Assembly (NCBI GenBank): GCA_003599595.1
Contig: QZIP01000035.1
Location: 1-36,978 of the forward strand
Source of the DNA: Candidatus Parcubacteria bacterium
GTDB taxonomy: Bacteria; Patescibacteriota; Microgenomatia; Levybacterales; GWA1-39-11
Reading direction: 5' to 3'
Length of the DNA: 36,978 nt
Position numbers and translations under genes: made by a program. The notes beneath the pieces are model-generated. The model searched no databases. It had not been told where the DNA came from and was given only the letters and a program-made list of their open reading frames with translations. Shown piece after piece: positions 1 to 36,978 of the stretch (positions are counted from its first letter, which is position 1; each line of letters begins with the position of its first letter).

Positions 1-1
1 C

Positions 2-808
2 CCTGAAATAAGAGAAAATAATGGAGAGATAGAACTTGCAACAAAGAAAAATTTGCCAAGACTTGTTGAGCTTAAAGATATAAAAGGAGATCTACATACG
101 CATTCTAGTTTTCCAATAGAACCAAGCCATGATTTAGGCGCAAACACAATGGAAGATATGTTATTGAAGGCAAGATCACTGGAATATGAATATTTAGGTT
201 TTTCAGAGCATAATCCAAGCGTAAGCAAGCACACTAATGCACAGGTTTATTCCATATTAAAACACCGAAAAGATATTATTGATCAAATTAATTCGAGTAA
301 TAAATATGTTCGAGCAATTAGTTTGCTTGAAGTTGACATTTTATCTGATGGTAGTCTTGCGATAGATAATAAAGCTATTGACCTTCTTGACGGTGTTATT
401 GCAGGAATTCATAGCTCACTATCTATGGACCGGAAAAAAATGACAGAAAGAGTAATGTCTGGATTATCTAATCCAAAAGTTAAAATATTTGCGCATCCAA
501 CAGGAAGATTAATAAATGAAAGACAGGGCTATGATCTTGATTGGGAAAAAATTTTTGACTGTGTTATAAAACACAATAAGGCTCTTGAGATCAATGCTTG
601 GCCAAACAGACTTGATCTTCCTGACTCTTTGGTAAAAACGGCAATAAATGCAGGTGTAAAGATTGTGATAGACACTGACAGCCATACGGCTTCCCAAATG
701 GAATTAATGCTCTATGGTGTGGCTGTTGCAAGACGAGGATGGTGCACAAAAGAAAATATTCTAAATACCTTACCCTACAACAAATTCATGCAATGGCTTA
801 AGTCCTGA
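2..808 (+). CDS. polX: DNA polymerase X family protein, C-terminal PHP domain (5' truncated by window edge)
   Basis: Reading from base 2 the frame is open with no stop and no convincing start, so this is the C-terminal end of a longer protein. The first residues, PEIRENNGEIELA, followed by LPRLVELKDIKGDLHTHS, form the linker that joins the polymerase beta-like core to the PHP domain in bacterial PolX. PHP metal motifs visible are GDLHTHS, SEHNPS, GIHSS, AHPTGR and the terminal DTDSHTASQMELM. Family members act in gap-filling DNA repair; the PHP domain gives Mn-dependent 3'-5' exonuclease or AP-endonuclease activity. A TTG at position 53 would begin in the middle of the conserved linker and is not credible. 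An independent PHP phosphatase is a less likely alternative because the linker is so characteristic. The next gene starts 14 bases downstream on the same strand. Confidence 0.88.
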   Translation, partial: PEIRENNGEIELATKKNLPRLVELKDIKGDLHTHSSFPIEPSHDLGANTMEDMLLKARSLEYEYLGFSEHNPSVSKHTNAQVYSILKHRKDIIDQINSSNKYVRAISLLEVDILSDGSLAIDNKAIDLLDGVIAGIHSSLSMDRKKMTERVMSGLSNPKVKIFAHPTGRLINERQGYDLDWEKIFDCVIKHNKALEINAWPNRLDLPDSLVKTAINAGVKIVIDTDSHTASQMELMLYGVAVARRGWCTKENILNTLPYNKFMQWLKS

Positions 809-822
809 TTAAATCTCAATTT

Positions 823-1701
823 ATGAAAAACAATAATAAATCATACAATCAAAGAAAGGTATATTTATTAATCTTTGTTTTTGTCATTTCAATACCCACA
901 CTTGCCTATTTAACAGGAAAAATTTTTAATAGAGAAATATTGTTTTTAGAGATTACTACAATCTTTACGTTGTTTATTATATTTTATTCTTACTTTTTCT
1001 CAAGCAAACTTGTACTATTTATTACCAAGGCAAAAAAAACAAGCCAAGAAGAATATGGAAATATATATAAAGTGATAAACGAATTTTCCAGCAAACTTTC
1101 AATAACTGCTCCCAAGCTGTACATTGCAGGCAGTTCTTCCTTAAATTCTCTAGCAACAGGCCGGGGACCAAAACAGGGCGCAATAATCTTGACTGATGGA
1201 TTGGTTAAAAGCTTGAACAAGATTGAGATTGAAAGCGTGATTGCCCATGAGCTTACTCACCTGAAAAACTCAGATACAAAACTGACTGACCTTCTTACTG
1301 TATTGATTGGAGTTCCGTTTTTTTTGACAAACTATTTTATAAGTAAGTTGAGCGATATTGGCGGGGCCAAGCAAACAGAAAAAGGTAACAATTTGTTGTT
1401 TATTTTTTTCGGACTGATTTCAGTTATGTTTGTTCCCTTGTTTGCCTCAATACAAAACTTATTTCTTTCAAACAAGAGAGAGCTTTTAGCTGATGCTGAT
1501 GCGGTTTTGCTGACCCGTTATCCAGAAGGGTTGATAAGCGCACTTGAAAAAATTGAAAAAGACAGCCATTCCTCTCTTAACAACGCAATTGCACACGCTT
1601 GTATTATAAATATTTGCGGCAAAAAAAAGGGATTTGTAAATAATTTGTTTAATAGTCACCCGTCTATCGAGGAAAGAGTCCGTATTCTCAAGTCAATGTA
1701 A
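823..1701 (+). CDS. htpX: HtpX-like M48 family membrane metalloprotease
   Basis: Zinc metalloprotease of the M48 family, expected in the cytoplasmic membrane, where HtpX enzymes degrade damaged membrane proteins. The HExxH motif is HELTH (H142, E143, H146), and the third zinc ligand is probably E220 in NKRELLADADA. Two hydrophobic segments near residues 13-31 and 43-65 and further ones near 158-175 and 190-212 give the usual four-helix layout. The motif LNSLATGRGPKQGAI before the active site is typical of HtpX. Length (292 aa) is normal for the family. ATG at 823 has no Shine-Dalgarno sequence; the gene follows the polX stop by 14 bases and is probably co-transcribed. Substrate is unknown; the subfamily call (HtpX rather than another M48B protein) is from motif recognition only. 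Confidence 0.88.
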   Translation: MKNNNKSYNQRKVYLLIFVFVISIPTLAYLTGKIFNREILFLEITTIFTLFIIFYSYFFSSKLVLFITKAKKTSQEEYGNIYKVINEFSSKLSITAPKLYIAGSSSLNSLATGRGPKQGAIILTDGLVKSLNKIEIESVIAHELTHLKNSDTKLTDLLTVLIGVPFFLTNYFISKLSDIGGAKQTEKGNNLLFIFFGLISVMFVPLFASIQNLFLSNKRELLADADAVLLTRYPEGLISALEKIEKDSHSSLNNAIAHACIINICGKKKGFVNNLFNSHPSIEERVRILKSM

Positions 1702-1906
1702 AATTACTGATTCTAGCCACTTTCTGATAAAATAAACTCGAGAAACAATTTTTGATGAATTTAAAAAATCCAAAGCTCAAATGAATGACAAATATCAAAT
1801 CATATCTAAATTCCTAAACCCAAATATTTTATCATTTCAGCCTTGAACTTGATTTGTCATTTGGATTTTGACATTTGAAATTAATTAGTTTGATTTAAAT
1901 TTTGAC
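1702..1906. repeat. Intergenic word repeats with inverted symmetry (htpX-murT gap)
   Basis: No gene is seen here. Imperfect repeats of words such as CAAATGA, GACAAAT and TCAAAT occupy about 1768-1810, and their reverse complements (GATTTGTCATTTGGATTTT, TTTGACATTTGAAATT) occupy about 1850-1883, so the transcript could fold into a long imperfect hairpin. The same vocabulary recurs inside murT and gatB. A perfect TTGACA lies at 1868-1873, but no good -10 box follows at 16-18 bases, so a murT promoter here is unproven. Confidence 0.55.
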
Positions 1907-3247
1907 ATGATAAATAGCTTCTTAATATTGATAGGCAGAATAATATCCAAAATAAGTTCAATCCTTAACTTGGGGTCCGGCTCTACCTGGCCTGGACATA
2001 TTGCTCTAAACTTAAATCCAAAATTTATTAGACAAACAATAAACAGAAATCCTGATTTAAAAGTAATTCTAACCGTTGGGACAAACGGCAAAACAACAAC
2101 ATCAAAACTTATTAAACATCTGCTTGAACAAGAAAAAATTAAAGTGTTTTACAATGAGTCTGGAGCAAATCTTTTGAATGGAATTGCATCAAGCATCATA
2201 AAGCACTCTACCCTAAACGGATCTTTAAACTATGACGTTGCCCTATTTGAGGTTGATGAAAATATTTTACCTTTAATGCTAAATGAGACAGAGCCTCAAG
2301 GACTGGTTATATTGAATCTTTTTAGAGATCAACTGGATAGATATGGAGAAGTAAATACAATTGCAAATAAATGGAGCAATGCAATCAGCAAACTTACAAA
2401 GAGCATATTATTTATAAATGGAGATGATCCAAAACTGACTCATATTGCAAAAGAATCAAAACTGAAATCATATTTCTTTGGATTAGATGAGAGTAAAATG
2501 ATTAAAAGAGATCTACCTCATGACGTTGATTCTGTTTATTGTCCAAGTTGTCAAAATAAATTAAATTTTAAAAAGATTGCGTATTCTCATTTGGGTGACT
2601 TTATTTGTCCTAATTGCGAGTTCAAGAAAGAAAAAACGCATACTTTTGTTGAGATTAAACCGCCACTTCCTGGGACCTACAATGTCTACAATACAAATGC
2701 TGCAGCTCTATTAGTTAAAAAATTGTTTGGAATAGATGAGAAGAAAATTCAAAAGTATCTAGATAACTTTAAACCAGCTTTTGGAAGACAAGAAATTTTT
2801 GAGATTGAAGGGAAAAAAATAATGGTTTTACTTTCTAAAAATCCAACGGGATTCAACCAATCAATTGAAATGGTGATGGAAATGAAACAAGATGATGACA
2901 ATATACTTATTATTCTTAATGATAGAATACCTGATGGTAGAGATGTATCATGGATCTGGGACGTAGATTTTGAAGAATTTATAGATGATATGGATAATAT
3001 GTTTATTAGCGGGGACAGAACGTATGATATGGCTTTAAGATTGAAGTATGCAAATTCTTCAAAAAGTCAAAAATCAAAAATCAAAAGTCAAAACTACAAC
3101 TTAAAGCTCAAAACTTTTGAGAATTTGAACGAAGCGATCAAGATTGCGTTGGAAGAATTACCAAGAAATGAAATCCTGTATATACTTCCCACATATTCTG
3201 CCATGTTGGAAGTAAGGAAAATATTAACAGGTAAAAAAATATTATAG
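1907..3247 (+). CDS. murT: MurT, lipid II isoglutaminyl synthase, Mur-ligase-like subunit
   Basis: ATP-dependent partner of GatD. The MurT/GatD complex amidates the alpha-carboxyl of D-glutamate in the lipid II stem peptide to D-isoglutamine, using ammonia from glutamine, at the cytoplasmic face. Visible in order: N-terminal segment with GSTWPGHIAL, P-loop GTNGKTTT at residues 58-65, a Cys4 zinc ribbon (C212, C215, C234, C237) inserted in the central domain as in known MurT, the Mur motif PGTYNVYNTNAA near 255-266, then the C-terminal domain with LLSKNPTGFNQ near 308-318. D352 in WIWDVDFE is probably the residue completing the GatD catalytic triad. Length is normal (446 aa), but residues about 384-402 are a Ser/Lys/Gln-rich stretch encoded by a short word repeat and look inserted. 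gatD lies just downstream, separated by an unrelated gene. Confidence 0.93.
   Translation: MINSFLILIGRIISKISSILNLGSGSTWPGHIALNLNPKFIRQTINRNPDLKVILTVGTNGKTTTSKLIKHLLEQEKIKVFYNESGANLLNGIASSIIKHSTLNGSLNYDVALFEVDENILPLMLNETEPQGLVILNLFRDQLDRYGEVNTIANKWSNAISKLTKSILFINGDDPKLTHIAKESKLKSYFFGLDESKMIKRDLPHDVDSVYCPSCQNKLNFKKIAYSHLGDFICPNCEFKKEKTHTFVEIKPPLPGTYNVYNTNAAALLVKKLFGIDEKKIQKYLDNFKPAFGRQEIFEIEGKKIMVLLSKNPTGFNQSIEMVMEMKQDDDNILIILNDRIPDGRDVSWIWDVDFEEFIDDMDNMFISGDRTYDMALRLKYANSSKSQKSKIKSQNYNLKLKTFENLNEAIKIALEELPRNEILYILPTYSAMLEVRKILTGKKIL
3055..3114 (+). repeat. In-frame word repeat inside murT
   Basis: The stretch is built from repeated words of the type AAAAGTCAAAAATCAAAA and encodes a low-complexity segment of Ser, Lys and Gln (about residues 384-402) between two conserved parts of the MurT C-terminal domain. 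The reading frame is kept. Similar words occur in the gap upstream of murT and inside gatB. I infer insertion or expansion of a dispersed repeat at a tolerated surface loop. Confidence 0.6.
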
Positions 3248-3281
3248 CTTGTGGCACTTGGCAGATAGCACGTGGTTTAAA
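3247..3281 (+). repeat. Word repeat between murT and the four-helix-bundle gene
   Basis: The gap contains TTGGCAGATAGCACGTGG at 3258-3275. Nearly the same words, GGTAGCACGTGG and AAGTAGCAGATGG, appear inside gatD at about 4111-4136. Sharing of such GC-richer words between a gap and a neighbouring coding region points to a dispersed repeat family. It fills almost the whole murT to four-helix-bundle gap. Confidence 0.65.
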
Positions 3282-3282
3282 T

Positions 3283-3657
3283 ATGATAAAAGATACATTT
3301 AGATTTCAAAGATTAGAGATTTGGAAAGCTGCAATATTATATGCGAGACATATTTACATTGCTGCAGATAAACTTCCAAAGTCAGAATTGTTCGGATTAG
3401 TATCTCAATTAAAACGAGCGGTTCTTTCAATATCATCAAATATTGCAGAAGGAAGTGGAAGTATAACTATAAATGATTTTAGTCATTATCTAGATATATC
3501 TATAAAATCAACGATTGAAACAGTTTCGGAATTATTGTTTGCACTCGAAATGGGTTATTTATCTGAAAAAGACGTTATCTTATTGTATGATGAAGCTGAA
3601 CTGCTGATAAAAAGAATTCAAAGCTTCAAGAAATCATTAGGGAGGAAAAATGAATAA
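3283..3657 (+). CDS. Four-helix-bundle protein (S23 / 23S rRNA intervening-sequence type)
   Basis: A 124-residue protein of the four-helix-bundle family first known from 23S rRNA intervening sequences. Family hallmarks are RFQRLEIWKAA near the N-terminus, FGLVSQLKRAVLSISSNIAEGSG in the middle (residues about 46-68) and the late segment TIETVSELLFALEMGYLS. Members form small oligomers, are basic, and are related in fold to the Avd accessory protein of diversity-generating retroelements; the cellular role of free-standing copies is not established. The gene separates murT from gatD, whose products form one complex, and its last codons carry the gatD ribosome binding site. ATG at 3283 has no Shine-Dalgarno sequence. 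There is no retroelement reverse transcriptase nearby, so an Avd role is not supported. Confidence 0.85.
   Translation: MIKDTFRFQRLEIWKAAILYARHIYIAADKLPKSELFGLVSQLKRAVLSISSNIAEGSGSITINDFSHYLDISIKSTIETVSELLFALEMGYLSEKDVILLYDEAELLIKRIQSFKKSLGRKNE
3639..3645 (+). promoter_or_regulatory. Ribosome binding site of gatD inside the preceding gene
   Basis: AGGGAGG lies four bases before the gatD ATG at 3650, within the last codons of the four-helix-bundle gene, whose stop overlaps the gatD start. It is one of only a few strong Shine-Dalgarno sequences in the window and fixes the gatD start. Confidence 0.8.
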
Positions 3658-4480
3658 GAACTACCTGCCAAAAGCTATCCGCCACTCGCTAACTATTGGT
3701 TGGCTTTATCCGGATCTAATGAGTACCTATGGCGACCGGGGAAATATTATTGTGCTGCAGAAACGCTGTGAATGGCGGAATATTGAAGTAAAAATCTTGC
3801 ATCTTAATCCTGGTTTTGACCACAAGCTACTTGCTACGTGCAACATGCTCTTCATGGGCGGAGCACAGGACAAACAGCAGCAAATAGTTGCACAGGATTT
3901 AAAAAAAGAGAAAGTTGAGACTTTAAAAAAAATGGTTGATGATGGAGTTCCGGGATTATATATCTGTGGAGCATATCAATTGTTGGGCAAATATTATAAA
4001 GAAGCGGATGGAACAAAGATTCTGGGACTTGGAATTTTTGACCTATATACTGAAAATCCAGGAGAAAACCATCCGCGGCTAATTGGGAATATAATCGCTG
4101 AACTGGCAGGTAGCACGTGGCAAGTAGCAGATGGTAAAAAAACTACAAGCTACGCGCCACAAGCTACGCGCCACATTGTTGGTTTTGAAAACCATGGCGG
4201 ACGGACTTATCTTGGAAAAAATGTAAAGCCTTTCGCAAAAGTTATAAAAGGGTTTGGGAACAATGGTGAAGACGGAACAGAGGGAGCAATCTATAAAAAT
4301 GCAATAGGGACATATCTTCACGGTCCGATCTTGCCTAAAAATCCAGAAATCGCAGATTATCTAATCAAAAAAGCTTTGGAAGTAAAATATAAAGATGAAA
4401 TCGGGCTTGAAGATCTTGATGATTCTTTGGAACAAAAAGCAAAAGAGATAATTGAGAAGAGATATAATGTTAAGGTATAA
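3650..4480 (+). CDS. gatD: GatD, lipid II isoglutaminyl synthase, glutamine amidotransferase subunit
   Basis: Class I, CobB/CobQ-type glutamine amidotransferase that hydrolyses glutamine and passes ammonia to MurT for D-glutamate amidation of lipid II. The catalytic cysteine is C106 in GLYICGAYQLLG, the catalytic histidine H224 in GTYLHGPILPKNPE; the N-terminal YPDLMSTYGDRGNI and the late GFENHGGRTYLG motifs are typical of GatD. At 276 aa it is longer than usual (about 240), explained by an inserted segment at residues about 153-175 encoded by a short word repeat. The start overlaps the preceding gene by eight bases and has a strong Shine-Dalgarno sequence. Products of murT and gatD must pair, so the gene wedged between them probably does not break the operon. 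Confidence 0.92.
   Translation: MNKNYLPKAIRHSLTIGWLYPDLMSTYGDRGNIIVLQKRCEWRNIEVKILHLNPGFDHKLLATCNMLFMGGAQDKQQQIVAQDLKKEKVETLKKMVDDGVPGLYICGAYQLLGKYYKEADGTKILGLGIFDLYTENPGENHPRLIGNIIAELAGSTWQVADGKKTTSYAPQATRHIVGFENHGGRTYLGKNVKPFAKVIKGFGNNGEDGTEGAIYKNAIGTYLHGPILPKNPEIADYLIKKALEVKYKDEIGLEDLDDSLEQKAKEIIEKRYNVKV
4106..4175 (+). repeat. In-frame word repeat inside gatD
   Basis: Two alternating word types are seen: GGTAGCACGTGGCAAGTAGC and, after a short A run, two tandem copies of a CAAGCTACGCGCCA-like unit. The segment encodes about residues 153-175 (STWQVADGKKTTSYAPQATRH), which interrupts the GatD family sequence just before VGFENHGGRTYLG. The words match the murT/four-helix-bundle gap at 3258-3275. 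Confidence 0.68.
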
Positions 4481-4487
4481 TTCAAGG

Positions 4488-4560
4488 TGAATGATTGTTA
4501 CATTGCTTCATTGCTAAATTGTTAACTTACTACATCAACAATAGAACAATTTAACAATTC
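4488..4560. repeat. ATTGTTA-type word repeats and hairpin after gatD
   Basis: The gap after gatD is filled by ATTGTTA/ATTGCTA words and their reverse complements. A perfect nine-base inverted repeat, TAAATTGTT at 4515-4523 and AACAATTTA at 4545-4553, could form a stem with a 21-base loop. There is no T-run directly after it, so it is not an obvious terminator. Confidence 0.5.
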
Positions 4561-4618
4561 AAGAATAATTTTTATGAAAATTGATATTAAATATGTTGTG
4601 AAGTTGGCGAATTTGGGA

Positions 4619-4647
4619 TTGACTTTTGGAATATTTTATGTTAATAT
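4619..4647 (+). promoter_or_regulatory. Sigma70-like promoter upstream of the NYN gene
   Basis: TTGACT at 4619-4624 and TAATAT at 4642-4647 are separated by exactly 17 bases. Transcription would begin near 4654, just before the hairpin at 4664-4690. The promoter lies at the end of the decayed gatC copy and is placed to drive the NYN gene and gatCAB if the hairpin is read through. Confidence 0.6.
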
Positions 4648-4663
4648 ATTAGTACTAAAATCT

Positions 4664-4698
4664 CCTGCAACACCGAAAGGTCTTTGCAGGATTTTTTT
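4664..4698 (+). terminator. Rho-independent terminator-like hairpin in the NYN leader
   Basis: CCTGCAA at 4664-4670 pairs with TTGCAGG at 4684-4690; inside it ACC pairs with GGT around a GAAA tetraloop, and a run of seven T follows at 4692-4698. It lies only about ten bases after the predicted start of transcription, so it would either end a very short transcript or act as a leader attenuator in front of the NYN gene. Confidence 0.65.
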
Positions 4699-4712
4699 GT
4701 GCAAATAACCAT

Positions 4713-5258
4713 ATGAAGGCACGTAAAAAAGCTATTATTCTTATTGATGGAAGTAATTTCTACTTTAAACTTAAAGATCTAAAGTTTAATGAGCTAATTT
4801 CCTTTGATTTTTCCAAATTTGCTCGCTTATTAGCAGGTAAAGAGATTATTGTCTCTTGCACATATTACATTGGAGCTGTCAGAACTGATGGAACAAAACA
4901 TACGCAAAAACTATTTGCAAACCAACGTAAACTTTTAGCTCATTTAAAGAAACATAAATTTTTATATTCTCTTGGTTACCTTCTTAAATCTGATGGAAAA
5001 TTCCACGAAAAAGGGGTTGATGTAAATATTGCCGTTGACATACTGGTAGCTGCTTACGAAAATTTGAGCGATAGTCTCCTTTTAGTGTCTTCTGATACTG
5101 ATCTTCTTCCAGCAATTAAAAAAGCCAGGGAAAAGGGAAAAAGCGTAGAATATGTTGGCTTTTCTCACCGACCAAGTCTGGCTATGATTGCAAATTGCTC
5201 AGAATCCCGTTTACTCACAAAGGAAGACATTAAACCTTTTATTAAAACAAGTAAATAA
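4713..5258 (+). CDS. NYN domain (LabA/DUF88-type) putative ribonuclease
   Basis: A single NYN (PIN-like) domain of 181 residues. The acidic cluster expected for metal binding is visible: D12 in ILIDGSN, D103 in KGVDVNIAVD, D109, and D128/D130 in SSDTDLLPAI. NYN proteins of this type are predicted metal-dependent RNases; several act in RNA decay or processing, but the target here is unknown. No membrane segment or extra domain is present. The ATG at 4713 follows the promoter and hairpin described above; no Shine-Dalgarno sequence is obvious. The stop is four bases before gatC, so it likely shares that transcript. Its position between a broken and an intact gatC suggests it was inserted or recombined into the locus. 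Confidence 0.85.
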   Translation: MKARKKAIILIDGSNFYFKLKDLKFNELISFDFSKFARLLAGKEIIVSCTYYIGAVRTDGTKHTQKLFANQRKLLAHLKKHKFLYSLGYLLKSDGKFHEKGVDVNIAVDILVAAYENLSDSLLLVSSDTDLLPAIKKAREKGKSVEYVGFSHRPSLAMIANCSESRLLTKEDIKPFIKTSK

Positions 5259-5262
5259 TCTT

Positions 5263-5544
5263 ATGAAAATTGATATTAAGCACGTGGCAAAATTGGCAAA
5301 TCTTCCCCTTACTCCTGAGGAAGAAGAAAAATACGGCAAGGAGCTTCCAAAGATTCTTGATTATTTTAACAAATTAAATGAATTGGACACTCAAAATGTA
5401 GAACCTACTTTTAGCGTTATTGACCTTTCAAATGTGATGAGAAATGATGAAGTTTTACCTAGTCTCTCACAAGACGAGGCATTAAAAAATGCTCCCAAGA
5501 AAGAAAATGGACTTATAAAAGTTGAGACAATATTTAAAAAATAA
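5263..5544 (+). CDS. gatC: Aspartyl/glutamyl-tRNA amidotransferase subunit C
   Basis: The small subunit of the GatCAB amidotransferase, which converts misacylated Glu-tRNA(Gln) and/or Asp-tRNA(Asn) to the correct aminoacyl-tRNA. GatC wraps around the GatA/GatB interface and stabilises the complex. The sequence has the family pattern: IDIKHVAKLANLPLTPEEEEKYGKEL, then LNELDTQNVEPTFSV and the conserved NVMRNDEV motif. The start ATG at 5263 gives 93 residues, a normal length; an upstream TTG start would overlap the NYN gene and add residues unlike GatC. It follows NYN by four bases and precedes gatA by one base, giving a gatC-gatA-gatB operon. Confidence 0.93.
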   Translation: MKIDIKHVAKLANLPLTPEEEEKYGKELPKILDYFNKLNELDTQNVEPTFSVIDLSNVMRNDEVLPSLSQDEALKNAPKKENGLIKVETIFKK

Positions 5545-5545
5545 T

Positions 5546-6973
5546 ATGGATATAAATAATATAACGATCAAAAATGCGTTAGAAGGATTAAAAAATAAAG
5601 ATTTTTCTTCAGAAGAATTAACTTCCAAATATTTAGAAAGGATTAAAAAAATTGATAAAGAGTTGAATGCCTTTATCACAGTTGATGAAGAAGGAGCATT
5701 AAATCAAGCCAAAAAAGTAGACGAATTAATTCAATCTGATGAAGATATATTTGAAGAAAAGAAGCTAATTGGTATACCTTTTGGATTTAAAGATTTATAC
5801 TCAACTAAAGATTTAAAAACTACAGCCGGATCAAAAATCATTGATAATTACATTCCTCCCTATGATGCAACAGCAACAAAAAAATTAAAGGACGCAGGAG
5901 TTGTAATTATTGGCAAAACCAATGAAGATGCTTGGGGACACGGTTCTTCTGGAGAAAATTCTGACCTAGGACCTACAAGAAATCCATATGACTTAACAAG
6001 AGTTCCTGGTGGTTCAAGTAGTGGATCAGCTGCGGCTGTTGCAGCCAATGAGTGCTTGGCAGCGACTGGAACGGATACAGGAAGCTCTGTTAGATTACCA
6101 GCGGCTTTCTGTAATTTAGTAGGGTTAAAACCAACATATGGGAGAGTTTCACGTTATGGAATAATATCTATGGCATCTTCTTTTGACACAATTGGACATA
6201 TTACGAAAACGGTTTATGACAATGCAAAAATACTTGAAGTAACTGCTGGGAGAGATGAGTTTGACTCAACAACTCCTGATATTCCAGTTCCCTGTTATAC
6301 CACAGCCTTGAACGAAAACCAAGGTATAAAAGGATTAAGAATTGGAATTTCTAAAGAATATTATATTGAGGGAGTTGATAAAGATGTTGAAAGTTTAACA
6401 TTAAAAGCTGTTAAACATTTTGAATCTATGGGCGCAGTAGTCAAAAACGTTTCTTTGCCTCACACTGGATATGCTATGTCTTGTTATTATATTTTGGTTC
6501 CCGCCGAAATAAGTTCAAATTTGGCTCGATTTGACGGAATTCGTTTTGGAAAAACACGTGATCAATTTGGAAATGAGGCTAAAAGAAGAATAATGCTTGG
6601 AACCTATGTTCTTTCTTCTGGTTACTATGATGCTTATTATGAAAAAGCGGCAAAAGTAAGGACTTTAATAAAACAAGACTTTGAAAATGTTTTTAAAGAA
6701 GTTGATGTTCTAATTGTTCCATCTTCACCTACTCTTCCTTTTAAAATTGGAGAGAAAACTGACGACCCATTACAAATGTACTTATCTGATATTTTTATGT
6801 GCCCTATTAATATTGCTGGGATCCCAAGTCTTAACGTTCCCTGCGGTTTTGTTGAAAGCCTTCCAGTTGGGATGCAAATAATAGGACCACAATTTTCTGA
6901 AGAATTGTTGTACAAAGTAGCTTACAAATATGAGCAAGAAACAGAGTATTATAAAATTCAACCAAAAATATGA
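5546..6973 (+). CDS. gatA: Aspartyl/glutamyl-tRNA amidotransferase subunit A
   Basis: Amidase-signature glutaminase of GatCAB; it releases ammonia from glutamine and channels it to GatB. The Ser-cisSer-Lys triad is visible as K82 (IPFGFKDLYS), S157 (GGSSSGSAAAV) and S181 (GTDTGSSVRLPA). The usual DTGGSIR is DTGSSVR here, keeping the nucleophile. The substrate-binding region LVGLKPTYGRVSRYGIISMASSFD and the late motif INIAGIPSLNVPCGF are intact. ATG at 5546 (475 aa, normal length) follows the gatC stop by one base; an earlier TTG in the same frame would lie inside gatC and is less likely. The TGA stop overlaps the gatB ATG, which implies translational coupling. Confidence 0.95.
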   Translation: MDINNITIKNALEGLKNKDFSSEELTSKYLERIKKIDKELNAFITVDEEGALNQAKKVDELIQSDEDIFEEKKLIGIPFGFKDLYSTKDLKTTAGSKIIDNYIPPYDATATKKLKDAGVVIIGKTNEDAWGHGSSGENSDLGPTRNPYDLTRVPGGSSSGSAAAVAANECLAATGTDTGSSVRLPAAFCNLVGLKPTYGRVSRYGIISMASSFDTIGHITKTVYDNAKILEVTAGRDEFDSTTPDIPVPCYTTALNENQGIKGLRIGISKEYYIEGVDKDVESLTLKAVKHFESMGAVVKNVSLPHTGYAMSCYYILVPAEISSNLARFDGIRFGKTRDQFGNEAKRRIMLGTYVLSSGYYDAYYEKAAKVRTLIKQDFENVFKEVDVLIVPSSPTLPFKIGEKTDDPLQMYLSDIFMCPINIAGIPSLNVPCGFVESLPVGMQIIGPQFSEELLYKVAYKYEQETEYYKIQPKI

Positions 6974-8352
6974 GTAATTACGAACTAATAATTGGTCTTG
7001 AGGTACATGTGGAGCTAAGTACAAAATCCAAGATGTTTTGCAGGTGCGATGCGGATTATTTTGGTAAAAAACCAAATACTCAAACCTGTCCTGTATGCCT
7101 GGGACTTCCCGGTGCACTACCCTACATAAACGAGCAAGCAATTAAAGATTGTATAAAAATTGGACTAGCATTGAATTGTGAAATTAGTAAAGATTCCCGC
7201 TTTGAGAGGAAAAACTACTTTTATCCTGATTTACCAAAAGGCTATCAAATTTCTCAATACCGTTGGCCTTTATGTATCAAGGGATGGATTGAGGTTGTTG
7301 GAAAAAATGGGGCAACAAGCAAGATCAGGATTAACCGAGTACATCAAGAGGAAGACACAGCCAAGTTGGTGCACCAACTTGGAATTTCCAATTTCAAATT
7401 TCCAATTTCCAATGAACAAAAATTAACTTTAATTGACTTTAATAGATCAGGTGTTCCACTTGTGGAGATAGTTTCTGAACCGGATTTTAGGGATGTCGAA
7501 GAAGTAAGGGATTATGCTAAGAAATTACAACAGATCTTTAGATATCTTGGAGTTTCAAATGCAGATATGGAGAGGGGAGATATGAGACTCGAAGCGAATA
7601 TTTCGCTTCGAGAAATCCAAAATTCGAAATCCGAAATCCGAAACGATGAATTACCTAATTATAGAGTTGAGTTGAAGAATATTAATTCATTTCGCTTTAT
7701 GATTGCTGCAATAGAGTTCGAGATTAAAAGACAGACCGAAGAGTTAGAAAGTGGAAGAATACTTAAACAAGAGACAAGGGGGTGGGATGAGAATAGTAAA
7801 AAGACATATTTGCAGAGATCTAAAGAAGAAGCACACGATTATAGATATTTCCCTGATCCGGATCTACCACCAATTTTATTGGAGGAATTTCAAATTTCAA
7901 ATATCAAATCTCAAATACCAGAATTGCCAGAAAAGAAACTTGAACGTTTTAAATCTGAATATAAATTATCAAGCTACGATGTTGAAATTATAACCCGCGA
8001 AAGGGAAATGGCGGACTACTACGAGGAGGGTGTGAAGATTGGAAAAGAGTTTGAGGTTACACCAAAACAGATTGTGGACTACATTATTAATAAAAAGGTC
8101 AATATTGATGAAGTCTTACCTGCAAAGCTCGTGCAAGCTATTAAATCTGCTCTTCAGGTAGTAGCTATAGATATGGGTGAGCTTGAGAGAATAATTAATC
8201 AAGTGATAGAAGAAAACCAAAAGGCAGTTGGGGACTATAAAGCAGGGAAAGAAGCTGCAATAATGTTTTTGGTGGGACAAGTTATGAGAAGATTTAAAGA
8301 AAAAACCGACGCAAAAATTGTAAAAGAAAAAATCGAGGAACAAATCAGATAA
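6970..8352 (+). CDS. gatB: Aspartyl/glutamyl-tRNA amidotransferase subunit B
   Basis: GatB phosphorylates the misacylated Glu or Asp on tRNA and amidates it with ammonia from GatA. The N-terminal IIGLEVHVELSTKSKMFCRC, with zinc ligands C24, C26, C40 and C43 (CPVCLGLPG), the kinase-domain motifs FYPDLPKGYQISQY, DFNRSGVPLVEIVSEPD and ELKNINSFRF, and the tRNA-binding helical and YqeY-like tail are all present. Length (460 aa) is near normal even though three low-complexity insertions encoded by word repeats sit at residues about 137-150, 214-227 and 306-318. The start overlaps gatA by four bases (ATGA). A search against close relatives would show whether the insertions are strain-specific. Confidence 0.95.
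   Translation: MSNYELIIGLEVHVELSTKSKMFCRCDADYFGKKPNTQTCPVCLGLPGALPYINEQAIKDCIKIGLALNCEISKDSRFERKNYFYPDLPKGYQISQYRWPLCIKGWIEVVGKNGATSKIRINRVHQEEDTAKLVHQLGISNFKFPISNEQKLTLIDFNRSGVPLVEIVSEPDFRDVEEVRDYAKKLQQIFRYLGVSNADMERGDMRLEANISLREIQNSKSEIRNDELPNYRVELKNINSFRFMIAAIEFEIKRQTEELESGRILKQETRGWDENSKKTYLQRSKEEAHDYRYFPDPDLPPILLEEFQISNIKSQIPELPEKKLERFKSEYKLSSYDVEIITREREMADYYEEGVKIGKEFEVTPKQIVDYIINKKVNIDEVLPAKLVQAIKSALQVVAIDMGELERIINQVIEENQKAVGDYKAGKEAAIMFLVGQVMRRFKEKTDAKIVKEKIEEQIR
7378..7418 (+). repeat. Word repeat insertion 1 in gatB
   Basis: Repeats of the type AATTTCCAATTTCAAATTTC encode GISNFKFPISNEQK between the conserved AKLVHQL and LTLIDFNRSGVP segments of GatB. Homologues normally have only a few residues here. 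The frame is kept. Confidence 0.6.
7588..7612 (+). repeat. Perfect 11-bp palindrome in gatB
   Basis: CTCGAAGCGAA at 7588-7598 and TTCGCTTCGAG at 7602-7612 are exact reverse complements around a three-base TAT loop. It encodes LEANISLRE, the conserved GatB motif preceding word-repeat insertion 2. In mRNA this would be a very stable hairpin inside the coding region. Confidence 0.7.
7609..7648 (+). repeat. Word repeat insertion 2 in gatB
   Basis: GAAATCCAAAATTCGAAATC and two further CGAAATC-type copies encode EIQNSKSEIRNDE, just after the ISLR motif and before YRVELKNINSFRF. It directly follows the perfect palindrome at 7588-7612. Confidence 0.58.
7886..7923 (+). repeat. Word repeat insertion 3 in gatB
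   Basis: Repeats of the type TTTCAAATTTCAAATATCAA encode about residues 307-318 (FQISNIKSQIPE) at the junction between the kinase domain and the helical domain of GatB. The frame is kept. Confidence 0.55.
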
Positions 8353-8429
8353 GATAAAAAAAACACCTCTTATTTAGTTTTCAAACAATTATTCAGTAAA
8401 AAGGGATAGAAAAGAAGCCCTAATTAAAG

Positions 8430-8435
8430 TATAAT
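8430..8435 (+). promoter_or_regulatory. Possible -10 box of dnaE
   Basis: A perfect TATAAT ends 12 bases before the dnaE ATG, so transcription would start within about six bases of the start codon. No recognisable -35 hexamer or extended -10 TG is present, and TATAAT occurs by chance in such AT-rich DNA, so this is tentative. Confidence 0.35.
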
Positions 8436-8447
8436 AAATGTATCTCT

Positions 8448-11400
8448 ATGTCTGACTTTGTTCATCTCCACAACCACAGCGAATTTTCACTTCTGGATGG
8501 TTTACAAAAAATTAAACTTATGGTTTTGCATGCAAAAGAACTTGGAATGAAAGCAATTGCCATAACTGATCACGGAAATATGTATGGAACGATTAAATTT
8601 TATAAAACTTGCATTGAAGAAGGAATAAAGCCAATAATAGGATGTGAACTTTATCTTGCTAAGAGAACAAGGTTTGACAAAGAGGCAGAGCATGATGCTG
8701 ATCATAACCACTTAATCCTTCTTGCAAAAAATAACCAAGGCTACAAAAATTTGATGAAGCTTGTAAGCGCAGCAAATCTAGAAGGATTTTACTATAAACC
8801 AAAAATTGATTTAGATATTTTAAGAGAACGTAAAGAAGGATTGATTTGCTTGACAGGGTGTATAAATAGTTTTTTTGGGCAGGATATTATTGACGGTAAT
8901 TTAAATGAGGCAGAAAAAAAAGTCCTTAAGCTTTATGATATTTTTGGAGAAGATTTATATCTTGAAATGCAAAAACATCCCAAAATAGATGATCAAGATA
9001 AAGTTAATGAAGGGATTATAAAGCTTTCAAAAAAACTTGGAATACCGCTTGTAGCAACTAATGATAATCATTATATAAAACGGGAAGATGCAGAAGCTCA
9101 TGAAATCCTACTGGCAATTCAAACACAAACCACAATTTTAAATGAAAAAAGGCCTCTTTCAATGATTGATTCTCCTGACTTCTATATGAGATCTCCTGAG
9201 GAAATGAGAGCATTGTTTATAGAGTATCCCGAAGCTATCGAAAACACTGTAAGGATTGCAGATAAATGCAATGTTGAAATCAGGTTGGGAAAATGGATTA
9301 TGCCTGTATTTGATGTACCAGGTGGAATTAAAGACTCTGATTATTTTATACAACAGATAGAAAAAGGGTTAGAAGAAAGATACAAAGAAGTGACACAGGA
9401 AATGAGAGATAGGGTTGAGTATGAGCTATCAATCATTCTTAAAAAGGGTTATGAAACTTATATTCTTATTGTGGCTGATTTTGTTAATTGGGCAAAAAGC
9501 CAAGGAATAACAGTGGGTCCAGGCAGAGGATCAAATGCAGGTTCAATAATTTCATATGCCCTGAAAATTTCTGACGTAGATCCTTTATTTTTTAAATTGC
9601 CATTTGAAAGATTTCTAAACCCAATGAGACCTTCCCCGCCTGATATTGATTTGGATTTTGCAGATGACAGACGGGATGAAGTTATTGCTTACGTAACTAA
9701 AAAATACGGAGAAAATAAGGTTGCACAGATTATAACTTTTGGAACTATGGAAGCAAGAGGTGCGGTGAGAGACGCTGGACGGGCACTGGGGATGCCTTAC
9801 ATAGAACCAGATAGAATAGCTAAAATGATACCTCCGGGATGGCAAGGACATGCAATGACTATTGACTTGGCAATTGAGCAAAGCTCTGATTTAAAAAAGG
9901 CATATAACACTGAGGTACAGACAAAAAGGCTTTTGGATGTAGCCAAAAAATTAGAAGGTGTTGCAAGACATGCATCTACACATGCAGCAGGAGTTGTGAT
10001 TGCGGATAAACCCTTAACAGAATATACTCCAGTCCAAAAAGAGTCAAATGGAGAGAAAATTGTAACCCAGTATGACATGTACACTGTGGGAGAAGATGGT
10101 GTGGGACTTTTAAAAATTGACTTTTTGGGTCTTAGAAACTTAACAATTATCCAGGAAACTCTAAGGTTTGTTAAGGAAAATAGAGACAAAGTGCTTGATT
10201 TCTCAAGTATCCCGAATGATGACATTGAAACATATAAAATGCTTTCATCTGGAGAAACAACAGGAATTTTTCAGCTTGAGTCCGGCGGTATGAGAAAAAA
10301 TATTAAAGAATTAAAGCCCACTACAATTTTTGATCTACAAGCTATGGTTGCACTATATAGACCTGGCCCCATGGCAAATATCCCTGAATTTATTAAAAGA
10401 AAAAATAATCCAGAGCTTATAAGCTATCCAGACCATAGGCTTGAGGATGTGCTGAAAGAATCCTATGGAATTATTACTTTCCAGGATGATTTGTTGCTTA
10501 CCGCAATAAAGGTTGCAGGCTATTCCTGGCTAGAGGCTGACAAATTAAGAAAAGCAGTTGGTAAAAAAATTCCAACTGAAATGAAAAAACAGCATGATAA
10601 ATTTGTTGAGGGATGCGTTATTAATGGCATGACACAAAAAAAAGCTCAGGACTTATGGGACCTGTTTGAACCATTTGCAGGATATGGTTTTGGAAAGGCG
10701 CATGCTGCTTGCTACGCAACAATAGCTTTTAGAACTGCATATCTCAAAACACACTACCCTGTCGAATTTATGACAGCAGTACTTACCGCCGAGTGCAGAG
10801 GAACAACTGGCCCGACAAAAAATGAAAAAATTTCCCAAGCTATTGCTGAGTGTAAAAGGCTAAAGATTGAGATCTTACCACCTTCAGTTACTTTTTCTGA
10901 GCCAGAATTTTCTATTGAAGACAATCAAATAAGATTTGGGCTTTCAGCAATAAAAAATGTAGGAAGTGCAGCAATTAGGACAATTATAGAAGAGAGAAAC
11001 AAGGAAAAATTCAACAGTTTTTATGAATTCTGTAACAGAGTTGACCTTTCTAAGGTAAATAAAAAAACACTTGAAAGTTTAATTAAGGCTGGGGCAATGG
11101 ATGAGTTTGGTAATAGAGCATCACTTTTGGCAGTAATATCAGAAGTAGTTGAAAAAATAAATAAAGAAGAAAAAAATAAAGTAAAAAATCAAGTAAGCCT
11201 GTTTGGAGATGAGATTGATCAAACAACTGATATGTCCCGTGCTCTAGGAACAAAATACTTAGATGACTTGGAAGATTTCTCAGAAAAAGAAAGATTGATC
11301 TTTGAGAGGGAGCTTCTTGGCTTTTATTTAACTGATCACCCCATGAATGAAGGAATTGAAAGAATTATGCCTTCAATAACTCATAAAATAAGCGACTTGA

Positions 11401-11672
11401 TTGATGAGAAAAATTCAATGAAGATTAAAACAGGTGGTCTTGTTTCACAGGTTAAAAGAATAATAACTAAAAAAAGCAATAGCGAAATGGCCTTTATAAC
11501 AATTGAAGACAATCTGGGAAACTCCATTGAGTGTGTTGTTTTCCCAAAGATTTATGAGAGTTACAAAAATTCTTTAATTAAAGACTTGTTAGTTATTATA
11601 GAAGGGAAGTTAGAATTCAAAGATGAAAGACCAATAATCATTACTGATCTAGTTCAAAGGGTTATGTCTTAA
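8448..11672 (+). CDS. dnaE: DNA polymerase III alpha subunit (DnaE)
   Basis: Replicative C-family DNA polymerase. The N-terminal PHP domain keeps all nine residues that bind metal in proofreading DnaE enzymes: H8, H10, D17, H42, E67, H88, C138, D206 and H208. The polymerase palm has GPGRGSNAGS and the catalytic acids D399 and D401 in PDIDLDF, with the third, D558, in LKIDFLGLRNLT. The fingers motif ALYRPGPM and the helix-hairpin-helix region follow, and the C-terminal OB-fold spans about residues 980-1060 (TGGLVSQVKRIITKKSN). Length is 1074 aa, slightly shorter than the E. coli protein; the usual tau-binding tail appears reduced. The gene stands alone after gatB with a 95-base gap. The complete PHP site suggests editing in cis, so a separate DnaQ-type exonuclease may not be needed. 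Confidence 0.96.
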   Translation: MSDFVHLHNHSEFSLLDGLQKIKLMVLHAKELGMKAIAITDHGNMYGTIKFYKTCIEEGIKPIIGCELYLAKRTRFDKEAEHDADHNHLILLAKNNQGYKNLMKLVSAANLEGFYYKPKIDLDILRERKEGLICLTGCINSFFGQDIIDGNLNEAEKKVLKLYDIFGEDLYLEMQKHPKIDDQDKVNEGIIKLSKKLGIPLVATNDNHYIKREDAEAHEILLAIQTQTTILNEKRPLSMIDSPDFYMRSPEEMRALFIEYPEAIENTVRIADKCNVEIRLGKWIMPVFDVPGGIKDSDYFIQQIEKGLEERYKEVTQEMRDRVEYELSIILKKGYETYILIVADFVNWAKSQGITVGPGRGSNAGSIISYALKISDVDPLFFKLPFERFLNPMRPSPPDIDLDFADDRRDEVIAYVTKKYGENKVAQIITFGTMEARGAVRDAGRALGMPYIEPDRIAKMIPPGWQGHAMTIDLAIEQSSDLKKAYNTEVQTKRLLDVAKKLEGVARHASTHAAGVVIADKPLTEYTPVQKESNGEKIVTQYDMYTVGEDGVGLLKIDFLGLRNLTIIQETLRFVKENRDKVLDFSSIPNDDIETYKMLSSGETTGIFQLESGGMRKNIKELKPTTIFDLQAMVALYRPGPMANIPEFIKRKNNPELISYPDHRLEDVLKESYGIITFQDDLLLTAIKVAGYSWLEADKLRKAVGKKIPTEMKKQHDKFVEGCVINGMTQKKAQDLWDLFEPFAGYGFGKAHAACYATIAFRTAYLKTHYPVEFMTAVLTAECRGTTGPTKNEKISQAIAECKRLKIEILPPSVTFSEPEFSIEDNQIRFGLSAIKNVGSAAIRTIIEERNKEKFNSFYEFCNRVDLSKVNKKTLESLIKAGAMDEFGNRASLLAVISEVVEKINKEEKNKVKNQVSLFGDEIDQTTDMSRALGTKYLDDLEDFSEKERLIFERELLGFYLTDHPMNEGIERIMPSITHKISDLIDEKNSMKIKTGGLVSQVKRIITKKSNSEMAFITIEDNLGNSIECVVFPKIYESYKNSLIKDLLVIIEGKLEFKDERPIIITDLVQRVMS

Positions 11673-11715
11673 TTGAACATATGTTAACCACTTGTCCAAT
11701 ACTTACAGTCTTTTC

Positions 11716-11744
11716 TTGACTATAATTTATTTTTTTCGTAAAAT
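11716..11744 (+). promoter_or_regulatory. Promoter of the ATP synthase operon
   Basis: TTGACT at 11716-11721 and TAAAAT at 11739-11744 are separated by exactly 17 bases. The -10 box ends nine bases before the atpB ATG at 11754, so transcription should start about three bases upstream of the start codon, giving a leaderless or nearly leaderless mRNA. No Shine-Dalgarno sequence is present. Confidence 0.72.
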
Positions 11745-11753
11745 AGTAACAGA

Positions 11754-12482
11754 ATGAATTTATTAGAGCCAGGGATTATATTTACTATTTATGGGTTTAA
11801 TGTTACAAACACCATATTTTCTACTTTATTAGTTGACTTTATATTAGTATTATTAGTTTTTATTATTTATAAACATATCTCCATTTACCCTTCAAGATTA
11901 CAAAGTATTTCAGAAGCTACAATTGACTATTTTTATACATTAACAAAACAGATTTCTGGAGAAAGGGCAAAAAGTATTTTCCCTTGGGTCATTAGTTTTT
12001 TTATATTTATTTTATTTTCAAATTTAACAGGACTTGTTCCCGGACTTGGAACATTTGGAATAGTTGAAGAGGGTAATCATGGAATTATTCCTTTTTTTAA
12101 GCCGCCCACAAGTGATTTTAATACAACTTTTGCACTTGCTACAATTTCTTTAGTTGCCACACATGCGTTAAGCATTAAATACAATGGCCTGCTTGGATAT
12201 TTAGGTAGATTTTTTTCGTTAAATCCTGTATATTTATATGTTGGAATACTTGAATTAATTTCCGAAGTAACTAAATTATTTTCTTTGTCATTTAGACTTT
12301 TTGGGAATGTATTTGCTGGAGAAGTGGTTCTTGAGACAATTTTTTCTATATTTGCATTTTTAGCGCCTATTCCATTTTTATTATTAGAATCAATTGTTGC
12401 TTTGGTTCAGGCTTTAGTTTTTGCTATGCTTACAATGGCATTTATGGGCATTATGACAAATTCTCATGGTGAACAGCACTAG
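11754..12482 (+). CDS. atpB: ATP synthase Fo subunit a
   Basis: Membrane stator subunit of the F1Fo ATP synthase that forms the ion half-channels beside the c-ring. The essential arginine is R181 in the conserved helix SLSFRLFGNVFAGEVVLE, and the PWVISFFIFILFSNLTGLVPG helix and the late LLESIVALVQALVFAMLTMAF helix are typical. The 242-residue length and five or six hydrophobic helices fit the family. It is the first gene of atpBEFHAGDC; no atpI precedes it. Start ATG at 11754 is fixed by the promoter position. The 160-base gap after it is unusually large for this operon and holds no convincing gene (a 20-codon frame at 12485-12547 resembles nothing). Confidence 0.95.
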   Translation: MNLLEPGIIFTIYGFNVTNTIFSTLLVDFILVLLVFIIYKHISIYPSRLQSISEATIDYFYTLTKQISGERAKSIFPWVISFFIFILFSNLTGLVPGLGTFGIVEEGNHGIIPFFKPPTSDFNTTFALATISLVATHALSIKYNGLLGYLGRFFSLNPVYLYVGILELISEVTKLFSLSFRLFGNVFAGEVVLETIFSIFAFLAPIPFLLLESIVALVQALVFAMLTMAFMGIMTNSHGEQH

Positions 12483-12624
12483 ATATGAAATGTAATATTG
12501 ATCTTTTACAAGAAATAAAATATTATAGAGAGTTGAAAGAAGTATAAGAGGCAAGATTATAAACTTTACATAGCAGTTAATGTTTATAAATTTATAATTG
12601 CTGGTTGTATTTTTAGTTAACAAT

Positions 12625-12635
12625 AAAGGAGGTGA
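12625..12635 (+). promoter_or_regulatory. Perfect Shine-Dalgarno sequence of atpE
   Basis: AAAGGAGGTGA lies seven bases before the atpE ATG at 12643 and is an exact match to the anti-Shine-Dalgarno core. Most genes in the window have no such site, so strong translation of the c subunit, needed in many copies per enzyme, is implied. Confidence 0.85.
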
Positions 12636-12642
12636 AAATTAA

Positions 12643-12849
<207 letters not shown>

Positions 12850-12895
12850 CAAGAAAAACACGCATTCTAATTGCTAATTAAATGTTTTCGTGATG

Positions 12896-12942
12896 TTTCG
12901 TGTGTTTAGGATTTATTTCTAAGCGATCCCTAACACACGAAA
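12896..12942 (+). other. Long stem-loop between atpE and atpF
   Basis: TTTCGTGTGTTTAGGAT at 12896-12912 pairs with ATCCCTAACACACGAAA at 12926-12942 (15 of 17 positions) around a 13-base loop. It is followed by A-rich sequence, not a T-run, so it is not a standard terminator. It could mark an mRNA processing or stability site separating the highly translated atpE from the rest. The word CGTGATGTT at 12889-12897 also occurs after atpC at 18047-18055. Confidence 0.6.
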
Positions 12943-12986
12943 AAAGACGGCTAGCAAAAATATTGGGAATCTGAAATAATTAACAT

Positions 12987-13499
12987 ATGATGGAAATATT
13001 GGATACTTTTGGCTTTAATATTAATTTATTTATAGCTCAAATTATTAATTTTTTGATTCTTGCTTACTTGTTTAAGCGTTTTCTCTATGGACCAATAATA
13101 AACATAATGAAACAAAGAGAAGACAGAATAAAGCAAGGGCTTGAAGATGCTGAAAAAACAAAAGAAGAGTTAGAAAAGGCCAGAGGTGAAAGAGATAAAA
13201 TATTAAAAGAAACACGGGTTGAAGCAGATAAGATTATTGAGAATACAAGAGCTATGACTGAGGAGGCAAGGGAGAAGATAATTGGGAGTGCAAAAGGTGA
13301 GGCAAATAAACTAATAAAACAAGCAAAAGAACAGGGCGAGATTGAAATCAAAAATATGCAAAGAGAGGCACAAAAACTAACAATAGATATTTCTCAAAAG
13401 ATTTTAAATAAGGTGATTAAAGAAATATTTACAAAAGAAGAGCAGAAAAAAATCCTTGAAAGAAGTTTAAAGGATTTATCTAAATATGAACAAAGCTAG
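12987..13499 (+). CDS. atpF: ATP synthase Fo subunit b
   Basis: Peripheral stalk subunit: one membrane helix near residues 8-31 (FNINLFIAQIINFLILAYLF), then a long charged coiled coil (about residues 38-140, rich in Glu, Lys and Arg) that dimerises and reaches delta at the top of F1. Length, 170 aa, is normal. Two adjacent ATG codons (12987 and 12990) are possible starts. The 3' end overlaps atpH by 14 bases. Only one b gene is present, so a homodimer is expected. Confidence 0.93.
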   Translation: MMEILDTFGFNINLFIAQIINFLILAYLFKRFLYGPIINIMKQREDRIKQGLEDAEKTKEELEKARGERDKILKETRVEADKIIENTRAMTEEAREKIIGSAKGEANKLIKQAKEQGEIEIKNMQREAQKLTIDISQKILNKVIKEIFTKEEQKKILERSLKDLSKYEQS

Positions 13500-13836
13500 A
13501 ATAAGGGAAGTAGCAAAAGTTTTAGAAAAAGAAGAGGAGATTGATAGCATAGTTATAAATTATATCTTAAAGATCCTTAGCAAAACTGAACTGAGATCAT
13601 TGGTAAATTATTTAAAAATACAAGCCAGTGAAAACAAGGTATATTTAAAGGCAAGTATTGAGGACAAAGAGATCATAAAAGAGGTTGAGAGAATTTTTAA
13701 AGGAAAAGAAATTATCTTTGAAAAAGATCAAGCACTTGGGGGGGGAATTATTGTAAAATATAAAGATGACGTTATTGATTTAAGTTTATCAGGCTACATA
13801 AACCAACTTACAAGCACACTTAAAGAAAACATATGA
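13486..13836 (+). CDS. atpH: ATP synthase F1 subunit delta, short form
   Basis: Identified by position between atpF and atpA and by the C-terminal delta/OSCP pattern: VYLKASIEDKEIIKEVERIF, then ALGGGIIVKYKDDVIDLSLSGYINQLTSTL. At 116 aa it is well short of the usual 175-180. The missing part is in the N-terminal six-helix bundle that binds the alpha N-termini; only about 55 mostly helical residues precede the conserved C-terminal part. The frame overlaps atpF by 14 bases and atpA by four (ATGA), so it is not a frameshift remnant. The reduced subunit should still attach the b dimer, but contact with alpha may differ. Confidence 0.85.
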   Translation: MNKARIREVAKVLEKEEEIDSIVINYILKILSKTELRSLVNYLKIQASENKVYLKASIEDKEIIKEVERIFKGKEIIFEKDQALGGGIIVKYKDDVIDLSLSGYINQLTSTLKENI

Positions 13837-15347
13837 AAACAGACGAACTAATAAAAGAAATAGAAAATATACTGTCAAAGGCAGGAACAGAACCTGGACT
13901 TACGAATACAGGAACTGCATCTTTTGTTGGAGATGGCATTGTTAAGGCCACAGGTCTTTCAAGAGCAGGCTTTGGAGAAGAGGTTGAATTTGAGGACGGA
14001 ACTAGAGGATTGGTTTTTAATTTGGATGAAAGCTATGCTTCTATTATTCTTCTTTCTGACATTAACAAGGTTAAGGAAGGAACGGAAATTAAGACAACTG
14101 GAAAAATACTAAGTGTTAAAGTTTCTGAAGATCTTATTGGTAGAGTTATAGACCCGTTAGAAAATCCTCTTGATGGAAGAGATCTTAAAATTAAAGGAGA
14201 TTTATATCCTTTTGAAAAACTTGCGCCCAGCGTTACTGTACGTCAACCAGTAGATACTCCTCTTAAGACAGGAATAAAGGCTATTGATTCTGTTATACCA
14301 ATAGGAAGAGGGCAAAGAGAACTTATAATTGGCGATAGAAATACGGGAAAAACTGCAATTGCTATAGATGCAATAATCAATCAAAAGAAAAAAGATCTGG
14401 GATTAAAGCAAGTAATATGTATTTATTGTGCAATTGGTCAAAAAAGAGCAAATGTTGCAAGGACAATAGGAAAACTGCAAGAAGAAGGTGCTATGGATTA
14501 TACCATTGTTGTTTCGGCAAGCGCATCTGACTCTGCTGCTCTACAATTTTTGGCACCTTTTGCCGCTACCAGTATTGGAGAATATTTTATGGATCAGGGA
14601 CGTGATGTATTAATTGTATATGATGATTTGTCAAAACATGCGTGGGCGTATAGACAAATTTCACTGGTTTTAAAAAGGCCCGCGGGGAGAGAAGCTTATC
14701 CCGGGGATATTTTCTATCTTCATTCTAAATTACTTGAAAGATCTGCAAGATTATCTGATGAGAATGGAGGCGGATCTATTACCTCTTTGCCAATAATAGA
14801 AACACAGGCAGGGGATGTTTCAGCATACATTCCAACAAACGTAATTTCTATTACAGATGGACAGATTTACCTTGAAACTGATCTTTTCAATGCCGGTATA
14901 AGACCGGCAATAAACGTTGGACTTTCTGTTTCCAGGGTAGGTGGAGCGGCACAAACAAAAGGGATGAAACAAGTTGCCGGACCATTAAGACTTGAGCTTG
15001 CACAATTTAGGGAACTTGCAGCATTTGCTCAATTTGGCACAGATCTTGATGAACAAACACAAAGAAGAATAGAGAGAGGTAAAAGAGTTACAGAAGTACT
15101 AAAACAACCCCAGTATAGACCATTGGATGAAGTTTCTGAAGTAATAATCATTTATTCAGCAACATCAGGAATTATAGATGACTTACCAATTGATAAAATA
15201 AGAATTTTTGAAGAAAAAATTATGGATTTTATCAGTGCTAAAAATAAAAAATTGATTGAAAAAATCTCTGGCGGAGCAAAGATTGATGACAAGACGCTGA
15301 GTGAACTAAAAAAAGAAATTGAGACTTTTAAAAAGACAATAATATAA
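13833..15347 (+). CDS. atpA: ATP synthase F1 subunit alpha
   Basis: Non-catalytic nucleotide-binding subunit of the F1 hexamer. Visible are the N-terminal beta-barrel (VGDGIVKATGL), Walker A GDRNTGKTAIAID with K173, and the arginine finger R368 in VGLSVSRVGGAAQTKGMK. The 504-residue length is normal. It starts inside the atpH stop (ATGA overlap) and the next gene begins one base after its stop, so translation is probably coupled. No unusual substitution was noticed in the nucleotide site. Confidence 0.97.
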   Translation: MKTDELIKEIENILSKAGTEPGLTNTGTASFVGDGIVKATGLSRAGFGEEVEFEDGTRGLVFNLDESYASIILLSDINKVKEGTEIKTTGKILSVKVSEDLIGRVIDPLENPLDGRDLKIKGDLYPFEKLAPSVTVRQPVDTPLKTGIKAIDSVIPIGRGQRELIIGDRNTGKTAIAIDAIINQKKKDLGLKQVICIYCAIGQKRANVARTIGKLQEEGAMDYTIVVSASASDSAALQFLAPFAATSIGEYFMDQGRDVLIVYDDLSKHAWAYRQISLVLKRPAGREAYPGDIFYLHSKLLERSARLSDENGGGSITSLPIIETQAGDVSAYIPTNVISITDGQIYLETDLFNAGIRPAINVGLSVSRVGGAAQTKGMKQVAGPLRLELAQFRELAAFAQFGTDLDEQTQRRIERGKRVTEVLKQPQYRPLDEVSEVIIIYSATSGIIDDLPIDKIRIFEEKIMDFISAKNKKLIEKISGGAKIDDKTLSELKKEIETFKKTII

Positions 15348-15348
15348 T

Positions 15349-16197
15349 ATGGCAGAAAGTTTACAGTTATTAAAAAGAAGAATAAAAACAGCAAAAAATA
15401 TTGCTCAAATAGGAAAAGCCATGGAGATGATTTCTGCTTCTAAAATAAAGAGGGCTCAGAAAGCAGTTGAAAACAATAAGCCTTATGCGATTAGGATAAC
15501 AGATCTCACAAAGACAGCCACAGAAGCAGTTGACCTAGGAAGCTTTAATCATCCATATTTAAAGACAGGGCAATCTAATAAAAAAATTGTCATAATGATT
15601 TCTCCTGATAGAGGGCTGTGTGGCTCTCTTAATACTAATCTATTTAAAAAGGTTATAGAATATGAGGATAAAGACTTATTGGTTATTACCGTAGGAAAAA
15701 AAGTGGAAAGATTTGCAAATAGAATTAAGCTCAATATAATTGCAAGTTTCCCGATGGGTAATACGGTGCCCAGTCTTTCACTTGTTTATCAACTAACACA
15801 AATAGTAAACCCGTATATCTTGAACGGTGAAGTAAGTGATGTCTCTATATTATTTGCTGAGTTTAAATCTATTTTTCAACAAACCCCTCAATCATATAGG
15901 CTTTTACCAATCAACAGAAGTGAAATTGATAGTGAAAAAAAAGATCTGCCCTACAAAGCAGAACCAAGTTGGGAAAAGATTCTTTCAGAGCTATTACCCC
16001 ATTACTTTGAAGTGAGATTATACAATGCACTTATAAATGCTTATACTTCTGAACAGGCAGCAAGAATGGTAGCTATGCAAAGTGCTAAAAATAACGCTCT
16101 GGATGTTGCAGATTTTCTTACTTTATCCTATAATAAGTTTAGACAGGAAAGAATCACAAATGAATTGTTAGACTTAAGCAATGGCAGATTTGTATAA
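15349..16197 (+). CDS. atpG: ATP synthase F1 subunit gamma
   Basis: Central rotor shaft of F1. The N-terminal helix (LKRRIKTAKNIAQIGKAMEMISASKIKRAQ) and the C-terminal helix (ARMVAMQSAKNNALDVADFLTLSYNKFRQERITNELLDL) that form the coiled coil are both conserved, with the central SPDRGLCGSLNTNLFK motif. 282 residues is normal. The ATG is one base beyond the atpA stop and has no Shine-Dalgarno sequence. Confidence 0.96.
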   Translation: MAESLQLLKRRIKTAKNIAQIGKAMEMISASKIKRAQKAVENNKPYAIRITDLTKTATEAVDLGSFNHPYLKTGQSNKKIVIMISPDRGLCGSLNTNLFKKVIEYEDKDLLVITVGKKVERFANRIKLNIIASFPMGNTVPSLSLVYQLTQIVNPYILNGEVSDVSILFAEFKSIFQQTPQSYRLLPINRSEIDSEKKDLPYKAEPSWEKILSELLPHYFEVRLYNALINAYTSEQAARMVAMQSAKNNALDVADFLTLSYNKFRQERITNELLDLSNGRFV

Positions 16198-18043
<1,846 letters not shown>

Positions 18044-18136
18044 TTCCGTGATGTTAAGATTAACCAACGTTTTTGAATAACACGGATTATAGCGTTACCA
18101 AGAGTTTTTTATAATTCTGATATTAACTTAACGCGC
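18044..18136. other. Noncoding DNA after atpC, possible weak terminator
   Basis: No gene is visible. CCGTG at 18046-18050 can pair with CACGG at 18081-18085, and a weak TAAC/GTTA stem (18078-18096) comes before T6 at 18105-18110, which could be a poor terminator for the atp operon. The word CGGAT appears at 18083 and recurs at 18139, 18264 and 18300. CGTGATGTT at 18047-18055 repeats a word from the atpE-atpF gap. Confidence 0.4.
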
Positions 18137-18268
18137 TACGGATTATGCCCTTCACACTTGAAAATGTGTTATCCCAAGGAGCGGGCCTATTTCATAGCGG
18201 CGGGGGTATAACACCTTCTAGACTGATCCCGATTAAACCGGGATACAGTAAGAAGGGCATATACGGAT
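18137..18268. ncRNA. Compact three-stem element flanked by 7-bp direct repeats (structured RNA or small palindromic mobile element)
   Basis: Exact direct repeats TACGGAT (18137-18143 and 18262-18268) directly flank exact inverted repeats TATGCCCTTC (18144-18153) and GAAGGGCATA (18252-18261). Inside are two more ten-base stems: GTGTTATCCC (18166-18175) with 18204-18214 (one bulged base), and ACTGATCCCG (18222-18231) with 18239-18249 (one bulged A), giving a three-way junction. A four-base hairpin ACAC/GTGT (18154-18157, 18166-18169) competes with the second stem, and CTTC at 18215-18218 could compete for the closing stem. Base composition is clearly richer in G and C than the neighbours. No coding frame fits. 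Strand and expression are unknown. It matches no RNA family I recognise; it was compared with 5S rRNA, tRNA and SRP RNA and rejected as each. Confidence 0.55.
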
Positions 18269-18312
18269 AGTGACAATGTATTAAGTTTTGAGGTTAATTC
18301 GGATATTTAAAT

Positions 18313-19026
18313 ATGAAGTCTAGGACGTCGAGAAGAATAGAGAAACAGAGCAAAAAACAATTTTATATATTCTTAATTGGAATTGTTGTAATCCTTTTCT
18401 TAACCCTAAGGTTTGGGATATTAATACTTGATGGGTTGGGAAGTTTATCCATAAAGCTTAAAGGAGAAAAGACTCCTGCTCAACAAATTCAGAAAAATAT
18501 TTTTCTGGAATCTCCCACTCTTAATTCTATAGTCAACGCAACCAGCAGTTCCCTTGTAAATGTTTCAGGAAAAACAAAATATGACAAAGGATCTATTGAA
18601 GTATTTCTGAATAATGAACTGCATCAAGAATTGACTCCGGAAGAAAAAAAATTTGAGCTAAAAAATATAGTTCTTCTAGAAGGACAGAACTCAATAAAAG
18701 TCCGCTATAAAGACATTGACAATAAAGCAAGTGATTTTTCTCAGGAATATTTAATTACCTATATTAAAAGCGAGCCCAAGCTTGAGATTAATTCCCCAGA
18801 AGATGGTTCCTCCTTTTCAAAAGGAGATCAAGAGATAAATATTCAAGGGAAAACAGAGCCCGATAATAAGCTAACAGTTAATGGTTTCTGGTCAATTATT
18901 GATGGAGAAGGAGAATTTTCCCATTATTTAAGACTGAATGAAGGAGAAAATTCAATTAAGATTGAGGCAACTAATCCTGCAGGCGCAAAAACAACAAAAA
19001 TAGTTAACGTAACTTACTCTCCATAA
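18313..19026 (+). CDS. Membrane-anchored surface protein with two Ig-like domains
   Basis: A 237-residue protein with a basic N-terminus (RTSRRIEKQSKKQ), one membrane helix at residues about 17-40 (FYIFLIGIVVILFLTLRFGILIL), a short linker, then two beta-rich repeats. The first spans about 62-152, beginning IFLESPTLNSIVNATSSSLVNVSGKT; the second, about 155-235, beginning EINSPEDGSSFSKGDQEINIQGKTEPDNKLTVNG. Both share the pattern of bacterial Ig-like folds resembling the glucodextranase B-domain or Big families: VxGKT, a central LxEGxNSIKI and a C-terminal strand. The protein should be anchored in the membrane and face outside. Function is unknown; an adhesion or scaffold role is inference. Its 3' end overlaps the convergent O-antigen-ligase-like gene by 23 bases. 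Confidence 0.75.
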   Translation: MKSRTSRRIEKQSKKQFYIFLIGIVVILFLTLRFGILILDGLGSLSIKLKGEKTPAQQIQKNIFLESPTLNSIVNATSSSLVNVSGKTKYDKGSIEVFLNNELHQELTPEEKKFELKNIVLLEGQNSIKVRYKDIDNKASDFSQEYLITYIKSEPKLEINSPEDGSSFSKGDQEINIQGKTEPDNKLTVNGFWSIIDGEGEFSHYLRLNEGENSIKIEATNPAGAKTTKIVNVTYSP

Positions 19027-20242
19027 TCCCCAATAAAACAAATAGCCAAATCATTATAAAAGGATAGAATAATGTATTTTCAAATAAACTATGTACAAAA
19101 ACGGCAAGTATTGATGACAATATTAAAGATTTGAAGTATGTTTCATTTCCAGAATATTTCATCATTAATACAGTCTTAAATATTTTTCTCCAAAAAACTG
19201 CATAACAAATAAATCCTAGAATTCCGGTTGTTGCCAAAATAAACAGAAAGCTGTTTGACACTCCTGCTCCAGAATGTGTTCTCTCCCAATTGCTTCCAGA
19301 AAGTGTTCCGTATTTTTCCTGTGCATATCTATATGCGTTAAAACCTACTCCTAAAAATGGAGAGTCTTTAAAAATAATAAATGCATTTTTGCTTGAGTTT
19401 ATTCTTTCAATGACTGAATTTGTTCTGAATAGATCTACCCCCTCACTTTTAATATTTTTAGGTATAAGAAAAAGTCCGAATAAAAATAGTAAGATAGTTA
19501 AACCAAATAATAATCTTTTATTACTTATAATAAAGAATGCTGGAACAGCAAACAGAAAAGAAACGTAAGTACTTCTGGAGTATGTTAAAAGCAAGGAAGA
19601 AAATACTACAAGCAATAAAATTGATAGAAGAATAACTTTCTTTTTGTTTTTCAAATTTATAAATAATAAATATAAAATTAATATTATTTCAAGAACATAA
19701 ATTGCACCGGTAAAATTAGGGTCCAAAAAGGTTGAAAATACTCTATAAAAATGCTTGTCCCAGCCAAGATAATAGAGGTTTCTTAGATCTGGATAAAATA
19801 TATATTGAACAAGTCCTAATACTGCAAAAACAAATCCAGAAAAAGAAAGTGAATATAAATATCTTCTGCTAAAACCTTGACCTAGTAAATATATTGAGAA
19901 TATCAGGCTTGAATAAATAATAATTCTTAATAAATAAGATAAAGAAACTAAAAAAGACTGCGGTCCTAATCCTTGAAGATTAATCATAAGTGCAATAAAT
20001 GCAATAGCTATAAATAGATACATTTCTTTAAATAAGGGGAAGTTAAAAATATTTAGCTTGCCTATTATTATTACTAATACAAAAACTATAAATATAAGAC
20101 CCAATACTACATCAACAGGATAAACCCTAACAGAACTTATAATTTCAATATTTACTACTACTCCCAAGGGAAACACGATTAACAGTACATACAACAAGAC
20201 TTTTAATGTGCTTTCTAGGCTTCCGTTAATTTTCTTTTTCAT
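19004..20242 (-). CDS. O-antigen ligase family (Wzy/WaaL-like) membrane protein
   Basis: Polytopic membrane protein of 412 aa with about ten to twelve hydrophobic helices. The pfam Wzy_C-type features are visible: VFSTFLDPNFTGA (about 168-180), LLLTYSRSTYVSF (218-229), then a large outside loop with SPFLGVGFNAYRYAQEKYG (294-312), H323 and SNSFLFILATTGILGF (329-344). Members transfer lipid-linked glycans to an acceptor or polymerise glycan units outside the membrane. CPR cells generally lack lipid A, so the acceptor is probably another surface glycoconjugate; this is inference. It is the last gene of a three-gene minus operon and its start overlaps the previous gene by 17 bases. Confidence 0.85.
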   Translation of the reverse strand: MKKKINGSLESTLKVLLYVLLIVFPLGVVVNIEIISSVRVYPVDVVLGLIFIVFVLVIIIGKLNIFNFPLFKEMYLFIAIAFIALMINLQGLGPQSFLVSLSYLLRIIIYSSLIFSIYLLGQGFSRRYLYSLSFSGFVFAVLGLVQYIFYPDLRNLYYLGWDKHFYRVFSTFLDPNFTGAIYVLEIILILYLLFINLKNKKKVILLSILLLVVFSSLLLTYSRSTYVSFLFAVPAFFIISNKRLLFGLTILLFLFGLFLIPKNIKSEGVDLFRTNSVIERINSSKNAFIIFKDSPFLGVGFNAYRYAQEKYGTLSGSNWERTHSGAGVSNSFLFILATTGILGFICYAVFWRKIFKTVLMMKYSGNETYFKSLILSSILAVFVHSLFENTLFYPFIMIWLFVLLGIMESKLR

Positions 20243-21860
20243 AAAGTGCTACCTTACTTATATCATTTTTATAAATTAGCTTCCATCCTCTATGTGACCT
20301 AGACACAATATCATCTCTTTTGAGAATATAGTTATAGTTTTGATCTTGCTTCACATAAGAATCATGGATAAAAGGGAAATCAATATAATATAGATTATGA
20401 ATTCCCACAATTAAAACCTTGTCTTTTGGTATAATTTTGTTTTTCATATAAGAGTCGATATCATAATAATCTCCATAGGAAAAGTTTAAATTATTTTTTA
20501 AGAACTCTTGTTTTGTCTCTGTCCCAAGAATAACAGGTAAATATTTTGCATTTGCAATTCCCCTATAGATAACTGAGGAAATAGAAGTTAATAAAATTAA
20601 GGCTATTAAAAATGACTTCAATAAATTATTTTTTAAAATATTTATGGATAAAACAATCAATAATGACAGCGCAGGAAGATACGGAAGAAAAAATCTTCCC
20701 CCTCCAGTTCTGGGAATCAATAACCATAGAATTACTGCAAGAAAAGAATAGATTAATATTATTTTTTTTTGTTGATTAAATTTACTAACTGCAAAAATAA
20801 TAATTGGTAAACCAATCAAGTATAGGGGAGATATGGGATCAGGAGAGTTAACAAATATTCCCCAATAATCTTTCAAAATACTATTAATATTAAAAATGCT
20901 GCTTTCTAATGAGATAGGATAAACTGATGTTAAGAAAGGATAAAAAGGACTACCAGTATTAACATATGAAAATACAAACCAAGGAAAAGGGATTAGAAAG
21001 ACAAGTAGCACAAACATAATAATATCCTTGATTATTTTACCAGTGTCTTTTTTTTGAGCTAAACCAAGGTAAATGACTAAGGGAATAAACATAAATAATG
21101 ATGTTAGGGATAGAATCTTGGTAGATACAGCAAGACCTAATCCAACAGAAGACTTTACAAGAGAAAAGAACTTGTTGTTGCTTGCATATTCTATAAAGAA
21201 ATATAAAGCTAATACTTCAAAGAATGTTCTAACAAGATCAATGTATGCAGTTATCGATTGCCAGCCAACAACAAGATTTGAATAAAATAAGACGCAGACA
21301 ATTAACGAAAATGGCCTGCTTAAATATTTCCTTGAGATTCTATAAATTACAAGTAGAGTTAGGATTCCAAATAAAAAATGGATTATCTTGGCTAATATTT
21401 CTCCCTGGAACACTAGTGATGATACGTATAGCATTTCTGTAAGCTTTGGCATAACCGAATAATAAAATAAGCCACCTGGAATATAAGATATGGAATGATT
21501 AAGAAGGTAAATTTTAGGTAATGTAAGATGGTACCAAAGTGCATCAAATGCCAATTCTGGACCAAGCGCTCCAACTAAGTTAATTAATGCTTGAGTAAAT
21601 ATAATTATTAAAGAAAGAACAATCATCATCTTACGGTTCCTATTGTTTGTCACTGCGGGAAGAAACGACGGGGTAGCCCCGTTTACTCTCTGATGATTAC
21701 GATGTCTTGAAAAGAAGTTAATAATTATAATTACTAATAAACTAATGATGGTAAAGATTAAGCTTAGCCCAACAATGTTATTTTTATACAGGTTATTTGT
21801 TATTCCGAGAAAGAAAATTATGTAAGAATAGATTCCAATAATAATTGATAACTTAAACAT
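20226..21860 (-). CDS. GT-C type membrane glycosyltransferase (PMT/ArnT superfamily)
   Basis: 544 aa, many membrane helices and a soluble C-terminal tail (about residues 440-544). The first outside loop has PELAFDALWYHLTLPKIYLL (101-120), an acidic D/E motif typical of GT-C enzymes that use polyprenyl-phosphate sugars. A later lipid-facing motif region (TAYIDLVRTFFEVLALYFF) and the C-terminal YPFLTSVYP also fit. The sugar and acceptor are unknown. A segment at residues about 55-75 between the second and third helices looks inserted: it is encoded by a GC-rich palindrome. The start is three bases after the stop of the upstream gene, and the end overlaps the next gene, so this is an operon. Confidence 0.8.
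   Translation of the reverse strand: MFKLSIIIGIYSYIIFFLGITNNLYKNNIVGLSLIFTIISLLVIIIINFFSRHRNHQRVNGATPSFLPAVTNNRNRKMMIVLSLIIIFTQALINLVGALGPELAFDALWYHLTLPKIYLLNHSISYIPGGLFYYSVMPKLTEMLYVSSLVFQGEILAKIIHFLFGILTLLVIYRISRKYLSRPFSLIVCVLFYSNLVVGWQSITAYIDLVRTFFEVLALYFFIEYASNNKFFSLVKSSVGLGLAVSTKILSLTSLFMFIPLVIYLGLAQKKDTGKIIKDIIMFVLLVFLIPFPWFVFSYVNTGSPFYPFLTSVYPISLESSIFNINSILKDYWGIFVNSPDPISPLYLIGLPIIIFAVSKFNQQKKIILIYSFLAVILWLLIPRTGGGRFFLPYLPALSLLIVLSINILKNNLLKSFLIALILLTSISSVIYRGIANAKYLPVILGTETKQEFLKNNLNFSYGDYYDIDSYMKNKIIPKDKVLIVGIHNLYYIDFPFIHDSYVKQDQNYNYILKRDDIVSRSHRGWKLIYKNDISKVALYEKEN
21621..21698. repeat. Palindromic GC-rich insert inside a glycosyltransferase gene
   Basis: AATCATCA (21621-21628) and TGATGATT (21691-21698) are inverted repeats bounding a 78-base stretch that holds a strong hairpin: AAACG (21663-21667) with CGTTT (21680-21684), and GGGG beside CCCC around a TAG loop. 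It encodes the basic loop between the second and third predicted helices of the minus-strand gene and keeps its frame. Confidence 0.5.
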
Positions 21861-21863
21861 TTT

Positions 21864-23531
21864 TTATTTTTTGAATATTAATATTGAACCTCCCACAATA
21901 TCTACAGGCATAAGATCTTTAAATTCATCTGTTTTATAATATCCACAATAATACCAACAGGTTGCACTAATGGCTATCACTCTAGATTCTTTCCCTGCTA
22001 CACTTATAGTATGTTTATCTTCTCCAAGGTTTTTATCCTCTAATCTGTCATACTTAATCCCGTATTTTTGGGGAGAAATTGAGCCAAAGTATGCAAGTTC
22101 TAGACTTTTTATATTATTTTTATCTTGATATTCCTTGAGCGCTATTAACCCTTGTCCCCAGTCATAGTTTGAGTCAATTAGATATTTGTACCCATTTTGA
22201 GAACCTCCAACTAATTCATTGAAGTATGATATAAAATGCGGAGATGTCTTAATAGTCCCAAAAATATACCAGATCAAAAGGGCACTTATTAATAAATACC
22301 GTAACTTAGAAATTTGGCATAAATTTATTATTTGACTTGAAAAAACTATTATGAAAGGAAATGCTGGCAATACATATCTCAAACCTAAATTTACCTGACT
22401 AAAAGACATAAACAAGAACACAACAGCTATGGGAATCAATAAATACATACTTACAAGTTTTGCATTTGCAGCCATTGTAGATGAGGATAAAGAAGAGGTG
22501 CGAGGACTATTTGTGAAGAGTCCCTTCTGAATATGAAAAGACCTGAGAGCATTTGCAATGCCAATAATAAATAAAACCAAAAGAGGTATTGGTGTTTTGA
22601 CAATAAATGCCGCAGGAAAGTAATAGGCAAAACCGTGGTCTGAAAATTGTCCAAAAAGAAAGGCATCCTTTTTAAATTTATCAGAATAGTTATATAAGCC
22701 CATTTGCTTTATTGTACTTATATAGCTTCCAAGCGGAACGCTTTGATTTAGAGCAAAATTAATAATAGGATTATTTTTTGCCAACTTCATAGTCTCTCTA
22801 TTTGAATCAAACCTCAGGCCAAGGATTGGCTCAACAGTAAAGAAATATGTTGACCAAAGAGAAATTGATAAGAAGAATGCGGCGGCAAAAACAAATTTTA
22901 TTCTTTTTTTCCAATAACCAAACTTTAAAAGTTGACCGATATTCTTTTTTTTCTCAATTAGAAACATTCCCAAAATAGAAAATGATAAAAATGGCAATGC
23001 GGAAAATTTAACAGATAAGGAAAGACCAACAATAGATGAAATAATAATAATCCTGACAAGATTAAGTTTTTCTCTCCATATCCAAGAGAGAAAAATTGTT
23101 AAAAAAATAAAAAAAGATAATATTAGATCTGTTGTTGCATAGTGACCATGAGCCAGAATGTTTGGCTCAAATATGTACAAAACTAATGCAAAAATTCCGG
23201 CTTTTAATCCAAAAGCCTTTTTTGCAAAGAAATATACCAATACCGCCAGAAAAACAGAAAACAAAACTGTAGTTATTCTTGGCCAAAAGAGTATTGGGTC
23301 TCCTTTAATATCTGGATTGAACAACAATGGTACGGCAATTAGCTCTCTTGCCAAAGGCGGATTAAATGGTTCAGCTCTAAAGTCTTTTTTTGTTAGAAAA
23401 GTGTATCCTGCATCAATATGCAAATTTTCATCATAAACTCTAGATTCACTAAAAATACTGTTTATTTGAAGCGCAATAAATACAAAAATAAGAAAGGGGA
23501 CAAGTAATAGCTCTGTGAATTTTATTTTCAT
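21864..23531 (-). CDS. Glycosyltransferase family 39-like (PMT_2) membrane protein
   Basis: 555 aa with about eleven hydrophobic helices. The first outside loop carries the D/E pair of protein mannosyltransferases: D34-E35 in VYDENLHIDAGYTFL, followed by NPPLARELIAVPLLF (57-71). The middle has a HGFAYYFPAAFIVKTPIPLL motif and the C-terminal domain contains NYDWGQGLIALKEY, both common in bacterial GT39 proteins. The predicted reaction is transfer of a sugar from polyprenyl phosphate to a protein or glycan outside the membrane. Loop residues about 335-347 (SPRTSSLSSSTM) are low in complexity and encoded by a hairpin-rich stretch. This is the first gene of the minus operon 23531-19004; an extended -10 box (TGTTATAAT) lies about 34 bases upstream. 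Confidence 0.88.
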   Translation of the reverse strand: MKIKFTELLLVPFLIFVFIALQINSIFSESRVYDENLHIDAGYTFLTKKDFRAEPFNPPLARELIAVPLLFNPDIKGDPILFWPRITTVLFSVFLAVLVYFFAKKAFGLKAGIFALVLYIFEPNILAHGHYATTDLILSFFIFLTIFLSWIWREKLNLVRIIIISSIVGLSLSVKFSALPFLSFSILGMFLIEKKKNIGQLLKFGYWKKRIKFVFAAAFFLSISLWSTYFFTVEPILGLRFDSNRETMKLAKNNPIINFALNQSVPLGSYISTIKQMGLYNYSDKFKKDAFLFGQFSDHGFAYYFPAAFIVKTPIPLLVLFIIGIANALRSFHIQKGLFTNSPRTSSLSSSTMAANAKLVSMYLLIPIAVVFLFMSFSQVNLGLRYVLPAFPFIIVFSSQIINLCQISKLRYLLISALLIWYIFGTIKTSPHFISYFNELVGGSQNGYKYLIDSNYDWGQGLIALKEYQDKNNIKSLELAYFGSISPQKYGIKYDRLEDKNLGEDKHTISVAGKESRVIAISATCWYYCGYYKTDEFKDLMPVDIVGGSILIFKK

Positions 23532-23565
23532 TTCATCTTCTTAATCTTGCTTTTAACTGCCTTAA

Positions 23566-23573
23566 ATTATAAC
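23566..23573. promoter_or_regulatory. Back-to-back -10 boxes shared by divergent genes
   Basis: ATTATAAC contains TATAAC on the plus strand (23568-23573) and TATAAT on the minus strand (complement of 23566-23571, preceded by TG as an extended -10). The plus box ends nine bases before GTG 23583; the minus box lies 34 bases before ATG 23531. On the plus side a TTGCTT lies 15 bases upstream. The overlapping boxes could serve both operons. Confidence 0.5.
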
Positions 23574-23582
23574 ATAGTATCG

Positions 23583-25217
23583 GTGAAGAGATTGCTTTTA
23601 CTTATTCCATTAATCTCGTTTTTATTTATTGATATAAATATCCCTTTTGTAGGGCCATACGGCAATAACAATTCTACATATTCTCTTCAGGCAAAAAACT
23701 ATGTTAGATTTGGGTATTTAAAAACAAATTTTGCTCCTTTTAAAAATTTTGGGAACAATTTTCCGGAGACACCACAATATTATCTAAACCATCCTCCTCT
23801 ACTTCAAATACTGCTTTCTTTTTCCTACAAAATTTTTGGACAAGATAACAATTGGGCAGGAAGACTGGTGCCAATAGTCTCAACAATAATGTCAATTTTT
23901 ATTTTAAGTAAAATAATAGAGATTTTTTTTGGAAGTAATAGATCTAAGTTGTCAATTTTAATTGCCTCTACCCTGCCAATGACTATTGTTTATGGAAAAC
24001 TTCTACAATTTGAACCCGTACTTCTCCCCTTTATCCTACTTTCATTATTTTTGTTCATAAAATATGTAAAAGGGAAATCGGGAAAAATCTTGCTTCTTTT
24101 GATATTAACGGTAATAATTGGATTTTTAGCAGATTGGCCGGTGCTTTCTCTTGCAGTTCTTTTAGGGTTTTTGTTTTTAATTCACGAATCAAGGAAAAAA
24201 CAAGGGATTGTATTCTTCTTCATAATGACTGGTGTTTCTTTACTATTATTTATTGGATATTTCACTTATACAAGTAGTCTTACTGGAGAAGCTTCAACCC
24301 TTTCACAGGCTTATCTAAATAGAAGTTTTAATGGTCCGCCTTTTCATCTTCCAAATTCCGGATTATATTTTTTAAAAGTTATGTTTTTACGTTTTGTTGT
24401 TTATTTTACTCCGCTTGGTCTTTTATTTTCAGTTTTGTTCTTAAGAAAGTTAGTTTCTGATATTAAAAAGTCCAAACTGGAGAATAAAGTTTTTTTATTG
24501 CTTTTCATATTTCCCTTGATCTACGTTTTGGCTTTTCCGAATGGCGCATGGGAACACCCTTATTGGCTGTTTTATTTTATTCCATTTGTAGCTATCTCCT
24601 TCACTTATTATGTATCCGAACTTTTTGCAAAGCTTAAAGGATGGAAGAAAAATATTTTAATCTTCTTTCTATCACTAAACTTAATTTTTAGTTTTTCTAT
24701 TTTTCAAATGAAGAGAGTACAAACAAATAAAGCTCTTTGGCAAGGTTCCTTTGTTAACAAGATCGTCAAGTTTATAAATAGCGATAAAGAGATTGGGATT
24801 AACTGGGACTTTAATGATGATTTTCTAAGGTACAAACTTGATAGAGATGTTTATATTCTTTGGGAAAAAGATCATTTGATGGAATATTTATCAAAGAATC
24901 CAAGGTCTTGGGATCATTTTGTTTTTGCCTGCTGGGCAAATTGCAGCGACCAAGATAAAAGATACTTTTTATCTATTGAAAACAAATACAAAGTATTATG
25001 GAGAGATGAAAACGCGCTTTTTATTGATCTTCATCAATTTAGCTCAAGTAGTTCAGCCGCAGCTCAAGAATCTACCCAAATACCTTCCAGGTGGCCTCAG
25101 GGACTCCTGGAAGGTGGAACATTAATGAAAGATGAGAGTTCAAAGAAAAATATATTAAATCAATTTATTAAGCTTTATAGAAAATTAAGAGATAGCTTGG
25201 CTCTGGAACAGATCTAG
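23583..25217 (+). CDS. GT-C type membrane glycosyltransferase (GT39-like)
   Basis: 544 aa from GTG at 23583, which begins directly at the first membrane helix (KRLLLLIPLISFLF) and fits the -10 box just upstream; a TTG at 23547 would place the start inside the promoter. Family signs are the first loop GPYGNNNSTYSLQAKNYVRFGYL, NHPPLLQILLSFSYKIFG and GRLVPIVSTIMSIFIL. The usual acid in the first loop is not obvious (G-N-N-N), so activity or the donor may differ. A soluble C-terminal part follows the last helix (SFSIFQMKR), including WANCSDQDKRYF. The last 50 residues contain a Ser/Ala run and a stretch encoded by a GC-rich palindrome at 25082-25115, an apparent insertion. Function beyond the GT-C fold is unknown. 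Confidence 0.78.
   Translation: MKRLLLLIPLISFLFIDINIPFVGPYGNNNSTYSLQAKNYVRFGYLKTNFAPFKNFGNNFPETPQYYLNHPPLLQILLSFSYKIFGQDNNWAGRLVPIVSTIMSIFILSKIIEIFFGSNRSKLSILIASTLPMTIVYGKLLQFEPVLLPFILLSLFLFIKYVKGKSGKILLLLILTVIIGFLADWPVLSLAVLLGFLFLIHESRKKQGIVFFFIMTGVSLLLFIGYFTYTSSLTGEASTLSQAYLNRSFNGPPFHLPNSGLYFLKVMFLRFVVYFTPLGLLFSVLFLRKLVSDIKKSKLENKVFLLLFIFPLIYVLAFPNGAWEHPYWLFYFIPFVAISFTYYVSELFAKLKGWKKNILIFFLSLNLIFSFSIFQMKRVQTNKALWQGSFVNKIVKFINSDKEIGINWDFNDDFLRYKLDRDVYILWEKDHLMEYLSKNPRSWDHFVFACWANCSDQDKRYFLSIENKYKVLWRDENALFIDLHQFSSSSSAAAQESTQIPSRWPQGLLEGGTLMKDESSKKNILNQFIKLYRKLRDSLALEQI
25082..25115 (-). repeat. GC-rich palindromic repeat, copy A (inside a coding region)
   Basis: ACCTTCCAGG (25082-25091) and CCTGGAAGGT (25106-25115) are perfect ten-base inverted repeats around a 14-base GC-rich loop. 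Read on the minus strand it matches the intergenic copy at 28086-28120 at about 28 of 35 positions, including the loop words AGGAGTCC and GGCCACCT. It lies in the tail of the GT39-like gene. Confidence 0.65.
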
Positions 25218-25218
25218 A

Positions 25219-25254
25219 ACAAACTAATTCCTCCTCTTGAGAGGAGGTGTTTGT
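25219..25254 (+). terminator. Hairpin after the GT39-like gene, possible terminator
   Basis: ACAAAC (25219-25224) pairs with GTTTGT (25249-25254), and inside it CCTCCTC (25230-25236) pairs perfectly with GAGGAGG (25241-25247) around TTGA. It begins at the gene's stop codon. No T-run follows, so termination would be inefficient; it may rather be another palindromic repeat. The rest of the gap to 25407 has a second GC-rich imperfect palindrome at 25363-25402 (CATCC with GGATG, CACC with GGTG) and no gene. Confidence 0.45.
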
Positions 25255-25362
25255 AGTATTCAAAGAGGACGAAGAGAGACCAGAGAATAAAGAGAAGAAT
25301 GGCGATGTCTTTAATGATTGTGGTATTTTTCATTAATGCTTAATTCACTATAGATACTTTTA

Positions 25363-25402
25363 CACCATCCGGGGAGATCCGGGATGAGCTCGACCGGAGG
25401 TG
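25363..25402. repeat. GC-rich imperfect palindrome near the end of the GT2 gene
   Basis: CACC (25363-25366) with GGTG (25399-25402), CATCC (25366-25370) with GGATG (25382-25386) and GAGCTC (25386-25391) make a GC-rich, self-complementary island in AT-rich DNA between two convergent genes. It may help termination of either gene. Confidence 0.4.
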
Positions 25403-25407
25403 GGAAA

Positions 25408-26154
25408 TTAATGTCTTAACAAGTATAATTTTCCTCTTACCATAAATGAGTAAAAGCTCATAAGAATTGCAAAAACAAAGCCTGGAATTCCATCCAAAAA
25501 ACCAAGCTTGAGAAAGTAATTAACCATAAACTTCCCTTTTGTATATATTATTATGGATAATAAATTACTTTCTACTCCTTTATCAAATAACTCTTTTGCT
25601 CTCAGGTCTGAATAATAATTTATCTCACTTAAAAATTCTTTTATTGTTTGATGAGGCAAATGAGTTAGATCATTTTCAAGCTCTGATGTTTTTCCTTTAA
25701 TATTCCAAGTCTCATGTACCTTTCCTTTCCAAATTCCCGAACCTCTTTTACCAAGACGGAGAAGTTTTATATTACCTGTTTCTCCATATCTTAGCTTCTT
25801 ACCCCATAAAAAGTCACTTCTTTTTATAAAGTAGCCATCGATATTGTTGTCTTTGATTTTTTCAATAATCTCCTTCTGTAGTTCTTTTGATATTCTCTCA
25901 TCAGCGTCTAAAAATAAAATCCAATCAGATTTGGTAATTTTCAAGGCAAAGTTTCTTTGGGCTGAAAAGTCATGATCCAAACTATGCTTTGTAAGCTTAA
26001 TTTTGGGATTGTTAATTTTTTTGATAATTTCATCTATTCTATCGGTTGAATTATCATCCACAATAATAATTTCATCTGCAAATGATGCACTCTCAAGAGA
26101 ATCAACTATAGTATTCTCCTCATTTTTTGTTAAAATTATGATTGAAAGAGACAT
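25408..26154 (-). CDS. Glycosyltransferase family 2, WaaE/KdtX-like
   Basis: 248 aa cytoplasmic GT-A fold transferase. The N-terminus LSIIILTKNEENTIVDSLES and the nucleotide-binding VDDNSTD (32-38) are classical GT2 motifs; the metal-binding DxD is D83-A84-D85 in LFLDADERI. HDFSAQRNFAL (61-71) and the later RGSGIWKGKVHE region place it with the WaaE/KdtX-like group, which adds sugars (often glucose) to surface glycolipids. The C-terminus has one or two hydrophobic segments (about 215-240) that probably attach it to the membrane. The gene stands alone on the minus strand between two GT-C genes. An extended -10 box ends nine bases before its ATG, so the mRNA may be nearly leaderless. Confidence 0.88.
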   Translation of the reverse strand: MSLSIIILTKNEENTIVDSLESASFADEIIIVDDNSTDRIDEIIKKINNPKIKLTKHSLDHDFSAQRNFALKITKSDWILFLDADERISKELQKEIIEKIKDNNIDGYFIKRSDFLWGKKLRYGETGNIKLLRLGKRGSGIWKGKVHETWNIKGKTSELENDLTHLPHQTIKEFLSEINYYSDLRAKELFDKGVESNLLSIIIYTKGKFMVNYFLKLGFLDGIPGFVFAILMSFYSFMVRGKLYLLRH

Positions 26155-26163
26155 CTTATGCTA

Positions 26164-26172
26164 ATTTTATCA
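26164..26172 (-). promoter_or_regulatory. Extended -10 promoter of the GT2 gene
   Basis: On the minus strand TGATAAAAT occupies 26172-26164: TG, one base, then TAAAAT. The box ends nine bases before the ATG at 26154, so the predicted mRNA has only about three bases before its start codon. A TTGCTT upstream is 14 bases from the box, too close for a standard -35. Confidence 0.5.
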
Positions 26173-26215
26173 TAAATGGATAGAAGCAAGAAACTCAAAT
26201 TAGCGAATCAGATCT

Positions 26216-26365
26216 AGTTAAAAGTTTAAAGCGCCCGCCAAAGGCGAGGCTCGCTAAAAGCAGCAAAGTTAAAAGTTGCAGTTCAAAGTTATAAATTTTT
26301 AATTTTGACTTGTAGTCTTGTATCCGATTTTATCAAATTTGAGTTTTGAAATTTGCAATTTGAGT
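26216..26365. repeat. Word-repeat intergenic region between the GT2 and GT-C genes
   Basis: No gene here. AAAGTTTAAAG, AAAGTTAAAAGTTGCAG and TTCAAAGTTATAAA words are followed by TTTTAATTTTGACTTG and AAATTTGAGTTTTGAAATTT, i.e. the same vocabulary in both orientations. A short GC-rich palindrome, GCGCCCGCCAAAGGCGAGGC, lies at 26231-26250. It resembles the repeats near murT and in gatB. Confidence 0.5.
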
Positions 26366-26373
26366 TTTTTTAT

Positions 26374-27951
26374 ATGTATAAATTTTTTTCAAAGAACTAT
26401 ATTGTAGTATTAATTGTTCTTTTTTTTGTGTCAAGATTATTTTTTATAAATTCTCAGCCTGTTTTTTTTGATTCTTTGGAATATATTGAGAGATTAAACA
26501 TGAATAGTCTTCTTCAAGCTATGGCCTCGGGGCATATGCCCTTACATTCTGGCTATATCCTAATTTTTTGGCCTATTTTTAAATTTGGTCAATTTATAAA
26601 TACAAATCCTGTTCAACTAGTAATAATATTTCAGATTCTTTTGTCTTCTGTCACAATTATTTGCTTCTATAAAATTATTGAGTCGATTTTTAACAAGCAA
26701 TTAGCACTTAAGAGCTCAATTATTGCATCTTTAATTCCTTTATTCTGGATTACAAACTCAGTTATTATGATTGAGTCCTCCTACGTTTCTTTTTTCTTTA
26801 TATCCTTATATTTAATAATTAAGTCTTTGCGATCAAACAAAAAAATATTTCTTCTATTTGGACTGATATCTTTTGGAATTTCTTTTCTTATTCACATTGC
26901 AGTTCTTTTATGGCTTCCATTGTTTTTCTATTTAACATATCTTTCTAATCCCAAAAATATTAAGTATCAAGTACTGCCCTATTTTATTGCAAGTTTTATT
27001 GTGTTTAATATTATTTTGGGATATTTTATTTCAATTTCAACAGGAAAAAATCTTTTGGCAAGTGTTTTCTATATTTATACAAGCAAGATGAATGAACATG
27101 GCAACTTGCAGTTGGACACTGAGGGGATAATTGTTTATCTAAGAAATATTGTAATTCCGCTATTAAGAAATAATACTACAATTGTGTTTTTACTAGGAAG
27201 TATTTCACTTTTAATAACATTTTTTAAGAATAAAAAGGTGTTTATTGTTTTTCTTCTTTGGATGCTTCCTGTTTTGATTACCAATCAATGGTGGGACTCT
27301 TTACTTATTGGCAGACATGCAATTCTTGCTGGATTTGGCTTTGCTTTGTCTTGTGCATTATTAACAAGCAGAACAAAGTTTTTTTATGTCTTAGTCTTAT
27401 ATCTATTGATTGTTTCTATTCCCAACCTCTTCTTACTTAGAGAAAAAATCCCCTATTTAGAAGAAGCAAAAACTATACAGTCTTTGCCCAAAAATGGACT
27501 ATTAATTGAAAGTCATTTTGCCAGGCCGCAGGTTGATAAAACGTATCAAGGCAAAATAGTTTTTGTTGATGAGCCAGGATGGGACAAAGAAGGCTTGGGA
27601 CATGAAATTAAAACAAGACTAAGGAACAGTAAGCCTGCTTATGTTTCTTCACAAGCATTATCAGAACCCTACGGACTTTACTCTGGTCCCTATCTTCACT
27701 CTTTATCTCTTTCCTATAAAAAGGAATTTGTTTTAAAGGATGTGATTAAACAATTTTCATTAAAAGAATACAAAACTATAAACAAAGAAGACAATTTAAT
27801 TATTTATGAAATTGTTTCAAATAAGCCTTCAGAATATCCAGAAATAAAGATCTTAAATGATCACAGAAGAAGAATGGATTATTATGATCCCTTAATTCAG
27901 CTATGGCTTAGATTTAATCTTTCACAACAGTTATCAGTATTTTTAAAATAA
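26374..27951 (+). CDS. GT-C type multi-spanning membrane protein, probable glycosyltransferase
   Basis: 525 aa from ATG at 26374 (an upstream TTG would add seven residues before the first helix and has nothing to support it). About ten hydrophobic helices are followed by a soluble C-terminal domain of about 180 residues. The first loop has FFDSLEYIERLN with D33 and E36, then GHMPLHSGYILIFWPIFK; this acidic residue plus proline/glycine pattern is typical of GT-C proteins. No specific family could be assigned with confidence. The C-terminal part (SHFARPQVDKTYQGKIVFVDEPGW) resembles the outside domain of lipid-sugar transferases. It is transcribed alone, convergent with the next minus operon. 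Confidence 0.65.
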   Translation: MYKFFSKNYIVVLIVLFFVSRLFFINSQPVFFDSLEYIERLNMNSLLQAMASGHMPLHSGYILIFWPIFKFGQFINTNPVQLVIIFQILLSSVTIICFYKIIESIFNKQLALKSSIIASLIPLFWITNSVIMIESSYVSFFFISLYLIIKSLRSNKKIFLLFGLISFGISFLIHIAVLLWLPLFFYLTYLSNPKNIKYQVLPYFIASFIVFNIILGYFISISTGKNLLASVFYIYTSKMNEHGNLQLDTEGIIVYLRNIVIPLLRNNTTIVFLLGSISLLITFFKNKKVFIVFLLWMLPVLITNQWWDSLLIGRHAILAGFGFALSCALLTSRTKFFYVLVLYLLIVSIPNLFLLREKIPYLEEAKTIQSLPKNGLLIESHFARPQVDKTYQGKIVFVDEPGWDKEGLGHEIKTRLRNSKPAYVSSQALSEPYGLYSGPYLHSLSLSYKKEFVLKDVIKQFSLKEYKTINKEDNLIIYEIVSNKPSEYPEIKILNDHRRRMDYYDPLIQLWLRFNLSQQLSVFLK

Positions 27952-28176
27952 TTTAAAACAGTATCTATTCTAAAGACTAAACAAGGTTGAACCGGATGAT
28001 ATATACCTGATATATACGCATTATATACTCATCTTCCACAGCTTTGTAAGTGCATGGTGGGTGGTGCTTGGCTTTGCAACCTCCTCCACCTGAAAGGAGT
28101 CCTGCGGCCACCTTCTAGGTGCTTAAACCGCTTCAAACTCGAGCTAGTTGTGTATGTACTACGTATATACTTTTCT
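27952..28176. other. Convergent gap with 11-bp-spaced TATATAC repeats and a GC-rich element
   Basis: Between two convergent genes. TATATAC occurs at 28000-28006, 28011-28017 and 28022-28028, exactly 11 bases apart, and again at 28164-28170. From about 28050 the sequence becomes GC-rich and contains palindromic repeat copy B (28086-28120). No gene and no clear T-run terminator were seen. Confidence 0.6.
28086..28120 (+). repeat. GC-rich palindromic repeat, copy B (intergenic)
   Basis: The order of words is CCACCT, three variable bases, AGGAGTCC, TG, one variable base, GGCCACCT, three variable bases, AGGT. It matches the minus strand of 25082-25115. Its arms ACCTGAAAGG and CCTTCTAGGT still pair at nine of ten positions (one as G-U) although both arms differ from copy A. 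Confidence 0.62.
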
Positions 28177-29511
28177 TTATTTAGCAAACTTATCCTTAGC
28201 AACTAAACCTATTATGAATACGGATACCGGTAGCAGATGAAGGAGAAGCCTATCCATTACGTTTTGGATATGTGCAGCCGGATTTATGGGGGTAATCATA
28301 AATATAAGAAAGTATACAAATAACTGTGAAAAGATAATTAAATAACCTATTGTGATTATTTTTTCTTTTCTGGAAAAAAAATAAACTATAAAACTTAACG
28401 TAAAGACTATCCAGATGATATTCCAGTTCTGAAAATTTAGCATTTGCTTGATCATTTCCGTTACCACCAAACCCATTCTTTCTAGTTCAAAATTTCCTCT
28501 TGCAAAAATATAATTGACTGATAATCCGTAAATATTTTTATAAAACCACCAGCTTAGAATTGGTATGCCCCAAATAAGTAAGTAAGGGATAAGCTTAAAG
28601 TTTCTATTTATATATAGGTAATAAATAGTAATTACCTGCAGTATTATAGAAAAAGGCATTCCCTCATTTTTGATTAAAGCAGAAATTGCCAGCATTATAT
28701 TTAACAAAATTAATGTTTTTGCCCTTTTGTCATTAATGAATTTAGCAAGAAGGGAAAAACTTAAAAATATATAAAATCCCAGTATTATGTCTGCCTGTCC
28801 CGCCTCATATCTTCCTGCATGTCTTATTAGATTTTGCGTTGACAAAAGCAGAAAGGTGAAGAAAAGACTTAATCCTGTGTTAAAGTATCTTTTTAGTGTA
28901 AAGAAAAAAGCAATTGAGAGAAATATATAAAACGTAGGATAAATTAATAGTGCTGTTTTGTCATTTACTTGCCCAATAAATAAAAATAAATATGAAACTA
29001 ATAAATTTACAATAACAGGATATTCTGATTCAATATAACTAAAAATTTGAGGATTTATGCCTTGATCAAGATAAAATATTTTTCCTGCCAAAAACCAGCT
29101 GGACCAGCCGTCCCAAGCCATTAAAGGTCTGAGCTGAGATTCAAATATTACAAATGCGAAAAGTGAAAAGATCAATGCACAAAAAGAGAATACTGCTCTA
29201 CTTTTACTACCATCAAGGCTGTGACTGAAAGATTGCAAAGAGGTCAAAGTGACATTGATAGATTTGCGGTTTGTAAAATATGACATAATCATAAATATTA
29301 TCCAAGGGATAATTAAAATCTGAATATCCCATTTTATATTTAGTAATGAGTATAAAAATAACTGAAGCGCTACAAAGCCAATTCCTAGACCAAATGAGTA
29401 TGGCAATAACTCTAAAAATGAAACTTGCGGTAAAAGATTAAACGATTTTACTATAGTAAACCCAATAAGAACTAAAAATAAGATACTTATTACTGCTGAT
29501 ATCTCTATCAT
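28177..29511 (-). CDS. Multi-spanning membrane protein, probable GT-C glycosyltransferase
   Basis: 444 aa with about ten to twelve hydrophobic helices and no long soluble tail. A loop after the fourth helix has MAWDGWSSWFLAGKIFYLD (131-149) and SEYPVIVNLL (162-171), the sort of acidic and aromatic pattern seen in GT-C type transferases, and ALIKNEGMPF later on. I do not recognise the exact family. It overlaps the stop of the upstream 160-residue gene by four bases (translational coupling) and ends near the convergent gap. Those two genes may encode separate membrane and soluble parts of one enzyme. Confidence 0.6.
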   Translation of the reverse strand: MIEISAVISILFLVLIGFTIVKSFNLLPQVSFLELLPYSFGLGIGFVALQLFLYSLLNIKWDIQILIIPWIIFMIMSYFTNRKSINVTLTSLQSFSHSLDGSKSRAVFSFCALIFSLFAFVIFESQLRPLMAWDGWSSWFLAGKIFYLDQGINPQIFSYIESEYPVIVNLLVSYLFLFIGQVNDKTALLIYPTFYIFLSIAFFFTLKRYFNTGLSLFFTFLLLSTQNLIRHAGRYEAGQADIILGFYIFLSFSLLAKFINDKRAKTLILLNIMLAISALIKNEGMPFSIILQVITIYYLYINRNFKLIPYLLIWGIPILSWWFYKNIYGLSVNYIFARGNFELERMGLVVTEMIKQMLNFQNWNIIWIVFTLSFIVYFFSRKEKIITIGYLIIFSQLFVYFLIFMITPINPAAHIQNVMDRLLLHLLPVSVFIIGLVAKDKFAK

Positions 29512-29990
29512 AATTTATAAATCAATCCTTCTGTTTGTTTATCAGTTGGAACAAAGTATTCTCTGAAAGGCTTAATATTTTCAATCTTCCAGAATAATGA
29601 ATTGTTTTCATTTAAATTACTATCATTTGTCTTATATATAATTATGTAATCGTAATTATGACTATTCATAACATCGTCTATATTCTTTTGTGATTTTAAA
29701 TAAGTAATCTTTCTTGGATAAAGATAATATCTTGCTAAGTAAAATGTCTTTCCTCCCGGAGCCAAAAACGCAATTTCTGATTTTTCTTCTGTATTACTTT
29801 CAACAAATTTTATAAAACTATAAATATCACCAAATGTTTTTGTTCTTTTTTGATCGTCATCTAAATTAATCCAATTAATTTCTTCCGTTATTATCTTTGA
29901 ATAATTATATCCCACTCTTAATATTGAGAAAACAAAGGTCAAAACCAAAGAAATAATAAAAAGCTTATTGATAATATTAGGTGCTTTCAT
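29508..29990 (-). CDS. Small anchored outside-facing protein, resembles a detached GT-C soluble domain
   Basis: 160 aa with one N-terminal membrane helix (residues about 8-27) and a soluble remainder expected outside. The body contains FGDIYSFIKFVESNTEE, then FYLARYYLYPRKITYL and YDYIIIYK, which resembles the C-terminal soluble domain that usually follows the last helix of GT-C glycosyltransferases. Here it stands alone, coupled by four-base overlaps to the genes on both sides. A split enzyme or accessory subunit is inference; I do not recognise a named family. Confidence 0.55.
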   Translation of the reverse strand: MKAPNIINKLFIISLVLTFVFSILRVGYNYSKIITEEINWINLDDDQKRTKTFGDIYSFIKFVESNTEEKSEIAFLAPGGKTFYLARYYLYPRKITYLKSQKNIDDVMNSHNYDYIIIYKTNDSNLNENNSLFWKIENIKPFREYFVPTDKQTEGLIYKL

Positions 29991-31516
29991 TGTTTTTGAA
30001 CTTTTATTTTATCTAAGTTATAAGTATATTTTTCTCCAGGGCTTACATCTACCACTGTTATTGTACTTTTACCAGGAAGATTAACTATTTCCTTCTTCCC
30101 ATCCATCCAATTGTAAGAGCCATTGTCAAACAGAATTAGTGTATTTATGTTTTGGGGTATTACAAACTCAAACTTATCAACTTTATACTCTTTATATATC
30201 CAGCCTTTTGCATCTCTTCTAATGTTTTTAAACCGTGGATCATTTGTAATTAAACTATCAAACTCATAGATGAGGAAATTAGGCAAGTGGTACATAATCG
30301 GCCGCCATAAAGTTGGAGTTGCAACTATAAGGGTAGAGCCAGGATCAAACTTGGTATTAATATATTCTACTTTACCTGCAAGCTGAAGATCATTCTTTCT
30401 TATATCCGTATAATGAAATGTTGTAGGCTGATATTCAATCTTGTAATTTGGGTCTCTATCTCTAAAGAAGTTAATTAAATTATACAGTATCAGAGCAAAC
30501 ACTATGACAACTAATGTATTTTTATGTTTCTTAAACAGACTCCATATAGAATATGAAATCAATATACTTAGTGCCGAAAGGTAAATCATTTGATAGCCCG
30601 CATGGTCACTTCTTATAAAGAGATTAAAAAGAAATGACGGCAATATCCAAAGGCCAAATAAGACAATGTATTTCCTTGTTATTTTATTTTTGATACTAGA
30701 CAGACTTTTTGCTTTTACAATAAAATATACAATAAATCCACCAGCCAATCCGAAGCTCAAATAATATCCTTTTATTATAGAAACAAGATATCTCTCAATT
30801 TGGTTAAACGAGAGTACTGGAAGGGCGCCCGCTGAGGCAAACGAACGGGATAAAGAAATGTAATTATCTACACTTCCGGCAGTAAGGCTTACAAACGGAA
30901 TAAACCAGGCTATAAAAGTGATTAAACTAGCAAGCAATATGTTCACAATAGATCTTATGGGCAAGGAAAAAAGCACCCAAGCATAAAATGGGAGAAAGAA
31001 GAATAAATCCTGAGGTCTAAAACCTATTAGAAGTGAAAAGAAGATGCCAAAAATAACAGTGCAGTTTTTCTTCTTAAAAATGAGCAAATACCCAATTAAA
31101 AAAAAGATGGACGCAAGTGCTGGAGTTAATCCATAAGGATAAGATGTGAGACCAAAATAGTAAAAAGTGGGACCACTAAGAAATAATAGTGATGATAAAG
31201 ATCCTACAAAACGGTTAAAAATCGTCTTGCCAGTTATATAAAGAGCAATGGCTCCGGCTCCCGCAAAAAATACACTAACTAAAAGCGTTGCCCTGTGAGG
31301 ATCATCTGTTATCATATTTGCAAGTTTTCCAAGTACAATATACAAAGGATAACCTGGAGGAGCTGGTGTTTGCTGTTCAAAAGAATACCTAACCATTGCA
31401 ATACTGTATTGAGGACCATCCCAATGAGACTGCATCTTTTCAACTAGAGGAAGTCTAGAAAAAATGCCAATTAAAAATAATACAGAGGAAATAATATAAT
31501 CCTTCTTGTTACTCAT
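29987..31516 (-). CDS. GT-C type membrane glycosyltransferase-like protein
   Basis: 509 aa, about ten hydrophobic helices and a soluble C-terminal domain of roughly 140 residues. The first loop reads KMQSHWDGPQYSIAMVRYSF (28-47, with D33), then TPAPPGYPLYIVLGKL (50-65), a pattern seen in several bacterial GT-C and DUF2723-like proteins. GLTSYPYGLTPALAS and RPQDLFFFLPFY follow. The substrate is unknown. It is the first gene of a three-gene minus operon with ATG-stop overlaps of four bases and has a good promoter (TTGCTT, 17 bases, TAAAAT) overlapping that of the divergent GT2 gene. Confidence 0.7.
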   Translation of the reverse strand: MSNKKDYIISSVLFLIGIFSRLPLVEKMQSHWDGPQYSIAMVRYSFEQQTPAPPGYPLYIVLGKLANMITDDPHRATLLVSVFFAGAGAIALYITGKTIFNRFVGSLSSLLFLSGPTFYYFGLTSYPYGLTPALASIFFLIGYLLIFKKKNCTVIFGIFFSLLIGFRPQDLFFFLPFYAWVLFSLPIRSIVNILLASLITFIAWFIPFVSLTAGSVDNYISLSRSFASAGALPVLSFNQIERYLVSIIKGYYLSFGLAGGFIVYFIVKAKSLSSIKNKITRKYIVLFGLWILPSFLFNLFIRSDHAGYQMIYLSALSILISYSIWSLFKKHKNTLVVIVFALILYNLINFFRDRDPNYKIEYQPTTFHYTDIRKNDLQLAGKVEYINTKFDPGSTLIVATPTLWRPIMYHLPNFLIYEFDSLITNDPRFKNIRRDAKGWIYKEYKVDKFEFVIPQNINTLILFDNGSYNWMDGKKEIVNLPGKSTITVVDVSPGEKYTYNLDKIKVQKQ

Positions 31517-31534
31517 CTGTCAGTTTGCTAAAAT
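31506..31534 (+). promoter_or_regulatory. Promoter of the polyprenyl-phosphate sugar synthase-like gene
   Basis: TTGTTA at 31506-31511 and TAAAAT at 31529-31534 are 17 bases apart, and TG precedes the -10 box at the extended position (TGCTAAAAT). Transcription would start near 31541, about 14 bases before the ATG at 31555. Confidence 0.6.
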
Positions 31535-31535
31535 C

Positions 31536-31564
31536 ATTTTACGAGATTTTAACAATGAAAGCAA
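31536..31564 (-). promoter_or_regulatory. Divergent promoter of the 31516 operon
   Basis: Read on the minus strand, TTGCTT (31564-31559) and TAAAAT (31541-31536) are exactly 17 bases apart. The ATG at 31516 follows after 19 bases. The box interlocks with the plus promoter, so the two polymerases would compete for this 60-bp stretch. The -35 lies inside the first codons of the plus gene. Confidence 0.58.
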
Positions 31565-32256
31565 AAAAAACCACGTTATCAATTCTAATCCCCGCTTATA
31601 ACGAAGAAGAAAATATAGAAAAGATAATAAAAGGCTGTCAGAAACTTAAACAGTATGAACTGGATATTTTGGTAGCGGTTGATGGCAAAACAACCGACAA
31701 CACTTATGAAAAGGCGGAGAAACTAGGTGTTAGGGTAATAAAATCAAAAAGTACAGGTGGAAAAGGAATTACGTTTAGAGAGGCTATTAAACATTTGAGA
31801 GGTGATTACGTTATCCAAATAGATGCAGACTATCAATTCTTGCCAGATGATATTCCAAAACTTATGGATTCTTTACAAAATGGTTGTGACGTAGCACTAG
31901 GTACAAGATACAGAAAAGGGGCAAGTATTGAAAAAGGGTCTGTTTCATTGTTAAAAAGGGCCGGAAGTTTTGGATTGTCTTTTACAACGTCAATTTTTAC
32001 TGGGCAAAGAATAACGGATGTTATGGCAGGATTTAAAGGTTTTAAAAGAAAAGTCCTGATTGATCTTGATCCACAAACCGATCATTTTGGATACGAAGCA
32101 GAGCTGGTTATAAAAGCGGCAAAGAAAAAGTACAAAATAAGAGAAGTTCCAATAAATTATAAAAAAAGGATTACAGGAAATTCCAGTATCCACTTAATCA
32201 AACATGGAATACTCACTTTAAGTAGCATTATCAGAGTAGGAATTACCGGCAAATAG
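31555..32256 (+). CDS. GT2 family, dolichol/polyprenyl-phosphate sugar synthase-like
   Basis: 233 aa from ATG at 31555 (a TTG at 31525 would lie within the promoter). The GT-A fold starts LSILIPAYNEEENIEKII, with the metal site D90-A91-D92 in IQIDADYQFLPDD, then GTRYRKGASI and the late VPINYKKRITGNSS typical of dolichyl-phosphate mannose and polyprenyl-phosphate glucose synthases. Such enzymes move a sugar from a nucleotide donor to polyprenyl phosphate on the inner membrane face. No C-terminal membrane helices are present, as in the short DPM1-like form. It is a plausible donor source for the GT-C enzymes around it, but the sugar and any pairing are inferred. It ends four bases before a convergent gene. 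Confidence 0.85.
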   Translation: MKAKKTTLSILIPAYNEEENIEKIIKGCQKLKQYELDILVAVDGKTTDNTYEKAEKLGVRVIKSKSTGGKGITFREAIKHLRGDYVIQIDADYQFLPDDIPKLMDSLQNGCDVALGTRYRKGASIEKGSVSLLKRAGSFGLSFTTSIFTGQRITDVMAGFKGFKRKVLIDLDPQTDHFGYEAELVIKAAKKKYKIREVPINYKKRITGNSSIHLIKHGILTLSSIIRVGITGK

Positions 32257-32260
32257 AATA

Positions 32261-33856
32261 TTATTTTTTCAGGCAATATATTATTGCAGAATTTATTTTA
32301 TTGCAAAAATGGTAGGTTTCATTAATATATTTTGAGATTTCCGGTAATCTTGTTCTATTATCTATTCCATCAACCGCCCAGTCTTTCTCATTTTCAATAA
32401 TATATTTTGGTTTTTTTACTATTAAATCCTGCAGCAATTCAAATCTTTTATTTTTGTTATTTGCAATATATGGCAGGTCATAGCGTGTGGGATTTTTTCT
32501 ATTTATTAATAAATACATCATGGGCTCATCTGTTAAAAAAAATACATAATCAGATTTATCTGAATTTAAATTAATAAAAGATTGAATTGAGGAAATGTAG
32601 TTTTTTTGATCTTTAGATATTGTTATTGGACCAGTAAATGAAGGGTTGTTTTTGGACGATAATATTGCAGATGGCAAATCTATTATTTTGAATATGTTTG
32701 GCCTATTGATCAAAAGTAAGCGTAAAGAAAAAATAACTATTACAAACATTATTAAGACTAGTAGTATTTTCTCCGGATTTATGCCTTTAATATTTTTAAG
32801 CAGGAAAAGGCCCTTTTGCATTAAATAAATTAAAACAATAAAAAGAGGTAATAATGTAAAATAAAAATGTCCTATTCCACTTCTTCCTATTAAAATACTT
32901 AAAAGAGCCAATCCAAAGAGACCAATAAGCATGATTAGCGGTTCATTCTCTTCTTTCTTTTTTATTAAAATTAATTTAAGGACGATGTAAAGAAAAAATG
33001 AGAGATAAAAAATAATTGCCCAATAAATAAGTATTTCTTTTGAAAATACAAACCTTACCCAAGACAAGATATCAATATTATTAGGCGCCAAGCTTAAAAT
33101 GTTTGGGAAATTTTGGCCATTGGGAATATTGATCCCTGAAAAAAGAAAAAGAACATCTTTTGTTACACTAATGTAGTCTCCTAACCATCCTCCTATTGAC
33201 GACCATAAACTAAAGACAATAGAAGGAACCAGGATTCCAACAATAAAGGCACTAAACTTGAGAATTATTTTATGAATATTAATCTCTATAATAAACCTAT
33301 ATAGATAGCATAAAAACACAATAAATCCTGAAAAGATGCCAATTTCAGGACTTACCAGAAATGAAACTATGACTAACAACCCAGACAAAAAATCAGAATG
33401 TAGACTTTTTTCTTTTATAGATTTTGCTGCAAAAATTAATACCAACAAACCCAAAGCCTGCCGGATTTGCACAATTGGCAGTAATAAAGCAAGAACAATT
33501 ATGTACCATCTGAATATTTTTGATATATTTAAAATATATACAATATAAAGTCCAATGATTATTCCAATAATACTCCCTAGTGTTAGATATAGCCTAACTA
33601 AAAATGCTGATGGCCCAACAATTTTAAATAGAATATAAAGAGGCTGAATAAATAATGGACCGTAGGTGATGTAGATATCTTTATACATCTGCTTTCCCAA
33701 AAGCATTTGATTGGTCCAGGAAGCAAATTGCCCCTCATCTATAAAATTTAGGTCTCCAAACAAAGGACTTCCTCCAGTGGTTGTTCCAATGAACAAACCT
33801 AAAACCACAATAATTATTGATTCAATAATAAATGTTTTTATTCGTTTTTTTTCCAT
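32261..33856 (-). CDS. GT-C type membrane glycosyltransferase-like protein
   Basis: 531 aa from ATG at 33856, which gives a 19-base overlap with the preceding gene; an upstream in-frame start at 33907 would overlap 70 bases and adds residues before the first helix. The first loop has FGDLNFIDEGQFASWTNQML with D41-E42, followed by GKQMYKDIYITYGPLF (54-69), a pattern well known in GT-C type bacterial proteins. About ten helices and a soluble tail follow (FINLNSDKSDYVFFLTDEP and later). Substrate unknown. It is the last gene of a minus operon starting beyond the window's right edge. Confidence 0.72.
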   Translation of the reverse strand: MEKKRIKTFIIESIIIVVLGLFIGTTTGGSPLFGDLNFIDEGQFASWTNQMLLGKQMYKDIYITYGPLFIQPLYILFKIVGPSAFLVRLYLTLGSIIGIIIGLYIVYILNISKIFRWYIIVLALLLPIVQIRQALGLLVLIFAAKSIKEKSLHSDFLSGLLVIVSFLVSPEIGIFSGFIVFLCYLYRFIIEINIHKIILKFSAFIVGILVPSIVFSLWSSIGGWLGDYISVTKDVLFLFSGINIPNGQNFPNILSLAPNNIDILSWVRFVFSKEILIYWAIIFYLSFFLYIVLKLILIKKKEENEPLIMLIGLFGLALLSILIGRSGIGHFYFTLLPLFIVLIYLMQKGLFLLKNIKGINPEKILLVLIMFVIVIFSLRLLLINRPNIFKIIDLPSAILSSKNNPSFTGPITISKDQKNYISSIQSFINLNSDKSDYVFFLTDEPMMYLLINRKNPTRYDLPYIANNKNKRFELLQDLIVKKPKYIIENEKDWAVDGIDNRTRLPEISKYINETYHFCNKINSAIIYCLKK

Positions 33857-36657
33857 ATCCAGATTATCCAAAACAATAATGTTGCTACGTAAAGATAAAT
33901 TAAGCAAAAAAAGAAATAGAAATAATCTTGCTGTTTTGGGTAAGAATAAACAGTAAGCCAGTTAATAGAGGTTGTGTGAGGCGTTACAAACCTGAAGTCT
34001 ATTACTTTAATTATTAGCAGTAAAGATATTACCGAGGCTAAAAAACCGGAAAATAATACTTTTAAATGATATATCCAGCTATATTTACTATTTATATTCT
34101 GGCAATATTTAACAAGCCTATTACATTGTCCACTCTTGAATTCTTTTTTAACAACATATATTGCAATACTTATTAATGCTAAACTTGTTATAAGTAGACC
34201 CAAGATAAAAGATAAAGGCTGATACCTAAGCTCAACATAATGATATCCCTTTGGAACTTTTATAAGCATAAATGGATTACTATTTGTTATCTCAACTTTT
34301 TTATTATCTACCAGTGCCGTCCATCCAGGGTAATATGGGATTTTTATTTCTACGGTATCCGTCTGGGGCATATCAACTTCAAAAGATATGCTTGTACTGC
34401 TGGAACTCTGTTTTTGAATATTTCCTAATGTTTTAATGTTTGCCGAATTAGAAACTTTCCACAAGTAGATATTGCTGTCAAAACTTATTAACTCAAACCT
34501 ATCTTTTTGGGTCAAATCATCTTTATATAATATTTCAAAATAGGGTTTTCTATCTTGGTCTGACCAAAGACCAACAAAGTTATCTTCTGAAACATTTTTG
34601 GGGTAGATGCTTATTAAATACTTATTGTTGTTTTCCAATTTAATCCCTGAAAAGTCAACAGTATAAAACATTAAGTCTTTTACTTCACTGCATAAAATAA
34701 CATCTTCTCCCAGGTTTTTTTGAGTTGTTTGGTTATAAATCTGAACATTAATTTCACAATTATTTTTTCTATTATAATTTGCTGTCAGAAATCTAATTCC
34801 GTATAAATATGACTCTTTAAATTTAAAACTATTTTTTAATGGATTTTTTGGATCAGATAAGGAAGTGATAATTTCTTTGTCCGGCTGAATTTTTTCCTTC
34901 TTAAGGTTAATATTATAATCTGATAATATGTAACTAATACCAAACTTTTGAGCGCTTTCATATTTTACTTCATCAATTTCCTTCCAAATATTTTTTTTAT
35001 TAAAAGTATCGTCGAATTCTTTTCTGTAGTTTAATATTTCTATAGCATCATTATTTTGTATGTTTTTCAGGTTATATATTAAGTTTATGTTTGCAGGCAT
35101 TATTGGATTACCAACATTTAGAATTGTTCCTTTGTCAATACTTTGTAATCTATCAATTATTTTTGTAGAAGGATAATAGGAATTATCAGATACTGAAGGG
35201 TTATATCCATAGAACAAGAAAAAGGTTTGAAATAAAATGAGAATGAGTAAAATAAGTACTTTTACCCTTGTTAGCTTTGACTGGAAATGAATAAATAAAA
35301 TAAGAAAGATTACCGTAGAAATGGACACTATTGATCCATAAGTTTGTAAAAAGGGTAAAAATCTATTAACTTTTTCAGGAAGATTTAACGGAATTATTAA
35401 AAGAGCAAGATTAATGGCTATAGTTAAAACAAATACTGCAATTAAAATGAAGTTAAGATTTTTAATTAGTTTTTTAGGGATTCTTTGAGATAATAATTTA
35501 TCGGCTGATAATGCAAACAATACAACCAATCCAAAACCTGCAACACCAATCATTCTGTGGCTTGCTAAAATACTAAAGAGAGGAAGGTTTAGAAGTAAGT
35601 TAACTGGCCAAATCTGATAAGAAACAAGCCAGGAAAAAAGAACAACAAATGACCAAAACTTGATTCTACTATCCTTTGTCCATTTTACAGAACCAAAAAT
35701 TGCAGTAAGAATAGTTATTAGACCTACATATCCTCCTGCTGTTTCTTGAAAGTTTGTGAATTCACTTATTGGTTTGTAAAATTCTTTATGGGGCGCACCA
35801 AGAATAAACGGAAAAAAGTTCATAATAAAACTTATTTTGGGCAGATAAAAATCACTCATCTGTGCTCCTCTTTGATCTAATGTAAAACTATTCAAAAGAT
35901 ATTCGAAAAATGGAATGAGCTGAATTGCTCCTAGCAAAAATCCCAAAGAAATGCTTGAGAAAAATTGTATATATCTTTTCTTTTCTTTTTTAAACTTGAA
36001 CATTAAGTAAAAGAGGTGAAGAATTAATATTTCAGCTAATGTTTCAGGGTGACCACCAAGCACTGCAATAAAATATATGAATGACAATGCTATATGCCAA
36101 CGGTAGCTACTACCTGCTTGCGATATTTTTTCTGTTAGATAAAGAATAAGAGGCAGGAGAAGAAATACATTGGTATGGGGCCATAAGAGCCAAAGAATAA
36201 AGAAACCTGAAGTTGCAACGATAAAAGAACTAATAAACGGAATTGCCTTATTGAGAATCAAAGATTTAAAGTATAGATAAGAGAAAAGTATAAACAATAA
36301 CATTTTTAGGAGCGGAATAAAAGTTAGTGCAAATTTTTCAGGAGAAAAATAATAAATATAATTTAGTGGATATAGAATTGCCGTCTGAGGGTTGGCAAAA
36401 AAAGGCGCGCCTCTACCATTATTTTCATTCCATAAAGGAAACTCTCCCTTTAGTATTTTTTCTTTTGCAAGGTGCCGCCAAGGCTCAAATTGAAAAACAG
36501 GGTCTGCTAAAAGTGAATTTTTTGGAGATGAATTATATTTTTCATTAAACAACGGCAGATTTCCTAAAATATCTACCGGTAGCAAATATTCCTTACTAAA
36601 TATAGAAAAGCATAAAATTATAATAAAACCTATTAAAAATAACTTAATTTCTTTCAT
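33838..36657 (-). CDS. YfhO family large membrane protein
   Basis: 939 aa from ATG at 36657, chosen because it directly precedes the first helix (KEIKLFLIGFIIILCF) and overlaps the upstream stop by only 14 bases, like its neighbours. YfhO hallmarks are visible: DPVFQFEPWRHLAKEKILKG (52-71), EFPLWNENNGRGAPFFANPQ (72-91), and GHPE (202-205). About twelve N-terminal helices are followed by a long outside domain (about 510-800) and two or three further helices at the C-terminus. YfhO of Bacillus is linked to glycosylation of lipoteichoic acid; here a role in decorating a surface polymer is inference. The late PYYPGWTALVDNKKVEITNS motif is typical of the family. Confidence 0.85.
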   Translation of the reverse strand: MKEIKLFLIGFIIILCFSIFSKEYLLPVDILGNLPLFNEKYNSSPKNSLLADPVFQFEPWRHLAKEKILKGEFPLWNENNGRGAPFFANPQTAILYPLNYIYYFSPEKFALTFIPLLKMLLFILFSYLYFKSLILNKAIPFISSFIVATSGFFILWLLWPHTNVFLLLPLILYLTEKISQAGSSYRWHIALSFIYFIAVLGGHPETLAEILILHLFYLMFKFKKEKKRYIQFFSSISLGFLLGAIQLIPFFEYLLNSFTLDQRGAQMSDFYLPKISFIMNFFPFILGAPHKEFYKPISEFTNFQETAGGYVGLITILTAIFGSVKWTKDSRIKFWSFVVLFSWLVSYQIWPVNLLLNLPLFSILASHRMIGVAGFGLVVLFALSADKLLSQRIPKKLIKNLNFILIAVFVLTIAINLALLIIPLNLPEKVNRFLPFLQTYGSIVSISTVIFLILFIHFQSKLTRVKVLILLILILFQTFFLFYGYNPSVSDNSYYPSTKIIDRLQSIDKGTILNVGNPIMPANINLIYNLKNIQNNDAIEILNYRKEFDDTFNKKNIWKEIDEVKYESAQKFGISYILSDYNINLKKEKIQPDKEIITSLSDPKNPLKNSFKFKESYLYGIRFLTANYNRKNNCEINVQIYNQTTQKNLGEDVILCSEVKDLMFYTVDFSGIKLENNNKYLISIYPKNVSEDNFVGLWSDQDRKPYFEILYKDDLTQKDRFELISFDSNIYLWKVSNSANIKTLGNIQKQSSSSTSISFEVDMPQTDTVEIKIPYYPGWTALVDNKKVEITNSNPFMLIKVPKGYHYVELRYQPLSFILGLLITSLALISIAIYVVKKEFKSGQCNRLVKYCQNINSKYSWIYHLKVLFSGFLASVISLLLIIKVIDFRFVTPHTTSINWLTVYSYPKQQDYFYFFFCLIYLYVATLLFWIIWIWKKNE

Positions 36658-36978
36658 TTTTGGTGACATAGATAAATTTGTTATGGTATATGATTTTTTG
36701 GGAGTTGGGAATTTCAAGTTCATTTTCATAAATTGTATAAACAATACCTGCTCTTTCTTTAATAAGTCCACCCTTGTACCAAATCAAATATAAATAATTA
36801 TCTATGCCTGTTTTGAATGTGGATAAGAAACCTCCACCTTTAACTTCAAAAGGGCTATTTTTTGCATCTTGGGCAATAAACCTTGCAACATCATTTCTTA
36901 AACGTAGATCATAACCCAAACTAAATTGTCCCGGCTTTGGTCTATTTTGAGATTCGTAAGTAGTCATTAAATAATTAA
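36644..36978 (-). CDS. C-terminal fragment of a probable glycosyltransferase (runs off the right edge)
   Basis: The minus-strand frame is open from the window edge to the stop at 36644, so this is a C-terminal part of at least 111 codons of a gene that begins outside. An ATG at 36967 exists but is not a credible start because the reading frame continues upstream without a stop. The sequence SLGYDLRLRNDVARFIAQDA, then GIDNYLYLIWYKGG and AGIVYTIYENE, resembles the soluble C-terminal domain of GT39-type proteins. It overlaps the YfhO-like gene by 14 bases and probably heads the same operon. Confidence 0.6.
   Translation of the reverse strand, partial: NYLMTTYESQNRPKPGQFSLGYDLRLRNDVARFIAQDAKNSPFEVKGGGFLSTFKTGIDNYLYLIWYKGGLIKERAGIVYTIYENELEIPNSQKIIYHNKFIYVTKNERN

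Follow-up and report, generated by a model that had tools for sequence, protein, structure and literature searches.

In the genome of a Candidatus Parcubacteria bacterium, the gap between the epsilon-subunit gene atpC (17609-18043; Pfam ATP-synt_DE) and a Glucodextran_B-domain gene of 237 aa (18313-19026) holds a compact palindromic element, and the question that this locus raises is what such an element is and how it came to lie there. A preliminary description of the window (the whole 36,978-nt stretch of DNA that was analysed) had reported exact 10-bp terminal inverted repeats, TATGCCCTTC and GAAGGGCATA, exact TACGGAT heptamers directly adjoining them and CGGAT words recurring in the surroundings, all of which are present (Table 1), and had read them either as the mark of a palindromic element that had transposed and duplicated 7 bp of its target, or as a structured RNA. 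The analysis presented here favours, with a probability of roughly 0.83, a non-autonomous, non-coding, MITE-like mobile DNA repeat, bounded by TATA...TATA, that would insert at TA and be moved in trans, and of which one copy with a long first hairpin has landed between atpC and the Glucodextran_B-domain gene. The segment folds far more stably than its shuffled versions (-47.7 versus -31.3 +/- 3.3 kcal/mol; z -4.97), none of 200 shuffles being as low. Elsewhere in the window, two 41-nt stretches (4572-4612 and 5261-5301) are 80% alike and both contain ATGAAAATTGATATTAA, possibly as a partial gene duplication.

Table 1. Parts of the window element and of its flanks, in window coordinates.
Feature	Position	Strand	Basis or remark
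Whole element, long-H1 / C-type copy	18144..18261	+	1 of 11 full copies in the genome
Hairpin H1	18144..18210	+	family alignment, pair counts
H1 pairing, TATGCCC with GGGTATA, one G-T	18144-18150 with 18204-18210	+	pair counts
H1 inner stem, CACA/TGTG	near 18153-18168	+	family alignment, pair counts
Insert of ~33 nt within H1, carrying small hairpins of its own	18170..18203	+	copy comparison
Hairpin H2, CCTTCT (18214-18219) with AGAAGG (18251-18256)	18214..18256	+	fold, pair counts
H2 apical hairpin, exchangeable, CTGATCCCG / CGGGATACAG	18223..18248	+	copy comparison
Left terminal inverted repeat, TATGCCCTTC	18144..18153	+	starts with TA, the target dinucleotide inferred from other copies
Right terminal inverted repeat, GAAGGGCATA, TA at its end	18252..18261	+	
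Left flanking TACGGAT, host sequence	18137..18143	+	probably a repeat pre-existing at the site
Right flanking TACGGAT, host sequence	18262..18268	+	

Copies and Distribution of the Family

Far from being a single copy without compensating homologues, the element belongs to a family of many dispersed copies. A search for further copies in the same genome, suggested in the preliminary description, brought the number in the window's genome (G000; 1.40 Mb, 52 contigs, 85% complete) to 13, of which 11 are full (84-118 bp) and 2 are left halves, on eleven contigs, lying in either orientation and with flanks that bear no relation to one another. These copies differ by modules: the first hairpin (H1) may or may not contain an insert of 33 nt, and the second (H2) has one of two apical hairpins, CTGATCCCG... 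or CTGATTTAGCAAC... The H1 insert of the window copy recurs in 4 further copies of this genome (3 full, 1 half) and in 2 copies of the Levybacteria genome RIFCSPHIGHO2_01_FULL_36_15 (G005), the nearest named relative in the same family, and the short form is without it; the apical place of H2 is taken in other copies by the hairpin TTTAGCAAC...GTTGCAAA. End-pattern searches for a longer, autonomous version in the window's genome gave just the known copies, the two left halves and weak sites with 3 mismatches. One left-half, long-H1 copy (C2:47780-47855) adjoins an apparent nucleoside-deaminase gene that is devoid of its N-terminus, as if the other half of the copy and the start of the gene had been lost together.

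Homologues with compensating changes were also found beyond this genome by a covariance-model search, likewise suggested at the outset. The model detected copies in 4 of 99 genomes, including the window's own, and a pattern scan of named genomes gave 19 sites. Every one of these belongs to a Microgenomates-group or Patescibacteria record (Gottesmanbacteria and Levybacteria among them), and viral contigs have no match to the H2 pattern. Seven genomes from the pattern scan hold 2-12 model matches each, and the set analysed comprises 58 full copies from 11 Microgenomatia genomes; G066, G099 and G103 have 6, 7 and 3 model matches, respectively. The family, whose members measure about 85-140 bp, has undergone lineage-specific expansion, the nearest neighbour of the backbone coming from the same genome in 33 of the 58 copies compared with 9.5 when labels were shuffled. 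On a wider scale, of the 374 genomes of the class, 30, representing 29 genera, contain the core pattern TCTA-N20-50-GTAAGANGRGTATA, against 3 matches of the reversed pattern across the whole 374-genome set; two single matches (G013 and G397) resemble chance, and the wider family is put at about 28 of the 374.

A further subfamily (AGTAAGATGGGTATA), which differs in its arm sequences and not in its architecture, is present in G100, G105, G106, G114 and others; it often outnumbers the window's subfamily and raises the right ends to 36 in G100 and 28 in G105. At one locus (L103, G102 C86), two copies lie 650 bp apart with a nucleotidyltransferase-like gene between them and share about 20 bp of left flank, which looks like a local duplication. 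Rfam 15 gave no credible match at the element, and a literature search on palindromic repeats and transposable elements in these lineages, mostly of non-subscription sources, found no description of the family.

A Conserved Fold of Two Tandem Hairpins

In the short form, the structure of minimum energy has hairpin H1 (TATACCC...GGGTATA) followed in tandem by hairpin H2 (CCTTCT...AGAAGG), the latter with its conserved asymmetric loop, and it is this fold, instead of the three-way junction proposed initially, that the family conserves. Across the 58 copies, changes on both sides are seen in 25 of 28 pairs, 89.2% of the cells are paired (80.0% when shuffled and at most 52.3% when slid) and the covariation score is 0.290 (0.135 shuffled, at most 0.100 slid), the pairing and covariation figures leaning toward the two-hairpin structure since the alignment was fitted to it. 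One of the 58 distinct alignment rows is a weak reverse-strand match and was excluded from later counts. The covariation of the arms is visible by eye in TATACCC/GGGTATA, TATACT/AGTATA, CCTTCT/AGAAGG, TCTTCT/AGAAGA, CTG/CAG and CCG/CGG. Moreover, H2 encloses a conserved asymmetric internal loop (AGA / TA), and its conserved core is TCTA...GTAAGA.

The closing terminal stem is well preserved in the window's genome, and positions 18147/18258 of the window copy have changed in a compensatory manner from A-T to G-C relative to the family; the stem is lost in G066, G077 and many Gottesmanbacteria copies. The terminal inverted repeats extend over 10 bp in the window's and Levybacteria copies and are not conserved in those of G066, G077 and G100, whose hairpins are. 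As for the inner ten-base stems that had been described, their sequence is indeed present, but GTGTTATCCC/GGGTATAACAC is private to the window copy, the family consensus being TATAACTCC. With the closing pairing lost in so many copies and one inner stem restricted to a single one, the three-way junction was rejected as the conserved fold.

The Search for a Mobilizing Enzyme

Two transposase families were covered by the search for a mover, DDE_3 (IS630-type) and Y1_Tnp (RAYT), and each corresponds to a particular version of the mobile-element reading. The repeats could be MITEs that derive from an IS630/Tc1-mariner-type (DDE_3) transposon, in the manner of the pneumococcal RUP; this would be in keeping with the TA ends, the TA target inferred below and the terminal inverted repeats of the window's and Levybacteria copies. 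However, DDE_3 has no match at E <= 0.01 in any of 28 genomes, 20 of them carriers, and the terminal inverted repeats are precisely the part that the hairpin-bearing copies of G066, G077 and G100 fail to conserve, so that this parentage is unlikely and IS630 was discarded as the mover.

The same degree of doubt attaches to a REPIN-type element moved by a RAYT, a Y1 HUH transposase, acting on folded single-stranded DNA. The pair of hairpins, their covariation at the DNA level and the intergenic dispersal would fit such a system, and Y1_Tnp matches are common in these genomes, with six in the window's. Nevertheless, the carriers G066, G099 and G103 have no Y1_Tnp match, a model search of more than 40 RAYT loci revealed no adjacent copy (the one strong match, in G320, lies about 1.1 kb from its RAYT), most of the RAYT genes read are accompanied by other palindromes, and the flanks of the copies, whose columns carry at most 0.32 bits, contain no conserved tag of the GTAG/CGTC type. 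RAYT was thus also rejected as the mover, given the lack of adjacency and its absence from three carriers. The six RAYT-like Y1 transposase genes of the window's genome are on contigs C8, C13, C16, C21, C24 and C33, and those read have flanking palindromes of their own, for example CACCTCCAAGGTG-like ones and ATCGAGGTGAGACCTCGAT, which apparently constitute separate REP systems.

Selection on Folded DNA or on RNA

In the alternative reading as a structured RNA, the element would be a cis-regulatory leader or an mRNA processing or stability element, spread by duplication and kept for its RNA fold. The strong covariation of the stems is consistent with this reading, as is the gene context in some lineages: the downstream gene is in sense for 8 of 9 copies in G100 and for 8 of 9 in G105, where copies tend to lie close upstream of start codons, the called start often being no more than about 25 nt away, and three pairs of copies in different genomes have the same downstream gene (window C11 and G066 C35; C18 and G100 C39; G105 C20 and G100 C59), compared with about 0.5 expected by a rough estimate. 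The first of these pairs includes the window copy itself, with a Glucodextran_B-type gene in common. Such same-neighbour copies could reflect old vertical inheritance or a local or retained function in some lineages. In G066, the homologue of the Glucodextran_B-domain gene (L086, C35) shows 37% over 175 aa and also follows a copy; the upstream genes differ between the two loci.

Against an RNA, just 4 of the 11 full copies in the window's genome are in sense to the downstream gene, orientation being mixed there, the neighbour genes are mostly unrelated, one G210 copy splits a gene and Rfam is without a match. Nor was an intrinsic terminator, that is, a GC-rich stem followed by a T-run, found at the element, and this identity was set aside. 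The 55 gaps in which both neighbours were called divide into 21 ++, 17 -+ (divergent), 13 -- and 4 +- (convergent), figures that are approximate since the gene calls are longest open frames.

The mismatches tolerated in the stems bear directly on this choice. If a plus-strand RNA were selected, G-U should exceed A-C; G-T and A-C are instead found in 43 and 40 cells, or 34 and 33 if repeated occurrences in a given genome and pair are collapsed into one. In contrast, the tRNA stems of these loci show 16 versus 0 (Fisher p = 1.3e-4), a control that is somewhat favourable because ARAGORN, which supplied the tRNAs, itself prefers paired stems. The prior of the model would favour G-U and, therefore, the observed symmetry is conservative. 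This strand symmetry points to selection acting on folded DNA, of one strand or the other, rather than on RNA. The structured RNA envisaged in the preliminary description thus becomes the less likely of its two readings and an improbable one, which still leaves room for a regulatory role in some lineages.

Insertion Sites and the Target

The mobile DNA repeat is the reading that the insertion sites favour. A copy in G104 lies between rplP and rpmC, where about 20 related loci, as read at their rplP ends, have none; the 7 near-identical copies of G210 end exactly in TATACC...GGGTATA amid unrelated flanks; and at L315 (G210) a copy sits inside an O-antigen-ligase-like gene (Wzy_C domain). To judge from such contexts, the copies are insertions, into an operon in G104 and into a gene at L315, and these, together with the many copies and the compensating homologues, bear out the transposed palindromic element proposed from the window alone. 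At L303, what looked like an interrupted gene was not attributed to an element.

When the halves of the L315 gene are joined by TA, a 390-codon frame results, compared with 219 codons when joined directly and 209 when joined by TATA. At L319, a TA at the junction can be read as giving a TAG stop after a TPR-like frame, and at L106 as giving an ATPase stop that overlaps the next start as ATGA. The rplP-rpmC copy of G104 is the exception, as direct joining restores the rplP stop and TA fits only with a later added TA. One strong frame argument and two weaker ones, with this exception, make TA the likely, though not proven, target, in which case the TACGGAT repeats would be no target duplication. 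When all copies were examined for frames that they might interrupt, the remainders were mixed, most of them coming from short or spurious frames. Termini are TATA in most copies, where a TA target duplication and cleavage beside TA without duplication would look the same, and beyond the terminal TATA there is no conserved target, with positions +2/+3 of the right flank leaning to A and T at 0.25-0.32 bits.

A 7-bp target duplication, suggested by the exact TACGGAT that adjoins both ends of the window copy, is very improbable, since this is the only flank repeat at offset zero among the 58 copies, the L315 frame needs a remainder of 2 that 7 does not give, and the 9-mer ACGGATTAT recurs at 18082, outside the element. 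Among the 58 copies, flank repeats of at least 6 bp near both ends number 8 versus 1.3 expected, at varying offsets, and position-by-position tests of the flanks detected no consistent repeat register, so that a 7-bp duplication was rejected for want of a fixed one. Most likely, the TACGGAT pair is a local repeat already around the site; with a TA target, the empty site of the window would read CTACGGAT-TA-TACGGATAG, a short pre-existing repeat.

A mechanism for the mobile repeat may be outlined from these features. The mobilizing enzyme would recognize folded DNA, with the hairpins extruded in single-stranded or supercoiled DNA, and the near-invariant base of H2, TCTA / GTAAGA, may be the main recognition site. 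Insertion would leave one TA per side or, equivalently, follow cleavage next to TA, and the loop hairpins might be swapped between copies by recombination. A more far-reaching proposal, offered here tentatively and at less than even odds, is that of a class-wide superfamily of mobile palindromic DNA with a TA target and apical-hairpin shuffling, recognized as a folded two-hairpin strand by an enzyme that is neither RAYT nor IS630.

Comparison with Known Repeat Systems

PATE elements and IS200-IS605 derivatives carry a hairpin at either end and are short and non-autonomous, as is true of the window's family, in whose flanks, unlike theirs, no conserved target tetranucleotide is seen. The family resembles the TA-type MITEs of bacteria (Correia/NEMIS, RUP, ERIC and CIR; PMC2229807) in being shorter than 200 bp, non-coding and mostly intergenic, with 5'TA3' termini and strong secondary structure. 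CIR consists, likewise, of two independent stem-loops without terminal inverted repeats, and Correia also has size forms that differ by an internal insert (PMC2229807). However, when compared by description, the present family differs in being defined by a class-wide covarying two-hairpin fold and not by terminal inverted repeats shared within a single species or genus. It also differs from TA-type MITEs in that its apical hairpins are exchanged and no partner transposon was found among the DDE_3 and Y1 families searched, although many accepted bacterial MITEs are also without a known partner transposase (PMC2229807).

With REP/REPIN and RAYT systems (PMC3733652, PMC3116915), the family has in common paired intergenic palindromes, a likely action as folded single-stranded DNA and hosts that often encode RAYTs. 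Unlike REPs and REPINs, it has no GTAG/CGTC tag at the hairpin foot, does not lie beside RAYT genes and is present in genomes without a Y1_Tnp match. Moreover, convergent gene pairs enclose few of its copies (4 of 55), in contrast to REPs, for which unidirectional and convergent gaps are the favoured places (PMC3733652, PMC3116915).

Implications for Streamlined Genomes

The element represents a new family of TA-ended MITE-like repeats, of a general kind that is known and unusual in its class-wide range, its covarying fold at the DNA level and its exchangeable hairpins. Small repeats of such a kind are usually confined to one species or genus. Here, a single fold, kept with compensatory changes, is found in many families of a class whose members are streamlined and, for the most part, uncultured, and carriers have as many as dozens of copies per genome of about 1.3 Mb. 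The family raises the question of what enzyme would move a hairpin element with a TA target where the usual candidates are missing. It shows that a mobile element is, or was until recently, active in these reduced genomes, and its copies can serve as markers for strain comparison.
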